DNA of 64,000 bases, taken from Microtetraspora fusca (GTDB lineage Bacteria; Actinomycetota; Actinomycetes; Streptosporangiales; Streptosporangiaceae). Shown here piece after piece: positions 1 to 64,000 of the stretch. The number at the start of each line of letters is the position of its first letter. Position 1 is the first letter of the stretch. Location of the stretch: the NCBI RefSeq assembly GCF_001570365.1, contig NZ_BBYK01000057.1:74776-138775 (forward strand), read 5' to 3'. The position numbers were made by a program, and so were the translations under genes. The notes beneath the pieces are model-generated. The model worked only from the letters and a program-made list of their open reading frames with translations. It was not told where the DNA came from and ran no database searches.

Positions 1-1
1 C

Positions 2-1108
2 GGGCAGGGGAACGGTGAGCAGGGACCCGGGCGGCGGGCCGCCGACCCGGCCCGGGTGCTCGGCGCCTGGCAGGGCCGGGCCGCCGGGTGCGTTCTCGGC
101 AAGCCGGTGGAGAAGATCCCCCGCGAGGGCATCAGGGAGATCGCCGAGTCGACGGGCAACTGGCCGATCCGCGGCTGGTTCACGGCCAGGGGCCTGCCGC
201 CGGAGGTCGCGCTCAGATGGCCGTGGAACCGGCGCAGCGCGGTCAACAGTCTCGCGGAGAACATCGACGGGATCCCCGAGGACGACGACCTCAACTTCGC
301 GCTGCTCGCGCTCGCCGTGCTGGAGCGGTACGGCAGGGGCTTCACCACGGCGGACGTCGCGCAGATCTGGCTGGACGAGCTGCCCGGCGGCCGGGTGTTC
401 ACCGCCGAGCGGGTGGCGTACCGCAACCTGCTGACGGGCATCGAGCCCGCGGAGCCGTCAGACGCGCGGGTCGTGGAGCCGGGGCGGACGACCGCCACCT
501 ACCGCAACCCGTTCCGGGAGTGGATCGGGGCCCTCATCCGGGCCGACGTGTACGGCTGGGCCAACCCGGGAGACCCGGCGACGGCGGCCGAGTTCGCCTG
601 GCGTGACGCCCGGCTGAGCCACACGGCGAACGGCCTGTACGGCGCGATGTTCACCGCCGCCATGTGCGCGCGGTCCCTGGACGCCTTCTCGGTGACGGAG
701 GTGGTCGAGGCGGGCCTGTCGGTGATCCCCGCGGGATCCCGGCTGGCCGCCGCCGTACGGGACGCCGTGGACGTGGCGGGCGCGGAGCCGGACTTCGAAC
801 GGGTCGTGGACCACCTGCACGCCCGGCACGGCCGCCTGCACTGGGTCCACACGATCAACAACGCCGCGCTGATCGCGGCGGCGCTGGTCCACGGGAAGGG
901 CGATTTCACCGCCTCGATCGCGGGCGCGGTCGCGGCAGGCTGGGACACCGACTCGGCGGGCGCGACCGTCGGCTCGATCGTCGGCGGCCTGAACGGCGGC
1001 GTGCCCGGGCAGTGGTCCATGAAAGACCGCCTGACCAGCAGCGTCACCGGATTCGACGGCATCGCCCTGGGGGAGCTCGCCCGGCGCACCCGGTTGATGG
1101 CAGGGTAA
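2..1108 (+). CDS. ADP-ribosylglycohydrolase family protein, 5' end cut by window
   Basis: This is a DraG/ARH-fold hydrolase, a family that cleaves N- or O-glycosidic bonds to ADP-ribose or related ribosides using two metal ions. The reading frame is open from the first bases of the window with no stop, so the true start probably lies upstream; the first internal GTG is at position 56. The metal-binding signatures are visible: EDDDLNFALLAL near residue 80 and GWDTDSAGATVGSIVGGL near residue 300, corresponding to the acidic N-terminal motif and the C-terminal D-T-D motif of the family. It ends 34 bp before a ribokinase and is probably co-transcribed with it. That pairing suggests release and phosphorylation of a free pentose rather than protein de-ADP-ribosylation, which is inference. 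Confidence 0.75.
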   Translation, partial: GQGNGEQGPGRRAADPARVLGAWQGRAAGCVLGKPVEKIPREGIREIAESTGNWPIRGWFTARGLPPEVALRWPWNRRSAVNSLAENIDGIPEDDDLNFALLALAVLERYGRGFTTADVAQIWLDELPGGRVFTAERVAYRNLLTGIEPAEPSDARVVEPGRTTATYRNPFREWIGALIRADVYGWANPGDPATAAEFAWRDARLSHTANGLYGAMFTAAMCARSLDAFSVTEVVEAGLSVIPAGSRLAAAVRDAVDVAGAEPDFERVVDHLHARHGRLHWVHTINNAALIAAALVHGKGDFTASIAGAVAAGWDTDSAGATVGSIVGGLNGGVPGQWSMKDRLTSSVTGFDGIALGELARRTRLMAG

Positions 1109-1142
1109 GCGGGATAAAGGTGACGATCCTGGAGGAAGCATC

Positions 1143-2027
1143 GTGATCTCGGTGTTCGGCAGCGCCAATATGGACCTGGTGGCCTACGTACCGTCCGCTC
1201 CCAAGCTGGGCGAGACCGTAACGGGGCGTGCGTTCCGTACGATCCCCGGCGGCAAGGGCGCCAACCAGGCGGTCGCCGCCGCGCGGGCGGGTTCCCAGGT
1301 GGCGTTCATCGGCGCCGTCGGCGACGACGCGTTCGGCCCGGAGCTGCGCGGGGCGCTGTTCGAGGCGGGCATCGACACGAGCAGGCTGCGGGTCGAGCCC
1401 GGGCCGTCCGGGATCGCGCACATCGTCGTGGAGGACAGCGGCGGCAACTCGATCGTCGTCGTGCCCGGCGCCAACGGCTCCGTCACCGGCTGCTCCGCCG
1501 AGGACATCGAGATGATCGCCCGCTCGCGCGCCCTCCTGCTGCAGCTCGAACTGCCGCTGGAGGGGGTCGTCGAGGCCGCCCGCGCCGCCCGCACGGCCGG
1601 CGTCCCCGTGATCCTCACTCCCGCCCCCGTCGTGGAGCTGCCCGACGAGCTGCTCGACGCCGTGGACCTGATCGTGCCCAACGAGCACGAGGCCGCCGAC
1701 ATCACCGGCGCCACCGACCCCGACGACGCGCTCAAGGCCCTGCTCGACCGCGTCCCCGAGGTCGTGATCACCCTCGGCTCCCGGGGCGCGCTGTACGGCT
1801 CGCGCGCCGGAGCCCGGCTGCTGGTGCCGGCCGTGCCGGTCGAGGCGGTGGACACCACGGCGGCCGGCGACACGTTCGTCGGCGCGCTCGCCACCGCGCG
1901 GTCCGAGGGCCGCGCCCCCGCGGACGCGCTGCGCTTCGCCTCCACGGCGGCGGCGCTGTCCGTCCAGCGGGAGGGCGCGAGCACGTCCATGCCGAGCCGC
2001 GCCGAGATCGACGCGGCGCTCACGTGA
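1143..2027 (+). CDS. rbsK: ribokinase (PfkB family)
   Basis: A 294-residue sugar kinase that should phosphorylate ribose or a related sugar with ATP in the cytoplasm. The N-terminal GGKGANQAVAAARAG motif and the C-terminal DTTAAGDTFVGAL motif are the two PfkB signatures, and the DTTAAGD form with the catalytic Asp is typical of ribokinase itself. Length matches the family. The GTG start follows a strong ribosome binding site (GGAGGAA) by a few bases. It sits 34 bp after the ribosylglycohydrolase, so the pair could salvage ribose from ribosides. A strong hairpin follows its stop. The exact substrate is not shown by sequence. Confidence 0.8.
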   Translation: MISVFGSANMDLVAYVPSAPKLGETVTGRAFRTIPGGKGANQAVAAARAGSQVAFIGAVGDDAFGPELRGALFEAGIDTSRLRVEPGPSGIAHIVVEDSGGNSIVVVPGANGSVTGCSAEDIEMIARSRALLLQLELPLEGVVEAARAARTAGVPVILTPAPVVELPDELLDAVDLIVPNEHEAADITGATDPDDALKALLDRVPEVVITLGSRGALYGSRAGARLLVPAVPVEAVDTTAAGDTFVGALATARSEGRAPADALRFASTAAALSVQREGASTSMPSRAEIDAALT

Positions 2028-2031
2028 CCGA

Positions 2032-2074
2032 GGGGCCGCGCGGACGCGGGTTCCCCGCCCGTCCGCGCGGCCCC
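2032..2074 (+). terminator. strong hairpin after ribokinase gene
   Basis: A perfect 15-bp inverted repeat (left arm 2032-2046, right arm 2060-2074, GGGGCCGCGCGGACG and its complement) with a 13-nt loop lies just after the ribokinase stop. There is no U tract, as is usual for hairpin terminators in high-GC actinomycetes. It probably separates the ribokinase unit from the CoA-transferase unit. Confidence 0.6.
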
Positions 2075-2126
2075 CGACGCGATCGCCGGGGCGGCCCCGG
2101 TGCGCGAAACCCACTGGAGGAAACGA

Positions 2127-3302
2127 ATGACCGCCCCCGCCACGCCGCCTCTGTCGGGCGTACGCGTGCTCGACCTGGCGACGCTGTTCGCCGGGCCGAC
2201 GGCCGCGATGCTGCTCGGCGACTACGGCGCGGACGTGATCAAGGTCGAGCATCCGGCCAAGCCGGACCCCTCACGCGGCCACGGGCCGGAGGGGCTGTGG
2301 TGGAAGATGCTCGGCCGGAACAAGCGCGTGATCACCCTCGACCTGTCCACCCCGGACGGCCAGGACCTGCTGACCGAGCTGGCGCGGGACGCGGACGTGG
2401 TGATCGAGAACTTCCGGCCGGGCACGCTCGAACGGTGGAACCTCGGCTACGACCGGCTGAGCGCGGCCAACCCCCGGCTGGTGCTCGCCCGGGTGACCGG
2501 CTTCGGGCAGTTCGGCCCGTACGCCAGGAGGCCGGGGTTCGGCACGCTGGCCGAGGCGATGAGCGGCTTCGCGGCGATGACGGGGGAGCCGGACGGCCCG
2601 CCGACGCTGCCGCCCTTCGGCCTGGCGGACGGCATCTGCGCGCTCGCCACCGCCTTCGCGGTCATGACCGCGCTCAAATCGGGCCGGGGCCAGGTGGTCG
2701 ACATGTCGATCATCGAGCCGATCCTGAGCGTCCTCGGCGCGCAGCCCACCGTCTACGACCGGCTCGGCGTCGTGCCGCCGCGCACCGGCAACCGGTCCGT
2801 CAACAACGCGCCGCGCAACACGTACCGGTGCGCGGACGGCTCGTGGGTGGCCGTCTCCACCTCCGCCCAGAACATCGCCGAGCGGGTGATGCGGCTGGTC
2901 GGCCGTCCCGAATTCATCGACGAGCCGTGGTTCACGACCGGCGCGGGCCGGGTGCGGCACGCCGACGAGCTGGACGCCGCGGTGGCGGCCTGGGTGGCGC
3001 GGCACACCCGCGACGAGGTGCTCGCGGCCTTCGAGGAGGCGCAGGCCGCCGTCGCCCCCGTCTACGACGTGCGGGACGTCATGGCCGACCCCCAGATCGC
3101 CGCGCTCGACGCGATCACCACCGTCGAGGATCCCGAGCTGGGGCCGCTGCGGATGCAGAACGTCATGTTCCGGCTGTCGGAGACGCCGGGGGCGATCCGC
3201 TGGACCGGCCGCCCGCACGGCGCGGACACCGACGAGGTGCTGGCCGCGCTCGGCCTGCCTCCCGCCCGGATCGCCGAGCTGCGTGAGAAGGGCGTCGTGT
3301 GA
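2127..3302 (+). CDS. CaiB/BaiF class III CoA-transferase
   Basis: A 391-residue class III acyl-CoA transferase, a family that moves CoA between carboxylic acids through an aspartyl-CoA thioester. The N-terminal LSGVRVLDLATLFAGPTAA and the VIKVEHPAKPDPSRG stretch are characteristic, and the probable catalytic Asp lies in PPFGLADGI around residue 170. The ATG at 2127 is preferred over an in-frame start 27 bp upstream because it has GGAGGAAACGA directly before it. The stop overlaps the frame of the following lyase region. Paired with a CitE-like lyase, it may activate and cleave a hydroxy or branched dicarboxylic acid, as in malyl-, citramalyl- or methylglutaryl-CoA routes. The substrate is unknown. 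Confidence 0.8.
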   Translation: MTAPATPPLSGVRVLDLATLFAGPTAAMLLGDYGADVIKVEHPAKPDPSRGHGPEGLWWKMLGRNKRVITLDLSTPDGQDLLTELARDADVVIENFRPGTLERWNLGYDRLSAANPRLVLARVTGFGQFGPYARRPGFGTLAEAMSGFAAMTGEPDGPPTLPPFGLADGICALATAFAVMTALKSGRGQVVDMSIIEPILSVLGAQPTVYDRLGVVPPRTGNRSVNNAPRNTYRCADGSWVAVSTSAQNIAERVMRLVGRPEFIDEPWFTTGAGRVRHADELDAAVAAWVARHTRDEVLAAFEEAQAAVAPVYDVRDVMADPQIAALDAITTVEDPELGPLRMQNVMFRLSETPGAIRWTGRPHGADTDEVLAALGLPPARIAELREKGVV

Positions 3303-3382
3303 CGGATCACATCCCCGCCGGGGTTGACCCGGCCTGTCAAGGGGATCATCAGGCGGCAGAAGAAGCCGTGAGGAGTGACCCC

Positions 3383-4282
3383 GTGCCCCCGACCATGCCC
3401 CCGATCACCCCGTCCGGACCCGGTTCCGCGCCGCGGTTCCAGCCGCTCACCTTGTTGTACGTCCCCGCCGACCGGCCGGACCGGGTCGCCAAGGCGCTCG
3501 CCACGGACGCCGACGTCGTCATCGTCGACCTGGAGGACGCGGTCGCGGCCGAGAACAAGGGCCGGGCCAGGGCCGAGGCCGTCGCCCTGCTCGCCACGCC
3601 GCAGCCCCGGGTCCAGATCCGCGTGAACGACGTGCGCACGCCGTACGGGCAGGCGGACCTGCACGCGCTGGCCGCCCTCGTCACCGGGACGTGCGGCGTC
3701 CGGCTGCCGAAGGTGGAGTCGGCGGCGGAGGTGCGGGAGATCGCGGCGGCGCTGCCCGGCGTGCCCCTGCACCCGCTGCTCGAGTCCGCCCTCGGGCTGG
3801 AACGCGCCTTCGAGATCGCCACCGCCTGCGACGCGGTGGCGAGCATCGGGCTGGGCGAGGCCGACCTGCGCGCCGATCTCGGCGTCAGCTCGGACGGCGG
3901 GCTGGCCTGGGCACGGTCCCGGATCGTGGTCGCCGCCCGCGCCGCCGGGCTGCCCGCGCCCACCCAGTCGGTCTACCCGGACGTCCGTGACCTCGCCGGG
4001 CTGGCCGCGTCCTGCCTGGAGGGGCGCGCGGCCGGATTCCGCGGCCGGACGGCGGTCCACCCGGCCCAGCTCCCGGTCATCGTCGACGCGTACCGGCCCA
4101 CCGAGGCGGAGATCGCCGCGGCGCACGAGGTGGTCGCGGCGGCCGGGCAGGGCGCGGTCGCCCTGCCGGACGGCCGGTTCGTGGACGAGGCCATCGTGCG
4201 GCAGGCTCGCGGCGTCCTTGAGCTCTCCCACAGGGAGTCGCCCGGTCCGTACTGGGGCCCGCCGGTCACGGCCACGCCGTGA
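3383..4282 (+). CDS. HpcH/HpaI aldolase / CitE-like lyase
   Basis: A 299-residue member of the HpcH/HpaI-CitE family: TIM-barrel, Mg-dependent lyases that split beta-hydroxyacyl-CoA or 2-keto-hydroxy acids. Family features include LLYVPADRPDRVAKAL, VIVDLEDAVAAENK (acidic metal ligand), VQIRVND, LPKVESAAEV and the late AVHPAQLPVI motif. Translation probably starts at GTG 3383, preceded at 7 nt by GAGGAG; an earlier GTG at 3299 overlaps the CoA-transferase stop but has a poor leader and adds a non-conserved Pro-rich stretch. It follows the CoA-transferase, so the two likely act in sequence on an acyl-CoA. It converges with the diol dehydratase reactivase gene. Confidence 0.75.
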   Translation: MPPTMPPITPSGPGSAPRFQPLTLLYVPADRPDRVAKALATDADVVIVDLEDAVAAENKGRARAEAVALLATPQPRVQIRVNDVRTPYGQADLHALAALVTGTCGVRLPKVESAAEVREIAAALPGVPLHPLLESALGLERAFEIATACDAVASIGLGEADLRADLGVSSDGGLAWARSRIVVAARAAGLPAPTQSVYPDVRDLAGLAASCLEGRAAGFRGRTAVHPAQLPVIVDAYRPTEAEIAAAHEVVAAAGQGAVALPDGRFVDEAIVRQARGVLELSHRESPGPYWGPPVTATP

Positions 4283-4393
4283 ACCCCGGCCGGGTGAATG
4301 CGCTGCCCACGGCGATCTCCTGACCGGTGAAGTGGCCCGCGCGCTCGCCGGCCGGCCGGATACCGCGGCGTGCCGATGTCCGGCGGGCGACTC

Positions 4394-5953
4394 TCAGCGC
4401 GGGGCCGAGGCGAGCAGGCCGTAGGCGACCGCGTACCGGTGGCCGAGCACGCCCGCCACGTCGCCCCGGCCGAGCGCGGGGGCGCCGGGCAGCTCACGGG
4501 CCAGCACGCCGAGGACCTCCTCGTCGCCCGCCGGGCCGCCGACCACGACGGCACGGCGGACCGGCCCGCCGCCGAGCGCGTCGAGCGCCGCGAGCGCCCG
4601 CCGGACGGTCCCGCCGAGCACCTCGCGCTTGATGGACAGCCGCAGGGAGCGCCACTCCGCCGGGCTCATCGCCGACGAGAAGGGCAGCGGCCCGGCCGGG
4701 CCGGGCGCGGTCAGCCGTCCCACCAGCCCAGGCGGCGCGGGGGAGTCGAGGAACGCGCGCACGCCGTCCTCGCCGAGCGTCACGTGCGGCGTCTCCACCC
4801 GGGCGCACGGCCCGCGTTTCACCCATTCGGCCGCGCCACGCGGGACGCCGAGCGCGGCGGCGACCGCGGCGGTCAGCAGGTCGCCCGCGCCCGCCGCCAC
4901 GACCTCCCCGGACGGGGCGATCAGGTCCACGGTGCCGCCGCCGAGGTCGATCACCAGGGTGTCCTCGTCCGCTCCGGGCGTGGTGAGGGCCCCGGCGCGG
5001 GCCGCCGCGGCCTCGCTCGGCGCGAGCCGTACGGGCACGTCGAGGCCCGCCGGCGGGACGGCGGGCGCCGGGGGGCCCAGCTCGGCCACGAGCAGCGAGC
5101 GCGAGCCGACGGTGCCGGCCCGCGCGCTGACCATCCCGGCCACCGCGGCCAGGTCCACCACGGCGCGCTCGACCGACGCCGCCGGGACCTCCCGCGCCCG
5201 GCCCTCCGCCGCGTCCTCCCCGGCCCCGAGCTCCGGGGAGGACACGGGCAGCAGGGCGACGACCGCGCTGGACACGTCGTAGAGCCGGGCGCAGACCGCC
5301 GCGGCCCCCTCGGGATCGCCCAGCCGCGACCCGAGGAAGAGCGCGTCGGACAGGTGCCGCAGCGGCCGGCCGGGCGGGCGCACCTCCACGGCGACCACCT
5401 CGGCGGCGGTTACCGCCGCGAGGTCGATCTGGTCGGCGACCGGCAGCGCGCCTTCGATCCGGTTGGCGATCAGCCGGGCCTCGTCCCCTTCCGCGAGCAC
5501 CCCCGCGATCGGCACCCCGGCGGCGAGCGCCGCCCGGATCTCCCGCGCGGCCCTCTCGAATCCCGTCCGGCGCGGCACCAGGGCGATCAGCGGCCCCTCC
5601 GGCGGTTCCGCGCCGCCCAGCGGGTACGGCCGGCCCACGGCCACGCCCTCGCCGCCCGGGGTGGGGTGGCCCGCGGCGACCACGCGCAGCCGCCCGGCGC
5701 GCTCCGGCCCGTACGGCACCTCCACGACCGACGTCGTGACGGGACGCAGGGGCGCCATGACGACCTCGGCCGCCCGGGCCTCCAGGCCCCGCTCGATCCG
5801 CCGCAGCAGGGAGACGGCCCCGGCGAGCGACGCGGGCGAGCCCTTGCCGCCGCGCGTCACGACCCGGTCCCAGGCGACCGGAACGCCGCCGCGCGCGACC
5901 ACGATCTCGGTGGTGGCGTTGCCGACGTCCACGCCCGCGACGAGCCGGGTCAC
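4394..5953 (-). CDS. diol/glycerol dehydratase reactivase, large subunit (PduG/DdrA-like)
   Basis: A 519-residue chaperone-like ATPase that reactivates B12-dependent diol dehydratase by releasing damaged cobalamin. The N terminus VAGVDVGNATTEIVV and the central TLVIDLGGGTVDLI are the two phosphate loops of the actin/Hsp70-like ATPase fold, as in PduG and DdrA. It is shorter than enteric PduG (about 600 residues). The GTG start at 5953 overlaps the small-subunit stop (GTGA), showing translational coupling. It is the last gene of the permease-dehydratase operon. No small reactivase subunit (PduH/DdrB) is seen next to it. The 111-bp space to the convergent lyase gene shows no clear terminator. 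Confidence 0.85.
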   Translation of the reverse strand: MTRLVAGVDVGNATTEIVVARGGVPVAWDRVVTRGGKGSPASLAGAVSLLRRIERGLEARAAEVVMAPLRPVTTSVVEVPYGPERAGRLRVVAAGHPTPGGEGVAVGRPYPLGGAEPPEGPLIALVPRRTGFERAAREIRAALAAGVPIAGVLAEGDEARLIANRIEGALPVADQIDLAAVTAAEVVAVEVRPPGRPLRHLSDALFLGSRLGDPEGAAAVCARLYDVSSAVVALLPVSSPELGAGEDAAEGRAREVPAASVERAVVDLAAVAGMVSARAGTVGSRSLLVAELGPPAPAVPPAGLDVPVRLAPSEAAAARAGALTTPGADEDTLVIDLGGGTVDLIAPSGEVVAAGAGDLLTAAVAAALGVPRGAAEWVKRGPCARVETPHVTLGEDGVRAFLDSPAPPGLVGRLTAPGPAGPLPFSSAMSPAEWRSLRLSIKREVLGGTVRRALAALDALGGGPVRRAVVVGGPAGDEEVLGVLARELPGAPALGRGDVAGVLGHRYAVAYGLLASAPR

Positions 5954-6306
5954 CGCGTCAGGTCCCGCCGCGCGTAGACGTCGCGCGCCTCGCGGACCAG
6001 GGCGGCGTTCCGGTGGCAGCTCCGCCCGTCGAGCCACTCGGCGAGGTCGGACAGCTCCGCGGCGGTGGAGCGGCGCGGGCGCAGCGCCTCGTAGACGCGC
6101 ATCACGTCCTCGTCGGGCAGCAGGGCCAGCTCGGCGGCCCGCCGGAAGTTGGCCGCGAGCTGCGGGTTGCCGTGCCGCTCCGCGACCACCGCCTGGGCCT
6201 CCAGGGTCTCGGGGTGGATGCGCAGGTCGTCCCGCGTCACCTCGCCCCGGCGCACCGCGTCCACGGTCACCGACTCCACCGGCCGCCCGGAGTACGCCCT
6301 GGTCAC
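5950..6306 (-). CDS. diol dehydratase small subunit (PduE-like)
   Basis: A 118-residue small (gamma) subunit of adenosylcobalamin-dependent diol/glycerol dehydratase. Recognisable family stretches are LRIHPETLEAQAVVAERHGNP and LALLPDEDVMRVYEALRP. It is clearly shorter than PduE of enteric Pdu microcompartments (about 170 residues) because the N-terminal extension is missing. The GTG start at 6306 overlaps the stop of the fused large/medium subunit by 4 bases (GTGA), and its own stop overlaps the reactivase start in the same way, so the three proteins are made in a coupled manner. It should complete the holoenzyme with the fused subunit. In enteric systems N-terminal extensions affect solubility and encapsulation; lack of one here argues against Pdu-style targeting. 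Confidence 0.85.
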   Translation of the reverse strand: MTRAYSGRPVESVTVDAVRRGEVTRDDLRIHPETLEAQAVVAERHGNPQLAANFRRAAELALLPDEDVMRVYEALRPRRSTAAELSDLAEWLDGRSCHRNAALVREARDVYARRDLTR

Positions 6307-8573
6307 AGTGTCAGCTCCTCGGGTCCGGCGCCGGCCCGGCAGCAGGCGCGCTCGATGGCGACGAGCGAGACCACCCGGGTGTGGTAGCGGGCCTCGATCG
6401 CCTCGTCCGTGTACGGGTTGCGGGCCGGCTCCGGCGTGCCTCCCTTGGCGTGGCGGCCCGCGTTCACGCCCATCAGCCGGTAGTCCTCGGCCGACAGCAC
6501 CGGCGCGATGCTGTACAGCTCCAAGTTGGCGAGCGGGGCGAGGTCGCGGCGGTGGATCAGCGCGGTCCCCTTCGCCTGTAGCCCGATGCCGATGCCCGAG
6601 CCGGACAGGCGGGCCGCCGACAGCCCGATCATGCCGAGGTCGATCGTGTCGTGGAACCGGACGATCCGGGCGACGCACCCCTCCTCCTCCAGCCCGGCCA
6701 GGAGTTGGCGCAGCGCCTCCACCACGGGCAGCCCGGACAGCGTCACCCAGATGTCGCGGCCGGTCGCGGGGGAGACGCCGATGACGACCTCGCGCGGGTC
6801 GCCTCTCTGGACGGCCGGGCCCGCGGGCCGCAGCGCGTCCGAGGCGTACGCGGCCTGCTCGCGGCGCAGGTCCTCGACCGAGCGCCGCTGGCGGATGGCG
6901 TCGATCTCCGCCTGGCGCTCGGGCGTGGGCTCGTAGCCGGTGCCCGGCCCGGTGTAGTCGTTCGGATCGGTGACGAGGGACAGCACGCGCATCTCGGGCG
7001 TGAGGATGGCCGCCGTCTGCAGGCAGTCGCCGCCGACCCTCACCTTGAGCATGTCGAGCAGGCGCTCCGCCTCGGGTTCGAACCCGGTCTCCTGAAGCGC
7101 GGTCACGACGTCGGCCATGGTCAGCCCGGTCTCCTGGATGAGACGGGCCGCGTTCGTGACGGCCACCGGGTCGGAGCCGGGGAGGTCCTTGGACCCCGCG
7201 GCGTCCACCGCGGCCGCCACCTGCTCGTCGGTGAAGTCCGCCAGGCCGAACCAGGAGTAGACGGCCCGTGCGGCCTGGGCCGCCCGCTCGCGCAGCGCCG
7301 CGATCGCGCCGGTGTCGGCGGTGCGCAGGCCGCCGTCCACCCCCCAGTCCCGCTGGATCGCCAGATAGTCGTCGATGTCCTCGGCGTTCCAGTTGGACGG
7401 CCCGAACATGTTGTCGTAGCGCTGGATCGAGCCGAAGCCGCTGCAGATGAAGTCCGACCCGGCGAGCAGGATGGGCAGCGTCCGCGCCGTCCTGCGCACG
7501 TCGGACTCCGACATCAGCGCGTCGTTGCCGGAGCACGACTCCAGGTTGCGCGCCATGACCATCACGTTCTCGGCCATCAGTCCACGCACGCCGCGCGGCA
7601 CCGACCCGGCCACGCTGGCGCCGTCGATGCCGCCGTTCTGCACGCCCTGCGCGCCCATCGCCCGCGCCAGCGCGACGCAGCGGGACTCCAGGTAGAGCAT
7701 CGACCGGCGTTCGGCCCCGCCCATCAGCACCTCGGCGCCCGCGCCGGAGGAGACCCGCATCTTGATCCCCCGGGACGCGTACGCGGAGGTGAGGAACGCC
7801 TTCGACCAGGGCGTGTCGTCGCCGTCGGTGAAGACCTGCTCGGTGCCGTACAGCGAGACCGTCTCGGCGTACGACACGAACCCGCGCAGGCCCAGCTCCA
7901 GTTCGAGCGCCTCCTCGACCGAGCACTGCACGAGGACGCCCGGCGACCCGACCGCCGCGCCGATCGAGACCGCCACCGCGTTGGAGGGGGCGTCCGCGAG
8001 CACCGGCACGGTGGTCTCCAGCTCCCGGAACCCGAACGCGGCGGCGGTCGCCGCGTCGGCCGCGAGCAGCAGCGGGTCGTCCAGCCGGTTGGTGACGTGC
8101 GCCTGGTTGGACGGGGTGCGCCGGGCGCGCAGCTTGGTCATCGCCATCACCAGCTCGGCCGGGCGCAGCAGGGCCAGCACCCGGGCGAGCTTGGCGGGGG
8201 TCATCCCGGCGCAGAGCCAGACGACCTCCGACCGGGGGATCGACGGATCGACCATCATGCGGGCCGCCGCCACGTCCGACAGCGCCATGGCCTCCACGGC
8301 GACCGTGAGGTCCAGGCCGTGCGCCGCGATGAACGCGTCGATCGCGTCGAAGTCGGCGGCCTTCACCCCGTCCATCTCGGTGACCACGCCGTCCTCGAGG
8401 ACCAGCCCCGGCTCCGGGTCGTACGGAGAGGAGAGGGCGATCAGCCCCAGCTCGGGGTTCTCCACGGCGAAGCCGTCGAGGTTGACCCGCTGGGCGTCCA
8501 TGAACCGGATCCGGCCGACCGGACCGGGGGCGGCGGCCCGGGTCGTCGGTGGGTCGTCGTGCGGGGGGATCAC
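6303..8573 (-). CDS. B12-dependent diol/glycerol dehydratase, fused large + medium subunits
   Basis: A 756-residue fusion of the large and medium subunits of adenosylcobalamin-dependent diol dehydratase, which converts 1,2-propanediol to propionaldehyde or glycerol to 3-hydroxypropionaldehyde. Residues about 25-560 align with PduC: TPSNQAHVTN (catalytic His159), SYAETVSLYGTE (catalytic Glu237), FTDGDDTPWSK, SGNDALMSESDVRRTAR and NYDNMF-type segments are all kept. Residues about 594-756 align with PduD: REVVIGVSPATG, LAGLEEEGCVARIVR, LSGSGIGIGLQAKGT and LANLELYSIAPVL. The two parts are joined by a short charged linker, and the PduD N-terminal encapsulation peptide is absent. GTG 8573 follows AGAGGAG. 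It lies 40 bp after the permease gene. Diol versus glycerol preference cannot be decided from the sequence. Confidence 0.92.
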   Translation of the reverse strand: MIPPHDDPPTTRAAAPGPVGRIRFMDAQRVNLDGFAVENPELGLIALSSPYDPEPGLVLEDGVVTEMDGVKAADFDAIDAFIAAHGLDLTVAVEAMALSDVAAARMMVDPSIPRSEVVWLCAGMTPAKLARVLALLRPAELVMAMTKLRARRTPSNQAHVTNRLDDPLLLAADAATAAAFGFRELETTVPVLADAPSNAVAVSIGAAVGSPGVLVQCSVEEALELELGLRGFVSYAETVSLYGTEQVFTDGDDTPWSKAFLTSAYASRGIKMRVSSGAGAEVLMGGAERRSMLYLESRCVALARAMGAQGVQNGGIDGASVAGSVPRGVRGLMAENVMVMARNLESCSGNDALMSESDVRRTARTLPILLAGSDFICSGFGSIQRYDNMFGPSNWNAEDIDDYLAIQRDWGVDGGLRTADTGAIAALRERAAQAARAVYSWFGLADFTDEQVAAAVDAAGSKDLPGSDPVAVTNAARLIQETGLTMADVVTALQETGFEPEAERLLDMLKVRVGGDCLQTAAILTPEMRVLSLVTDPNDYTGPGTGYEPTPERQAEIDAIRQRRSVEDLRREQAAYASDALRPAGPAVQRGDPREVVIGVSPATGRDIWVTLSGLPVVEALRQLLAGLEEEGCVARIVRFHDTIDLGMIGLSAARLSGSGIGIGLQAKGTALIHRRDLAPLANLELYSIAPVLSAEDYRLMGVNAGRHAKGGTPEPARNPYTDEAIEARYHTRVVSLVAIERACCRAGAGPEELTL

Positions 8574-8613
8574 GCGCTCTCCTCTACCTGGGGTTCGTCC
8601 GTCCGGCGGCGGG

Positions 8614-10137
8614 TCAGTCGCGTTCGACCGTGTCCTCCAGGACGATGCGGCCGATGATCGCGAACTTGGCCGGGTTCCTCGCCCGGAGATAGAGGGCCAG
8701 GCCCGCGCCGAGCGCGGCGAACGCCAGCACGATCCACGGGATGAGGCGGAACAGCAGCGTCTTCGACGCGTCGCCGGCCGCGGCCTCCTGGTTCTGGAAG
8801 AGCAGCAGGACGACGAAGACCATCGCCAGCCCGCCGGCGAGCGGCGCGATCAGCGTGCGCAGCACGTGCGCGGTCTCCGGATGCTTCTTCCGCACGTGGA
8901 AGTAGCCGATGACCGAGAACGAGCAGAGCGACTGCACGATCAGGATCGCCAGCGTGCCGAGCACGGCGAGCAGCGTGTAGAGGTGGATGTAGGGGTCCAT
9001 GCCCGCGAAGAAGAACGCGAGGACCAGCACCACGGAGATCCCGGTCTGGACGAACCCGGCGATGTACGGCGAGCCGTGCTTGGGGTGGGTGGTGCCGATG
9101 GTGGCGCGGGTGCCCGGGATCAGGTTCTCCCGGCCGAGGGCGTAGAGGTAGCGCGAGGCGCAGTTGTGGAACGCCATCGAGCAGGCGAACGAGCCGGTCA
9201 GGATGAGCACCTTGAACAGGTCCACCGCCCAGGCGCCGACCAGCTCGCGGGTCGGGTTGAAGAAGATCCCGGCGAACTCGGTGGCGGCCAGCTCCGGCGC
9301 CTTCACGCCGTTGGCGGCGACCGTCATCCACGAGATGAACGTGTAGAAGAGCCCGATGCCGATGACGGAGACGAGCGTGGCCTTGGGGACGATGCGCTTG
9401 GGGTCGCGCGACTCCTCGCCGTACATGGCGGTGGACTCGAAGCCCACCCACGACCAGAAGCACATGAAGAGCCCGAGCCCGACCGCGCCCGCGGCCAGGC
9501 CGTTCGTCTGGAAGGCGTTGAGCGGGTTGATCGACGACGCCATGAGCCCGTCGGGGCCGCCGCCGTGGAACAGCGTCACGGTCGCGGTGATGCCCAGCAT
9601 CACGATCTCGGTGATCAGGAAGAAGCCGAGGACCTTCGCGGTGAGGTTGACGTCGAAGTAGGTCAGCACGGAGTTGAGGCCGAGGCCGAGGAAGGCGAAC
9701 CACAGCCAGTGCACGTCCACGCCGGCCATGGTCAGGAAGGTGTCGTGGGCGGAGTAGGCGAAGAAGCCGATGAGGGACGCCTCGAACACGACGTACGCCA
9801 TGGTCGCGAGCAGGCCGGCCACCATGCCGGCGACCTGGCCGAGGCCGTGGGAGATGTAGCCGTAGAAGGCGCCCGCGGAGGTGATGTGCTTCGCCATGGC
9901 GACGTAGCCGACGGAGAAGATCGTCAGCACGATCGTGGCGAAGAGGTAGCCCGCCGGCGCGCCGAGGCCGTTGCCGAAGCCGAGCGCGATCGGGACGTTG
10001 CCCGTCATGGCGGTGATGGGGGCGGCGGTGGCGACGGCCATGAAGATGACGCCGGTCAGGCCGACGGCGTCCTTTCTGAGGCGGCTGACGCCCTGGGTCT
10101 CGGCGGGCGCTTTCGCCCGTGTCTCAAAGGTGCTCAC
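8614..10137 (-). CDS. APC-family amino acid / amino alcohol permease
   Basis: A 507-residue integral membrane transporter of the amino acid-polyamine-organocation superfamily with about 12 hydrophobic segments. The start LRKDAVGLTGVIFMAVATAAPITAM contains the family's first helix, and SWVGFESTAMYGEESRDPKR is a conserved cytoplasmic loop. Permeases of this type sit in known aminoacetone-utilization BMC loci, so it probably imports an amino alcohol or amino ketone. The GTG start follows GGGAGGG. It is the first gene of a minus-strand operon with the diol dehydratase, 40 bp ahead of it, and it diverges from the BMC operon. A CRP-like inverted repeat lies about 35 bp upstream of the start. Confidence 0.85.
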   Translation of the reverse strand: MSTFETRAKAPAETQGVSRLRKDAVGLTGVIFMAVATAAPITAMTGNVPIALGFGNGLGAPAGYLFATIVLTIFSVGYVAMAKHITSAGAFYGYISHGLGQVAGMVAGLLATMAYVVFEASLIGFFAYSAHDTFLTMAGVDVHWLWFAFLGLGLNSVLTYFDVNLTAKVLGFFLITEIVMLGITATVTLFHGGGPDGLMASSINPLNAFQTNGLAAGAVGLGLFMCFWSWVGFESTAMYGEESRDPKRIVPKATLVSVIGIGLFYTFISWMTVAANGVKAPELAATEFAGIFFNPTRELVGAWAVDLFKVLILTGSFACSMAFHNCASRYLYALGRENLIPGTRATIGTTHPKHGSPYIAGFVQTGISVVLVLAFFFAGMDPYIHLYTLLAVLGTLAILIVQSLCSFSVIGYFHVRKKHPETAHVLRTLIAPLAGGLAMVFVVLLLFQNQEAAAGDASKTLLFRLIPWIVLAFAALGAGLALYLRARNPAKFAIIGRIVLEDTVERD

Positions 10138-10171
10138 AGAGTGCCCTCCCGAAGACCGTTGTGGGGGGAGA

Positions 10172-10189
10172 TGTGTGCCAAGTCACACA
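10172..10189. promoter_or_regulatory. CRP-like inverted repeat in divergent BMC promoter region
   Basis: TGTGTGCCAAGTCACACA is a perfect 6-bp inverted repeat with a 6-nt spacer. It also fits the TGTG-N8-CACA pattern of Crp/GlxR-type sites (right half TCACA is exact). It lies 35 bp upstream of the permease start, so a bound protein would most directly affect the permease-dehydratase operon. Which regulator binds (Crp-like, the GntR protein at 18029, or another) is not known. Confidence 0.45.
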
Positions 10190-10267
10190 AGGTGCGGCAA
10201 ATCGTGCCACCCTATGGTTGGGCCGGGCAAGACCTGTGGTGTTTCTTCCTTCGCATAAAAGCAACCA

Positions 10268-10296
10268 TTGACGTTTGATGGACATCCAGCTAACTA
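10268..10296 (+). promoter_or_regulatory. predicted sigma-70-type promoter of the BMC operon
   Basis: TTGACG (10268-10273), a 17-nt spacer and TAACTA (10291-10296) lie in an AT-richer patch 36 bp upstream of the aminotransferase start. The 9-bp palindrome TTGGTCCAA at 10298-10306 immediately follows the -10 box, where a repressor would block transcription; it is a candidate operator for the GntR protein encoded at the end of the operon. Confidence 0.5.
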
Positions 10297-10332
10297 TTTG
10301 GTCCAACCGATTCACAGACCGATGGGACCGGG

Positions 10333-11601
10333 ATGCTGGACTACGGGCTGTTCACGTTCGCGTCGAAGGACGAGGTGCTGGAGAAGTCCTCGACGTACTG
10401 GAATCCAGGGAAGACGCAATTCTGGATCGACTCCGGGGTCCCCCTGGTCATCGACCGCAGAGAGGGCTACTTCCTCTACGACGTCTCGGGCCGGCGCCTG
10501 ATCGACGTCCACCTCAACGGCGGCACCTACAACCTGGGCCACCGCAATCCGGAGGTCGTGGCCGCGCTCAAGCAGGCCATGGACCACTTCGACATCGGCA
10601 ACCATCACTTCCCCTCGCTCGCCCGCACCGCGCTCGCCGAGGCGCTGGTCGCCACGGGTCCCCCGGGCATGAGCAAGGTGATCTACGGCAGCGGCGGCGG
10701 CGAGGCCATCGACATCGCGCTCAAGACCGCCCGGCACGCCACCGGCAAGCGCAAGATCGTCTCGATCGTCAAGGCGTACCACGGGCACACCGGCCTCGCC
10801 GTCGGCACCGGCGACGACCGGTTCGCCAAGCTCTTCCTGGCCGACCGGCCCGAGGAGTTCACACACGTGCCGTTCAACGACCTGGCGGCGATGGAGTCGG
10901 CGCTGCGAGGCCGGGACGTCGCGGCGGTCATCATGGAGACCATCCCCGCGACCTACGGCTTCCCGCTCCCCAGGCCCGGCTACCTGGAGGGCGTCAAGCG
11001 GCTCTGCGAGACGTACGACGCGCTCTACATCGCCGACGAGGTGCAGACCGGGCTCATGCGGACCGGCGAGCTGTGGGCGATCACCAAGCACGGCATCGCC
11101 CCCGACATCCTGGTCACCGGCAAGGGCATCTCGGGCGGTCTCTACCCGATCGCGGCCGTGCTGGTCAGCGAGCGGTGCGCCGGCTGGCTCACCGAGGACG
11201 GCTTCGCCCACATGGCGACGTTCGGCGGCGCCGAGCTGGGCTGCATCGCCGCGCTCAAGGCGCTGGAGATCTGCAACCGGCCGCAGACCCGCTCGATCGT
11301 CCACCACGCGTCGGACCTGTTCCGCCGGGGCCTGGAGCGGATCCAGGCCGACCATCCCGACTGGTTCACCGGCATCCGGCAGAACGGACTGGTCATCGGG
11401 CTGGAGTTCAACCACCCCGAGGGCGCCAAGCACGTCATGCGGCAGCTGTACCAGCTCGGCGTCTGGGCGATCTTCTCCACGCTCGACCCGCGCGTGCTGC
11501 AGTACAAGCCGGGCATCCTGATCGACCCGGAACTGGCGGAGGAGATTCTCGACCGTACGGCCCTCGCCGTCGCGCGGGCCGCGAAGGAGGCCCAGAGATG
11601 A
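10333..11601 (+). CDS. class III aminotransferase-fold PLP enzyme of the BMC (probable amino alcohol phosphate lyase)
   Basis: A 422-residue class III pyridoxal phosphate enzyme. The PLP Lys is Lys264 in VTGKGISGG and the cofactor Asp is Asp235 in IADEVQTG; GSGGGEAIDIALK and KAYHGHTG are typical. In the Rhodococcus/Mycobacterium BMC pathway this protein is thought to act as a phospho-lyase, turning O-phospho-1-amino-2-propanol into propionaldehyde, ammonia and phosphate, like ethanolamine-phosphate phospho-lyase; the kinase gene in the same operon supports that role over plain transamination. No terminal encapsulation helix is seen. The ribosome binding site is weak (GGGACCGGG). Its TGA overlaps the ATG of the aldehyde dehydrogenase. 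Confidence 0.85.
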   Translation: MLDYGLFTFASKDEVLEKSSTYWNPGKTQFWIDSGVPLVIDRREGYFLYDVSGRRLIDVHLNGGTYNLGHRNPEVVAALKQAMDHFDIGNHHFPSLARTALAEALVATGPPGMSKVIYGSGGGEAIDIALKTARHATGKRKIVSIVKAYHGHTGLAVGTGDDRFAKLFLADRPEEFTHVPFNDLAAMESALRGRDVAAVIMETIPATYGFPLPRPGYLEGVKRLCETYDALYIADEVQTGLMRTGELWAITKHGIAPDILVTGKGISGGLYPIAAVLVSERCAGWLTEDGFAHMATFGGAELGCIAALKALEICNRPQTRSIVHHASDLFRRGLERIQADHPDWFTGIRQNGLVIGLEFNHPEGAKHVMRQLYQLGVWAIFSTLDPRVLQYKPGILIDPELAEEILDRTALAVARAAKEAQR

Positions 11602-11645
11602 GCCCGGAGATGGGCCCGGAGATGGGCGCGGAGATGAGCGCCCCT
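11598..11645 (+). repeat. 12-bp tandem repeat carrying four in-frame ATG codons
   Basis: Imperfect 12-bp units (ATGAGCCCGGAG, ATGGGCCCGGAG, ATGGGCGCGGAG, ATGAGCGCC) begin the aldehyde dehydrogenase gene, encoding MSPEMGPEMGAEMSA. Every ATG after the first has GAG directly before it. Repeat number may vary by slippage without breaking the frame. Confidence 0.7.
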
Positions 11646-13214
11646 GTGACGACGGACTCCCCGGCGGCCGCCGGAGGGATGCTGGAGCGGGCGCGGTGGG
11701 CCGCCCGGGCCTACGCCCGCTACGACAAGGCGAGCGTCGACCGCGTCGTCGCCGCCGTCGCCCGCGCTGGGGCCGAGTCGGCCACCCGGTACGCCGAGTG
11801 GGCGGTGCGCGAGATCGGCTTCGGCGTCGCCGAGCACAAGGCGCGCAAGAACGTCGCCTGCTCGACCGGGCTGGCCGAGGCGTACGCGGGGGACGACTAC
11901 GTCTCGCCGCGCGCCGACCCCTCCGGCAAGATCCTGTCGATCCCGCGGCCGGCCGGCGTGGTCTTCGCGCTCACGCCGTCCACGAACCCGGTCGCCACGG
12001 TCTACTTCAAGATCCTCCTGGCGCTGATGACGCGGAACGCGATCGTCATCAGCCCGCATCCGATGGCCAAGGAGTGCTGCGCCGACGCCGCCCGGACGCT
12101 GGCCGAGGCGGCGGTCGCCGCCGGCGCCCCCGACGGGGTGATCCAGGTCGTCGAGGAGCCGAAGCTGCCGCTCGTCGAGGCGATGATGGCCAGCCCGCTC
12201 GTGGACGTCGTCGTCGCCACGGGCGGCACGCCGGTCGTCCGCGCCGCGTACCGGTCGGGCAACCCGGCGCTCGGCGTCGGCCCGGGCAACGTCCCGGTGC
12301 TGGTGGACCGCACGGCCGACCTGGAGTCGGCGGCGCGGCTGATCGTGGAGAGCAAGAGCTTCGACAACTCGATCCTCTGCACCAACGAGTCCGTGCTGAT
12401 CGCCGAGGACGCGATCGCCGACCGGCTGGTCTCCCTCATGCGCGGCGCTCACCTGCTGTCGGAGGCGGAGCGCGACCGGGTGCGCGACGCGCTCTTCCCC
12501 GGCGGGACCTTCGACACCCGCTTCGTGGGCAAGGACGCGACCTGGATCGCCGAGCGGGCCGGCGTGCGGGTGCCGCCGGGCACCACGGTGCTGCTCGCCC
12601 CGATCGACGCCGCGGTGCCCGAGGAGCCCCTGGCCCACGAGAAGCTCTGCCCGGTGCTCGCCCTGCTCCGCGTGCCCTCGGCCACGAGCGGGATCGCCGC
12701 CGCCAAGGCCGTGCTGCGCATCACCGGAGCGGGCCACTCGGCCGCGATCCACAGCACCGACCCGCGCACGATCATGGAGTACGGCGCGGCCGTGCCTGTG
12801 CTGCGGATCTCCGTCAACTCCGGCAACAGCCTGGGCTCCTCCGGCATCCACACCAACCTGCCGATCTCGATGACGATCGGCACCGGGTACGTCGGCGGGT
12901 CCTCGGCCGGGGGCAACCTCCAGCCGGGCGACCTCGTCAACTGGACCCGGGTCGCCTACCACGTGGACGCGCCGTTCGGGGACTTCGCCGGGCTCGACCC
13001 GTGGTCGCCGCCCGACGGGCCGGTCCCGGGCTATCCCGAGCCGTCCAACGCCCGCCGTCCCGGCCTCGCCGTACCGGTGGAGGCGTCCGGGCCGGGCGGG
13101 TTCGGATCGGGCGGGTCCACGGCCGGGTCGGGGGCGGGCGCGCCGCAGGACGCGCTGCGCGACGAGATCCGGCGGCTGATCCTCGAAGAGCTCGCGTCGC
13201 TGGTGAGGTCCTGA
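11598..13214 (+). CDS. CoA-acylating aldehyde dehydrogenase of the BMC with C-terminal encapsulation helix
   Basis: A 538-residue aldehyde dehydrogenase of the acylating PduP/EutE class, expected to oxidise propionaldehyde to propionyl-CoA with NAD and CoA inside the shell. The catalytic Cys261 lies in SFDNSILCTNES, and VFALTPSTNPVATVYFK and GVGPGNVPVLVD are typical of the CoA-dependent subgroup. After residue about 490 a Gly/Ser/Ala-rich linker leads to a final amphipathic helix (RDEIRRLILEELASLV), the form of a BMC encapsulation peptide. The start is ambiguous: four in-frame ATGs lie exactly 12 bp apart (11598, 11610, 11622, 11634), each preceded by GAG. ATG 11598 overlaps the aminotransferase stop. 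Confidence 0.9.
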   Translation: MSPEMGPEMGAEMSAPVTTDSPAAAGGMLERARWAARAYARYDKASVDRVVAAVARAGAESATRYAEWAVREIGFGVAEHKARKNVACSTGLAEAYAGDDYVSPRADPSGKILSIPRPAGVVFALTPSTNPVATVYFKILLALMTRNAIVISPHPMAKECCADAARTLAEAAVAAGAPDGVIQVVEEPKLPLVEAMMASPLVDVVVATGGTPVVRAAYRSGNPALGVGPGNVPVLVDRTADLESAARLIVESKSFDNSILCTNESVLIAEDAIADRLVSLMRGAHLLSEAERDRVRDALFPGGTFDTRFVGKDATWIAERAGVRVPPGTTVLLAPIDAAVPEEPLAHEKLCPVLALLRVPSATSGIAAAKAVLRITGAGHSAAIHSTDPRTIMEYGAAVPVLRISVNSGNSLGSSGIHTNLPISMTIGTGYVGGSSAGGNLQPGDLVNWTRVAYHVDAPFGDFAGLDPWSPPDGPVPGYPEPSNARRPGLAVPVEASGPGGFGSGGSTAGSGAGAPQDALRDEIRRLILEELASLVRS

Positions 13215-13215
13215 C

Positions 13216-13839
13216 ATGGCCGAGTTGCGCTCCTTCATCTTCATCGACCAGCTCCAGCCGCAGACCATGTGCTACCTCGGCACCTGGATGCGCGGCGCGC
13301 TGCCCCGGCTCAACCAGGCGGCGCAGATCATCGAGATCGCTCCGGGCCTGGACATCGAGCCGCTCACCGATGTGGCGCTCAAGCACGCGGACGTGAAGGC
13401 GGGCGTGCTGGTCGTCGAGCGGCAGTTCGGTTACCTGGAGTTCCACGGCCAGATCGGCGAGGTCCGGGCGGCGGCCGGAGCGGTGCTCGACGCGCTCGGC
13501 GCGACCGTCGCCGACGCGGTCGCCCCGCGCATCCTCGCCTCCGAGATCGTGTCGAGCCTGGACGGGCAGCACGCCTTCCTGATCAACCGGAACCGGGTCG
13601 GCTCGCTGGCCCTGCCCGGCGAGTCGCTGTTCGTCCTGGAGTGCCAGCCCGCCTCGTACGCCATCCTCGCCGTCAACGAGGCGGAGAAGGCCGCCGAGGT
13701 GAAGGTCGTCGACTACCGCATGATGGGCGCGACCGGCCGCGTGTACCTGTCGGGTCGTGAGTCCGACGTACGGCAGGCCGCGGACGCGGCGCGGCAGGCC
13801 CTCGGCGACCGCATGGCCGTACCGGGAGGCCGGGCATGA
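13216..13839 (+). CDS. BMC-T tandem-domain shell protein (first paralog)
   Basis: A 207-residue microcompartment shell protein with two BMC folds in one chain, expected to form trimeric pseudo-hexagonal tiles. The first half contains APGLDIEPLTDVALKHADVKAGVLVVERQFG and the second QHAFLINRNRVGSLALPGESLFVLE followed by AILAVNEAEKAA, both matched by the second BMC-T at 15048. It starts one base after the aldehyde dehydrogenase stop, so it is translationally coupled. Compared with its paralog it lacks an N-terminal extension. Trimers of this class often have a larger central opening for cofactors or bulky metabolites; whether that holds here is inference. Confidence 0.85.
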   Translation: MAELRSFIFIDQLQPQTMCYLGTWMRGALPRLNQAAQIIEIAPGLDIEPLTDVALKHADVKAGVLVVERQFGYLEFHGQIGEVRAAAGAVLDALGATVADAVAPRILASEIVSSLDGQHAFLINRNRVGSLALPGESLFVLECQPASYAILAVNEAEKAAEVKVVDYRMMGATGRVYLSGRESDVRQAADAARQALGDRMAVPGGRA

Positions 13840-13927
13840 CCGCGCGCCTTCGACGTACCCGGGCGGCCGGGCGCGACCGCGCGCGGGTTTCCGGCCGCGT
13901 CCCCGAGCGAACGAGCGGGGAGGTGAC

Positions 13928-14473
13928 ATGAACCAGCCGGACGAGCTGCGCCTGCTGGTGCGGGAGGTCCTGCGCGAGCTCCTGCCCGCGGTGCTCCCCG
14001 CGCTCGCGGCCCAGCCGGCGGGCGGCGGCCGGTCGGCCGCGCCGTCCCCGGGGCCGGTGGTCGAGCCGGTCGCGGCCGGGCCGGATGGCGACCTCACCGC
14101 CTTCGTCCTGCGCGTCCTCGACCTCGCCGCCGACCCGGCGCGCGCCGCGGACATCCGGGCCGGGCGGCTCAGGTTCCGCCTCACCCCGCCCGAGAGCGCC
14201 CCGCCCGGGAGCGCCCCCGAGAACACGTCGGCCGATGCCCACGCAGCGCCGGAGGCCGCTCCGCCCGCGACGGGCGTCCCGGCCGGGTCCACGAGCGCCG
14301 GGGCCGCACCCGAGGCGGTCCACCGGCGGGAGAAGGGCGCGGTCACCGAGCGGCACGTCGCGGCAGCGGCGGCGGCCGGAGCGCGCCTGGTCCTCGGGCC
14401 CAGGGCCGTGCTCACCCCGCTCGCGCGGGAGCGGGTACGCGCCACCGGCCTCGTCGTCGAACGGGAGGGCTGA
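13928..14473 (+). CDS. BMC-associated linker-rich protein with encapsulation-type N-terminal helix
   Basis: A 181-residue protein of unknown function in the middle of the shell gene cluster. Residues 1-22 form an amphipathic helix (DELRLLVREVLRELLPAVL) that resembles the aldehyde dehydrogenase C-terminal helix and BMC encapsulation peptides. A short helical segment (about residues 55-80) and long Pro/Ala/Gly linkers follow. The last 45 residues end in GARLVLGPRAVLTPLARERV, a pattern resembling the ends of several BMC cargo proteins in which a TP-x-A-R helix follows a Gly-rich turn. It may be a scaffold between shell and enzymes. GGGGAGG precedes ATG 13928, and its stop overlaps the BMC-P start (TGATG). 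The 88 bp before it hold no convincing gene. Confidence 0.6.
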   Translation: MNQPDELRLLVREVLRELLPAVLPALAAQPAGGGRSAAPSPGPVVEPVAAGPDGDLTAFVLRVLDLAADPARAADIRAGRLRFRLTPPESAPPGSAPENTSADAHAAPEAAPPATGVPAGSTSAGAAPEAVHRREKGAVTERHVAAAAAAGARLVLGPRAVLTPLARERVRATGLVVEREG

Positions 14474-14721
14474 TGCTGCGCGGCACCGTCACGGCCAGCG
14501 TGTGGGCCACCAAGCGGATCGACGGCATCCCGGGCGGCGCCTTCCTGGAGGTCGAGCTCGACGGAGGGGGCCGGATGGTCGCCTTCGACGTGCTCGGCAC
14601 CGGGATGGGCGAGCGGGTCCTGGTCGTCCAGGGCTCCGTGGCCGCCTCCTGGTTCACCGCGAGACAGGTTCCCCCGCCGATCGACGCCCTGATCATCGGC
14701 TCCATCGACGACCCCCAATGA
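14473..14721 (+). CDS. BMC-P pentameric vertex protein (EutN/CcmL family)
   Basis: An 82-residue EutN/CcmL-type protein that should form the pentamers capping shell vertices. [28 protein letters not shown] is the beta-barrel start with the conserved G-x-V-x-A-T-x-K pattern, and [11 protein letters not shown] and [11 protein letters not shown] complete the family pattern. Length is as expected. ATG 14473 overlaps the stop of the preceding gene, and 49 bp separate it from the BMC-H gene. Confidence 0.92.
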
Positions 14722-14770
14722 GCACCCCCGCAGGCAACCTCAGCCAGCCCGGCCAGAAGGAGAAGACGAA

Positions 14771-15055
14771 ATGGCGAACAACGCGATCGGCCTGATCGAG
14801 ACCAAGGGCTACGTGGCGGCGCTCGCCGCGGCGGACGCCATGGTCAAGGCGGCCAACGTGACCATCGTGGGCCGAGAGCAGGTCGGCTCCGGGCTCGTGG
14901 CCGTCACCGTGATCGGCGACGTCGGCGCGGTCAAGGCGGCGACGGAGGCGGGCGCCGAGACCGCCTCCAACGTCGGCGAGCTCGTCTCGGTCCACGTCAT
15001 CCCGCGCCCGCACGCCGACCTGACGCGCGCCTTCAACGTCTCGTCCGGTGAGTAG
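14771..15055 (+). CDS. BMC-H hexameric shell protein
   Basis: A 94-residue single-domain BMC shell protein, the major facet tile. [28 protein letters not shown] is the classical PF00936 start, and [23 protein letters not shown] and SVHVIPRPH match the PduA/CcmK-type fold. A strong AAGGAGAAG lies 4-12 bp before ATG 14771. The final eight bases overlap the GTG start of the next BMC-T gene, so the two are coupled. Confidence 0.95.
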
Positions 15056-15791
15056 CGCTCCCGCCTCCCGCCCCCGTGCGCGCGCCGCCAAGGCGGCGCC
15101 CGCCGCGGACCCCACCCCGGCCCCCGCGTCCGCTCCGCCGTCGTCCTCCGAGGGCCGGCGCACGGCGGAGCTGCGGGTGTACCTGCTGGTGGAGAACCTG
15201 CGGCGGCAGTTCACGGCGGCGATGGCGGCGCCCACGAGAGCCCGCGGCTATCCGCCGTACGAGGGACAGCACGCGCTCATCGTCGAGGTCGCTCCGGGCC
15301 TGGCCATCGAGCGGGTCATCGACCTCGCGCTGCGCGCGGTGCCGTCCGTCGAGCCCGGCATCCTCTTCGTCGAGCGCCAGTTCGGCGTGCTGGAGGTGCA
15401 CGGCTCGTCGCTCGACGACGTACGGCGGGCCGGGCAGGCCATCCTCGACGGCATCGGTGCGTCGGCGGGCGACCAGCTCCGGCCGCGCATCCTCTACACC
15501 GACGTCATCGAGGGGGTCACCGACCAGCACGCGGTGCTCATCAACCGCAACCGGCAGGCCTCGATGGTCCTGCCGGGGGAGACGCTGCTGGTCTGCGAGA
15601 TGACCCCGGCGCTGTTCGCGACGGTCGCGGCCAACGAGGCCGAGGCCGCCGCGCCCGACATCACGCTCGTCGACGTCCAGATGATCGGCTCGGCCGGCCG
15701 GCTGTACATCAGCGGCCGACCCGCGTCGGTGCGGGCGGCCCGCGACGCCATCGTCCGGGTCCTGGAGTCGGTCGAGGGCCGGGACCACTAG
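15048..15791 (+). CDS. BMC-T tandem-domain shell protein (second paralog, extended N terminus)
   Basis: A 247-residue tandem BMC protein, paralogous to the one at 13216: both contain APGL-x-IE, a VERQFG-LE-HG block and an LINRNR-S-LPGE-L block. It carries a 35-40 residue Pro/Ala/Ser-rich basic N-terminal extension, likely disordered, that its partner lacks and that could anchor cargo or coat the lumen or outer face. The GTG start at 15048 lies inside the last codons of the BMC-H gene. Two distinct BMC-T proteins with one BMC-H and one BMC-P is the shell inventory of the mycobacterial BMC. Confidence 0.85.
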
Positions 15792-15832
15792 ACGGGACCG
15801 CTGGACGGGACCGCTGGACGGGACCGCTGGCG
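15792..15832 (+). repeat. 13-bp tandem repeat, three copies, after the shell genes
   Basis: Three copies of GGACGGGACCGCT-like units follow the BMC-T stop directly. The 384-bp stretch 15792-16175 otherwise holds no convincing gene; a weak hairpin (GGGGCC at 15851, GGCCCC at 15868) may attenuate transcription before the kinase gene. Confidence 0.6.
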
Positions 15833-16175
15833 CGGTGACCGGAGGTCGCCGGGGCCCGCTTCGGTGTGGCCCCCGCACGCTCCGAGCCCCGAACCGGTTT
15901 ATCCGGTCACCGCACCAGGAGATGTTCCCCGGATCTCCGCCGATGTGCCGCGTCGTCCCGGCGACGGCGCGGCCGAAGGGGGCGGAGTCCGCGCGGCCGT
16001 AAGCGTGCCCGCAGGAAAACGCCGGTCCGCAACAGCCCTGTCTCATTTCCCGGCAGCCATTGATTTTCCGGACACGATCCAGGAGCGTCCCCCGAAAAGC
16101 GCAGGGGCGCGGCCTGGCAGCGGGCCGTGCCCGCGACCCCCACCCGTAGGAGCCACACGAGCCATAGGAGATCCA

Positions 16176-17177
16176 ATGCAGGTCCATGACCTGTCCGGGG
16201 GAGACGACGTCCTCGCCCGAATAGAGAGGGTCGCCCACGCCGCCCTCCGGCGGTACGACGTCTCCCCTGACGCCGGCGTGACGCTCCTCAACGTCTCGGA
16301 GAACGCCACCTTCCTGGTGGACGACTCCGGCTCCCGCACGGTTCTGCGCGTCCACCGGCTCGGCTACCACTCGCCGGAGGCGATCGCCTCCGAGCTCGAC
16401 TGGCTGGCCGCGCTGCGCGCCGACGCGGGGATACGGACGCCCACGGTGGTGCCCGCCCGCGACGGCTCGCGGGTCGTCACGGTGGACGATCCCGGAGCCC
16501 AACCGCGTCGCTGCGTGATGTTCGAGTACCTGCCCGGGACGGAGCCGGCCGAGGACCGGCTGGTCGAGTCCTTCGAACCCCTCGGGGCGATCACGGCCCG
16601 GATGCACCGGCACGCCCGGGGCTGGGCGCGGCCCGCAGTTTTCACCCGCTTCCACTGGGACACCGACGCGGCGTTCGGCCCGGAGCCGCGCTGGGGCCGG
16701 TGGCAGGACGGCGTGGGCGTCGATCGCGAGGTCCACGAGGTGCTCTCCCGGCTGGAGAAGGAGTTGTGCGACCGGCTGGCGCGATTCGGCAGGGGACCGG
16801 AGCGCTACGGCCTGATCCACGCGGACCTGCGGCTGGCGAACCTGCTGGTCGACGCCGCGGACGGGACGAGCGTCATCGACTTCGACGACTGCGGCCTCGG
16901 TTGGTACCTGTACGACCTCGGCGCGGCGGTCAGCTTCATCGAGCACTACCCCCAGGTCCCCGAGATGATCGACTCCTGGGTCCGGGGCTACCGGAGCGTC
17001 CTCGACCTGCCGACGGCGGACGAGGACGAGATCTGGACGTTCATCATGCTCCGCCGCCTGCTCCTCGTGGCCTGGATCGGCTCCCACTCGGCCGCCGACG
17101 TCGCGGTGGAACTGGGCGCCGGATACACCCACGGCAGCTGCGAGCTGGCCGAGCGGTACCTCAGCGGATCACTCTGA
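16176..17177 (+). CDS. APH-fold kinase of the BMC locus (probable 1-amino-2-propanol kinase)
   Basis: A 333-residue phosphotransferase of the aminoglycoside/choline kinase fold. The catalytic loop is [13 protein letters not shown] (His215, Asp217, Asn222) and the metal-binding segment is VIDFDDCG (from Asp235). The homologous kinase of the Mycobacterium smegmatis aminoacetone microcompartment phosphorylates (S)-1-amino-2-propanol, producing the substrate for the PLP phospho-lyase; its place in this operon supports the same role. ATG 16176 is preceded by AGGAG at a good distance; the frame is open further upstream but that part lacks family similarity. It probably acts in the cytosol since no encapsulation helix is visible. 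Confidence 0.8.
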
Positions 17178-17202
17178 TACGGATCACTCTCGAGGAGTGC
17201 GT

Positions 17203-17967
17203 GTGTTCACTTCAGTGGCGGGTCGGTCGGTCGTCGTCACCGGCGGAAGCAAGGGCATCGGCAAGGGCATCGCGCGCGTCTTCGCCAGGGCGGGCGCCAG
17301 GGTTCTCATCGTGGGCAGGGACGAGGACGGGCTGAAGGCGGCGGCCGAGGAGCTGGGCGCGACCTATGTCGTCGCGGACGTCTCCCGCGCCGCCGACTGC
17401 GCGCGGATCGCGGAGGCCGCGGTCGAACGGCACGGCGGCGTGGACGTGCTCTGCGCCAACGCCGGGATCTTCCCGGACCGGAAGCTGGCCGACATGACCG
17501 AGGCCGACATCGACGAGGTCCTCGGCGTCAACCTCAAGGGCACCATGCTGTCCGTACGGGCGTGCCTGCCCGCGCTCGAGGCGTCCGGGCGCGGCCGGGT
17601 GATCCTCACCTCCTCGATCACCGGTCCGTTCACCGGGCTGCCGGGCTGGTCGCACTACGGCGCGAGCAAGGCGGCCCAGCTCGGCTTCATGCGTACGGCG
17701 GCGCTGGAGCTCGCGCCCAAGCGGGTCACGGTCAACGCGGTGCTGCCCGGCAACATCATGACCGAGGGGCTGGCCGACCTCGGCGATGAGTACCTGCGCG
17801 CCATGGAGTCCTCCATCCCGCTGCGCAGGCTCGGCTCGGTCGAGGACATCGGCAACGCCTGCCTCTTCCTCGCCACCGACGAGGCGGCCTTCATCACCGG
17901 CCACTCCCTGGTCGTGGACGGCGGTCAGGTGCTTCCGGAATCGAAGGACGCACTGGACGTATTGTGA
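17203..17967 (+). CDS. SDR-family dehydrogenase of the BMC locus
   Basis: A 254-residue short-chain dehydrogenase/reductase. [11 protein letters not shown] binds the nucleotide, CANAGIFPD is the structural NAG motif, and Ser, Tyr and Lys of the catalytic triad lie in [23 protein letters not shown] 17203 is chosen because GAGGAG ends 5 bp before it; GTG 17197 lies inside that site. In related loci an SDR links aminoacetone and 1-amino-2-propanol, or regenerates cofactor; either role fits. It follows the kinase by 25 bp. Confidence 0.75.
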
Positions 17968-17982
17968 TCTAATCGGATGGAC

Positions 17983-17998
17983 CCATGCTCCGTCATGG
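17983..17998. promoter_or_regulatory. possible operator before gntR-type gene
   Basis: CCATG, a 6-nt spacer and CATGG form an inverted repeat 31 bp upstream of the chosen regulator start. It may be an autoregulatory site, but it is short and could be chance. Confidence 0.25.
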
Positions 17999-18028
17999 TT
18001 CTTGGCCATGGTGTGGGAGGTGCATGAG

Positions 18029-18862
18029 GTGTCCCGCGAGGGTGACGGCGAGTCCGCGGTCGACGCGACTCGGCGGGAGGTCCTGCGGCTGATCTCGACC
18101 GGCGAGCTGCAGCCCGGTCAGCGACTCGGGGCCGAGCGGGAGATCGCGGCCCGGATGGGCGTCAGCCGTACCACCCTGCGCCAGGCGCTCGGCCTGCTCG
18201 AACAGGCGGGCGCGGTGCGCAGGGTGCCCGGCAGGGGCGGCGGCACCTTCGTCAGCGGCAGCAAGGTCGAGCGCGACCTGTCGAGCGTCGTCGGCGTGCC
18301 CGACCTGCTGCGCGAGCAGGGCTTCACCGCGGGCTCCCGGGTGGTGCGCGCCACCATTGCGGGCGCGGACGAGCCGACGGCGGCGGCGCTCGGGATCCAG
18401 CCCGGCGATCTCGTCACCGAGATCGTCCGCATCCGGTTCGCCGACGGCGTCCCCCTCTCGCTGGAGCAGGCGCGCTTCCCCGCGCTGCGCTTCCCCGGGC
18501 TGCTGGAGCAGCCGCTCGGCGGCTCGGTCTACGAGCTGCTCGCCGCGCAGTACGGCGTGCGTCCGGCCGCCGCACTCGAACGCATCGAGGCGGTGTCGGC
18601 GGGCGAGGAGGAGGCGGCCGTCCTCGGTGTGGAGCCGGGCGTTCCGGTGCTGGCCATCAGCCGCACCACCTCCGACGAGCGGGGCGTGCCGTTCGAGTTC
18701 TCCCAGGACATCTTCCGAGGCGACCGGACCCGCATCCTCGTCCATGTGAGCGGCGCGACCGGCACCACCCACTCCGCCCGCGAGCAGGGGCGGCTGGTCC
18801 ACTTCCCGGACGGCCGGCCCAAGGACTCGCCGGCGGACGGCGTGAAGACCGAGGGGCTGTAG
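18029..18862 (+). CDS. GntR/HutC-family transcriptional regulator
   Basis: A 277-residue regulator. The N-terminal winged helix-turn-helix (GQRLGAEREIAARMGVSRTT) and RVPGRGGGTFV wing are typical of GntR, and residues from about 85 form a UTRA ligand-binding domain with SRVVRATIAGADEPTAAALG and the late VLAISRTTSDERGVPFEFSQ. GTG 18029 has GGGAGG 8 bp upstream; ATG 18008 is an alternative. It is the last gene of the BMC operon and the probable local regulator of the divergent promoters at 10138-10332. A phosphorylated or amino-alcohol inducer would fit UTRA domains, but nothing in the sequence identifies it. Confidence 0.8.
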   Translation: MSREGDGESAVDATRREVLRLISTGELQPGQRLGAEREIAARMGVSRTTLRQALGLLEQAGAVRRVPGRGGGTFVSGSKVERDLSSVVGVPDLLREQGFTAGSRVVRATIAGADEPTAAALGIQPGDLVTEIVRIRFADGVPLSLEQARFPALRFPGLLEQPLGGSVYELLAAQYGVRPAAALERIEAVSAGEEEAAVLGVEPGVPVLAISRTTSDERGVPFEFSQDIFRGDRTRILVHVSGATGTTHSAREQGRLVHFPDGRPKDSPADGVKTEGL

Positions 18863-18928
18863 GGGCCGCGTGCCGGGACGCGCCCGAGGGTAGGGGCACG
18901 GGGAGACCCCGCGTGAGAGGACCCCGCC

Positions 18929-19966
18929 GTGGACGCCGCCGACCCTGCCGCCGTAAGCCGGATTCCTGAGGCGCGTACCGAGGGGAGCGCCGACGAACCC
19001 CACGGGCAGGGGCCGCTGACCCGGGTCAGGGTCGCGAGCGCGCCGGTCAACTTCGGCGTGTACACGGCGGAGGGCGCGCCGATCGCCGCCGACGACATGC
19101 TGGCGATCACGCGTGCCGCCGGATACGACGGGACGGACTCCGGCCCCATCGGCTATCTCGGCACCGGGGCCGAGCTGGCCGATCGGCTCGCCCGGCACGG
19201 CCTCGGCCTGGCCGGCGGCTGGGTGGACCTCCGGTACGGCGACGCCCGCGGCTTCGCCGAGGACCTGGCCGCGCTGGAGGCGGCCCTGGCCGTGTTCGCC
19301 GGCGTCTCGGTGGACGACCCCGGGTTCGCACCACGGCCGACGCTCGCCTGCCCGCCGAACCCGGCGCGGTTCGCCCGGCCCGGCGCGCCGGTCGATCGGG
19401 AACTCCGGCTCGCCCCGGACGAGTGGCCGGGATTCGCCGCGCGGGTGCGCGAGGCCGCCGCGCGGTGCCGCGACCGGGGCCTCGAACCCGTCTTCCACCC
19501 CCACCTCGGCACCGACGTGGAGACCGAGGAGGAGGTCGAGCGGCTGCTCGACCTCACCGGCGTGTCCCTCTGCCTCGACACCGGGCACCTGTGGCTCGCG
19601 GGCGGCGACCCGGTCGCCGCGGTCGGACGCTGGGCCGATCGGATCCGGCAGGTCCACGTCAAGGACGCCTCCCGCGACACGCTCGCCCGTGTCCGCGCCG
19701 CGGGCGGCGACCTGGGGGAGGCCGTCCGCCGGGGCGTCTTCCCGCCGCTCGGCGCGGGCGACCTCGACGTCGGGGCCGTGCTACGCGCGCTGGAGCGGGC
19801 CGGTTACGAGGGGTGGGTGGTCGTCGAGCAGGACGTCCCGGCCACCGGGCGGGATCCGGAGATCGTGGCCGCCGACCAGGTGGCCAACCGGGAGTGGTTG
19901 GCCCGGGCGGGACTGGTCGGCGGCCACGCGCCTACCGCTTCACCGGTGCCGCGAGGGCATGGGTGA
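18929..19966 (+). CDS. sugar phosphate isomerase/epimerase, TIM barrel (EryC/IolE-like)
   Basis: A 345-residue xylose-isomerase-like TIM barrel of the AP endonuclease 2 family. VASAPVNFGVY, GTDSGPIGYLG, VFHPHLGTDVET, CLDTGHLWLAGGDP and VHVKDASRD supply the His, Asp and Glu residues of the metal site. In erythritol catabolism EryC, of this family, epimerises erythrulose 1-phosphate; neighbouring eryA-, eryB-, eryH- and eryI-type genes support that role over inosose dehydratase. GTG 18929 gives about 30 poorly conserved N-terminal residues. The gene runs convergent to the aldolase fusion and overlaps its 3' end by 35 bp. Confidence 0.65.
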   Translation: MDAADPAAVSRIPEARTEGSADEPHGQGPLTRVRVASAPVNFGVYTAEGAPIAADDMLAITRAAGYDGTDSGPIGYLGTGAELADRLARHGLGLAGGWVDLRYGDARGFAEDLAALEAALAVFAGVSVDDPGFAPRPTLACPPNPARFARPGAPVDRELRLAPDEWPGFAARVREAAARCRDRGLEPVFHPHLGTDVETEEEVERLLDLTGVSLCLDTGHLWLAGGDPVAAVGRWADRIRQVHVKDASRDTLARVRAAGGDLGEAVRRGVFPPLGAGDLDVGAVLRALERAGYEGWVVVEQDVPATGRDPEIVAADQVANREWLARAGLVGGHAPTASPVPRGHG

Positions 19967-21683
19967 CGGAGGCGAGTTCGTGCCAGCGGGCGGACAGGAC
20001 GTCCGCCGCGCCGGGGACCAGGGCGGAGCCGGAGTCGAGCAGGTCCGCCCACAGCGACCGGCCGACGACGAAGCCGCTCGCGCCGGAGGCGCACGCGACG
20101 GCCACCTGGCGGACGACCGCCCCGAAGTCCTGCCCGCCGGACAGGATCGTCCACGGGAGCGATCCCGCCGCGGTGTTCAGGTCGTCGCAGGCCGCGCGCG
20201 CGGCGGCGTGCCCGGCGACGGCGTCCACCCCGGCGGGGAAGGCGAGCTTGAGGAAGTCGGGCGCGCGGCGCGCCACCTCCGCCACGACGTCGAGCTGACG
20301 GCGGCGCAGCGACTCGGCCGGCTCCTCCCGGTCGCGCGGCATCACCAGGACCTCGGCCATGACGGCGAGGCCCACCGCGTGGAAGGCCGCGATCACCCGT
20401 TCGAGCAGCGCGAACCGGTCGGCCGACCCGGCGTCGTCCAGGTCCTCCACCCACATGAGCTTGATCGCGTCCGCTCCGGCCGCCGCCACGGTCGCGGCGT
20501 CCCTCCCGTCCGCGAGCAGGCGCTCCGCGGGCACGGGCGCGGTGGGCGCGGTCTGCCGCTCCAGCCCGACGATCAGGCCGGACGGCGTGACGACGTCGCG
20601 GGACAGGCAGGCGGGCGCGCCGTACTCGACGTCGACGAGCACCGACGACGGAAGGCCGCGCAGCGCGGCGACGATGTCCGCCTTGGGGCGGGCCAGACCC
20701 GCCGCGTCCGGGACCGGCGCGACCGGCCAGGCGTCGGGGCCGTGGTCGACGGCGAGTGACAGCATCCGGCCGGACGGGTCGAGGACCCGCTGTACGGCGA
20801 GGCGGCGCCGCCCGGCGTCCGGCAGCCCGGGGACGCGCGGCGCGACGGGGGCGCGGCGCGGGCCGACCGACGGCGTGCCGTACGGCTGGTCCGCGCTCCA
20901 GCGGCGCTCGGGGCGGGCGGAGAGCGCGCGGGCGGCCGCCGCGCACAGGCCGAGGAACCCGTCCGGGTCCCAGGCCGCCCGGCCGACGAAGAGGCCGTCC
21001 ACCTCGGCGCTGCGGGCCAGCTCGTCCACGTTGCCGGGGTTGACGCTGCCGCCGTAGAGGATCACCGGGTCGGCCTGGCCGAGATCCTTCAGCACCGCGC
21101 GCACCGCCGCGTGGACCGGCTCGACCTCGGGCAGCGTCGCCGCCCGCGAGCCCTCGCCGATCGCCCAGACCGGCTCGTACGCCACCAGGACCCGGTCACG
21201 CTCCTCCGGGCGGACCCGGGCGAAGGCGGCGCGGACCTGCCCGGTCACGTGCTCGAGCGCCCGGCCCTCGTCGCGGATCACCTGGCTTTCGCCGACGCAC
21301 AGCACGACCCGCATGCCGTGCTCCAGGGCCGCGGCCACCTTGGCCGCGACCAGGTCGTCGGTCTCGTGGTGGTCGCGGCGGCGCTCGGCGTGGCCGATCT
21401 CGACCAGCGCGGCGCCCGTCTCCGCGATCATCGCGGCGCTCACGTCGCCGGTGTGCGCGCCGTCGGGCCAGGGCGAGGTGTCCTGCGCGCCGACCAGGAC
21501 CGGCGAGCCGCGCAGCGCCCCGGCGACCCGGTTCAGGTGCGGGTACGGCGGGATCACGAAGAGCCGCAGCGGCCCGTGGTGGCCCGGCCATCCCGCGGCG
21601 AGGGCGGCGGCGAACCGCTCGGCCTCCGCCACGGACTTGGTCATCTTCCAGCTCGTGCCGATCCAGAACTCTCTGCCGGACAT
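19932..21683 (-). CDS. fusion of triosephosphate-isomerase-like (EryH-like) domain with LacD-type class I aldolase
   Basis: A 583-residue two-domain protein. Residues 1-250 are a TIM homolog: TSWKMTK (Lys13), VEIGHAERR (His), VAYEPVWAIG (Glu) and ILYGGSVNPGN (phosphate loop) keep every catalytic residue, and TSWKM instead of NWKMN is the form in L-erythrulose-1-phosphate isomerases (EryH). Residues about 275-583 match LacD-type aldolases, with ADAIKLMWVED and the probable Schiff-base Lys in DFLKLAFPAG. ATG 21683 is chosen for the upstream GAGGAAGAG and EryH-like start; in-frame GTG 21707 and ATG 21701 overlap the kinase stop. The fusion suggests isomerised and cleaved C4 or longer ketose phosphates are channelled. 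It is the last gene of the eryB-eryA unit. Confidence 0.8.
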   Translation of the reverse strand: MSGREFWIGTSWKMTKSVAEAERFAAALAAGWPGHHGPLRLFVIPPYPHLNRVAGALRGSPVLVGAQDTSPWPDGAHTGDVSAAMIAETGAALVEIGHAERRRDHHETDDLVAAKVAAALEHGMRVVLCVGESQVIRDEGRALEHVTGQVRAAFARVRPEERDRVLVAYEPVWAIGEGSRAATLPEVEPVHAAVRAVLKDLGQADPVILYGGSVNPGNVDELARSAEVDGLFVGRAAWDPDGFLGLCAAAARALSARPERRWSADQPYGTPSVGPRRAPVAPRVPGLPDAGRRRLAVQRVLDPSGRMLSLAVDHGPDAWPVAPVPDAAGLARPKADIVAALRGLPSSVLVDVEYGAPACLSRDVVTPSGLIVGLERQTAPTAPVPAERLLADGRDAATVAAAGADAIKLMWVEDLDDAGSADRFALLERVIAAFHAVGLAVMAEVLVMPRDREEPAESLRRRQLDVVAEVARRAPDFLKLAFPAGVDAVAGHAAARAACDDLNTAAGSLPWTILSGGQDFGAVVRQVAVACASGASGFVVGRSLWADLLDSGSALVPGAADVLSARWHELASVTHALAAPVKR

Positions 21684-21697
21684 GCCTGTTCTCTTCC

Positions 21698-23203
21698 TCA
21701 TCCCCACGTTGTCCTCGCGCCGTCCACGATCAACCGGAACCGTTCGTACGCGTCGTCCATCCGCCGCCGGCCCGCTTCCTCGGGCTCGTATGTCGAAAGG
21801 TCACGCACGGTGGCCGCGACCGCCTCGGGCAGGTCGGCGTACACGCCGGCGCCGACGCCCGCGACCATGGCCGCGCCCAGCGCGCCGACCTCCCGGGCCG
21901 ACGTCGTGGTCACCGGCAGTCCGAGCCCGTCGGCGAACATCTGCAGCCAGGTCGCGCTGCGGGTCGCCCCGCCGCTGATCCGGGCCGTGTCCACGGTGAA
22001 GTGCGACCGCAGCGCGTCGGCGTGCCAGCGGTGGTTGTGCACCACGCCCTCGTACAGCGCGCGCACCAGGTGGCCGCGGGTGTGCCAGCCGCGCAGGCCG
22101 ACGAATCCGGCGCTGGCCGCCGCTCCCTCGGGCGAACCGTACAGGAAGGGCAGGTAGGTGACCTCGGACGGGCCGTCGAGGACGGCGTCCACCTCGTGCG
22201 ACAGCCGGGTGAAGACCTCGTCCGCCTGCCCGGCCTCGCGCAGCTCGGCCCCGCACAGCGACTGGACGAACCATTCGAGGTTCGTCGCCGAGGCGGGGGA
22301 GAGCGCCATGTTCAGCCAGCGGCCCGGCTCGACGAAGCTGCGGCAGTACCACGACCGGCTGGGCGCGGGCGCGTCGCTGACCACCTGGTTGATGCTGTAG
22401 GACCCGGCGACCACCGACAGCGTGCCCGGCCGGTGGACCCCGGTGGCGAGCGCGCACGCGTCCACGTCGTGCAGGCCCGACACCACCGGCGTCCCCGCCC
22501 GCAGGCCGGTGCGGCGGGCGGCCTCGGTGGTCACCGCGCCGGCCACCTCGTGGCTGTTCACGATCGGCGGCAGCAGGTGCCGCCACCGGCCCAGGCCGTA
22601 CGCGTCCACGACGGCGTCGGACCAGGTCTGGGTGTGCGGGTCGGTGAACGACTGGCTGGCCTCGGTGGGGTCGGTGCTCACCGCGCCGGTGAGCCACGCC
22701 TTCAGCAGGTCCTTGCAGCCGACGACGGCGGCGGTGCGCGCGACGACGTCGGGCTCGTGCTCGGCGAGCCAGGCGAGGACGGTGGCCGGGCTGGGCGCCC
22801 ACGGCCGCTGCCCGCTGGCGGCGAAGGCGCGTTCGGCGGTGCCGTCCCGCTCCCAGCGGTCGAGCAGCGGCTGGGCCCTGCTGTCCAGCGAAAGCACGCC
22901 GGGCCGGGTCGGGACGCCGTCCGCGTCGACGAGGTAGAGGCCGTCGCCGTGCCCGGTCAGCCCGACGGCGACGATCTCCTCGGGCGGGACCCGCGTGGCG
23001 ATCTCGCCGAGCACGGTGTCGAACGCGGAGCGCAGGGCGGTGAGGTCCCGCTCGACGTGGCGCGGGGCGGGGGTCTCGGCGCGCAGCCGGGCCGAGGCGC
23101 GCGCGACCTCGGCGCCGGACCGGTCGAACACGACGGCCTTCAGGACGGTGGTGCCGGCGTCGATCCCCAGCAGGAGAGGGGATCCCGGGCGGTGGCCGGA
23201 CAC
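21698..23203 (-). CDS. eryA: FGGY-family carbohydrate kinase, probable erythritol kinase
   Basis: A 501-residue FGGY kinase: LLGIDAGTTVLKAVVFD is the N-terminal phosphate loop, VAVGLTGHGDGLYLVD and STDPTEASQSF resemble erythritol kinase segments, and ISGGATRSATWLQMFADGLG is the C-terminal FGGY signature. It should phosphorylate a tetritol with ATP; the adjacent EryB-type dehydrogenase and EryH-like isomerase favour erythritol to erythritol phosphate, though L-xylulose or another polyol kinase role is possible. The GTG start lies 3 bp after the dehydrogenase stop, and its TGA overlaps an ATG of the fusion gene. Confidence 0.7.
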   Translation of the reverse strand: MSGHRPGSPLLLGIDAGTTVLKAVVFDRSGAEVARASARLRAETPAPRHVERDLTALRSAFDTVLGEIATRVPPEEIVAVGLTGHGDGLYLVDADGVPTRPGVLSLDSRAQPLLDRWERDGTAERAFAASGQRPWAPSPATVLAWLAEHEPDVVARTAAVVGCKDLLKAWLTGAVSTDPTEASQSFTDPHTQTWSDAVVDAYGLGRWRHLLPPIVNSHEVAGAVTTEAARRTGLRAGTPVVSGLHDVDACALATGVHRPGTLSVVAGSYSINQVVSDAPAPSRSWYCRSFVEPGRWLNMALSPASATNLEWFVQSLCGAELREAGQADEVFTRLSHEVDAVLDGPSEVTYLPFLYGSPEGAAASAGFVGLRGWHTRGHLVRALYEGVVHNHRWHADALRSHFTVDTARISGGATRSATWLQMFADGLGLPVTTTSAREVGALGAAMVAGVGAGVYADLPEAVAATVRDLSTYEPEEAGRRRMDDAYERFRLIVDGARTTWG

Positions 23204-23206
23204 GTG

Positions 23207-24964
23207 TCAGCCGATCTCGCTGAGGCGGTGGATGTAGGTGCGGTATCCGGCGATGTCCCGCTCGACCCGCTCCGCGTCCCAGCCGCAGTGCTCGGCCAGT
23301 ACGGCGCCGATCCGCTCCAGCGCCGGGACGCCCAGGTCGGGTTCGAGGCCGATCATGGTACGGCGGGCGACGACGTCGGCGATCGTGGTGGCGAACTCCT
23401 CGCGCACCGCGAAGACGACCTGCGCCGCGATGGTGCCGGTCGCCTCGTCCACGACCTCGGCCAGGCGCGGGTCGGCGGCGGCGAGCGCGGCGACGTCGGC
23501 CGCCCGCGTGCCGTACACGCGGACCAGGCGCGCGGCGCTCGCGGCGGGCAGGCCGGACGACGCGGTGAACTCGCGCGCGAACGCGTCGAGGTCGAGAGCG
23601 CGGGCCCCGGGCAGCCGCATCCGGGCGGTGGCGCTGCGCCGCCGCGTCCAGCGGCGCGACAGGCGCGGCGGGCGGGGGCTCCGGCGGGCCATGATCTCGT
23701 CCACGGCCTCCTCGGCGAGCCCGCGGAACGTGGTGAGCTTGCCGCCGATCACGGAGATCAGGCCGATGACGTCGGGGGCGTGGTCCACGAGCAGGTGCCG
23801 CCGCGAGATGTCGCCCTCCGGCTTGTCCGCGTCGTACGGCAGGGGCCGCACCCCGCAGTAGCTGTAGCGGACGTCGGCGGGGGTGAGCCGGGCGGAGGGA
23901 ATGATCCGGTTGGTCTCCTCCAGGATGTAGGCGAGCTCCTCCTCGTCGCTGCGCGCGCTGTCGAGGTCGCCGTCGAAGCGCAGGTCGGTGCTGCCGATGA
24001 GATAGCGGCCGAGCCACGGGATGACCATCAGCGGCCGGCCGTCGCGGTGCGCCTCATAGTAGAACGCCTGGTCGGGCGCGCCGGGGAACGGGTCGACGAC
24101 GTAGTGGCTGCCCTTGGTGCCGCCCATGCGGCGGACGCCCGCGCGCTCGCCGAGCGCGGCGGCCAGCGTCTGGTCCACCCAGGGGCCGGAGGCGTTCACG
24201 ACGACGGGGGCGGCGATCTCGTGGCGCTCGCCGGTCAGCCGGTCGGTGAAGCCGACCCCGCGCACCCGGTCGCCGGAGAGCAGGATCTCGTCCACCTGGG
24301 CGTAGGTCAGTACGGTGGCGCCCTCGGCGGTCGCGGCGATGGCGGTCTCCAGGACCATGCGCTCGGCGAACTCGACCTGTGCGTCGTAGTAGGCGGCGCC
24401 ACCCTGCAGGCCTTCCGGGCTGAGGCCGGGGCACAGCCGCAGCAGTTGCTCCTTGGAGTAGACCCGGTGGTGGTCCACCGTCTTGTCGAAGCTGAGCACG
24501 TCGTAGGCGACCATGCCGAGCCGCAGGATGGCCTTGCCATGCGCGTTGCCCCGGTAGAACGGGAGGACGAACCGCAGCGGCTTGACCAGGTGCGGGGCGG
24601 CCTGCAGCAGCCACTCGCGCTCGCGCAGGGACTCCCGGACCAGCCGGACGTCCTTCTGCTCCAGGTACTTGAGCCCGCCGTGTACCATCCGGCTCGACCA
24701 GGACGAGGTGCCGGAGCCGACGTCCCCCTTGTCCAGCAGGGCCACCCGCAGGCCGCGCGCCGCCGCGTCCCAGGCGATGCCGACGCCGTTGACACCCGCG
24801 CCGATGACGACGAGGTCGACGCCGCGGGCGAGCCGGCCGAGCGCCTCGGCGCGGCGCCGCCGCAGCGCCTCCGGCGTGCCTGCGGTGTCCCGGGTCAGCC
24901 CGTCCGGTGCGGACGGGTACGCGGACGAGGGCGCTGCGGACGTGGTCGGGTCCGGCTGGTTCAT
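23207..24964 (-). CDS. eryB: FAD-dependent glycerol-3-phosphate dehydrogenase family protein, probable erythritol phosphate dehydrogenase
   Basis: A 585-residue FAD enzyme of the GlpD class. VDLVVIGAGVNGVGIAWDAAARG is the FAD-binding Rossmann motif, followed by GTSSWSSRMVHGGLKYLEQ, which is diagnostic of GlpD-like proteins, and GVRPL and VIGGKLTTFR later. Next to an erythritol-type kinase it probably oxidises D-erythritol 1-phosphate to D-erythrulose 1-phosphate and passes electrons to quinone at the membrane. ATG 24964 has AAGGTGA 8 bp upstream; in-frame starts further 5' lack one. First gene of a three-gene minus-strand operon facing the ABC transporter operon. Plain glycerol-3-phosphate oxidation is the alternative. 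Confidence 0.7.
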   Translation of the reverse strand: MNQPDPTTSAAPSSAYPSAPDGLTRDTAGTPEALRRRRAEALGRLARGVDLVVIGAGVNGVGIAWDAAARGLRVALLDKGDVGSGTSSWSSRMVHGGLKYLEQKDVRLVRESLREREWLLQAAPHLVKPLRFVLPFYRGNAHGKAILRLGMVAYDVLSFDKTVDHHRVYSKEQLLRLCPGLSPEGLQGGAAYYDAQVEFAERMVLETAIAATAEGATVLTYAQVDEILLSGDRVRGVGFTDRLTGERHEIAAPVVVNASGPWVDQTLAAALGERAGVRRMGGTKGSHYVVDPFPGAPDQAFYYEAHRDGRPLMVIPWLGRYLIGSTDLRFDGDLDSARSDEEELAYILEETNRIIPSARLTPADVRYSYCGVRPLPYDADKPEGDISRRHLLVDHAPDVIGLISVIGGKLTTFRGLAEEAVDEIMARRSPRPPRLSRRWTRRRSATARMRLPGARALDLDAFAREFTASSGLPAASAARLVRVYGTRAADVAALAAADPRLAEVVDEATGTIAAQVVFAVREEFATTIADVVARRTMIGLEPDLGVPALERIGAVLAEHCGWDAERVERDIAGYRTYIHRLSEIG

Positions 24965-25108
24965 ATCTCGTGTCACCTTGGTCGGTCGGTTCGACATGGC
25001 CTTCGACATGGCCGGGGCCCCCGCGGAGCGGGGCTGCGGTCGTACGTCCGGCGGGGCCGCGCGGCGAGGGGCGCCCAGATGTCCGCGCCCCGCCTTCAGG
25101 ACGTTACA

Positions 25109-25147
25109 TCACATCTTTCGTGTGACATCCAGCAGTATCAGATGTGA
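25109..25147. promoter_or_regulatory. cluster of TCACATC/GATGTGA boxes between eryB and the ABC operon
   Basis: TCACATC (25109), TGTGACATC (25121) and GATGTGA (25141) are repeated in both orientations within 39 bp of AT-rich DNA. The pairs TCACA-N7-TGTGA (25109-25125) and TCACATC...GATGTGA form inverted repeats. This is a plausible operator array for the DeoR protein at 29035, able to control both divergent operons; a Crp-type protein is the other candidate because TGTGA half sites are shared. Confidence 0.5.
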
Positions 25148-25167
25148 AAAATATACCTGTCAACGTC

Positions 25168-25196
25168 TTGTTACGGTGAAATTAACCATCTAACGT
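25168..25196 (+). promoter_or_regulatory. predicted promoter of the ABC transporter operon
   Basis: TTGTTA (25168-25173), a 17-nt spacer and TAACGT (25191-25196) match sigma-70 spacing. It places transcription start near 25203, which rules out GTG 25195 as translation start and supports GTG 25255. The operator-like boxes lie directly upstream. Confidence 0.5.
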
Positions 25197-25254
25197 GTCC
25201 CATCAAGCAGCGATGCTGTTAGATCTACGTCAACCTCGCCACATCGGAGTCAGC

Positions 25255-26757
25255 GTGAACGGTTCGCTCGAGTGCCGGGATCTCACGAAAAGCTTCGGAG
25301 GTCTCCCCATTCTGCGCGGCGTGAGCCTGCGGCTGGAGCCCGGCACGGTCACCGTGCTGGCCGGTGAGAACGGCGCGGGCAAGTCCACGCTCTTGAAGAT
25401 CATTTCCGGTCAGCTCCGCCCGGACACCGGAGAGGTCCTCTCCGGCGGCGAGCCGCTCGCCCCGGGCGACGTACACGCCGCGCGCGGGGCCGGCATCGGC
25501 ATCGTCCCGCAGGAGCTCGCGCCGATCCCCGACCTGTCCATCTACGAGAACCTTTTCGTGGGCAGGGAGAAGCGCACCAGGACCGGCCTGCTCGACCGGC
25601 GCGGCATGATCAAGGCCGCCCGCGAGATGCTCACCGTCTTCGGCATCGACCTCGACCCGCGCACCCCGATGCGCCGGCTGTCGGTCGGCATGACCCAGCT
25701 CGTCGAGATCGTCAAGAACACGTCGTGGGGCGCGCGGGTCGTGCTCCTCGACGAGCCCACCTCCGCGATCTCCGACCGCGAGGTCGACCGGCTCTTCACC
25801 CTGATCGACCAGCTCCGCGGGCGTGGCGTGGCCATCGTCTACACCACGCACAAGATGGCGGAGATCCAGGCGGTCGCCGACCGTGTCGTGGTCCTGCGCG
25901 ACGGCAAGCTCGTCGCCGACGAGCCGCTGTCGGCCCTCTCGGAGCACGACATCGTCCAGCACATGATCGGCAGGGAGCTGTCGGAGCTCTTCCCGGCCCG
26001 GCCGGAGCCCGGGGCGGAGGTCGCCCTCCGCGTGGCCGGCGTCCGGCGCGAGGGAGCACCGCCGGTGGACCTGGAGGTGCGCGCGGGGGAGATCGTCGGG
26101 CTCGCCGGCCTGATCGGCGCCGGCCGCACCGAGCTGCTCGAGACCCTCTTCGGCGTACGCGGCCGCACCGACGGCGAGATCGAGGTCGCCGGACGGCGGC
26201 TGCGGCCGGGCCGGGTGACCGACGCGATCGCCGCCGGCATGGCGCTCGTACCCGAGGACCGCAAGGGCGCGGGGCTGGTCCTGTCCATGGACGTGCTCGA
26301 CAACGGCTCGCTGCCCCACCTCAAGGCGTTCTCCGTCGCCGGATGGCTCCGCCCCAAGGCGCGGACCGCGGCCGTCGGCGAGTGGGGACGGACACTGGGG
26401 CTGCGCAGCCGGGGGCTCTCCCAGGAGGTGCAGACCCTCTCGGGCGGCAACCAGCAGAAGGTGGTCCTCGGCCGCTGGCTTTCCGGCGACGTCAAGGTCC
26501 TCCTGCTGGACGAGCCCACCCGCGGCGTCGACATCGGCGCGCGGAGCGAGATCTACCGCGCGATCACCCGGCTCGCCGAGTCCGGCCTCGCCGTGCTGAT
26601 GGCGTCATCCGACATGGCCGAGGTCATCGGGCTGTCCCACCGGCTCCTGGTCATGCGCGGCGGCGGGGTCGTCGCCGAGCTGGACCGCCGCGCCATGGAC
26701 GCGCCGGACGTGCAGGAACGGATCTTCCGGCACGCCGCGGGCCTCAACGTCGCTTAA
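25255..26757 (+). CDS. sugar ABC transporter ATPase with two nucleotide-binding domains
   Basis: A 500-residue RbsA/XylG-type ATPase. Domain 1 has Walker A GENGAGKST near residue 40, LSVGMTQLVEI and VVLLDEPTSAIS; domain 2 has the degenerate GLIGAGRTELLE loop, signature LSGGNQQKVVLGRW and VLLLDEPTRGVDIG. It powers monosaccharide or polyol import with the permease and binding protein that follow. GTG 25255 (GGAG 5 bp upstream) is preferred over GTG 25195, which falls in the -10 box. In rhizobial and Brucella erythritol loci the same three-part system is EryEFG. Confidence 0.88.
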   Translation: MNGSLECRDLTKSFGGLPILRGVSLRLEPGTVTVLAGENGAGKSTLLKIISGQLRPDTGEVLSGGEPLAPGDVHAARGAGIGIVPQELAPIPDLSIYENLFVGREKRTRTGLLDRRGMIKAAREMLTVFGIDLDPRTPMRRLSVGMTQLVEIVKNTSWGARVVLLDEPTSAISDREVDRLFTLIDQLRGRGVAIVYTTHKMAEIQAVADRVVVLRDGKLVADEPLSALSEHDIVQHMIGRELSELFPARPEPGAEVALRVAGVRREGAPPVDLEVRAGEIVGLAGLIGAGRTELLETLFGVRGRTDGEIEVAGRRLRPGRVTDAIAAGMALVPEDRKGAGLVLSMDVLDNGSLPHLKAFSVAGWLRPKARTAAVGEWGRTLGLRSRGLSQEVQTLSGGNQQKVVLGRWLSGDVKVLLLDEPTRGVDIGARSEIYRAITRLAESGLAVLMASSDMAEVIGLSHRLLVMRGGGVVAELDRRAMDAPDVQERIFRHAAGLNVA

Positions 26758-26782
26758 GAACCACTGATCCAAGGAACCCACC

Positions 26783-27811
26783 GTGAACGTAGCCGCGCCC
26801 AGCACCGCTGGGAAGAATTCGCCCGCACAGCCGCCGGAACGGCGCGGTCCCGCCCTCGGCCGCGCCGGCGAGGCCGTACGGGAGTGGGCGATCCGCAATC
26901 CCATGGTCCTCGTCATGGTCCTGGTGATCCTCTACTTCCTGTACATGAGCGACCGCTTCGGCACGGTGGGCAACCTCCAGACCATCGCGATCGCCGCGGC
27001 GCCGTTCGCGCTCATCGCCCTGGGCCAGACGCTGGTGATCCTCACCGGCGGCATCGACCTGAGCGTGGGCAGCGTCATCGCCGCCAGCGCCATGACGGCG
27101 GCCCTGGTCGTGAAGGACCACCCCGAGCGGATGTGGCTGGCCGTCCTCGCCGCCGTCCTGGTCGGCGTGGCCGTCGGCGCGGTCAGCGGTTTCGCCGTCT
27201 CCCGGCTCGGGGTGCCGCCGTTCGTGGCCACCCTGGGCATGATGACGGTCGCCTCGGGGCTCGCGTACGTGCTCGGCAACGGCGCCCCCATCAACGGCCT
27301 GCCGCCGGGCTACTCGGCGATCGCCAACACCAAGGTCTTCGGCATCGACCTGCCGGTCATCGTCATGATCCTCGGCTTCGCGATCATGATCGTGCTGATG
27401 TCGCGCACGACCTACGGCCTGCGCGTCTACGCGGTGGGCGGCAACCCGCTCGCGTCCCGGATCGCCGGCCTCAACGTGAACCGGACCCTGTTCAGCGTCT
27501 ACGTGATCAGCGGCGGACTCGCCGGGCTCTCGGGAGTGATCCTCTCGTCCCGGGTCATCTCCGCGTTCCCCAGCCTCGGCGCGGGCTACGAGCTCGACGC
27601 CATCGCCGCCGTCGTCATCGGCGGGGCCAGCCTCATGGGCGGCCGCGGCACCGTCTGGGGCACCATCCTCGGCCTGTTCCTGATCCAGACCCTGAACAAC
27701 GGCCTGGACCTGCTCATCGTCCCGTCCTACTGGCAGAAGGTGATCAAGGGCGTGCTCATCATCGCCGCCGTCGCCCTCGACGTCTGGGTCGTCCGGCGCC
27801 GATCGCGCTGA
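26783..27811 (+). CDS. sugar ABC transporter permease (RbsC/EryF-like)
   Basis: A 342-residue inner-membrane permease with about 8-10 hydrophobic helices. ALGQTLVILTGGIDLSVGSV is the highly conserved motif of ribose-type permeases, and GINRTLF-like AGLNVNRTLFSVYVISGGLAGLSG and AAVVIGGASLMGGRGTVWGT follow. It likely forms a homodimeric channel with the ATPase upstream. GTG 26783 follows AAGGAA. The 25-bp distance to the ATPase gene indicates co-transcription. Confidence 0.9.
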   Translation: MNVAAPSTAGKNSPAQPPERRGPALGRAGEAVREWAIRNPMVLVMVLVILYFLYMSDRFGTVGNLQTIAIAAAPFALIALGQTLVILTGGIDLSVGSVIAASAMTAALVVKDHPERMWLAVLAAVLVGVAVGAVSGFAVSRLGVPPFVATLGMMTVASGLAYVLGNGAPINGLPPGYSAIANTKVFGIDLPVIVMILGFAIMIVLMSRTTYGLRVYAVGGNPLASRIAGLNVNRTLFSVYVISGGLAGLSGVILSSRVISAFPSLGAGYELDAIAAVVIGGASLMGGRGTVWGTILGLFLIQTLNNGLDLLIVPSYWQKVIKGVLIIAAVALDVWVVRRRSR

Positions 27812-27907
27812 CCCCGGACCGCGCCGCGGGACCCCGGCGACAGGTCATCACCCAACCCCTCCTCGGGCGGTCCGCCGCCCGCACTCCTCAGCAAGGGAAG
27901 TACGCAC

Positions 27908-28939
27908 ATGTTCAAGAAGATCCGGGCCGCCGCGGCGATCAGCGCGGTGCTGGCCCTCGGCGCCGCCGGCTGCGGCGCCGGCGACTCCGGCTCCGGGGGC
28001 GGGAGCGGCAAGGTCAGGATCGGCGTCACCGTCTACGACATGACCTCCTTCATCACCCAGGGCAAGGAGGGCATGGAGGCCTACGCCAAGGCCCGCGACG
28101 TGAACCTCACCTGGCTGAACGCCGGAGGGGACGTCAACACCCAGGCCAGCCAGATGGAGCAGCTCATCAACGCCGGCGTGGACGCGATCGTGATCGCCCC
28201 GGTGCAGGCCGACTCCCTCAGCCCGCAGATCGCCCAGGCCACGGCGAAGAACATCCCCGTCATCGCGGTCAACACGTCGCTGAAGGACACCGGCGCGCTG
28301 GCCGCCACCGTGCTCCCCGACGACGTCGCGGCGGGCGCGCAGGAGATGCAGCAGATGGCCGACAAGCTCGGCGGCAAGGGCAACATCGTCATCCTGCAGG
28401 GCCCGCTCGCCTCCTCGCCGGAGCTCGACCGGACCAAGGGCATCATGCAGACCCTGGCGAAGTACCCCGACATCAAGGTGCTCGCCAAGGACACCGCCAA
28501 CTGGAACCGCGACGAGGCCGTCAACAAGACCAAGAACTGGCTGTCCAGCTTCGGCGACCAGCTCAACGGGATCGTGGCCGAGAACGACGACATGGCGCTG
28601 GGCGCCCTGCGCGCGCTCAAGGAGGCCGGCAAGTCCCTGCCCGTCGTCGGCATCGACGGCATCCAGGACGGCCTGCAGGCCGTCAAGAGCGGCGAGCTGA
28701 TCGGCTCCTCCCTCCAGCACGGCCGGGTCGAGATGGGCGCCGGTCTCGCGGTGGCCCTCCGGGTGGTCAAGAAGGAGAGCTTCGAGAAGACCAACACGTA
28801 CGTGATGCCGGCCATCACGCCGGAGAACGTCGACAAGCTCCTCGACCACGTGGTCACGGGCAAGGACGCCTTCCTGGCCAAGCTTCCCGATCTTGTTGAC
28901 AAGAACCTGCAAAGCGGCAACATCGCGAACGAGGAATGA
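27908..28939 (+). CDS. sugar-binding lipoprotein of the ABC transporter
   Basis: A 343-residue periplasmic-binding-protein-like lipoprotein (Peripla_BP_4 class). The signal peptide [22 protein letters not shown] ends in lipobox LGAAGC, so the mature protein is tethered outside the membrane by Cys22. [20 protein letters not shown] and [25 protein letters not shown] are ribose-binding-protein-like. It captures the substrate, predicted to be a tetritol from the surrounding genes. AAGGGAAG precedes the ATG. A hairpin follows it. Confidence 0.88.
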
Positions 28940-28947
28940 CCGGGTGA

Positions 28948-28971
28948 GCGGGGCGGTCACCGCCGCCCCGC
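28948..28971 (+). terminator. hairpin after the sugar-binding protein gene
   Basis: GCGGGGCGG and its exact complement CCGCCCCGC flank a 6-nt loop, 9 bp after the stop. It probably ends or reduces transcription from the transporter promoter before the regulator gene. Confidence 0.55.
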
Positions 28972-29034
28972 GCACCGTCGTACGCACGGGACCGGCGCGG
29001 TCCCGGCCATGGAGCGGATGCGAGGTTCGGTTCA

Positions 29035-29853
29035 GTGGGGAACAACACGGAGTCCCTGGACGGCACGGGTTACGGACGGCCCAGCCGGCAGCAGGCGAGG
29101 TGGGACCGGATCGCGGAGTACGTGATGCAGCACGGCTCCGTCCGCATCGAGGAGCTCAGCGAGCAGCTCGGCGTCAGCGTCATGACGATCCATCGCGACC
29201 TGAGCGAGCTGGAGAGCAAGGGGCTGCTGCGCAAGACGCGCGGCCAGGCCACCGCGGTCGCGACCAGCCTGGTCGAGGCGAGCACGGTGTACCGGGGGTC
29301 GCGCAACCGCGACAGCAAGCGCGCCCTGTCGGCCGCCGCGCTCGAGATGATCGAGCCCGGTGAGGCGGTCGTGCTCGACGACTCGACCACGATCGTGCCG
29401 CTCGCGGAGCGGCTCGTCGAGCGCGCTCCCCTGACGGTGATCACGCCGTCGTTGCACCTGATCAAGATGATGACCCGGCAGCCCGGAATCACGCTGCTGG
29501 CGCTGGGCGGCCAGTACTACGAGTGGGCCGACGCGTTCCTGGGCCGCGTCACCGTGGCGGCGGCCAGGGAGCTGCGCGCCGACGTGTGCGTCATGTCCAC
29601 CGCCGCGATCGTCGGAGACGTCTGCTACCACCAGATGGAGGAGATCGTCACGGTGAAGCAGGCGCTCCTGGAGTGCGCCGAGCGCAAGATCCTGCTGGCC
29701 GACCATACGAAGTTCTCCCGGCGCGCCCTGCACGCGCTCATGCCGCTGGCCAGCTTCGACGTCGTCATCGTGGACGAGCAGACCCCGGCCGCCGAGGTGG
29801 AGCGGCTCCGCGGCAAGGGGATCAACGTGGTCGTCGCGCCGCCCGTTCCCTAG
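29035..29853 (+). CDS. DeoR-family transcriptional regulator
   Basis: A 272-residue sugar-phosphate-responsive regulator. The N-terminal helix-turn-helix (RIEELSEQLGVSVMTIHRDLSELESKG) is the DeoR signature; the C-terminal domain has the ribose-5-phosphate-isomerase-like fold of DeoR sensors, with VVLDDSTTIVPLAERL, ITPSLHLIKMM, ALGGQYYEWADAFLG and ERKILLADHTKFSRRAL. It is placed between the transporter and kinase genes and is the probable repressor of the island, with an erythrulose or tetritol phosphate as inducer. GTG 29035 has GAGG close by. Confidence 0.85.
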   Translation: MGNNTESLDGTGYGRPSRQQARWDRIAEYVMQHGSVRIEELSEQLGVSVMTIHRDLSELESKGLLRKTRGQATAVATSLVEASTVYRGSRNRDSKRALSAAALEMIEPGEAVVLDDSTTIVPLAERLVERAPLTVITPSLHLIKMMTRQPGITLLALGGQYYEWADAFLGRVTVAAARELRADVCVMSTAAIVGDVCYHQMEEIVTVKQALLECAERKILLADHTKFSRRALHALMPLASFDVVIVDEQTPAAEVERLRGKGINVVVAPPVP

Positions 29854-29873
29854 ACGGCGCCGACCGCAGACCC

Positions 29874-29891
29874 GCCGGCCCAGCGGCCGGC
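29874..29891 (+). terminator. short hairpin between regulator and kinase genes
   Basis: GCCGGCC-CAGC-GGCCGGC forms a 7-bp stem with a 4-nt loop just ahead of the kinase ribosome binding site. It may attenuate read-through or only stabilise the leader. Confidence 0.35.
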
Positions 29892-29910
29892 CTACCGACT
29901 GGAGGATGTG

Positions 29911-31635
29911 ATGACGCGCCTGTACAACGACCCCCGCGCGTTCGCCGACGAGATGCTCGCGGGCTTCGCCGACGCCCACTCCCGCTATGTGACGCGGGTC
30001 CCCGGAGGCGTGGTGCGGGCCGCGGAGACGCCGGCGGGCAAGGTCGCGGTGGTCGTCGGCGGCGGCTCCGGGCACTACCCCGCGTTCTGCGGGGTGGTGG
30101 GCGCCGGCTTCGCCGACGGCGCGGTGGTGGGGCACGTCTTCACCTCGCCCTCCACCCAGGACGCGGTCTCGGTCGGCCGGGCGGCCGCCTCCGACGCCGG
30201 GCTCCTGTTCATCACCGGCAACTACGCCGGCGACGTCATGAACTTCACCCTCGCCCGCGACCGGCTGGCGGCCGAGGGGGTGGACGCGCGGGTGCTGTTC
30301 GTCACCGACGACATCGCCAGCGCGCCCGCCGACGAGGCCGGGAAGCGGCGCGGCATCGCCGGCGACTTCGTCGTCTTCAAGGTCGCGGGCGCCGCGGCCG
30401 AGGAGGGCTACTCCCTCGACGAGGTCGAGCGCGTCGCGCGGCACGCCAACGACCGCACCCGCACGCTCGGCGTCGCCTTCGGCGGCTGCACCCTGCCCGG
30501 CGATCCGGCGCCGCTGTTCTCGGTCCCCGCCGGGCGGATGGGCGTCGGCCTGGGCATCCACGGCGAGCCGGGCATCTCGGAGGATGAGCTGCCGAGCGCG
30601 CGCGACCTCGCCCGGCGGCTGGTGGACGGCGTGCTCGCCGAGGTCCCGGCCGACGGCGAGCGACGCCTCGGCGTGATCCTCAACGGCCTCGGCACGACCA
30701 AGCACGAGGAACTGTTCATCGTCTGGCGTTCGGTGGCGGAGCTGCTGGCCGAGCGCGGGTTCACCGTGGTCGAGCCCGAGGTCGGCGAGCTGGTGACCAG
30801 TCTCGACATGGCGGGCTGCTCGCTCACCGTCGTCCCGCTCGACGACGAGCTCGAACGGCTGTGGCGGGCTCCGGCCGACACGCCCGCGTACCGGAAGGGC
30901 GCGGTGGCCGCCGCGCCGACCGGTGTCCGCCGCCGTGCCGAGCAGGCGTCCGGCGCGCGGCAGGAGGCCGAGAGGACCGGGTCGGCCGCGTCGCGTGCCT
31001 GCGCGGCGACGGCGGTCCGCGCGCTCGGCGCGATGAGCGAGCGGCTGCGGGAGGCCGAGGCCGAGCTGGGCCGGATCGACGCCGTCGCGGGCGACGGCGA
31101 CCACGGCCGGGGGATGGTCAACGGCGTGAGCGCGGCGCTGGAGGGCGCCACCATGGCCGCGGGCCGGGGCGCGGGAGCCGGGTCGGTCCTCGCCGCCGCG
31201 GGCGACGCCTGGGCCGCGAAGGCCGGGGGCACGTCCGGCGTCCTGTGGGGGGCGATCCTGCGCGCGATCGGCGACGAGCTGGGCGACCAGGGCGACGAGG
31301 TCCCGGCCGCCCGGGGGGTGGCGGCGGTCCGCGCCGGGGTGGCCGAGCTGCGCCGCCTCGGCAAGGTCGAGGTCGGCGACAAGACGATGCTCGACGCGCT
31401 CGCGCCCTTCGCCGAGGAACTTGAGGCGGGCGTCGCGTCCGGCCGGACGCTGGCGGACGCCTGGGCCGAGGCCGCCGGGGCCGCCGGGCGCGCGGCCGAG
31501 GCGACGGCGGCGCTGCGACCCAGGGTCGGCCGGGCGCGGCCGCTCGCCGAGAAGAGCGTCGGGACGCCCGACGCCGGGGCCCTGTCGATGGCGATGTGCC
31601 TCGACGTCGTGGCCCGCGAACTCGCCGCCGAGTGA
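29911..31635 (+). CDS. DhaK-DhaL fused kinase, probable erythrulose kinase
   Basis: A 574-residue ATP-dependent dihydroxyacetone-kinase-type protein. The DhaK half (1-330) contains [17 protein letters not shown] and GLGIHGEPG, whose His normally holds the ketone substrate covalently. The DhaL half (about 360-574) contains [13 protein letters not shown], the Mg-binding Asp triad, and [10 protein letters not shown]. In M. smegmatis homologs of this architecture phosphorylate erythrulose in D-threitol and L-threitol breakdown, which fits the adjacent RpiB-type isomerase and SDR. ATG 29911 sits 4 bp after GGAGGAT; GTG 29908 is too close. Dihydroxyacetone itself is an alternative substrate. Confidence 0.78.
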
Positions 31636-31685
31636 TTCCTACTCCAAGGCGCGAAGAAGTGCGAAATGTACGAAGAGGTGGGGGA

Positions 31686-32204
31686 ATGACCGACAAACTG
31701 CGCATCGTCGTGGGCTGCGACGATGCCGGGCTCGACTACAAGGAGGTCCTCAAGGCCGACCTGCGGGCGGACGACCGCGTCAGCGAGGTCATCGACGTCG
31801 GGGTCGGCGCCGGGCAGCACACGGCGTACCCGCACGTGGCGGTCGCCGCCGCGCGGCTCGTCGCCGCGGGCGAGGCCGACCGCGCCCTGCTGGTCTGCGG
31901 CACCGGGCTCGGCGTGGCGATCAGCGCCAACAAGGTGCCCGGCATCCGGGCCGTCACCGCGCACGACAGCTTCTCCGTCGAGCGCGCCGTGCTCAGCAAC
32001 AACGCGCAGGTCCTGTGCTTCGGCCAGCGGGTCATCGGCCTGGAGCTCGCCCGGCGGCTGGCCAGGGAGTGGCTGGGCTACCGGTTCGACGACAGGTCGC
32101 CCTCGGCCTCCAAGGTCGAGGCGCTCAGCTCGTACGAGGCGGGTGGGGCCGCGGCCGAGGACGAGGCGCTCGCGGTCTCCTGCTCCGACCCCCGGGCCGA
32201 GTAG
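31686..32204 (+). CDS. RpiB/LacAB-type sugar phosphate isomerase (EryI/DerI-like)
   Basis: A 172-residue aldose-ketose isomerase. [48 protein letters not shown] (catalytic Cys in CGTGLG) and [15 protein letters not shown] are RpiB family motifs. In tetritol catabolism this family converts D-erythrulose 4-phosphate to D-erythrose 4-phosphate, feeding the pentose phosphate pathway. GAGGTGGGG precedes ATG 31686. It is 50 bp after the kinase gene. Ribose-5-phosphate isomerase is less likely given the neighbours. Confidence 0.8.
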
Positions 32205-32236
32205 CCCCGGCCGCACCCGACGATCAAGGAGAACGC

Positions 32237-32995
32237 ATGAGCACGCTCGACCTTTCCTTCGGCCTGGACGGCAAGGTGGCCCTGGTCACCGGCGGAGCCT
32301 CCGGGATCGGCTCGGCCGTCGCCGACGCATTCGCCGCCAAGGGCGCGCACGTCGCGGTGCTGGACCGCGACGCGGACGCGGCCGAGGCCAAGGCCGCCGC
32401 CCTCGGCCCGGACAGTTCGGCGACGGCCTGCGATGTGTCCGACGCCGCCGCCGTCGAGAGCGCGGTCCGCGCCGTGATCGACCGCCACGGCCGGGTGGAC
32501 GTCCTGGTCAACAGCGCCGGCGTGGCCATCCTCGCCCCCGCCGAGGAGCTGACCGAGTCCATGTGGGACACGACGATGAACGTCAACCTCAAGGGGACGT
32601 TCCTGGTGTCCCAGGCGGTGGGCCGGCACATGCTGGAGCGGGGCCGCGGAAAGATCATCAACCTCGCCTCGCAGGCCGCCACCGTCGCGCTCGACGCCCA
32701 CGCCGCGTACTGCGCCTCGAAGTTCGGCGTCGTCGGGCTGTCCAAGGTCCTCGCCTCGGAGTGGGCCGGGCGCGGCGTGACGGTCAACACCATCTCGCCG
32801 ACCGTCGTGCTCACCGACCTCGGGCGCAAGGCGTGGGCGGGGGAGAAGGGCGACGCGCTCAAGGCGCTGATCCCCACCGGGCGCTTCGCCTACCCGGAGG
32901 AGATCGCGGCCACCGCCGTGTTCCTCGCCTCCGACGCGTCCGACATGATCAACGGCGCCGACATCCTCGTGGACGGCGGCTACACGATCCGCTGA
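32237..32995 (+). CDS. SDR dehydrogenase, probable threitol/polyol dehydrogenase
   Basis: A 252-residue classical SDR: VTGGASGIGSAVADAFAAKG binds NAD, VNSAGVAILAPAE is the NAG-type motif, and the catalytic Ser-Tyr-Lys lie in NLASQAATVALDAHAAYCASKFG. It probably oxidises a tetritol to erythrulose for the upstream kinase. AAGGAGA precedes ATG 32237, 32 bp after the isomerase gene. A strong terminator follows, marking the operon end. Confidence 0.75.
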   Translation: MSTLDLSFGLDGKVALVTGGASGIGSAVADAFAAKGAHVAVLDRDADAAEAKAAALGPDSSATACDVSDAAAVESAVRAVIDRHGRVDVLVNSAGVAILAPAEELTESMWDTTMNVNLKGTFLVSQAVGRHMLERGRGKIINLASQAATVALDAHAAYCASKFGVVGLSKVLASEWAGRGVTVNTISPTVVLTDLGRKAWAGEKGDALKALIPTGRFAYPEEIAATAVFLASDASDMINGADILVDGGYTIR

Positions 32996-33018
32996 CGGGA
33001 GCCGCTCTCACCGAGGCA

Positions 33019-33043
33019 CGGTGCCCCCCGAAGCGGGGCACCG
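33019..33043 (+). terminator. terminator of the tetritol operon
   Basis: CGGTGCCCC and its exact complement GGGGCACCG flank a 7-nt loop, 24 bp after the SDR stop. Confidence 0.65.
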
Positions 33044-33142
33044 CCCGGACGATCACGAATCGGTGACCGCTTCCCTCGAAGCCCGACATGTCGCGCTCCG
33101 GCGCGGCAGGGTGGAGCCACCGCATGGACGAGGAGGGGATCG

Positions 33143-34168
33143 GTGGCTCTGGCTCGGATGACGCGGCTGCCCGCGTCGGCGGCCCTGCCGTACGCGCTGC
33201 GACGGGACACGGACGGCGCGGCGGCGCGGGAGGCGGCCCTCGCGGCCTTCCTCGCCTCGCGCACCCGCACCACGGTGGGACGGGTCCTGGAGAAGGCCGC
33301 CCGGGTGGCGACGCACGGGCGGCCGGCCGCCGCGCTCAAGGGCGTGGCGGCGACCGACTGGTTCCGCCTCGACGCCAAGGACGACGTCACCGAGAAGTGG
33401 TACCCGCAGGGCCTGTCCGGCGGCTCCGACGCCGGGCTGAGCAGCCCGTCCGCCTTCGCGATCAGCTGGTACTGGAAGCCCGAGCCCTCGGCGGAGCCGC
33501 AGCGGGGCATCCGGGTCAGCTTCCTCAACGTCGCCACCCTGCGGTACGTCCACGTGCTGCTGGTGGAGCCGGACGGCGCCGGGGAGCCCGTCCCGATCAA
33601 CGTCCACGCGGGCGGGCTCGTCTGGTACAAGAACCTGCTCTACGTGCCCGACACCACCGGAGGGCTGCGGGTGTTCGACCTGCGCAACCTGTGCGAGGGC
33701 GGGCTGTTCGACTATCCCTACACGCTGCCCCAGTCGGACGTGTGGTCCTGCGACCGGGCGCTGGGCGCGCGGTTCTCGTTCGCGTCCCTCGACCGCAGCG
33801 CCGACCCCGCCCTGCTCGTGTCGGGCGAGTACCTGACCTCGGGCACGGGGCGGGTCGTGCGCTGGGCGCTCGCCGCCGACGGCTCCCTCGCCGCCGACGA
33901 GAAGGGGAAGGCCGTGCCCGTGGACGCCTACACCGGGCCGGGTCCGAAGATCCAGGGCGCGGCCTCCTACAAGGGGCGCTGGTACTTCAGCCAGTCCGGT
34001 GTCGCGGGCGCGAACGACCGGCTGCTCACCACCGCTCCGGGTGAGGCGGTGCGGGAGCGGATGTACCCCAAGGGCCCCGAGGACCTCACGGTGTGGCGGG
34101 GGAAGAGCACGATCTGGACGATCGCCGAGAAGCCCGGCGGCCGGGTCATCGTCGGCGTCCCCCTCTGA
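33143..34168 (+). CDS. conserved hypothetical protein, predicted beta-rich
   Basis: A 341-residue protein that I do not recognise. There is no convincing signal peptide or membrane helix. From about residue 70 the chain alternates short beta-like segments rich in Trp, Tyr and Gly (AISWYWKPEP, GGLVWYKNLLYVPDTTGGLRVFDLRNL, YKGRWYFSQSG, VWRGKSTIWTIAEKPGGRVI), a pattern like beta-propeller repeats. GTG 33143 follows AGGAGGGG. It stands alone between the tetritol operon and the polymerase gene. Confidence 0.6.
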   Translation: MALARMTRLPASAALPYALRRDTDGAAAREAALAAFLASRTRTTVGRVLEKAARVATHGRPAAALKGVAATDWFRLDAKDDVTEKWYPQGLSGGSDAGLSSPSAFAISWYWKPEPSAEPQRGIRVSFLNVATLRYVHVLLVEPDGAGEPVPINVHAGGLVWYKNLLYVPDTTGGLRVFDLRNLCEGGLFDYPYTLPQSDVWSCDRALGARFSFASLDRSADPALLVSGEYLTSGTGRVVRWALAADGSLAADEKGKAVPVDAYTGPGPKIQGAASYKGRWYFSQSGVAGANDRLLTTAPGEAVRERMYPKGPEDLTVWRGKSTIWTIAEKPGGRVIVGVPL

Positions 34169-34198
34169 CGGGTCCCGGGCCGGGCCGCGGCTCCGGCG

Positions 34199-34204
34199 TA
34201 TGGT
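34199..34204 (+). promoter_or_regulatory. -10 box consistent with leaderless start of the LigD-type polymerase gene
   Basis: TATGGT ends 6 nt before ATG 34211 and no ribosome binding site lies between, the arrangement of leaderless actinomycete transcripts. Confidence 0.4.
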
Positions 34205-34210
34205 GGCCGC

Positions 34211-35434
34211 ATGGTGCTCGAACTCGACGGCAGGGAAGTTGAGATCACCAACCCGGACCGCGTGGTCTTCCCGCGTACGGGACACACGAAGGGCGACCTG
34301 ATCGCCTACTACCAGGCGGTGGCCGAGGGCGCCCTGCGCGGTGTCGCGGACCGCCCGGTCATTCTCAAGCGCTACGTCGACAGCGTCGAGGACGCGCCCT
34401 TCTTTCAGAAGCGCGCCCCGGCGAAGCGGCCCGGGTGGGTCGAGGTGGCCCGGTTCGCCTACCCCTCCGGGCGCACGGCGGACGAGGTCGTCGTCCGCGA
34501 CCTCGCGCACCTGCTGTGGACGGTGAACCTCGGCTGCGTCGACCTCAACCCCCATCCCGTACGCGCCGCGGACCTGGAGCACCCCGACGAGCTGCGGATC
34601 GACCTCGACCCGGTGCCCGGCGTCGGATGGGAGCAGATCGTCCGGGTCGCCCTGCACGCCCGGGACGTGCTGGAGGAGCACGGCCTGACCGCGTGGCCCA
34701 AGACGTCCGGGTCGCGCGGCTTCCACATCTACGCGCGGATCGAGGCCCGGTGGACGTTCCGCGAGGTGCGCCGGGCGGCCGAGGCGGTCGCCCGCGAGGT
34801 CGAGCGGCGCGCCCCCGAGATCGCCACCAGCCACTGGTGGAAGGAGGAGCGCGAGGGCGTCTTCGTGGACTACAACCAGAACGCCAGGGACCGGACCGTC
34901 GCCTCGGCGTACTCGGTGCGGCCGACCGGCCGCGTCTCCACGCCGCTCGCCTGGGGCGAGGTGGAGCGGTGCCGCCCGGACGCGTTCACGATCGGCACCG
35001 TGCCGGGACGGCTGGCCGAGAACGGCGACCCGTGGGCGCCGATGGACGGGACCGCCGGAACGCTGGACGCGCTGCTCGACCTCGCCGAGAAGCAGGGCCC
35101 CCGTCCGAAAGCACCGAAAGCCGCAAAAGCCGATAAATCCGAAAAAGCGGAGAAAACCGGTGAAAGTGGAGGTCGGCGCCGTTCCGTCAAGCCGCTGATC
35201 GAGATCGCCCGGGCCGAGACCGAGGACGAGGCCAGGGCCGGGTTCGAGCGGTGGAAGGCGCGCCACCCGGACGTCGCCCGGCTGCTGCGCCCGGCCGACG
35301 TGCTGGTCGACTCCATGCGGGGCCGCAGTTCGACCTGGACCCGGATCCGGGTCAACCTCCAGCACGTCCCCGAGGCGGAGCGGCCGCCCCAGGAGCCGCT
35401 CGAGGTGGACTACGACCCGTGGCGCGGCCGGTAG
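34211..35434 (+). CDS. stand-alone LigD-type polymerase/primase domain (NHEJ)
   Basis: A 407-residue archaeo-eukaryotic-primase-type polymerase as found in bacterial LigD, which fills ends and adds ribonucleotides during non-homologous end joining. ITNPDRVVFPRTGHTKGDLI, LRIDLDPVPG (catalytic Asp pair), KTSGSRGFHIYARI and VDYNQNARDRTVASAYSVRP are the defining motifs. The ligase and nuclease domains are absent, and no Ku or ligase gene is in the window. A Lys-rich linker (residues about 300-320) encoded by unusually AT-rich AAA codons joins the catalytic part to a C-terminal 75-residue helical tail. It overlaps the convergent GMC gene by 25 bp. Confidence 0.85.
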   Translation: MVLELDGREVEITNPDRVVFPRTGHTKGDLIAYYQAVAEGALRGVADRPVILKRYVDSVEDAPFFQKRAPAKRPGWVEVARFAYPSGRTADEVVVRDLAHLLWTVNLGCVDLNPHPVRAADLEHPDELRIDLDPVPGVGWEQIVRVALHARDVLEEHGLTAWPKTSGSRGFHIYARIEARWTFREVRRAAEAVAREVERRAPEIATSHWWKEEREGVFVDYNQNARDRTVASAYSVRPTGRVSTPLAWGEVERCRPDAFTIGTVPGRLAENGDPWAPMDGTAGTLDALLDLAEKQGPRPKAPKAAKADKSEKAEKTGESGGRRRSVKPLIEIARAETEDEARAGFERWKARHPDVARLLRPADVLVDSMRGRSSTWTRIRVNLQHVPEAERPPQEPLEVDYDPWRGR

Positions 35435-37782
35435 ACCTCCCACAGTTCGCCGAGGAAGAACCGGCCGAACCGCGCCAGCGCCCCCGCGCCGTCCGGCCCC
35501 TCCGTACGGAACGTCGTCAGCATCCGGGCCAGGTCGGACGGCAGCACGTGCAGCGTGCCCGCCGCGAGCACCGGCGCGGCGTCGTCCGCGCCCTCGGCCA
35601 CCCGGCCGTCGAGAAGCCGGACGAGCAGCGTCGTGGTGTCCGGCCACACCCGGGTCGGCGGCCCCGGCCGCACGTCCTTCCAGCCCACGAGGGTGCGGGG
35701 GCGGCCCGCGTCGTCGGTGAACTGCAACCGGTAGCGCATCTCCCTGGCGTCCGTGCGGTCGCCCGGCGCGAAGAGGTTGAACCAGCCCCGCTCGATCGGA
35801 CGCCGGCCCCCGCACATCGCGGCGTCGATCCAGCCCTCGGCCCGCGCGGGATGTTCCGCCTCGGCCAGGAAGCGGGCCACGTCGTCGGCCGTGATCGTCA
35901 GCCGGAAGGCGAACCGGCCCCCCTCGGGCATGCCGTCCAGCTTCCGCGGGTCGGTCAGCCCCGGGGCGAGGAACCCGCGCATCTCCTCCACGAACGACAG
36001 CGACGTGCGACCGCCCGAAGCACCCGGGCCGCCCAGAACGGCCGGGCCCTCCGTGCGGTCGCACGCCGTGTCTCCCCCCACCACGCCTGCGGCGAAGACC
36101 GGTGGCCCGGCCTCCAGCAGGCGCGCGCACATGCGGTCCGCCAGGGCCGCGATGGTCAGCGACGGGTTCGCCCCCACCGGGCCCGGCATCGCCGCGCCGT
36201 CCGCGACGTACAGGCCGGGGAAGCCGAACACCTCCCCGTACGCGTCGCACACCCCCTCGCCCGGGTGGCGGCCCATGGGCGCCCCGCCGAGCGGGTGGAC
36301 CGTGATGGTCCGGTCCCGGTGCCGGGCCGGGCTGTCGGCGTACTCCGCCCCGAGCACGTGGCCGATCCGCCGCATCGTCGCCCGCACCCGGTCGGCGTAC
36401 TCCTCGCTCGTCTCGGCCGTCCACACGACGTCGAGCCGCCCGTTCCGGAGGCGGAGCAGACCGTCGGGGACGTCCCGGCCCATGCCGAGCAGCGGAAGCG
36501 AGCTGCCGGACAGGTCGCCCGGCCCGAGCAGCGCGGCGATCTCAGCCGACATGTTCGTGTCGTGCCCGACCAGCGCCCGCAGCCGGTCCAGGACGAACCG
36601 GGCGACCCGGCCGAGCTCTCCGCGCACGTCGGCGCCCTCGACCAGCCAGTCGACGAACCCCGGGTAGCCGCCCTCCTCGATGTAGGCGCCCCGGCCGCCC
36701 TCGCCGTCCGGCAGCCGGACGGCGCTGGTGATGACCGGGCCGTGGCTGGCGCTGACCGGCAGCGTGCGGCTGCGGTCCCGCGCCCGCAGCAGGAAGGACA
36801 GGATGTCGCCGTTGCCGGAGAACCGGGTGCCGAGCGTCCCGCTGATCCCCGGGAAGTGCGCCCGGTTCTTCAGCAGCAGGTACGACGTGCCGAGCGTGCC
36901 GGCGGCCAGCACGAGACGGTCGCACGTGATCGTGCCGCGCGTCCTGCGCTCCGGGTCGGCCGGGTCGTGCCGCACGTAGTCCACGGCGTACCCGTGGCCG
37001 TGCCCGCAGTCGAGCCGCGGCCGGAACGCCTTGACCTCGTGCAGCGTGCGCAGGTCGGCGCCGTGGTGCCGGGCGGCGGCGAGATAGGTGTGGTCGAGGC
37101 TGTTCTTCGCCCCGTCGTTGCAGCCGATGTCGCACTCGCCGCACAGCCGGCAGGTACGGCGCAGCACGCCGTGCATGCTGCCGTACTCGGGGTCGACGAC
37201 GGGCAGGCCGAGGCCCGGCTCGGCGCCGGGGGAGGGGGCGAAGCTGATCGCCAGCGGCGGCAGCCGCCAGTCGAGGCCGAGCTCGGCCGCCGCGTCCCGC
37301 ATCGCGCCCGTCTTCAGCGTGCCCGAGTACGCCGGCCGGTCGAACGGGTACGGCGTGACGCCGATCATCCGCTCCACCGCGTCGTAGTGCGGGTCGAGGT
37401 CGGCCCGGGTCACCGGCCAGCACTCGTACCCGCCGCCCGGCAGCGCCTCCTCGTGGACGAAGGTGTTCTCGTCCTTGCGCAGCAGCACGTTCGCGTAGAT
37501 CAGCGAGCCGCCGCCGAGGCCGCTGGCCACCACCGAGTCGCAGTCGCGGAAGCTCCACACGTCGAACATGCCGTACAGGTTCTCGGCGGGGTCCCAGAAC
37601 GCGCGGCCCATCTGGGCCGGGCTGCGCGGGAACGACCCCGGCGCGTACGCGCGCCCGCGTTCGAGCACGACCACCGACAGCCCGGCCTCGGCGAGCCGGT
37701 AGGCCGCCACCGCCCCGCCGAATCCGGAGCCGACGACGACGGCGTCCACGTGCTCGGCGCCGTGCGCCGTGCCGGATTCCAC
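35410..37782 (-). CDS. GMC-family FAD oxidoreductase (cholesterol-oxidase-like) with extra C-terminal domain
   Basis: A 790-residue flavoprotein. VDAVVVGSGFGGAVAAYRLAEAG binds FAD, and the cholesterol-oxidase-like order of GMC motifs continues through SGLGGGSLIYANV and TVHPLGGAPMG. The segment CRLCGECDIGCNDGAKNSLD has four closely spaced Cys, resembling an iron-sulfur binding motif of this subgroup. Residues about 590-790 form an additional domain (LSFVEEMRGFL...WFNLFAPG...VGWKDVRPG) not part of the catalytic core. Its GTG start is one base after the hydrolase stop, so the two are coupled. It probably oxidises a sterol-like or long-chain alcohol; the substrate is unknown. Confidence 0.75.
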   Translation of the reverse strand: MESGTAHGAEHVDAVVVGSGFGGAVAAYRLAEAGLSVVVLERGRAYAPGSFPRSPAQMGRAFWDPAENLYGMFDVWSFRDCDSVVASGLGGGSLIYANVLLRKDENTFVHEEALPGGGYECWPVTRADLDPHYDAVERMIGVTPYPFDRPAYSGTLKTGAMRDAAAELGLDWRLPPLAISFAPSPGAEPGLGLPVVDPEYGSMHGVLRRTCRLCGECDIGCNDGAKNSLDHTYLAAARHHGADLRTLHEVKAFRPRLDCGHGHGYAVDYVRHDPADPERRTRGTITCDRLVLAAGTLGTSYLLLKNRAHFPGISGTLGTRFSGNGDILSFLLRARDRSRTLPVSASHGPVITSAVRLPDGEGGRGAYIEEGGYPGFVDWLVEGADVRGELGRVARFVLDRLRALVGHDTNMSAEIAALLGPGDLSGSSLPLLGMGRDVPDGLLRLRNGRLDVVWTAETSEEYADRVRATMRRIGHVLGAEYADSPARHRDRTITVHPLGGAPMGRHPGEGVCDAYGEVFGFPGLYVADGAAMPGPVGANPSLTIAALADRMCARLLEAGPPVFAAGVVGGDTACDRTEGPAVLGGPGASGGRTSLSFVEEMRGFLAPGLTDPRKLDGMPEGGRFAFRLTITADDVARFLAEAEHPARAEGWIDAAMCGGRRPIERGWFNLFAPGDRTDAREMRYRLQFTDDAGRPRTLVGWKDVRPGPPTRVWPDTTTLLVRLLDGRVAEGADDAAPVLAAGTLHVLPSDLARMLTTFRTEGPDGAGALARFGRFFLGELWEVYRPRHGS

Positions 37783-37783
37783 G

Positions 37784-38917
37784 TCAGTGCCGCTTCAGGA
37801 AGTCGACGATCTTGGGGAACACGTCGAAGTGCGCGTTCTTCCCGATCATGGTGTCGATGTGCCCGTAACCGGGGATGATCTCCAGCTCGTGCCGCCCGGG
37901 CAGCGCCCGCTCCAGGACGCGGTGGGCCACGATGGCGGAATCGGTGAACACGTCGTTGTGGTCGCCCGTGACGTAGAGGATCGGCGTGGCGGCCCGGTCC
38001 GGGTTCGCCAGGTGGTGCGCGAGGTAGTCCTCGGGCAGCCCGGCGTGGCGGGGGTCGGACGGGTCGAGCCGCACGGCGCGCCCCGCCGCCACCATCGCGG
38101 CCACGTGCCGGTAGTAGTGCAGCCCGGCCGCGCCGTTCAGGTCGGCCAGCCGCTCGTGGACGTGCGTCTCCGGCCGCAGGTTGCCGTGCCGGTACATCGC
38201 GGGCCGGCCGTTGCCCCACATGAAGCTCTGCATGTGGCAGGCCGGCTGCCGGCACTCCGGATGCGCCAGCGACACGGCCCCGGCCAGGAGGCGGCGCCGC
38301 GACAGCCGCGGCGCGTCCGCGAACCGCGGATCCAGGCAGGTCAGGCCGATCAGGTGCTCCAGGATGGGCGGGCCGAACCGGAGCTTGAGCCGCGCCCACG
38401 GGTGGACCCGGGGGATCGGCCCCACGCTGTTCGCCACCAGGCTGGCCACGCCGCCCGTGTCATCGGTGTCAAGCGCGCCCCCGAAAAGGCTCATGTGGAA
38501 CGACACCGACCCCAGGCAGTGCGCGATCACGTGGATCCGCCGCGCCCCAACGTGGCGGCGGAGCTCACGCAGCGCGCCCGGGTGGTCGAAGTGCGCGATG
38601 TCGTCCAGCGTGTGCCTGCGCGTCTCGACGTTGTACGGGAACCGGTTGCTCATACGGAAGTCGAGCGCCCAGACGTCCCCGAACCCGTTGCCGTGCAGGA
38701 ACCGGACCAGGTTCCGGTGCTCCGGCATGATGAACATGTCGGAGGACGACGTGAGCCCGTGAACCAGCAGCACGACGTCGCCCTCGGAGGAGCCCGGCGA
38801 CGGGTCGAGGAACCGGGTCAGCGTGAGCCCGAGATCGTCCTCGGTCGTGAACGGGTGGACCGACACCTTCGCGCCGGACACACCGTCCAGCGTGAATCGC
38901 GGGATGTTGCGGCCCAT
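37784..38917 (-). CDS. alpha/beta hydrolase with Cys nucleophile
   Basis: A 377-residue alpha/beta hydrolase. LLVHGLTSSSDMF is the oxyanion region, and the nucleophile elbow reads VIAHCLGSVSF, with Cys in place of the usual Ser. Acid and His are probably in VTGDHNDVFTDSA and IPGYGHIDTM. Homologs are found beside or fused to cholesterol-oxidase-like GMC proteins, as here. ATG 38917 has AAGGAGG upstream; an earlier in-frame start lacks one. A Cys nucleophile occurs in dienelactone hydrolases and polyhydroxyalkanoate synthases; which chemistry applies here is open. Confidence 0.75.
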   Translation of the reverse strand: MGRNIPRFTLDGVSGAKVSVHPFTTEDDLGLTLTRFLDPSPGSSEGDVVLLVHGLTSSSDMFIMPEHRNLVRFLHGNGFGDVWALDFRMSNRFPYNVETRRHTLDDIAHFDHPGALRELRRHVGARRIHVIAHCLGSVSFHMSLFGGALDTDDTGGVASLVANSVGPIPRVHPWARLKLRFGPPILEHLIGLTCLDPRFADAPRLSRRRLLAGAVSLAHPECRQPACHMQSFMWGNGRPAMYRHGNLRPETHVHERLADLNGAAGLHYYRHVAAMVAAGRAVRLDPSDPRHAGLPEDYLAHHLANPDRAATPILYVTGDHNDVFTDSAIVAHRVLERALPGRHELEIIPGYGHIDTMIGKNAHFDVFPKIVDFLKRH

Positions 38918-39027
38918 CTCGTTCCCCCTCCTTGACGGCATTTATGCTCCCAAGCCCACCCGTACCGCCACATCGTGGAAAACCCGTACTTGTCGCGCCC
39001 GTATCTCCCGTATCAGCCGGCGCGGCC

Positions 39028-41964
39028 TCAGATCGCGCGGCTGAGGGCGGTCGCCACGCCGACCCGGGACGAGACGTCGAGCTTGGCGAAGATCCGGGAA
39101 AGGTGCGTCTCGACGGTCCGCACGCTGAGGAACAGCCGCTGCGCGACCTGCTGGTTGGTGAGCCCCTCGGCGACCAGCAGGGCCACCTCCAGCTCCCTCG
39201 GGGACAGCCCGAACGGCGTGTCCGCCCGCGCCACGGGCGCGGACGCCGTCCGCACGCCCAGGCGGCGCAGCTCACGGTCGGTCCGCGCCTTGAGCGTGCG
39301 CGCGCCGCACGCGTCGAAGTCGGCCGCCGCGTCCTTCAGCTCCGCCCGCGCCCGGCCGCGATCCCCGGCGTCCAGATGCGCCAGCCCGGCCGCGAGCCGC
39401 GCCCGCCCCGTGTCCAGCCGCCGTCCCGCCCCCGCCAGCAGGGCGGCCGCCTCTCCGGCCGTCTCGGCGGCGCGGGCGGGTTTGCGCGATCGCAGCGCGT
39501 GCGCGCGGGCGAGGAGGACGAGCCCCGCGAAGGCGGGCAGGCGGGGATCGTCCATCGCCGCGGCACGCTCGGCCCAGGCGGCCGCGCGGTCCGGGCGGCC
39601 CAGGTCGGCGGCGGCCTGGGCCAGCGTCTCGCAGCTCATCATCAGCGTGCCGCGGTCCAGGCGGGGCGCGGCGAACCCGTCGCACGCCTCCAGCACAGCC
39701 TGCGCGCCCTCCTCCAGGCGGCCCGAGTTGATCAGGGCCTGGCCGCGCGCGTGCCGGGCCATCGCCCCCCAGACCTCGCCGCCGCCCACGCCGCGTCGTA
39801 CCGCCTCCTCGCCGGCCAGGATCGCCGCCTCGTCGTCGCCGCTCCACGACGCGGCCAGGCAGCGCTGCGTCAGCGCGAAGACGAGTTGCTGCCCGGAGTC
39901 GAGCAGCCGGGCCTCCTCCTCCGACTCCTCCGCCGTCGCCAGCGCCTCGGCCAGCCGCCCCGTCATGACCAGGGTCCGCGCCTTCCCGGCCAGCAGGTTC
40001 GTCAGGATGTAGCTCTGCCCGGTCGCCGCGGCCACCGCCGCCGCTCGGTCGAAGTGCCGCAGCGCCTCGGCGTGCCGGCCCATGTTCATCTCGGCCCAGC
40101 ACAGCCACGAGAGGGCGTCCAGCCACTCGGCCAGGTGGTCGTCCGGCGCCGCCGCCATCAGCCGGCCCGCCGCGTCGGCGTACCGCACCGCGTCGGCCGT
40201 CCGCCCCGCCGCGTACGCGGGCATGGGCCGCAGCGCCGCCACCGCGACCGCGAGCCCCGGCTCCCAGCCCTCCGCGGCGTCCGGCATCAGGTCCAGCACG
40301 GCCTGGGCCGCGTCGAAGTCCACCCGCATGAGGCTCTCGGCCACCAGTCGCATCCGCAGCGGCACCGCGGCGGCGGCCCGCGGGTTCGGCATCCGGCCCA
40401 GCTCGTCCAGCAGGAGCGCGCGGGCCTCATGCGGGCGGTCGAGCTGGCGCTCCATCAGCGCGCACAGCCGCGCCGCCCTGCCCCGCCGCTCGTAGTCGTC
40501 CAGCGGCAGCATCCGCAGCAGCTCGCGCCCGGTGTCCCGGCCCTCGGCCAGCCTCCCGCTGACGCCCTGGGCCCGGCTGAGCTCCAGCAGCAGCTCCATC
40601 CGCGAGTCGCGGCCGCCCGGGTCGTCGGGCATCAGCCGTACCGCGGCCTGCAGCCAGTGTGCGGAGGTGGCGGGCGCGTGCGCGGCGACCGAGCGGGCCG
40701 CGTCCACCAGCACCTGGACGGCGCGCGGGTCTCCGAAGGAGCCGGAGCGTTCCAGATGGCCGGCCTGGGCGACGGCGGGCGCGCCGAGCGCGGCGAGGCG
40801 GGCGGCGATCCGCGTGTGCGCGGCCACCCGCCACCCGGCCGCCGCCGACTCGTAGACGACCTGGCGGACGAGGGGGTGCCGGAAGCGGAACCGGCCCCCG
40901 TACGCGCGCACGATGTCGCGTCGCGCCAGCTCGTCCAGGGCGTCGAGCGCGTCCGCCGTCGCGACCTCGGCCGCGACGGCGGCGATGCCGGGGTCGAACT
41001 CGTCGGCCGCCACGGCCGCGCCCTGCGCCACCAGCAGGGCGCCGGGCGACAACTCGGCCAGCTCGACCTGGAGCGCGGCGAGCACGGTGGGCGGCAACCC
41101 GCCCGGCGTGCCGAGACCGCCCTCCTCCATCCGGGCCAGCGCCTCCAGGTAGAAGGGGTTGCCGCCGCTCGCCTCGTACAGCGCCCGGCCGCGCCCCTTG
41201 CCGACGCGGGGGCCGAGGAGCTCCTCGGCCTCCTCAGAGGTGAGCGGGCCGACGGCGACCTCGTGCGCCCGCGCCGCCGCGGCGAGCGGCAGCGCGGCCA
41301 GCCGGGGCGGGGCCTGGGCGGGGCGGAAGGCGACCGCGAGCAGCACCGGCCCGGCGGGCGGGTGCCGGGTGAGGTGGTCGAGGAACTCCAGCGAACTCTC
41401 GTCCGCCCAGTGGACGTCGTCGAGGATCAGGACGAGCCCGCTCGGCCCGGACAGCGTGTCCAGCATGCTTCGCACCGCCCGGTAGAGCCGGTAGCGGGCC
41501 AGGCCGCGCTCGGGGGACGGCCCGCCGTGCTCTCCGGGGACGAGGTCGTTTCCGTGGTCCGCGGCCTGGTCGGTCACCGGGTCCGCCGGGTGGCGGAGGG
41601 TGAGCGCGGGGAACACGCTCGACAGCAGCCGGGCCGTCGCCGGGCCGAGCGCGTCCGCGACTTCCTGGCGCCGGGTCTCCAGATGGTCGTCGAGCGCGTC
41701 GACCAGCGGGCTGAACGGCATCATCTGCTCGAACTCGGCGGCCCTGCCCCACATGGTGACGCGGCCGAGGCCCGCGGCCATCGCCGCGAGTTCGCCGAGC
41801 AGGCGGGTCTTGCCCGCGCCCGGGTCGCCCGCCAGGGTGAGGAAGCGGAAGCCGTGCCGCTCGCTCGCGCCGAGGGCGTCCCGCATCGCGGCGAGCGCGT
41901 CCTGCCGCCCGATCAGGGGCGCCGGCGCGCCCGGTACGGCCCGCCCCGCCGTACGACCCTCCAT
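39028..41964 (-). CDS. LuxR-family regulator of LAL type (AAA ATPase + HTH)
   Basis: A 978-residue large ATP-binding LuxR regulator. Walker A is [15 protein letters not shown] near residue 45 and Walker B is [16 protein letters not shown]; a long TPR-like helical middle follows; the last 65 residues hold the LuxR helix-turn-helix ([40 protein letters not shown]). Such proteins often activate catabolic or antibiotic clusters. It may control the GMC oxidase and hydrolase genes just downstream on the same strand. ATG 41964 (GAGGTG upstream) or GTG 41970 may start it. Confidence 0.85.
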
Positions 41965-42103
41965 GCCCACCTCAGCAGCGACGCATTCCGCGTCACTACC
42001 CGGTTCACGCGGACATCAGTTTGGTAGGCACTTTACAGATCTTGCGTGCCGGGAGCGGTACATATTTCCCGGAAACGCACAAAATTCCATTCCGGTCCCG
42101 GGA

Positions 42104-42928
42104 TCAGCCGGCCACGACCCTCGGTTTGCGGCCCATGCCGGCGAGGATATATCCGGGCAGCCCGGCGCCGTCCGCCCGATCGTGCGGTTCGGGCCTCCAG
42201 CGGGAGCACTCGACCAGACCCGGCTCCACCAGCTCGAAGTCGTCGAAGAACGCCATGATCTCGGCCGGGCTGCGGTCGACGGCCCCGGCCACCGACGATC
42301 CCCGGTAGATCTCGCGCACGTGCTCCTCCGCCTCGGGTTCCCGCCCGCCGCTGCCGTGGGTGAGGACCAGGTAGCTGCCCGGCGCCATCCGCTCGCGGAA
42401 CGCGCGCACCACAGCGAACGGGTCGTCGGCGTCCTGGAGGAAGTGCAGGATCGACACCAGCAGCACCGCGACCGGCCGGTCCAGGTCGATCACCCGGGTC
42501 AGCTCGGGGGAGGAGAGGATCGCCTCCGGCCGCCGCACGTCGGCGTGGACGAACACGGTGGAGCCCCGGCCCTCCAGCAGGGCGCGCGCGTGCGCGGCGA
42601 CCACGGGATCGTTGTCGACGTAGGCGACCCGGGCGTCCGGCCTGATCTCCCCGGCCACCTCGTGGACGTTGCCGCCGGTGGGCAGGCCGCTGCCGAGATC
42701 GATGAACTGGTCGATCCCGTCGGCCGCCAGGAAGTGGACCGCCCGGCGCAGGAAGGCGCGGTTGGCCCGCGCGAGCGCCGGCGCCTCGGGGATGAGCTTG
42801 ATGATCGCCTCGGCCGCCTCGCGGTCCACCGCGAAGTTGTCCTTTCCGCCCAGGAAATAGTCGTACATGCGAGCGAGATTGGCGGTCTTCGCGGTGAATT
42901 CCGGCAGGGAGGCGTTCCGCTCGGTCAC
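42104..42928 (-). CDS. SAM-dependent methyltransferase, DUF574 type
   Basis: A 274-residue class I methyltransferase-like protein of the actinomycete DUF574 family. NLARMYDYFLGGKDNFAVDREAA is the diagnostic N terminus, and FIDLGSGLPTGGNVHEVA with YVDNDPVVAAHAR form the SAM site. Many paralogs occur in filamentous actinomycetes; substrates are unknown. The GTG start is followed by TERNASLPEF. It stands alone, 139 bp from the LAL gene. Confidence 0.85.
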   Translation of the reverse strand: MTERNASLPEFTAKTANLARMYDYFLGGKDNFAVDREAAEAIIKLIPEAPALARANRAFLRRAVHFLAADGIDQFIDLGSGLPTGGNVHEVAGEIRPDARVAYVDNDPVVAAHARALLEGRGSTVFVHADVRRPEAILSSPELTRVIDLDRPVAVLLVSILHFLQDADDPFAVVRAFRERMAPGSYLVLTHGSGGREPEAEEHVREIYRGSSVAGAVDRSPAEIMAFFDDFELVEPGLVECSRWRPEPHDRADGAGLPGYILAGMGRKPRVVAG

Positions 42929-43337
42929 GTGACCACCTTTCGTTCACCGGTCCGGTGATTTCACGGGTGATCGTAACGTCCGGTCAGTCCTCGTGCCAGA
43001 TGAGATCTTCCCTATAAATGTCGTCGTATGTAGGGTGCGCTACCTGGCGGAAACTTCGCGCGTCCCCTTCGTTCCCGCCTCCTGAGGGCTCCTGGCGGGG
43101 GAGTTCCCCGCACGTCATCCCGCCGATCCGCTCGATCCGGGCCGCGCTGCCGAGCGGGGACACCGTCACCTCCCGCCGTCCGGGGGGAGGGCGGTCCTGC
43201 GATCCTGGGTGACCCCGATTCAGTGGAAATCCGAATTACTCGGCCGCCCGGAATGCGTCCCGGATCCCACATATCGGACGATCCGAATTCCGTGACAAAT
43301 GGGGATCCGCCGCGCCGCGCGCCTCTCGCGCCTGCGG

Positions 43338-43405
43338 CCGGAAACCCGAACGCGCCGGAAACCCGAACGCGCCGGAAACCCGAACGCGCCGGAAACCCGA
43401 ACGCG
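43338..43405. repeat. 17-bp tandem repeat, four perfect copies
   Basis: CCGGAAACCCGAACGCG occurs four times without mismatch at 43338, 43355, 43372 and 43389. It lies in the gene-poor stretch 42929-43591, next to a gene remnant; no intact coding region is supported in that stretch. Confidence 0.9.
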
Positions 43406-43440
43406 CCCCCGTCAGGTCGCCCTCGCCCCGGCGGATGCGC

Positions 43441-43557
43441 TCAGGCGGCCGCGTCCAGCCGCGCGCGCAGTTCCCTGGGGAGCACCAGTGCGGCGCCGGC
43501 CAGGGCCTCCTCCAGTTGGGCGGCGCCGCTGACACCGACGATCGGCGTCAGCGGCGG
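43441..43557 (-). pseudogene. C-terminal remnant of an aldo/keto reductase
   Basis: The last 38 codons of a minus-strand frame read LTPIVGVSGAAQLEEALAGAA followed by LVLPRELRARLDAAA, the C-terminal nucleotide-binding end of aldo/keto reductases (P-I-x-G-x-S, then QLEEAL). The rest of the gene is missing: 35 bp upstream lies the stop of an intact oxidoreductase gene. It looks like a deletion scar. Confidence 0.6.
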
Positions 43558-43591
43558 GACGCCCCTCCCGGATTTGACCCGGCCGCAGCCG

Positions 43592-44518
43592 TCAGATCGG
43601 CGCCAGGACGAGTTTGCCGCGGACATGCCCTGCCTGGCTGTCGCGGTGGGCGGCGGCGGCGTCGGTCAAGGGATAGGCGTGGGCGATGGGGATCCTGATC
43701 GTGCCTGCCGCCACCAGCGCCATCGCTTCGGCCAGGATGCCGCGCATGTCGTCGGGCTCGCCGTAGGCGAAGCGCACGCCCAGTGACTGTGCCGACGCGT
43801 CGGCGAGAGTGATGACGCGATCGGGGTTTCCGGTCAACTCCACCAAGGCGGAGAGGGAACCGCGCCCCGAGGCGTCGACGGCGGCGTCCACACCGCCCGC
43901 GACCACAGCCCGGACCCGGTCGGCCAGGCCGTCGCCGTAGCTCACCGGGATGGCGCCGAGAGAGCGCAGGTAGTCGTGGTTGGGTGGGCCGGCCGTGCCG
44001 ATCACCGTGAGTCCGCGATGCCGGGCGACCTGGGTCGCGACAGTTCCCACGCCGCCGGCCGCGCCGTCGATCACGATCGTCTCGCCCTGCGCCAAGCGGA
44101 GCTGGGCGAAAGCGTGATAGGCCGTGGTGCCGGCCACCGGCAGGGCGGCTGCGACCTCCCAGGACACCGCCGCGGGTTTCGCGGCGATGGAGTCGCAGTT
44201 CGCCAGCGCCAGTTCGGCGTAACTTCCGGAGACCGCCTTGCCGAAGACCTCGTCTCCGACGGCGACATCGGTCACGTCGGGCCCGACGGACTCGACGACG
44301 CCGGCCACGTCGACACCGGGAACGGCCGGAAACCGTACCGGCATCACCGCGGCCATGACGCCGCTGCGGATCTTCCAGTCGATCGGGTTGACACCGGCGG
44401 CGCGGACTGCGACCCGAACCTGCCCCGGGCCCGGCTCGGGCACCTCGCACTCGGCCACACGCAAGACCTCGGCCTCGCCGTACTCGGAGAACATCACAGC
44501 CCGACAGATCCGTTTCAT
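43592..44518 (-). CDS. zinc-independent MDR oxidoreductase (quinone reductase-like)
   Basis: A 308-residue medium-chain NAD(P)H-dependent reductase. VMFSEYGEAEVLRVAECEVPEPGPGQV, VRAAGVNPIDWKIRSG and VIDGAAGGVGTVATQVARHRG (NADPH motif AAGGVG) match NADP-dependent quinone and enal reductases; catalytic zinc Cys residues are absent. ATG 44518 has AGAGGAG upstream. It diverges from a TetR regulator 147 bp away, with an operator-like palindrome between, so it is probably repressed by that protein and induced by a reactive electrophile. Confidence 0.85.
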   Translation of the reverse strand: MKRICRAVMFSEYGEAEVLRVAECEVPEPGPGQVRVAVRAAGVNPIDWKIRSGVMAAVMPVRFPAVPGVDVAGVVESVGPDVTDVAVGDEVFGKAVSGSYAELALANCDSIAAKPAAVSWEVAAALPVAGTTAYHAFAQLRLAQGETIVIDGAAGGVGTVATQVARHRGLTVIGTAGPPNHDYLRSLGAIPVSYGDGLADRVRAVVAGGVDAAVDASGRGSLSALVELTGNPDRVITLADASAQSLGVRFAYGEPDDMRGILAEAMALVAAGTIRIPIAHAYPLTDAAAAHRDSQAGHVRGKLVLAPI

Positions 44519-44613
44519 AGCTCCTCTTCCCCAGGTGGCGTCCATCCCGACCAGGCCGCGTCACCCAACGCGGACATGGGCGAGCGAAGCCAGGAAGGAC
44601 GCGAACCGGTCCT

Positions 44614-44637
44614 GTGGTCCGGTAAAATACGGTCCAC
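44614..44637. promoter_or_regulatory. TetR operator candidate between divergent genes
   Basis: GTGGTCCG (44614-44621), an 8-nt AT-rich spacer and CGGTCCAC (44630-44637) form an inverted repeat with a single mismatched pair. The spacer contains TAAAAT, a possible -10 of the regulator gene. A second GGTCCAC half site follows at 44639. Confidence 0.55.
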
Positions 44638-44665
44638 TGGTCCACTTATGTAAGGAGGCGTTGCT

Positions 44666-45247
44666 GTGACCGAACGCGCCGATGCCGCCCGCAACCGCGT
44701 CGCCGTACTGGCCGCAGCGGAAGCGCTCTTCCAGCGCGAGGACCTCGACCATGTCAGCCTGGCCCGCATCGCCGAGGCCGCCGGCGTCGGCAAGGCCACG
44801 GTCATGCGCCGCTTCGGCGACCTGCTGGGACTGGTCGACGCGCTCATCGCGCCGCGCGTCGCCGCCCTGCAAAACCGCGTGCGATCCGGAGAACCCCCAC
44901 TCGGACCCGGGGGTGATGCCGGCGCACGGCTCCACGCCTACCTCGATGCCCTGTTCGACTTCGTCGTGGAGAACCGCACACTCATCCGCGCATTGGAGCA
45001 TTACGGGCCGTACGCCTACTACGCCAATCCCGCCAGCCAGTTCTGGATCGACGAACTCACCCACCGGATCCATGCCGCACGGCCCGCCGTCGACGCCCCT
45101 TACCTGGCTTACGTCGTCTTCACCGCACTCCGCGCCGACGTCATGGACTACCTTCGCGTGCATCAACACATGGACACCGAACGCCTTCGCGCAGGCGTGC
45201 ACGCTCTCGCCGCCCCGCCAGGCCCTCAGCCCGACCTGCACCGGTGA
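44666..45247 (+). CDS. TetR-family transcriptional repressor
   Basis: A 193-residue regulator. The helix-turn-helix is DHVSLARIAEAAGVGKATVMRRFGDLLGL near residues 25-52; the rest is a helical ligand-binding domain. GTG 44666 has AAGGAGG 7 bp upstream. Divergence from the MDR reductase indicates local control of that gene and itself. Confidence 0.85.
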   Translation: MTERADAARNRVAVLAAAEALFQREDLDHVSLARIAEAAGVGKATVMRRFGDLLGLVDALIAPRVAALQNRVRSGEPPLGPGGDAGARLHAYLDALFDFVVENRTLIRALEHYGPYAYYANPASQFWIDELTHRIHAARPAVDAPYLAYVVFTALRADVMDYLRVHQHMDTERLRAGVHALAAPPGPQPDLHR

Positions 45248-45380
45248 GCCCTACCAGGGCGGGTCGGCGGAGTCGGCGGCCGAGGTGGACGATCACGAAC
45301 TGAGCCGGCCCGATCGATCGCCGGGCCATCAATGGGCCATCAAGGCCGTGCCTCAGATCAACCGCGAGTCTGTACGGATC

Positions 45381-45893
45381 TCAGTCCAGCGCTGCCATGA
45401 CCTCGGCGGTCGTACAGACAGTGGCGATACGCGGGAAGATGTAGTCGAAGGCGAACTCATGGGCGTGCGCGTCGAGTGCGGTGGCCGCGTCCTCGGGCAC
45501 GATCACCGTGAAGCCGAACCCGTCGGCGAAACGCGCGGTCTGCTCGACGCCGAAGTTGGTGGCGATCCCGGTGATGATCAGGGTGTCGATGCCGCGCTTA
45601 CGCAGCGCCTCCTCCAGCCCGGTGTTGTGGAACGCGCCCCAGGTGTGCTTCACGATCTCCAGGTCGCCGGACACCCCTTCCACCAGCTCGCTGCCCGGTG
45701 GCTGCTCCGCGACGCCCGGCCGCTCGGCCCGCACGGAAACGACGAGACCGCCCGCCTTTCGCACCGCGTCGGCCAAGGCGAGGGAGCGGGCGACCACGGC
45801 AGGTCCGGAATGTGGCGCCGTGGGCTGCTCGACGATGCGCGTCATCAGATCGACAAGGAGCAGCGCGGTGCGGTGGGGATCCAGCTTGTTCAT
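45381..45893 (-). CDS. isochorismatase-family hydrolase lacking the usual Cys
   Basis: A 170-residue cysteine-hydrolase-fold protein. The catalytic Asp (ALLLVDLM) and Lys (EIVKHTWGAF) are present, but the nucleophile position reads GIATNFGVEQTAR with Gly where nicotinamidase-type enzymes have Cys. It may therefore use the isochorismatase mechanism without a covalent intermediate, or be inactive. ATG 45893 starts the conserved part (MNKLDPHRTALLLVD). It lies 70 bp after the reductase gene below and may share its transcript. Confidence 0.75.
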   Translation of the reverse strand: MNKLDPHRTALLLVDLMTRIVEQPTAPHSGPAVVARSLALADAVRKAGGLVVSVRAERPGVAEQPPGSELVEGVSGDLEIVKHTWGAFHNTGLEEALRKRGIDTLIITGIATNFGVEQTARFADGFGFTVIVPEDAATALDAHAHEFAFDYIFPRIATVCTTAEVMAALD

Positions 45894-45963
45894 GATCGGC
45901 ATGGTAGCCGCGTGTCCCATCGGCAGCCGCGACCCGTGATCGCGGCGCACACATGGGACACCA

Positions 45964-46563
45964 TTAGCGTGCGCGGTCGTAGACCATGGCGATCTCGCCC
46001 AGTTCGCCGGTCTCCTGGCGGGCGAGCGTCCACTTCGACGCCGGTAGGCCGTCGTCGAACAGTCGCTGCCCACCCCCGGCGATCTCGGGGCAGATCATGA
46101 GATACAGCCGGTCGAGCAGGTCCGCCGAAAGGAGCGCCTTGATGACGCCGGCGCTGCTGTTGACGAGGATGTCGCCCTCGCCGGTGCTCTTGAGGTGGGT
46201 GACGACCTCCGCGGCGGGGCCGTTCACCAGGCGGGTGCGTTCCCACGGCGCCTCGGTCAAGGTGGTCGAGAGGACCACCTTTTCCGTGTCGACCAGCCAC
46301 TTCGCGTATCCGCGATCACGCGGATCGGCGTTCTCGTCTTCGGCGACCGCCGGCCAGAACTGCAGGAACCCCTCGGCGTTGATCCGGCCGAGCAGCGCCG
46401 TCGTCGCGCTCTCCCAGATGCGGGTGAGGTGATCTCGCGCGACTTCGGTGGTCGCGTACGGCACGATCGCGCCCAGATCGCCGGGCCCGCCGGGGCCGTT
46501 GTAGCGCCCGTCGAGGGTGAGGCAGATGTTCGCGGTCACCCTGCGTCCGGTCAGGTTGGTCAT
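45964..46563 (-). CDS. dihydrofolate reductase family protein (RibD C-terminal type)
   Basis: A 199-residue protein of the RibD-C/DHFR-like fold: VTANICLTLDGRYNGPGG, ALLGRINAEGFLQFW and LVNSSAGVIKALLSADLLDRLYLMICPEIAGGGQRLF are typical. These small NADPH-binding proteins are common in actinomycetes and mostly uncharacterised. The ATG is clear. The 106 bp above it hold no recognised feature. Confidence 0.8.
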   Translation of the reverse strand: MTNLTGRRVTANICLTLDGRYNGPGGPGDLGAIVPYATTEVARDHLTRIWESATTALLGRINAEGFLQFWPAVAEDENADPRDRGYAKWLVDTEKVVLSTTLTEAPWERTRLVNGPAAEVVTHLKSTGEGDILVNSSAGVIKALLSADLLDRLYLMICPEIAGGGQRLFDDGLPASKWTLARQETGELGEIAMVYDRAR

Positions 46564-46669
46564 GACTGTGCTCTCTTTTCCTCGGTCTGCGCTGCCCTGG
46601 TGGTGCGCTGAGAAGCGCCGACGGCGTCGGCGAGGTTGTCGCGTCCAGCACCGAAAGGTCCCGTCCGGG

Positions 46670-47515
46670 CTACGGCGCGTTCAGCGCCCCGTCGATGGCC
46701 GCGGCATTGCGTTCCAGCCATGCCTCACGCCGCTTGATCCGGTCGCCGACGCCCTTGTCCCACATCCTGGCCCAGCCGCCGCCCCGCTCCTCGGCGATCT
46801 GCTTCATCGAGAACCACGACCGTCGCGTTCGCAGCACGGCCACCTCGACGAGGCGCGAACGGTCGACATCCGACATCCCGTAAGCGTCGGCGAGGATCCG
46901 GCAGCGACGAGGCACGTCCACCTCCCGCAGCAGCGGGTCGGCGTCGGCCGGGTCGCACAGCGGCGCCCAGTACAGCATCGCGTTGTACACCTCGTCCACC
47001 CGGGCCACCGGCTTGGCGACGTCGAAATCGATCAGCGCGGCCGCCCTGCCGTCCCGGAAGACGATGTTGTCCGGCGTGTAGTCCATGTGCCCGACCACTT
47101 CGGCCGGATAGGGCGGCGCGGGCGGCATGCCGGGCTGCTCCGTGACCTCGTCGGGCCGAACGCCTTCCGGTATGACGAAGCCCGCGACGGCGTCGTCGTA
47201 GTCGCGCACGAGGCGCCCGACGGAGGCCAGCCGCTCTTCATCGGCGATCCACGCGGGCCTCGGCCGTCCGGCGACCTCGCCGGGAACGAAGGTCAGCACC
47301 TCACGCCCGGCCGCGTCGATGCCGAGGAGCTGCGGAGCGCCCGCGAACCCGATCTCCTCCAAATAGCGCAGCAGCGCGTGGACGAGCGGGGCATTGGGGC
47401 CGACCTGACGGCGCACCGTGTCGCCCACGCGCACGACACCTTCGGTGACGTCACCGCCGAGGAGCGGGATCTCGGGATGGGGCTCGGATGATTCGACGTA
47501 CGTCAAGGAGTTCAT
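46670..47515 (-). CDS. aminoglycoside phosphotransferase-like kinase
   Basis: A 281-residue APH-fold protein. The catalytic loop is VGHMDYTPDNIVF, with the usual H-x-D-x4-N but Met after His, and ALIDFDVAKP is the metal-binding segment. ATG 47515 is chosen after GGGGGAA; a longer frame adds 67 Ser-rich residues not typical of the family. It is likely a small-molecule kinase; no resistance role can be claimed. Confidence 0.75.
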   Translation of the reverse strand: MNSLTYVESSEPHPEIPLLGGDVTEGVVRVGDTVRRQVGPNAPLVHALLRYLEEIGFAGAPQLLGIDAAGREVLTFVPGEVAGRPRPAWIADEERLASVGRLVRDYDDAVAGFVIPEGVRPDEVTEQPGMPPAPPYPAEVVGHMDYTPDNIVFRDGRAAALIDFDVAKPVARVDEVYNAMLYWAPLCDPADADPLLREVDVPRRCRILADAYGMSDVDRSRLVEVAVLRTRRSWFSMKQIAEERGGGWARMWDKGVGDRIKRREAWLERNAAAIDGALNAP

Positions 47516-47573
47516 TTCCCCCGCCGAAAGTGAGACAGCGTGGCTTTGATCGGCAGAGGACCGGGCGCGCGGC

Positions 47574-48095
47574 TCAGGGACGCTCGTCGACCGGTTCTGC
47601 CCCGAGGGGGATCCCACGCAGGGTGAGCAGTGCGAGCAGAACACAGCCCGCGGTGAGCGCGATATCGGCGACGTTGCCGACGAAGAGGCCGCCGTAGTCG
47701 ATGAAGTCGACGACATGCCCTCGGCCGAATCCGGGAGAGCGCAGGAGGCGATCGAGCAGGTGGGTCGTGGCGCCGCCCAGTAGCGCGCCCAGCACGCAGG
47801 CCCAGGCGGCCGAGCGCAGCCGTCGCGCCGCGTACAGGATGGCGGCTACCGCGACGGCGGCGGCCACGGCGAACACCGGCGTCGCGTCCGTCGCGAAGGA
47901 GAACGCCGCACCGGGGTTGTACAGCAGGCGGAACTCGAGCAGCCGCGGGAGCACCGTGATGCGTTCTCCCCCGGAGAGGGTGGAAACCGCCCAGAGCTTC
48001 GAGATCTGGTCCGCGAGAAGAACCACGGCGGCCAGCACGATCATCCACACGTACAGCCGCGGCTGTCCCTTCGCCTGCGAACGTCCGGCCACCAT
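47574..48095 (-). CDS. lspA: lipoprotein signal peptidase II
   Basis: A 173-residue four-helix membrane aspartyl protease that cleaves lipoprotein signal peptides. The family regions LLADQISKLWAV, EFRLLYNPGAAFSF and VDFIDYGGLFVGNVADIALTAG are present, the last carrying a catalytic Asp. ATG 48095 has GAGGTGAC directly upstream. It sits 28 bp after a MarR gene and may be co-transcribed with it. Its isolated location away from ileS suggests it could be a second copy. Confidence 0.85.
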   Translation of the reverse strand: MVAGRSQAKGQPRLYVWMIVLAAVVLLADQISKLWAVSTLSGGERITVLPRLLEFRLLYNPGAAFSFATDATPVFAVAAAVAVAAILYAARRLRSAAWACVLGALLGGATTHLLDRLLRSPGFGRGHVVDFIDYGGLFVGNVADIALTAGCVLLALLTLRGIPLGAEPVDERP

Positions 48096-48123
48096 GTCAC
48101 CTCGCAACTAATGATCTCGCGCA

Positions 48124-48597
48124 TCATAGCCCTGGTCGGGTCGCGCGGGCGCGCGGCTCGATGCCGGCGAACGCCTTGCGGAGCAGGTCGTGCAGCAGCG
48201 CCCGCTCCCGCTCGTCCAGCGCCGCCAGCACGTCGTCGCGCACCCCGGCCGCCACGTCCAACGCCTCGTCGAGCAGGGCGACGCCCTCCGGGGTGATGGT
48301 GACCAAGTAGCGCCGCCGGTCCCGGGGGTCGCGGCTGCGCTCGACCAGGCCGCGCGGAGCCAGCGTGTCCATCACCGCCACCAGGTCGCTCGGGTCGATC
48401 CCCAGCCGGACCCCGAGATCGCCCTGCGAGGCGGGCCCGAAGTCGCGCAGCGCGGCGAGCACCGCCAGGTCCCACAGTCCGATGCCGTACGCCTTGAGGC
48501 GGTCGCCCATGCGGCGGCGGCCCGCGACGCCGACCTTCGACAACAGGAAGGCGGTGATGTCCAGCAGGGACGGGGGGAGTTGCGGAACGTCGCTCAC
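48124..48597 (-). CDS. MarR-family transcriptional regulator
   Basis: A 157-residue winged-helix regulator: ASQGDLGVRLGIDPSDLVAVMDTLAPRGLVERSRDPRDRRRYLVTITPEG is the MarR recognition helix and wing. GTG 48597 lies close after a TATAGT box on the same strand, suggesting a short or absent leader. It diverges from a VOC protein gene, with overlapping inverted repeats between. Confidence 0.85.
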   Translation of the reverse strand: MSDVPQLPPSLLDITAFLLSKVGVAGRRRMGDRLKAYGIGLWDLAVLAALRDFGPASQGDLGVRLGIDPSDLVAVMDTLAPRGLVERSRDPRDRRRYLVTITPEGVALLDEALDVAAGVRDDVLAALDERERALLHDLLRKAFAGIEPRARATRPGL

Positions 48598-48617
48598 GGG
48601 CCCACTATAGGGCACTG

Positions 48618-48638
48618 CCAACTATTGGTACTCACCAA
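48618..48638. promoter_or_regulatory. MarR operator candidate: overlapping inverted repeats
   Basis: CCAACTATTGG (48618-48628) and TTGGTACTCACCAA (48625-48638) are two inverted repeats sharing TTGG, centred between the divergent MarR and VOC genes. Confidence 0.5.
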
Positions 48639-48647
48639 GGAATTCTC

Positions 48648-49052
48648 GTGGACGCTCTCTATCCCCGCCTGCTGGTCACCCGGTTCGCCGAATGCCTCCG
48701 CTTCTACGACGGCCTGCTCACCGGCGTCCTCGGCGCGCACCTGACCAAGGGGACGCCGGACGGGCCCTACGCCCACTGGGATCTCGGAGACCAGGGCGTG
48801 CTTTCGCTGTTCGAGCGCTCGCTCATGGACGCCGTGACCGGCGCGCCGCACCTCCCCGCCGACGCCGCGCGTCCCGACGCGATGGCGCTGGTCCTCACCG
48901 TCGAGGACGTCGAGGAGGCCGCGCTGGTCGCCACCCAACACGGCGGCGCCGTGATCGTGCCCCCGACCTCCCGGCCCGAATGGGGCCCCGGCTGCCGCAC
49001 CGCCCACCTGCGCGACCCCGACGGCAACCTCGTCGAGCTCCAGTCCTACTGA
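48648..49052 (+). CDS. VOC/glyoxalase-fold protein
   Basis: A 134-residue vicinal-oxygen-chelate protein: YPRLLVTRFAECLRFYDGLL starts the first beta-alpha-beta-beta-beta unit and HLRDPDGNLVELQSY ends the second. It may be a dioxygenase or a resistance-type binding protein. GTG 48648 follows AAGGAA. Control by the divergent MarR protein is likely. Confidence 0.8.
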   Translation: MDALYPRLLVTRFAECLRFYDGLLTGVLGAHLTKGTPDGPYAHWDLGDQGVLSLFERSLMDAVTGAPHLPADAARPDAMALVLTVEDVEEAALVATQHGGAVIVPPTSRPEWGPGCRTAHLRDPDGNLVELQSY

Positions 49053-49140
49053 CGTCCCGCCCTCGGCGTGCGCATGCCGAGGGCTCGGCCGGGACGCCCC
49101 GGTCGCGTCCGTTCGGGACGAACGGGAGGGGAGGAAAACG

Positions 49141-49174
49141 CGAAGACCCCGTGCCTTTCGGCACGGGGTCTTCG
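49141..49174. terminator. bidirectional terminator between VOC and tRNA-Val genes
   Basis: A perfect 15-bp stem (49141-49155 with 49160-49174, CGAAGACCCCGTGCC and complement) with loop TTTC lies just past the 3' end of the tRNA transcript and 88 bp past the VOC stop. Confidence 0.75.
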
Positions 49175-49178
49175 ACGA

Positions 49179-49253
49179 TGGTGGACGATACTGGGATTGA
49201 ACCAGTGACCTCTTCCGTGTCAGGGAAGCGCTCTCCCGCTGAGCTAATCGTCC
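49179..49253 (-). tRNA. tRNA-Val (GAC), CCA encoded
   Basis: The minus strand folds as a cloverleaf: acceptor GGACGAT/ATCGTCC, anticodon arm CTTCC-CTGACAC-GGAAG with anticodon GAC, T loop GGTTCAATC. The 3' CCA is encoded (49179-49181). Confidence 0.92.
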
Positions 49254-49267
49254 GTGCAGGAACTGCG

Positions 49268-49339
49268 AGCGGAAGACGGGATTCGAACCCGCGACCCTCA
49301 CCTTGGCAAGGTGATGCTCTACCACTGAGCCACTTCCGC
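49268..49339 (-). tRNA. tRNA-Gly (GCC), first copy
   Basis: Acceptor GCGGAAG/CTTCCGC, anticodon arm TCACC-TTGCCAA-GGTGA with anticodon GCC, T loop GGTTCGAATC. CCA is not encoded. Identical to the copy at 49527. Confidence 0.92.
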
Positions 49340-49416
49340 GCTATCGGTCGAGGTTTCCCTCGCCGACGCCTTCTTTACTTTAGCGGATCAGACGGAGTGC
49401 CCGTGCCGTCCGCTAG

Positions 49417-49487
49417 AGGTGGAGACGGGATTTGAACCCGTGTACGCGGCTTTGCAGGCCGCTGCCTCGCCTCTCGGCCACTCCACC
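49417..49487 (-). tRNA. tRNA-Cys (GCA)
   Basis: Acceptor GGTGGAG/CTCCACC, anticodon arm GCGGC-CTGCAAA-GCCGC with anticodon GCA, T loop GGTTCAAATC. CCA is not encoded. Confidence 0.92.
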
Positions 49488-49526
49488 AGGATCACAGGCC
49501 GCACCGAGGTGCCGCCGGCGAAACCG

Positions 49527-49598
49527 AGCGGAAGACGGGATTCGAACCCGCGACCCTCACCTTGGCAAGGTGATGCTCTACCACTGAGCCACTTCCGC
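49527..49598 (-). tRNA. tRNA-Gly (GCC), second copy
   Basis: Same sequence as the tRNA-Gly at 49268; the four tRNAs form one minus-strand cluster with the order Gly-Cys-Gly-Val in the direction of transcription. The 239 bp to the next gene hold only promoter-like AT-richer sequence near 49770-49830. Confidence 0.92.
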
Positions 49599-49837
49599 GT
49601 GCTTCCGGGAGAAGTCCCGGCCACGCGGAAGACTCTATCGCCTTCCGGCCACTGCCCGTGCAAGGTCGGCGGCCGGCCGGGCCGGGTCGGGTACGGCTCC
49701 GCGTGTCGGGGAAAGGAGGGAGAAGCGAGCGAGAACCCGGCCGTGGCGATCGAGGAGCGCTCTGAGATACTGATTTCTGCCCGATTTCGGGCACGAAACT
49801 TGGTGTTGTCCATCTCCCGTCCGTAAGGTCCTGCTCT

Positions 49838-50113
49838 GTGTCGACGCAGCGGCATCCCCATGAGGACCTCATCACTCACCTGACCCGGACGACCGCGCTC
49901 GGGCCCGGGGAGGCGGCGCGCGTCGTGGCCGACGTGCTCACCTACTTCGGTGAGCCTGTCGACGAGTACGTGCGACGCCGCCACGGTGAGCTCAAGTCGA
50001 AGGGGTTCTCCAACGACAAGATCTTCCCGAGGATCTCGGCCGAGCTTTCGGGAAGGCGCGTCGCGGCACCGGAGCTGTCTCTACGCCAGCTACGCCGGAT
50101 CGTCTACGGATAG
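49838..50113 (+). CDS. conserved small protein upstream of glmS
   Basis: A 91-residue soluble protein of unknown function, rich in charged helices (LITHLTRTTALGPGEAARVVADVLTYF, VDEYVRRRHGELKSKGFSNDKIF). Its sequence pattern resembles a small helix-rich nucleic-acid-binding protein, but no named domain is recognised. GTG 49838 has only a weak AAGG upstream. It ends 8 bp before glmS, so the two form an operon. Confidence 0.7.
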   Translation: MSTQRHPHEDLITHLTRTTALGPGEAARVVADVLTYFGEPVDEYVRRRHGELKSKGFSNDKIFPRISAELSGRRVAAPELSLRQLRRIVYG

Positions 50114-50121
50114 GAGCGGAT

Positions 50122-51939
50122 ATGTGCGGAATCGTCGCTTATGTAGGGCCGAAGGACGCGGCCCCCATCCTGCTCGAAGGTCTCCAGCGGCTGGAGTACC
50201 GCGGGTACGACTCCGCGGGCCTCGCCGTGGTCAACGGCAAGTCGCTGAAGATGCGCAAGGTCAAGGGCCGAGTGTCCGACCTGGCGGAGGCCGTGCCGGC
50301 CCGCTTCAAGGGCGCGTGCGGCATCGGGCACACACGGTGGGCCACGCACGGCGTGCCGAGCGACGTCAACGCGCACCCGCACCTCGACCGTGAGCAGCGC
50401 ATCGCGGTCGTGCACAACGGCATCATCGAGAACGCCGACGCGCTCCGCCAGCGACTCGAGGCCGAGGGTGTCACCTTCGAGAGCGAGACCGACACCGAGG
50501 TCCTGTGCCACCTCATCGCGCGGACCGTCAAGGAGACCGATTCCCTCGACGACGCCGTGCGCCGCGCGCTGAAGAGCATCGTCGGCACGTACGGCATCGC
50601 CGTGATCGACGCGCAGCGGCCCGGCGAGATCGTGGTGGCCCGCAACGGCAGCCCGATCGTCCTCGGCCTCGGCGAGAAGGAGATGTTCGCCGCCTCCGAC
50701 GTCGCCGCGCTGGTGCGCTACACCCGGCAGGTCGTCCACCTGGAGGACGGCGAGCTGGCCGTGCTGCGGGCCGACGGCTTCCACACCTTCACCAGCGACG
50801 CCAGGGAGACCGCCAAGGAGCCCTTCACCGTCGACTGGGACACCGGCCACTACGACAACGGCGGCTACGAGCACTACCTCCTGAAGGAGATCTCCGAGCA
50901 GCCCGACACGGTCGCCCGCACGCTGCGCGGCCGGATCGACGACCGCTTCCACATCGCCCACCTCGGCGGGCTCAACATGGACGCCAGGGAGACCCGGTCG
51001 TTCCGGCGGGTGAAGATCATCGGCTGCGGGTCGGCGTACTACTCGGGGCAGATCGGCGCCCAGCTCATCGAGGAGCTCGCCCGCATCCCCGCCGACGCCG
51101 AGCCCGCCTCGGAGTTCCGGTACCGCAACCCGGTGGTCGAGCCGGACACGCTCTACGTCGCGATCAGCCAGTCGGGCGAGACGTACGACACGCTCGCCGC
51201 CGTCCAGGAGCTCAAGCGCAAGGGCGGCCGGGTACTGGGCATCGTCAACACGGTCGGCAGCGCGATCGCCCGCGAGTGTGACGGCGGGCTCTACCTGCAC
51301 GCGGGGCCCGAGGTGTCGGTGGCCTCGACGAAGGCGTTCACCTCGACCGCGGTGTCCTTCGCGCTGCTCGCGCTGCACCTGGCCCGGGTGCGCGACCTGT
51401 CCCCGGCGGACGGCCGGCGGATCTGCGAGGGACTGCGCCGCCTGCCCGAGCAGATCGAGCAGATCCTCAAGCTGGACGAGCAGATCAAGACCCTCGCCGA
51501 GAAGTACGCCCAGTCGCCGAGCATGATGTTCGTCGGCCGGGTCCGGGGATACCCGGTGGCCCGCGAGGGCGCGCAGAAGCTCAAGGAGATCTCCTACGTC
51601 CACGCGGAGGCGTACCCGGCGAGCGAGCTGAAGCACGGGCCGCTCGCGCTGATCAACCCGGACATGCCGACGGTGGCGATCGTCCCCGATGACGAGCTGC
51701 TGGACAAGAACCTGACCACCCTGGGCGAGATCCGGGCGCGCAGCGGGCGCATCCTGATGATCGGCCACCGGGTGGCGGACGCGGCCGACGACTGCGTCGT
51801 GGTGCCCAAGAACGAGACGGAGCTGGACCCCATCCTGCTGACGATCCCGCTCCAGCTCTTCGCCTACCACGCCGCCGTGGCGCTCGGCCGCGACGTGGAC
51901 CGGCCGCGCAACCTGGCCAAGAGCGTCACCGTCGAGTAG
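50122..51939 (+). CDS. glmS: glutamine-fructose-6-phosphate aminotransferase
   Basis: A 605-residue enzyme that makes glucosamine 6-phosphate, the first step to UDP-GlcNAc. MCGIVAYVG gives the catalytic N-terminal Cys of the glutaminase; GHTRWATHG and HNGIIEN bind glutamine. Residues about 240-605 hold two SIS isomerase domains (CGSAYYSGQIGAQ, ISQSGETYDTLAA, VRGYPVAREGAQKLKEISYVHAEAY) and the final KSVTVE matches the family C terminus. TAGGAG precedes the ATG. No glmS ribozyme is seen. Confidence 0.95.
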   Translation: MCGIVAYVGPKDAAPILLEGLQRLEYRGYDSAGLAVVNGKSLKMRKVKGRVSDLAEAVPARFKGACGIGHTRWATHGVPSDVNAHPHLDREQRIAVVHNGIIENADALRQRLEAEGVTFESETDTEVLCHLIARTVKETDSLDDAVRRALKSIVGTYGIAVIDAQRPGEIVVARNGSPIVLGLGEKEMFAASDVAALVRYTRQVVHLEDGELAVLRADGFHTFTSDARETAKEPFTVDWDTGHYDNGGYEHYLLKEISEQPDTVARTLRGRIDDRFHIAHLGGLNMDARETRSFRRVKIIGCGSAYYSGQIGAQLIEELARIPADAEPASEFRYRNPVVEPDTLYVAISQSGETYDTLAAVQELKRKGGRVLGIVNTVGSAIARECDGGLYLHAGPEVSVASTKAFTSTAVSFALLALHLARVRDLSPADGRRICEGLRRLPEQIEQILKLDEQIKTLAEKYAQSPSMMFVGRVRGYPVAREGAQKLKEISYVHAEAYPASELKHGPLALINPDMPTVAIVPDDELLDKNLTTLGEIRARSGRILMIGHRVADAADDCVVVPKNETELDPILLTIPLQLFAYHAAVALGRDVDRPRNLAKSVTVE

Positions 51940-51953
51940 GCGCTCGCGTGAAC

Positions 51954-51986
51954 ACGGCTCCCGCCCCGATCCGGGGCGGGAGCCGT
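51954..51986. terminator. bidirectional terminator between glmS and formamidase genes
   Basis: A perfect 14-bp stem (ACGGCTCCCGCCCC, 51954-51967, with 51973-51986) and loop GATCC lies between two convergent genes, 15 bp after the glmS stop and 29 bp before the formamidase stop. Confidence 0.75.
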
Positions 51987-52014
51987 ACAGTGCGGCCGGT
52001 GTGGCCGGGCGGGG

Positions 52015-53268
52015 TCAGGAGGTCACGGCGCACTGCCCCCGGTCCTTCTTGACCGGGCCCTCGGCGGTCGGCCGCACGTCGAAGTCGAAGATCTCGGTCG
52101 GCAGGTAGAGCGTGCAGCACGCGTTGGGGATGTCCACGATCCCGCTGATCCGCCCCTCGATCGGGGCCGACCCGAGCAGCAGGTACGCCTGCTCGCCCGT
52201 GTATCCCCAGGTCTTCAGGTATTCGACCGCGTTCAGGCACGCCCTCCGGTAGGCGACCGTCGCGTCGAGGTAGTGGTTCGTGTCGGTGTCGTGGTCCACG
52301 GAGATGCCGACGAACGACAGGAACTGGCAGTAGCGCGGCTCGACGTTGCCCGGCATGAAGATCGGGTTGGTGCTGACCCCGTACTTGGCCATGCCGCCCT
52401 TGATCAGATCGACGTGGAGGTCGATGAAGCCGCCCATCTCGATCGCGCCGCAGAAGGTGATCTCGCCGTCCCCCTGGCTGTAGTGCAGGTCGCCGAGGGA
52501 GAAGTTGGCCCCCTTGACGAAGACGGGGAAGAAGATCCGCGATCCCCGGGTGAGGTTCTTGATGTCCTGGTTGCCCCCGTGCTCGCGCGGCGGGACCGTC
52601 CGGGCCCCCTCGCGGGCGATCCGCTGGGCGACCTCGCCGGTCGCTGTGCCGGTGACCGCGTTGTTCGGCTCCGGCGGGTTGGCCAGCGGCGGCACCCGCT
52701 GGGGGTCCGTGTCGATGAGCGCCTGCTCCCTGCGGTTCCAGCTCGTGAGCAGCTCGGCGGAGGGCGCCGTGGCGAACAGTCCGGGGTGGGTGATCCCGGT
52801 GTGCCGTACGCCGGGGATGTGGCGGGACGTCGCGTGGATGCCGTGGAAGTCCCAGATCGCCTTGTACGCGTCGGGGAAGTAGTCGGTCAGGAAGCCGCCG
52901 CCGTTCGCCCGGGCGAAGACGCCGGTGTATCCCCAGCCTTGACCGGGGACGGCGCCGAGCTGCTCCGGATACGGGATCGCGCCGATGTCCAGGATGTCGA
53001 CGATCAGGAGGTCGCCGGGCTCGGCCCCCTCGACCGCGAAGGGCCCGCTCAGCATGTGGACCTTGGTCAGGTCGATGTCGCGCACGTCGTTGGCCGAGTC
53101 GTTGTTGCCCACCTGGCAGTCGGTCCAGTCCCGGCACTCGACGCGGAACTCGTCCCCGGGGCGCACCGTGGCGACCGGCGGGACGTCCGGGTGCCAGCGG
53201 TTGTGCCCCGGCACGTCCTGCTCGCTCATGGGCTTCGACTGGTCGATGCTGAACACGACTTTCGGCAT
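52015..53268 (-). CDS. fmdA: formamidase / acetamidase
   Basis: A 417-residue FmdA/AmdA-type amidase that hydrolyses formamide or other short amides to ammonia. GHNRWHPDVPPVATVRPGDEFRVECRDWTD, VHMLSGPFAVEGAEPGDLLIVDI, HPGLFATAPS, LSLGDLHYSQGDGEI-like and CNAVEYL segments cover the family. Length matches formamidases. It ends an operon with an AmiS-type channel and an FmdB protein, forming an amide-nitrogen scavenging unit. Confidence 0.92.
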   Translation of the reverse strand: MPKVVFSIDQSKPMSEQDVPGHNRWHPDVPPVATVRPGDEFRVECRDWTDCQVGNNDSANDVRDIDLTKVHMLSGPFAVEGAEPGDLLIVDILDIGAIPYPEQLGAVPGQGWGYTGVFARANGGGFLTDYFPDAYKAIWDFHGIHATSRHIPGVRHTGITHPGLFATAPSAELLTSWNRREQALIDTDPQRVPPLANPPEPNNAVTGTATGEVAQRIAREGARTVPPREHGGNQDIKNLTRGSRIFFPVFVKGANFSLGDLHYSQGDGEITFCGAIEMGGFIDLHVDLIKGGMAKYGVSTNPIFMPGNVEPRYCQFLSFVGISVDHDTDTNHYLDATVAYRRACLNAVEYLKTWGYTGEQAYLLLGSAPIEGRISGIVDIPNACCTLYLPTEIFDFDVRPTAEGPVKKDRGQCAVTS

Positions 53269-53358
53269 TGCCGGGTCCTCTCTGTGGATCGCGCCGGGAC
53301 GGTCCCGGTCACGCGGATGGAGTGCGGCGGCCTCCGGGGAGGCCGCCGCGGGTACGCG

Positions 53359-53967
53359 TCACTGGGCCGGTGCGGCGCGCCGCCGGGTGAGCGGCCACAA
53401 CGCGGCGAACACGACCACGCCGAACACGGCGAGGACGATCGCGACGAGGTCCTGGTTCCAGCTCTTCCAGAAGCCGGTGAGCGTGAGATAGGCGGGGATC
53501 GCGCCGGTGACCCAGCCCTCGATCGCGGTCACCCCGCCCACGTAGATGGTGAGGCGGTCGCGCTTCAGGCCGAGCAGCAGGAAGAAGAGGAACCACAGGA
53601 ACGACCAGTAGAGCCAGATCACGCCGAACGGCGGGTCGCCAAGGATCTGGAAGTTCGCGTACGAATAGCCCAGCGCCATGATGGCCACGAAAAGCGAGAA
53701 ATACCCGACGCCGGTGGTGTCGAATCCCCCGAGAAGCCCGATCCCCACATAGAGGTAGGTGAAGGCGAAAAGGTACAATCCCGATGCGGACAAAATCTCC
53801 TTCGCCCCTCCGCCCGCGGCGATGATCAGATAGGTGGGAGTGACCACCTGGAGCCCTCCGACGAAGAGGTTGAAAATGGCGGCCGCCCGGGCCTCGACCA
53901 GGCCCAGCAGCATCAGGCCGTTCATGAACAGCACCGCGCCGACGTAGAGAAGTCCGACATCTCCCAT
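53359..53967 (-). CDS. AmiS/UreI-family amide or urea channel
   Basis: A 202-residue membrane protein with six predicted helices. VGLLYVGAVLFMNGLMLLG, IGLLGGFDTTGVGYFSLFVA and GVIWLYWSFLWFLFFLL match AmiS/UreI transporters, which pass urea or short amides. It precedes the formamidase gene by 90 bp on the same strand, so it is the likely entry route for the substrate. Confidence 0.9.
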   Translation of the reverse strand: MGDVGLLYVGAVLFMNGLMLLGLVEARAAAIFNLFVGGLQVVTPTYLIIAAGGGAKEILSASGLYLFAFTYLYVGIGLLGGFDTTGVGYFSLFVAIMALGYSYANFQILGDPPFGVIWLYWSFLWFLFFLLLGLKRDRLTIYVGGVTAIEGWVTGAIPAYLTLTGFWKSWNQDLVAIVLAVFGVVVFAALWPLTRRRAAPAQ

Positions 53968-54102
53968 CGGGAGGCACCTCCTGGCACCGGTGAGGGACGG
54001 CGGTGGCGCGGCGGGCGCCGCCTCCGTTCGACTCGCTCGGGGCGGGATCGGGTCCCGGGGGCCGGCCGTGCCGTCCGGGGAACCGCACGGGACCGCGGCC
54101 GG

Positions 54103-54429
54103 TCAGGGCCGGGGCAGCCGGGACAGAGCCGGGTGCGGCGGCCGGGCCGGTCGCCCGGAGGCCGCGCGGAGAGTGCCCTCGCGCGCGTCTCCAGAGTCGC
54201 CGGACTCCGCGTCCGGCCGGTGGACGACCTCGGGCGCCTCCCTGCTGCGCTCCTCCATGGCCAGCCCGGCGGCCAGCGCCGGATGCACCCGGCGCAGGTT
54301 CGGTCCCGAGTAGCGGCGGCGGGCCTTTCCTCCGCAGGCGGCGCAGTTCCGGGCCTGCGGCGCTGTCCCCATCGGCAGGAACACGTCGAACGGCCCGCAT
54401 TCCGGGCACAGATATTCATAAATTGCCAT
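54103..54429 (-). CDS. fmdB: FmdB-type zinc ribbon protein
   Basis: A 108-residue protein whose first 45 residues form the FmdB zinc ribbon: AIYEYLCPECGPFDVF with a second Cys pair in NCAACGG. In Methylophilus FmdB is linked to regulation of formamidase. The C-terminal half is charged, then Pro/Arg-rich, and probably disordered. ATG 54429 is chosen over GTG 54435 by homology. First gene of the amide operon. Confidence 0.85.
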   Translation of the reverse strand: MAIYEYLCPECGPFDVFLPMGTAPQARNCAACGGKARRRYSGPNLRRVHPALAAGLAMEERSREAPEVVHRPDAESGDSGDAREGTLRAASGRPARPPHPALSRLPRP

Positions 54430-54498
54430 GCGCACCCTCTAAACCGGACGAACGGCCCCCAGTATGGCCATACATACCCAGACAAGCCAGACAAAGAG

Positions 54499-54514
54499 TT
54501 ATCTGTCAAGATAA
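54499..54514. promoter_or_regulatory. palindrome upstream of the amide operon
   Basis: TTATCTGTCAAGATAA is a perfect 6-bp inverted repeat with a 4-nt spacer, 70 bp upstream of fmdB and containing TTGACA on the minus strand. A nitrogen or amide-responsive regulator could bind here. The surrounding 54436-54788 is AT-rich for this genome and holds no supported gene. Confidence 0.45.
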
Positions 54515-54788
54515 GTATGTTGATCGTGTAATGCGGTGCCGGGTCGCCGACTATTTGGTCAATAATCGTTGGACTGTGCGGAAGTTTGGATTGCTCGGAG
54601 AATGTCGCGCGTTGCCGCGTTCCGGGGTTTCCTGTGGGAGTTTTTCCGATTTCCTTGTTGTGGTTCTCCGGCCATCGACCACTCCGGCCTTTTCGCGTCG
54701 ATCCTCCTCGGGATTCCGGCATTGCATCACTAACCGTGACAAGTCGTACGCTGGCCGTGCCAGGGACTCTCGGGGGAGGGGTACCGAC

Positions 54789-55748
54789 GTGAGGCGCCGC
54801 GCGTTTCTTGCTTTGGGGGTGGGCCTGTTCCCTCTGGCGGCCGGGTGCGGGAGCGACCGGCCGCGGACCGGCGGCCCCATCTCGTTGTTCGTCCCCGCCC
54901 AGGTCGGGAGGCAGGGAGGACCGTTCGCCCGGGAACTGAAGGGCCTCATCGAGCGGCAGCGGCTCGCCGGGCCGGTCGAGATCCGCACCCGCGCCGGCGA
55001 GACCGGGGCGCGGGCGCTGGCCGGATACGTGGCCAGGCCCGCCTCTGGCGAGCTCATGGTCGCCGGCTCCGCCCTCGTCGACTTCGCCGCCGTGAACGGG
55101 ACCGGCGCCCTGGCCGAGCGCACGTCGCCGCTGGCCAGGTTCGCCGGGGAGTGGATGGTGCTGGTCACCGCGCCGCACTCCCGCTTCCGCACCTTCGACG
55201 ACCTGGCCGCGGCCCTGATCCGCGACCCCGGACGGCTGCGGCTGGCCGGCCGGGACACCGGCGGCCTCGACCACGTGCTCTACGGGCTGACCGCCCAGGG
55301 GCTGGGCGTCGACGCCCGCAGGCTCAACTACGCGGCGTTCCCGGATCTCTCCCACATGCTCGCCGCGCTGGCCGAGGGCAGCGCCGTCGCCGGGGTCGGC
55401 GGCAGCACGGAGCTGGCCGCCCCCATCAGGACCGGGCAGGTACGGCCGCTCGCCGTCTCGTCGACGGACCGCCTGGACGGCCTGGACGCGCCGACCCTGA
55501 AGGAGTCGGGTGTGCGGACGCACTACGCCAACTGGAGCGGGCTGCTCGGGGCCGGCCGCCTCCCCGAGCGGGAGCGGGAGCGGCTGCTCGACCTGTGCCG
55601 CGCCGTCGCGGACATGCCCGGCTGGGAGGAGGCCTGCCGCGCGAACGGCTGGACGCCGATGTACCTCGACGGCGACGACTTCCGCCAGTGGCTGGGCACC
55701 GAGACGCGCCGCGCCAAGTCGATCCTCCGCGAGCTCGGGTTCCTCTGA
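54789..55748 (+). CDS. TctC-family solute-binding lipoprotein, orphan
   Basis: A 319-residue tripartite-tricarboxylate receptor. MRRRAFLALGVGLFPLAAGC is a lipoprotein signal with lipobox LAAGC. ISLFVPAQVGRQGGPFARELKGLIE, FDDLAAALIRDPGRLRLAGRDTGGLDHV and RPLAVSSTDRLDGL are the typical bilobal receptor segments. TctA/TctB membrane partners are not in the window, so it may serve a distant transporter or a sensor. GTG 54789 follows GGGGGAGGGG. Confidence 0.8.
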   Translation: MRRRAFLALGVGLFPLAAGCGSDRPRTGGPISLFVPAQVGRQGGPFARELKGLIERQRLAGPVEIRTRAGETGARALAGYVARPASGELMVAGSALVDFAAVNGTGALAERTSPLARFAGEWMVLVTAPHSRFRTFDDLAAALIRDPGRLRLAGRDTGGLDHVLYGLTAQGLGVDARRLNYAAFPDLSHMLAALAEGSAVAGVGGSTELAAPIRTGQVRPLAVSSTDRLDGLDAPTLKESGVRTHYANWSGLLGAGRLPERERERLLDLCRAVADMPGWEEACRANGWTPMYLDGDDFRQWLGTETRRAKSILRELGFL

Positions 55749-55859
55749 GCGCCTCGGTCCGCGTGACCGGGCGGAACGCGAGCCATCCGGGACCGGACCC
55801 CCGTATCGGCACAATTTCTTGTGGTGGTTGCGAGAACCGGCACTAGATGTAGGATCCTC

Positions 55860-56078
55860 CACGTCGCTGGTTCACCCCGTGCCCCGGGGTGAGGCAAGAG
55901 GGAACCCGGTGCGAGTCCGGGACTGCCCCGCAGCGGTGAGCGGGAACGACCGCCGTCACAGAAGCACTGGGCCGCCCGCCGGCCCGGGAAGCGACGGCCA
56001 GTAGGACCGGCGCGCGAGAGCCGTACCCATCGGCCCGGCCGCGCCCCGCCCGCGAGTCCGAAGACCTGCCGGCGACGT
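55860..56078 (+). ncRNA. cobalamin riboswitch
   Basis: The leader of nrdA contains the conserved cobalamin core: GAGGGAACCCGGTG, CGAGTCCGGGACTGCCCCGC with GCGGTGA, and the 3' B12-box region CGAGTCCGAAGACCTGCC at 56053-56070. Peripheral helices of variable length lie between. In Streptomyces a riboswitch in the same place represses class I ribonucleotide reductase when B12 allows the class II enzyme to work. About 175 bp separate the B12 box from the nrdA start, enough for a terminator or anti-terminator. Confidence 0.9.
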
Positions 56079-56254
56079 GCGCGCGGACCCGACGTCCGCG
56101 CGTGTTGTGCCGGGCCTCGAGGGAGGGTCCGCCGACGAGCGACGCGCCAGACCTGATCACGTCCGGCGCGGCCCTGGCGCGAGCCCGCCGCTCCGACGCG
56201 TACGCCCGCCCGCCGAGGCCCCTGACGGGGTTCCGACTCGGGAGGGGAGATCAC

Positions 56255-58510
56255 GTGACATTGGCCACGATCGCGGACGCGGGGATCGAGGAGCGATGGG
56301 CGGCCATCGAGGAGGCCGCGGCGCGCGTCGTCACCGACCCGGCGAACTCGAAGGCCGCGGCCCGCCTGCTGGCGGCGCTGATCGCCGACGAGGCGGCCGA
56401 GCACGGCGTGACCGGTGACTCCGGCTTCTCCCGCTCCGTGGCCGCGACCCACGAGGCGGGCCTGGTCCACGACGAGCTGGCCGCGTTCGTCGCCCGGCAC
56501 GCCGAGGAGCTGGACGCGCTCGTGGACCACGCGGCGGACGAGCGGTTCGAGTACTTCGGCCTGCGCACGGTGTACGACCGCTACCTGCTGCGGCACCCGG
56601 TCACCCGGCGGGTCCTGGAGCGCCCGCAGCACTTCCTCCTGCGCGTCGCCTGCGGTCTGGCCTACGGGTCCGGCGTGGCGGAGGCGGCCGAGCTGTACCG
56701 GCTGATGTCCACGCTGGCCTACCTCCCCAGCTCGCCCACGCTGTTCAACTCGGGCGCCCGCCGCCCGCAGCTCTCGTCGTGCTTCCTGCTCGACTCGCCC
56801 CGCGACGAGCTGGAGAGCATCTACGAGCGGTACGGCCAGGTGGCCCGGCTGTCCAAGTACGCCGGCGGCATCGGCGTCGCGTGGACCCGGATCCGGGCCC
56901 GGGGCTCGCTGATCAGGGGCACCAACGGTCATTCCAACGGCATCGTGCCGTGGCTCCGCACGCTCGACGCCTCCGTGGCCGCGGTCAACCAGGGCGGGCG
57001 GCGCAAGGGCGCGGCCTGCGTCTACCTGGAGACCTGGCACGCCGACATCGAGGAGTTCCTGGAGCTGCGGGACAACACCGGCGAGGACGCCCGCCGCACC
57101 CACAACCTCAACCTGGCCAACTGGGTGCCGGACGAGTTCATGCGCCGGGTCGAGGCGGACGGCGTGTGGTCGCTGTTCGACCCCAAGGAGGTCCCCGAGC
57201 TGACCGACCTGTGGGGCGAGGAGTTCGACGCCGCCTACCGGGCCGCCGAGAGCGCGGGGCGGTACGCCCGGCAGATCCCGGCGCGCACGCTGTACGGCCG
57301 CATGATGCGCACTCTCGCCCAGACCGGCAATGGCTGGATGACCTTCAAGGACGCGGCCAACCGGACCTCCAACCAGACGGCGCTGCCGCACAACGTCATC
57401 CATCTGTCCAACCTCTGCACGGAGATCCTGGAGGTGACCAACGACGCCGAGACCGCCGTGTGCAACCTCGGGTCGGTCAACCTCGCCGCGCACCTCACCG
57501 GCCCGGCGGGCACCCGCGGCGTGGACTGGCCCCGGCTGCGCGCCACGGTCCGCACCGCCGTACGGTTCCTGGACCTGACCATCGACCTGGGCTTCTACCC
57601 GACGCCGGAGGCCGAGGCGGCCAACCGCAGGTGGCGGCCGGTCGGGCTCGGGGTGATGGGCCTCGCGGACGTGTTCTTCGCGCTGCGGCTGCCGTTCGAC
57701 TCGCCGGAGGCCCTCGCCCTCTCCAGCCGGATCGCCGAGGAGATCGCGCTCGCCGCGTACGGGACGTCCGCCGACCTCGCGGTGGAGCGCGGGCGGCACC
57801 CCTCCTACGACGAGACCCGCGCCGCCCGGGGCGTGCTGCACCCGGACCACTATCCGGCCCGCGCGGAGAACGGCGCCGAATGGGCCGCCCTGCGCGCGAA
57901 GATCGCCGAGACCGGGCTGCGCAACTCGCTGATGATCGCCATCGCTCCGACGGCCACGATCGCGTCGATCGCCGGGTGCTACGAGTGCATCGAGCCCCAG
58001 GTGTCCAACGTGTTCAAGCGGGAGACCCTGTCGGGGGAGTTCCTCCAGGTCAACCGCTACCTCGTGGCCGATCTCCAGGCGCTCGGGCTGTGGACCCAGG
58101 AGATGCGCGACGCCATCAAGCAGGCCGACGGGTCGGTCCAGACCATCCCCGGCATCCCCGACGAGCTGCGCGTCCTCTACCGGACGGCCTGGGAGCTGCC
58201 GCAGAAGGCGCTCATCGACCTCGCCGCGGCCCGCCAGCCGTACATCGACCAGGCGCAGTCGCTCAACCTCTTCATGGCGACGCCCACCATCGGCAAGCTC
58301 TCGTCGATGTACGCCTACGCCTGGCGGGCCGGCCTGAAGACCACCTACTACCTGCGCTCCCGCCCGGCGACCCGGATCAGCCAGACCACCGTGCCCGCGT
58401 CCGTGCCCGCCGCGTCCGTCGTGGTGCCCGCGAGCGCCGAGCCCATCCCGGTCGAGGCGGCGGTGGCCTGCTCGCTGGAGAACCCCGAGATCTGCGAAGC
58501 CTGCCAGTGA
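56255..58510 (+). CDS. nrdA: class I ribonucleotide reductase large subunit
   Basis: A 751-residue R1 subunit reducing ribonucleotides to deoxyribonucleotides. SSCFLLDSP and NLCTEILEV carry active-site Cys, Asn and Glu, and the C-terminal ENPEICEACQ is the mobile Cys pair. No N-terminal ATP-cone is recognisable, so overall activity control by dATP may be absent. GTG 56255 has GGAGGGGAGA directly before it; an in-frame upstream start at 56102 would lie just after the riboswitch and is unlikely. Its TGA overlaps the nrdB GTG. Confidence 0.93.
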   Translation: MTLATIADAGIEERWAAIEEAAARVVTDPANSKAAARLLAALIADEAAEHGVTGDSGFSRSVAATHEAGLVHDELAAFVARHAEELDALVDHAADERFEYFGLRTVYDRYLLRHPVTRRVLERPQHFLLRVACGLAYGSGVAEAAELYRLMSTLAYLPSSPTLFNSGARRPQLSSCFLLDSPRDELESIYERYGQVARLSKYAGGIGVAWTRIRARGSLIRGTNGHSNGIVPWLRTLDASVAAVNQGGRRKGAACVYLETWHADIEEFLELRDNTGEDARRTHNLNLANWVPDEFMRRVEADGVWSLFDPKEVPELTDLWGEEFDAAYRAAESAGRYARQIPARTLYGRMMRTLAQTGNGWMTFKDAANRTSNQTALPHNVIHLSNLCTEILEVTNDAETAVCNLGSVNLAAHLTGPAGTRGVDWPRLRATVRTAVRFLDLTIDLGFYPTPEAEAANRRWRPVGLGVMGLADVFFALRLPFDSPEALALSSRIAEEIALAAYGTSADLAVERGRHPSYDETRAARGVLHPDHYPARAENGAEWAALRAKIAETGLRNSLMIAIAPTATIASIAGCYECIEPQVSNVFKRETLSGEFLQVNRYLVADLQALGLWTQEMRDAIKQADGSVQTIPGIPDELRVLYRTAWELPQKALIDLAAARQPYIDQAQSLNLFMATPTIGKLSSMYAYAWRAGLKTTYYLRSRPATRISQTTVPASVPAASVVVPASAEPIPVEAAVACSLENPEICEACQ

Positions 58511-59535
58511 CCGCCCCCACTGAAGAAAGCGTGATGACGATGTTGCTCGACCCCGGGATGGACCTGACCCTCCGGCCGATGCGGTATCCCGACTTCTACG
58601 AGCGCTACCGCGCGGCGATCAGGAACACGTGGACGGTCGAGGAGGTGGACCTCCACTCGGACCTGGCCGACCTGGCCCGGCTCGACGCGCAGGAGCGGCA
58701 CCTGATCAACCGGCTCGTCGCGTTCTTCGCGACCGGCGACTCGATCGTGGCCAACAACCTGGTGCTCAACCTCTACCAGCACATCAACGCGCCGGAGGCG
58801 CGGCTCTACCTCAGCAGGCAGCTGTTCGAGGAGGCCGTGCACGTGCAGTTCTACCTGACGCTGCTCGACACCTACCTGCCCGACCCGGACGAGCGGGCCA
58901 AGGCGTTCGCCGCGGTCGAGCACATCCCGTCGATCCGCGACAAGGCCGAGTTCTGCTTCCGCTGGATCGACTCCATCAACCACCTGACCCGCCTGGAGAC
59001 CCGGGACGACCGGCGCGGCTTCCTGCTGAACCTGATCTGCTTCGCCGCCTGCATCGAGGGCCTGTTCTTCTACGGCGCCTTCGCGTACGTCTACTGGCTG
59101 CGCTCCCGTGGCCTGCTCGGCGGCCTGGCTTCCGGGACGAACTGGGTGTTCCGCGACGAGTCCATGCACATGGAGTTCGCCTTCAGCGTCGTGGACACGG
59201 TCCGGGCCGAGGAGCCCGACCTGTTCGACGACGAGCTCGGCGCCCAGGTCACCCGGATGATGGAGGAGGCGGTCGCCGCCGAGCTGGCCTTCGCCCGCGA
59301 CCTGTGCGGGGACGGCCTGCGCGGCATGAGCGCCGACAGCATGCGCCAGTACCTGGAGTACGTCGCCGACCGGCGGCTCGCCCGGCTCGGCCTGCCCCTC
59401 CGGTACGGCACCGCCAACCCGTTCGCCTTCATGGAGCTCCAGGACGTCCAGGAGCTGGCCAACTTCTTCGAGCGGAGGGTCTCGGCCTACCAGGTGGCGG
59501 TCGAGGGCGACGTCAGCCTGGACGAGGCGTTCTGA
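58507..59535 (+). CDS. nrdB: class I ribonucleotide reductase small subunit
   Basis: A 342-residue ferritin-like R2 subunit that generates the radical for NrdA. LLDPGMDLTLRPMRYPDFYERY is the actinomycete NrdB start, and the di-metal ligands lie in RQLFEEAVHVQFY and WVFRDESMHMEFAF. GTG 58507 overlaps the nrdA stop (GTGA) and is preferred; GTG 58531 and ATG 58534 are alternatives. The C-terminal tail (VSLDEAF) that docks on NrdA is intact. No nrdS-type regulator gene follows. Confidence 0.93.
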   Translation: MTAPTEESVMTMLLDPGMDLTLRPMRYPDFYERYRAAIRNTWTVEEVDLHSDLADLARLDAQERHLINRLVAFFATGDSIVANNLVLNLYQHINAPEARLYLSRQLFEEAVHVQFYLTLLDTYLPDPDERAKAFAAVEHIPSIRDKAEFCFRWIDSINHLTRLETRDDRRGFLLNLICFAACIEGLFFYGAFAYVYWLRSRGLLGGLASGTNWVFRDESMHMEFAFSVVDTVRAEEPDLFDDELGAQVTRMMEEAVAAELAFARDLCGDGLRGMSADSMRQYLEYVADRRLARLGLPLRYGTANPFAFMELQDVQELANFFERRVSAYQVAVEGDVSLDEAF

Positions 59536-59550
59536 GCCGTCCCGCCGACG

Positions 59551-59580
59551 CGTCCGGGCCGTCTCACGACGGCCCGGACG
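59551..59580. terminator. terminator after nrdB overlapping the next gene's 3' end
   Basis: A perfect 13-bp stem (CGTCCGGGCCGTC, 59551-59563, with 59568-59580) and loop TCAC lies 16 bp after nrdB. It also spans the stop of the convergent membrane-protein gene. Confidence 0.7.
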
Positions 59581-60100
59581 GCCGCAGCACGCGGGTGGCC
59601 CCGGCGATCAACGCCGTGGCGAGGACCCAGCCCGCCGTGATGAGCCCCCCGGCCAGCCACTGCGTCCAGCCCACCGGCTCCCACGCGCCACGCTGGTCGA
59701 ACAGGCTGACGGGCACCAGCAGGTCGAGCGTGTAGAGCAGGGGGTTGAAGCTGCGCTTCTCGTCCAGGCCGATCTGCGAGGGGTGGTGGGTCGAGAACAC
59801 CGCCGTGCCCAGCGCCAGCAGCAGGCCCGCCCACACCCCGGCCAGCCACGGGCGGTAGCCGTACCTCACTATGACGTCGAGCTGCCAGCCCCACAGGACG
59901 CCGGGCAGCCGGAGCGTCCGCCGCCGGCCGCGCTGCTTGGCCAGGAGCACCCGGCGCGCGTCCGACTCGTGCCCGATCCGCCGGTAGTACGCGGCGAGCT
60001 GCTCGTACGGCTGCGGCCGGTACCCGACGGGGTCGCGCCGCAGCCAGGCCAGCCGGCCCGACAGCCGGGCGGCGGGTCCGCCTCCTCGCCCTGTCGTCAT
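59564..60100 (-). CDS. membrane protein of unknown function
   Basis: A 178-residue protein. The first half is soluble and basic with PVGYRPQPYEQLAAYYRRIGHESDARRVLLAKQRGRR, a helical-repeat-like segment seen at the C-terminal side of larger actinomycete membrane proteins; then come two or three hydrophobic helices (LAGVWAGLLLALGTAVF, LAGGLITAGWVLATALIAGA). It may be a shortened member of that family. The Shine-Dalgarno site is weak. Confidence 0.65.
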   Translation of the reverse strand: MTTGRGGGPAARLSGRLAWLRRDPVGYRPQPYEQLAAYYRRIGHESDARRVLLAKQRGRRRTLRLPGVLWGWQLDVIVRYGYRPWLAGVWAGLLLALGTAVFSTHHPSQIGLDEKRSFNPLLYTLDLLVPVSLFDQRGAWEPVGWTQWLAGGLITAGWVLATALIAGATRVLRPSGPS

Positions 60101-60252
60101 CGGGGCACCGGGAAGGCCACGGCCGCTTGGCGGTGATTATCGCATCGCTTGGCACATCCGTCGGGTTCGGCCACACCCGTCCGGGGAGGACATGGGATGC
60201 CGCGAATTGACCAATGGTGTCAAGCCTTTCCGGAAAAGGCATTCCCTCTGAT

Positions 60253-60271
60253 TATTTTGGCGAGCAAAATA
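60253..60271. promoter_or_regulatory. 19-bp palindrome upstream of membrane protein gene
   Basis: TATTTTGGCGAGCAAAATA is a perfect 7-bp inverted repeat with 5-nt spacer, 45 bp upstream of the gene at 60317, in DNA far more AT-rich than its surroundings. It is a likely operator or promoter element. Confidence 0.5.
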
Positions 60272-60316
60272 GGCATAAGCGGGACTCGCAGCGGTAATGA
60301 CCCTGTGAGGTGTGAG

Positions 60317-60907
60317 ATGTCGCAGAATCCATTCGCCCGGCTCGCTCGATGGCTGGGATTCGACCGGAATCCGCTGCGCCGCCGGTGTGACCGGATCGAG
60401 GCGATCGTGAGACTGATCGCCATCATGGGCGTGGCGGTCGCCGTCGTGCTCGGCGTTCTCTTCGGCGTCCGGACGTACGGCGACGGACTGCGCACCGAGG
60501 CCGCCCAAGCGCAGGCGCGCCACCTGATCCGGGCGACGCTGCTCCAGGACGTCCCGGCGCGCGGGCTCTCTCCCTCCGGGATCGCGGTCGGCCGCGCCCG
60601 GGCGGAGTGGACCGACGCGGCCGGCACTCACCGCACGGGCGTCATCGAGGCGCCGCCGGGCAAGCGTGCCGGTGAGGTCGTGCAGATCTGGACCGACGAC
60701 GGTGGCATGCCCACCCGGCGGCCCCAGGACCGGGAGACCACCGTGGTCGCCGCCATGACGGTGGGGCTCGGCCTGCCCACCGGCGCCGCCGCCCTGCTGA
60801 CCCTGCTCGTCCTGGGCACCCGTACGGTGAACCAGCGGCGGGCCACCCGCGCCTGGGAGGCGCAGTGGAGCGTCGTCGAGCCGATGTGGCGGATCAACGG
60901 TCGATGA
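60317..60907 (+). CDS. Rv1733c-type two-helix membrane protein
   Basis: A 196-residue protein with two membrane helices ([21 protein letters not shown] and ATMTVGLG-type [23 protein letters not shown]) enclosing an extracellular domain with [25 protein letters not shown]. This layout and the [13 protein letters not shown] start match Rv1733c-family proteins of actinomycetes, of unknown function. ATG 60317 follows GAGGTG. It overlaps the convergent glgC stop by 14 bp. Confidence 0.75.
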
Positions 60908-62120
60908 TCTCGTTCTTGCCGATCACCACGATCCCACCGCGGGTCACCGCGAACCGCTGCCGGTCGTAGTCGAGGTCGAAGCCGATCCGGGCGCCGTCCG
61001 GGACGACCACGTTCTTGTCGATGATCGCCCGCCGCACGACGGCGCCCCGGCCGATCTTGACCGAGCCCATCAGCACCGAGTCCTCGACCAGCGAGTGCGA
61101 GTGGAGCACGACGCCGGGGGAGAGGATCGAACGGACCGCCGTGCCGCCGGACACGATGACGCCGGGGGACACCAGCGAGTCGAGGGCGTGGCCGATCCGG
61201 TCGCCCTGGTTGTGCAGGAACTTCGCGGGCGGCAGCGGGTCGTGCCCCGTGTAGATGGGCCACCGGCTGTTGTACAGGTTGAACACCGGATGCGCCGAGA
61301 TGAGGTCCATGTGCGCCTCGTAGTAGGCGTCCAGGGTCCCCACGTCCCGCCAGTAGCCCCGGTCCCGCTCGGTCGAGCCGGGGACGACGTTGTCGGCGAA
61401 GTCGTACACCTCCGCGCCGCCCGACTTCACGAACATCGGGATGATGTCGCCGCCCAGGTCGTGGTGACTGGCGGGGTCGAGCGCGTCCTCGCGCAGCGCC
61501 TCGATGAGCGCCTGCGTCTTGAACACGTAGTTGCCCATGGACGCGTAGATCTGGTCCGGCGCGTCGGGCAGGCCCACGGCGTTCTTCGGCTTCTCGCGGA
61601 AGGCCGTCATGCGTCGCCCCGCCGGGTCGGTCTCGATGACGCCGAACTGGTCGGCGAGCGCCAGCGGCTGGCGGATCGCGGCGACCGTCACGTCCGCTCC
61701 CGAGTCGATGTGCTGCTCCACCATCTGCCGGGGGTCCATCCGGTAGATGTGGTCGGCGCCGAAGACGATGCAGTGGTCCGGCAGCTCGTCGTAGATCAGG
61801 TTGAGGTTCTGGAACAGCGCGTCGGCGGACCCGGCGAACCAGCGGGGCCCGAGCCGCTGCTGGGCCGGCACTGGTGTGACGTAGTTGCCGAGCATCGCCG
61901 ACAGCCGCCAGGTCCGCGAGATGTGCCGGTCGAGGCTGTGGTTCTTGTACTGCGTCAGCACCACGATCTGCAGGTAATGGGCGTTGGCGAGGTTCGACAG
62001 GACGAAGTCGACCAGCCGGTATATCCCGCCGAACGGTACGGCGGGCTTGGCACGGTCCGCCGTCAGCGGCATCAGCCGCTTGCCCTCACCGCCGGCGAGC
62101 ACGATCGCGAGGACCTTCAT
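60894..62120 (-). CDS. glgC: glucose-1-phosphate adenylyltransferase
   Basis: A 408-residue ADP-glucose pyrophosphorylase making ADP-glucose for glycogen and alpha-glucan synthesis. [18 protein letters not shown] is the nucleotide-binding start, [10 protein letters not shown] and REKPKN the catalytic region, and a left-handed beta-helix lies at the C terminus ([20 protein letters not shown]). It diverges from glgM, as in mycobacteria. Confidence 0.95.
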
Positions 62121-62299
62121 AGCCAGGACCCTAACCCGTCAAGGCTCGTACAAAACACCGCGATTCCCGACGAGAAACTTCAAACCACCGCGGAATCCGA
62201 TGCAGCCGGCCGTGTCGCGGGGCTCGGGGTGGCTCGCGCGGCGCGCCGGAGGAACCATCTGGGCCGCGGGCGGCAGGGCTTGATGTGGCGGACACGACC

Positions 62300-62305
62300 T
62301 AAGCT
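62300..62305 (+). promoter_or_regulatory. -10 box consistent with leaderless glgM start
   Basis: TAAGCT ends 6 nt before ATG 62312 with no ribosome binding site between, and TTGATG lies 14 nt further upstream. The 191-bp divergent region shows no other clear element. Confidence 0.4.
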
Positions 62306-62311
62306 CCTGCC

Positions 62312-63499
62312 ATGCGCGTCGATCTGCTCAGCCGCGAGTACCCGCCCGAGGTGTACGGCGGCGCGGGAGTCCACGTCGAATACCTGGCGCGCGAGCTGCG
62401 CCGGCTCGCCGACGTCCGGGTCCGGTGCTTCGGCGCCCACCGCGACGAGGAGGGCGTGGCGGCGTACCGGGTGCCGGGCGGGCTGGAGACCGCCAATCCG
62501 GCGCTTCAGGTGCTCGGCGTCGATCTGGAGATGGCCGCCGCGTGCGCGGGCGCGGATGTGGTGCACAGCCACACCTGGTACGCCAACTTTGCCGGGCAGG
62601 TCGCCAAGACGCTCTACGGCATGCCGCACGTCGTGACCACGCACAGCCTGGAGCCGCTCCGGCCGTGGAAGGCCGAGCAGCTCGGCGGCGGGTACGCGCT
62701 GTCGTCCTGGGCCGAGCGGAGCGCCCTGGCCTCGGCGGACGCCGTCATCGCGGTGTCCGAGGGCATGCGCCGCGACGTCCTCACCGCGTATCCCGAAATA
62801 TCGCCCGACCGGGTGCAGGTCATCCACAACGGCATCGACACCGCCGAGTACGCGCCGTCCCGGAGCGCCGAGGCGCTGGCCCGGCACGGCATCGACCCCG
62901 CCCGGCCGTACGTGGTCTTCGTCGGGCGGATCACCCGGCAGAAGGGGCTGGTCCACCTCCTGCGCGCGGCCCGCTCGTTCGACCCCGGCGCGCAGATCGT
63001 GCTCTGCGCCGGGGCGCCGGACACCGCCGAGATCGCCGACGAGGTCGCGTCCCTGGTCGCGGAGCTGGGCAGGACCAGGAAGGGTGTCGTATGGATCTCG
63101 GAGATGCTGCCGCGCCCCGAGGTGATCCAGATCCTCACGCACGCCGCCGTCTTCGTCTGTCCCTCGGTCTACGAGCCCATGGGCATCGTCAATCTTGAGG
63201 CGATGGCCTGCGAGACGGCCGTCGTCGCCACCGCGACCGGCGGGATCCCCGAGGTCGTGGACGACGGCGTCACCGGACTGCTCGTCCCCGTCGAGCAGGG
63301 CCCGGACGGCGAGCCGTACGATCCCGACGCGTTCGCGGCCGCGATCGCCGAGCGGGTCGGCCTCCTGCTCGCCGACCCGGACCGCGCCGCCGCCATGGGC
63401 GCGGCGGGCCGGAGCAGGGCGGTGGAGCGTTTCTCCTGGCGCAGCATCGCCGCGCGGACCCACCGCCTCTACACGGCGCTCGTGCAGGCCCGCACGTAA
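62312..63499 (+). CDS. glgM: GT4 glycosyltransferase, GlgM/GlgA-type alpha-glucan synthase
   Basis: A 395-residue GT-B glycosyltransferase of the actinobacterial glycogen synthase type. [59 protein letters not shown] and [21 protein letters not shown] are typical. The mycobacterial ortholog beside glgC makes maltose 1-phosphate from ADP-glucose and glucose 1-phosphate for the GlgE pathway; the same divergent pairing supports that here. A glycogen synthase role cannot be excluded. Confidence 0.88.
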
Positions 63500-63557
63500 G
63501 CGGCCCCTGCCCCGCCCGCCCCCAGTGACAGCCGCCCTCCACTCCCAAGGAAGCACC

Positions 63558-64000
63558 ATGATCGCGATCGACCGGGTCCGGATGACCTTCACCGACCGGC
63601 ACGGCGGCGTCAGCGCCGAGCCGTACGGCACGTGCAACCTCGGCGGCGCGGTGGGTGACGATCCCGCCGCCGTCGCCGAGAACCGGGCCGTGACCGCGGC
63701 GCGCCTCGGCCTGGCCGAGGTCGTCTTCATGCGGCAGGTCCACAGCGCGGACGTCGCCTACGTCACCACGCCCTTCGGCGAGGACCCGCCCGCCCTGGAC
63801 GCGGTGTTCACCGACCGGCCGGGCCTCGGGATCGCGGTCCTGGTCGCCGACTGCGCACCCGTCCTGGTCGCCGACCCGGCGGCGGGCGTCGTCGGGGGCG
63901 CGCACTCGGGCCGTCCCGGGACCGAGGCGGGTGTGGTCGGCGCGCTCGTCGAGGCCATGGCGGCGCGCGGCGCCGCGCCGGAGAGGATGGTCGCGGCGAT
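63558..64000 (+). CDS. YfiH/PgeF-family protein (polyphenol oxidase-like), cut by window end
   Basis: The frame starts at ATG 63558 with AAGGAAG upstream and is open to the last base, giving about 147 residues of a protein usually near 240. MRQVHSADV, VADCAPVLVADP and VVGGAHSGRPGTEAG supply the His, Cys and His zinc ligands of the YfiH/LACC1 family, whose members act on purine nucleosides or edit peptidoglycan. The family member in most actinomycetes sits beside ftsZ; this one follows glgM and could be a second copy. Confidence 0.85.
   Translation, partial: MIAIDRVRMTFTDRHGGVSAEPYGTCNLGGAVGDDPAAVAENRAVTAARLGLAEVVFMRQVHSADVAYVTTPFGEDPPALDAVFTDRPGLGIAVLVADCAPVLVADPAAGVVGGAHSGRPGTEAGVVGALVEAMAARGAAPERMVAA

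Follow-up and report, generated by a model that had tools for sequence, protein, structure and literature searches.

The window analysed here, a stretch of 64,000 nucleotides from Microtetraspora fusca, carries on its minus strand a gene in which two enzyme domains are joined in one chain of 583 amino acids (19932..21683, with an ATG start at 21683). A TIM-family domain of the predicted LerI/EryH type (residues 7–249, 20937..21665, with K13, H98, and E170) is connected by a Pro/Arg-rich linker of approximately residues 250–310 (20754..20936) to a DeoC/LacD-family class I aldolase domain (residues 311–546, 20046..20753, with K408, E444, K479, and R542). A purine-rich run (GAGGAAGAG) precedes the ATG, and an alternative GTG start at 21707 (ORF 19932–21707) would extend the protein by 8 residues to 591. 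The fusion gene is the last in the minus-strand order GlpD-like, FGGY, and fusion: a GlpD-like FAD dehydrogenase (23207..25009), which is a candidate polyol-phosphate dehydrogenase with 34% identity to a putative EryB, ends 3 nt before an FGGY-family polyol/ketose kinase (21698..23203), and the kinase lies 14 nt upstream of the fusion. On the plus strand, the gene for an IolE-like protein of the xylose-isomerase superfamily (18929..19966) converges on the fusion and overlaps it by 35 nt with its 3' end.

The remaining genes of the locus run on the plus strand. They encode the ATPase (25195..26757) and permease (26783..27811) of a sugar ABC transporter, a sugar-binding protein (27908..28939), a DeoR-family regulator (29035..29853), a DhaK-DhaL kinase (29911..31635), an RpiB-family isomerase (31686..32204), and a short-chain dehydrogenase (SDR) of the GolD/DthD family, the D-threitol dehydrogenase type (32237..32995; NF005309, 389.9 bits with a cut-off of 286). 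The kinase is a LerK/DerK-type candidate with 55–57% identity to the DAKs of actinobacterial LerI loci, and the RpiB-family protein is a DerI/EryI candidate with 61–78% identity to the RpiB proteins of the same loci. DthD, DerK, and DerI constitute the D-threitol route of Mycobacterium smegmatis. The locus thus reads as one for tetritol catabolism, with a tetritol as the presumed transporter substrate, and the DthD-type SDR, Dha-type kinase, RpiB, and sugar transporter agree with the tetritol-type locus suggested in an earlier note on this DNA.

That note had also described the fusion itself, with catalytic residues kept in both domains, and both observations were borne out. The open reading frame is uninterrupted, with no internal stop or frameshift between the two domains, and the fusion is also intact in the separate assemblies of M. 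malaysiensis (95% identity) and M. niveoalba (92%), which have the IolE-like gene as well. Between the three Microtetraspora species, dN/dS was 0.15–0.25 for the isomerase domain, 0.16–0.23 for the aldolase domain, and 0.28–0.86 for the linker (residues 253–300), to which AlphaFold2 assigned a pLDDT of about 30. Both fused domains are under purifying selection, whereas the linker is looser and drifting. Because the gene is intact in three assemblies and its dN/dS is well below 1, it is neither a frameshift or assembly artefact nor a chance open reading frame, and we regard the isomerase-aldolase fusion as near certain to be real. The loss of one active site across the fusions, which the note had named as a possible outcome, was not seen; K13, H98, and E170 are kept together with K479, K408, E444, and R542.

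The search for the same fusion and its neighbours, also proposed in that note, found the fusion in Microtetraspora only. The three carriers are soil actinobacteria, and 79 of the 81 LerI-type genes in the retrieved loci encode single-domain proteins of 246–261 residues, the two exceptions being the fusions of M. malaysiensis and M. niveoalba. An aldolase of the fusion type joined to a TIM was found in none of 150 family genomes outside the Microtetraspora species, and an aldolase-query search of 395 class genomes likewise returned no fusion outside them. A scan of 84,980 species revealed no wider fusion among the best 80 of 476 relatives, which were kept from patterns derived from the query, so a very divergent fusion could escape such a scan. 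Two further Microtetraspora genomes are without the fusion and without the sugar-binding protein of the locus. A plasmid search gave stand-alone relatives only, with approximately 25–29% identity, and the viral contigs searched gave no match.

The isomerase domain matches the Pfam TIM family (PF00121) over residues 7–249 with an E-value of 1.7e-68, and K13, H98, and E170 are invariant in an alignment of 39 sequences. Its top sequence match in the PDB was L-erythrulose-1-phosphate isomerase (11ef, 5.5e-58), followed by a triosephosphate isomerase (TPI, 3.6e-50). The isomerase half of the AlphaFold2 model has pLDDT values mostly above 90, and a Foldseek comparison of the predicted model gave L-erythrulose-1-phosphate isomerase from Brucella melitensis as the top fold match, with a TM-score of 0.96 to the target. 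The domain has the motif GTSWKM, not GNWKM with GT-G, and its loop 6 carries the additional residue seen in the LerI group. A quick maximum-likelihood tree groups the domain with actinobacterial LerI-type genes adjoining ABC transporter, DAK, and RpiB genes (clade support 94–95), and canonical TPIs form a separate group with a support of 100; the search for relatives used WIGTSWKM as a single pattern, which biases motif counts and the tree to a lesser degree. The genomic partners of LerI/EryH-type isomerases, RpiB, DAK, and FGGY, are all present in the locus. On these comparisons, the domain is very probably of the LerI/EryH type, predicted to convert L-erythrulose 1-phosphate to D-erythrulose 4-phosphate, as the earlier assignment to an erythrulose-phosphate-type isomerase had implied.

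An ordinary triosephosphate isomerase would offer a simple link between the two domains, converting the DHAP released by the fused aldolase into glyceraldehyde 3-phosphate, so that isomerase and aldolase would be consecutive, and none of the TPI catalytic residues is missing. The domain nevertheless groups with LerI/EryH, away from the canonical TPI, which is encoded on another contig of the same genome. A TIM-family search of the genome found no further match beyond the fusion and the canonical TPI, so there is no other LerI-type gene to serve the RpiB of the locus. A duplicate of the glycolytic TPI is ruled out by the tree, the motifs, and the canonical TPI elsewhere in the genome; a plain TPI role is unlikely, with a very slim chance in our estimate.

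The second half of the protein matches the Pfam DeoC/LacD family (PF01791) over residues 311–546 (E = 1.3e-11, 45 bits with a cut-off of 23.8). K408, E444, K479, and R542 align with K124, E159, K193, and R253 of YihT, where we take Lys193 to be the Schiff-base residue; the Schiff-base lysine K479 and the catalytic pair K408/E444 are kept. We also took the LacD catalytic residues named as Lys126 and Glu164 (PMC9007349) to correspond to K408 and E444 of the fusion. As a single sequence, the domain matched YihT (1.3e-13), the DUF2090 protein 8tnf (3.3e-9), and then LacD in the PDB, and a profile built from it and its closest stand-alone homologues matched 8tnf first (1.6e-57), then YihT and LacD. 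By sequence, the domain appears to be a DHAP-type aldolase remotely related to YihT, DUF2090, and LacD; its identity to any relative is only about 30%, and in the tree it lies on a long branch, apart from YihT. The label "LacD-type" in the earlier note stands at the superfamily level only. Membership of the tagatose-bisphosphate aldolases is ruled out by the scores below cut-off with the LacD equivalog model TIGR01232 (21.7 bits versus 432.2) and the NCBIfam subfamily model PRK12858 (81.7 versus 184).

The first strand of the aldolase domain ends with D-H-G (D313-H314), in contrast to the D-Q-R of YihT and many relatives, and the next loop is shortened. This difference, together with the separate branch, rules out the sulfofructose-1-phosphate aldolases represented by YihT. 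In class I fructose-bisphosphate aldolases (FBA), the corresponding loop contacts the far phosphate. By analogy, D-H-G and the shortened loop are a weak hint at a substrate without a second anionic group. AlphaFold predicted the aldolase domain alone with a pLDDT of 40, and in the full-length model the values are below 50 over most of the aldolase half. We consider the domain to be probably a DHAP-type ketose-phosphate aldolase acting through a Schiff base, while erythrulose 1-phosphate as its substrate is, at best, doubtful.

Related loci shed light on how the gene set might have been assembled. The same transporter occurs in six other Streptosporangiaceae, with binding proteins of 63–66% identity. 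Five of these six loci add DAK (68–70%) and RpiB (73–80%), three carry the SDR (79%), and most have a zinc dehydrogenase; no TIM, fusion-type aldolase, FGGY, or GlpD was found beside the transporter in any of the six. Because they share the plus-strand genes without the minus-strand set, the plus-strand operon appears to be a conserved tetritol-type core, to which the GlpD-FGGY-fusion set and the IolE-like gene would be a Microtetraspora addition. Two other loci, L109 and L110 (genomes G127 and G145), combine the transporter (61% for the sugar-binding protein) with FGGY (51%), GlpD (52–53%), and a stand-alone aldolase, which is about 31% identical to that of the fusion and also of the D-H type; TIM, RpiB, and DAK are absent within approximately 20 kb. 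In these loci, the aldolase seems to be the only visible next step after the kinase and dehydrogenase, and their gene content would place it directly after the ketose-phosphate step.

L109 and L110 could also be understood in a different way. The aldolase might act on a longer ketose 1-phosphate derived from a second polyol by FGGY and GlpD, for example cleaving pentulose 1-phosphate into DHAP and glycolaldehyde, and the fusion would then be a co-expression tether between two routes served by a shared transporter. FGGY, GlpD, and the aldolase do occur together there without the tetrulose isomerases, there are other FGGY-GlpD-DeoC/LacD-family operons (L172, L174, and L175), and the DH-type pocket is without the D-Q-R arginine. 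For the FGGY-GlpD-aldolase half, a pentitol would be an equally good fit, given that the substrate of the transporter is a presumed one. C4 compounds are nevertheless favoured because FGGY kinases with 42–50% identity lie near TIM-RpiB in 12 of the 78 LerI-type loci and because the transporter is common to DthD/DAK/RpiB loci. We judge a longer ketose to be unlikely.

We tentatively favour, with somewhat less than even confidence, that the fusion is a bifunctional enzyme of a tetritol-type locus in which both domains draw on one ketose-1-phosphate pool. The FGGY kinase and the GlpD-like dehydrogenase would make the ketose 1-phosphate. If this is erythrulose 1-phosphate, the isomerase domain would produce D-erythrulose 4-phosphate, which RpiB would convert to erythrose 4-phosphate. 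The aldolase domain would split the ketose 1-phosphate into DHAP and an aldehyde, namely formaldehyde if the ketose is erythrulose, or it would run in reverse. Both competing uses of this branch-point metabolite would thus sit on one chain. We infer both substrates, the reaction direction, and any channelling; the isomerase clade and motifs, the top PDB match, the locus genes, the kept aldolase residues, L109 and L110, and the tight gene spacing are all consistent with such a shared pool. The earlier note had already suspected a branch in which a ketose phosphate is cleaved or condensed, and the comparison of the locus and domains lends that idea support. The accompanying difficulty, that the two steps are not consecutive, disappears when the two domains are alternative fates of one metabolite, since both activities could share the same ketose 1-phosphate.

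The release of formaldehyde is metabolically unattractive and counts against the shared-pool reading. YihT, which is the closest aldolase to have been assayed, could not serve as an erythrulose-1-phosphate synthase in vivo, where RhaD and FucA worked (PMC10733421), and this failure counts against formaldehyde as the product. We think it unlikely that LerI is joined here to a natural erythrulose-1-phosphate formaldehyde-lyase/synthase (EC 4.1.2.2). If it were, the lyase/synthase and the adjacent RpiB would connect formaldehyde and DHAP with erythrose 4-phosphate.

In the main mechanistic rival, the fusion would link an early step of the route to a late one: the aldolase would form sedoheptulose 1,7-bisphosphate by condensing DHAP and erythrose 4-phosphate, as does Fba of Brucella, a class II enzyme that channels erythritol-derived erythrose 4-phosphate in this direction (PMC11005471). 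Brucella growing on erythritol needs either Fba and the bisphosphatase, via this condensation, or transaldolase (PMC11005471; PMC11508834), and a class II Fba-like gene lies in the retrieved flanks of 21 of the 78 LerI-type loci. An aldolase is thus not the misfit to the erythritol route that it was initially taken to be. The position of Fba near the ery genes may, however, be incidental because it is the only FBA in Brucella suis. Moreover, the fusion is without the D-Q-R arginine, which probably serves the second anionic group, two class II FBAs are already encoded elsewhere in the genome, and L109 and L110 have the aldolase without adjacent isomerases. Such a condensation appears quite unlikely for the Microtetraspora protein.

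Consecutive steps would also result if the aldolase domain were a 3-epimerase replacing EryC, interconverting D- and L-erythrulose 1-phosphate via a Schiff base and passing the L-form to the fused isomerase. Aldolase-like epimerases are known, as exemplified by AraD versus FucA. Alphaproteobacterial FGGY/GlpD routes use EryC, which is found in 46 of the 78 LerI-type loci, yet EryC had no match in the M. fusca genome or four relatives in a search run without a positive-control genome. The IolE-like neighbour is ruled out as EryC, to which its similarity is undetectable, but it could itself fill the epimerase role. Every aldolase residue is conserved, with no sign of altered chemistry, and we consider an epimerase very unlikely.

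Among known systems, the LerI/EryH isomerases (PDB entry 11ef, from Brucella melitensis) resemble the isomerase domain in sequence, fold, clade, motifs, and their DAK and RpiB partners; the retrieved members are single-domain proteins, whereas the Microtetraspora protein carries an attached aldolase. YihT and LacD are class I DHAP-type enzymes from the same DeoC/LacD family, and all four aligned YihT residues are kept, but the aldolase of the fusion is approximately 25–30% identical to them and differs in its sub-threshold LacD scores and in the first strand and loop. The Brucella-type erythritol pathway (EryABCHI) includes EryC, whereas the neighbour in Microtetraspora is IolE-like. An architectural precedent is IolC-DUF2090 of myo-inositol catabolism (PMC9007349), in which a LacD-type aldolase domain is likewise fused to an enzyme from its own route. 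The principle of this architecture is thus already known; the DUF2090 protein 8tnf was the top PDB match of our aldolase profile. DUF2090 has as its partner the kinase of the immediately preceding step, whereas the Microtetraspora partner is an isomerase, a pairing for which we found no description in the literature that could be searched.

The fusion suggests a second exit from four-carbon polyol breakdown, possibly releasing or fixing formaldehyde; even with another ketose phosphate, it would open a second way out of polyol breakdown and give a branch of the LacD superfamily a function. PMC10733421 describes the reaction of EC 4.1.2.2 solely as a secondary activity that other aldolases possess, and LerI joined to a DHAP-type aldolase beside RpiB would be an immediate candidate for an enzyme dedicated to it. 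The synthetic erythrulose monophosphate (EuMP) cycle, which has been called new to nature, combines a DHAP-dependent aldolase as erythrulose-1-phosphate synthase with LerI and DerI, which is what the fusion and RpiB would give (PMC10733421). The EuMP cycle was designed from separate enzymes, with RhaD and FucA but not YihT or FbaA as working aldolases (PMC10733421); should the formaldehyde-lyase/synthase activity be true, the fusion might be the natural counterpart of this designed route.

An IolE-like protein is encoded at 18929–19966 of the window, on the strand opposite to the gene for the isomerase–aldolase fusion, whose 3′ end it overlaps by 35 nt. The gene is kept next to the fusion in all three species that carry it, and its product is possibly an epimerase. 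Immediately outside the locus lies a gene for a protein with a LigD-type primase-polymerase domain (34211–35434). Two genes that do not belong to the conserved locus, for an SDR and a GntR regulator, are preceded upstream by one for an APH-fold phosphotransferase without a close match to any named family (15864–17177).

Among the 78 LerI/EryH-type isomerase loci (L008–L085), 21 contain class II Fba-like genes and 12 contain FGGY kinases that are at least 42% identical, although these loci come mostly from related alphaproteobacteria and the counts are therefore not independent. A divergent TIM group was also seen at four loci (L160, L161, L178, and L179), with SLKM replacing WKM where the start was readable. 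These genes adjoin DAK and RpiB (70–74%), and the group might represent another tetrulose-phosphate isomerase subfamily.

The fusion locus is not the only FGGY-GlpD-aldolase set. A second operon type, found at L172 (contig C64 of the same genome as the fusion), L174, and L175, combines GntR, a sugar ABC transporter, an aldolase, a GlpD-like dehydrogenase, and an FGGY kinase. Its DeoC/LacD-family aldolase of 290–330 residues appeared LsrF-like by eye.

In two Streptosporangiaceae loci, L112 (8387–11086) and L113 (8737–11826), a YihT-like aldolase adjoins a putative PfkB-type kinase, a TauE-like exporter, and an aldehyde dehydrogenase, the names being assigned by eye; these look like sulfoquinovose (sulfo-EMP) loci.
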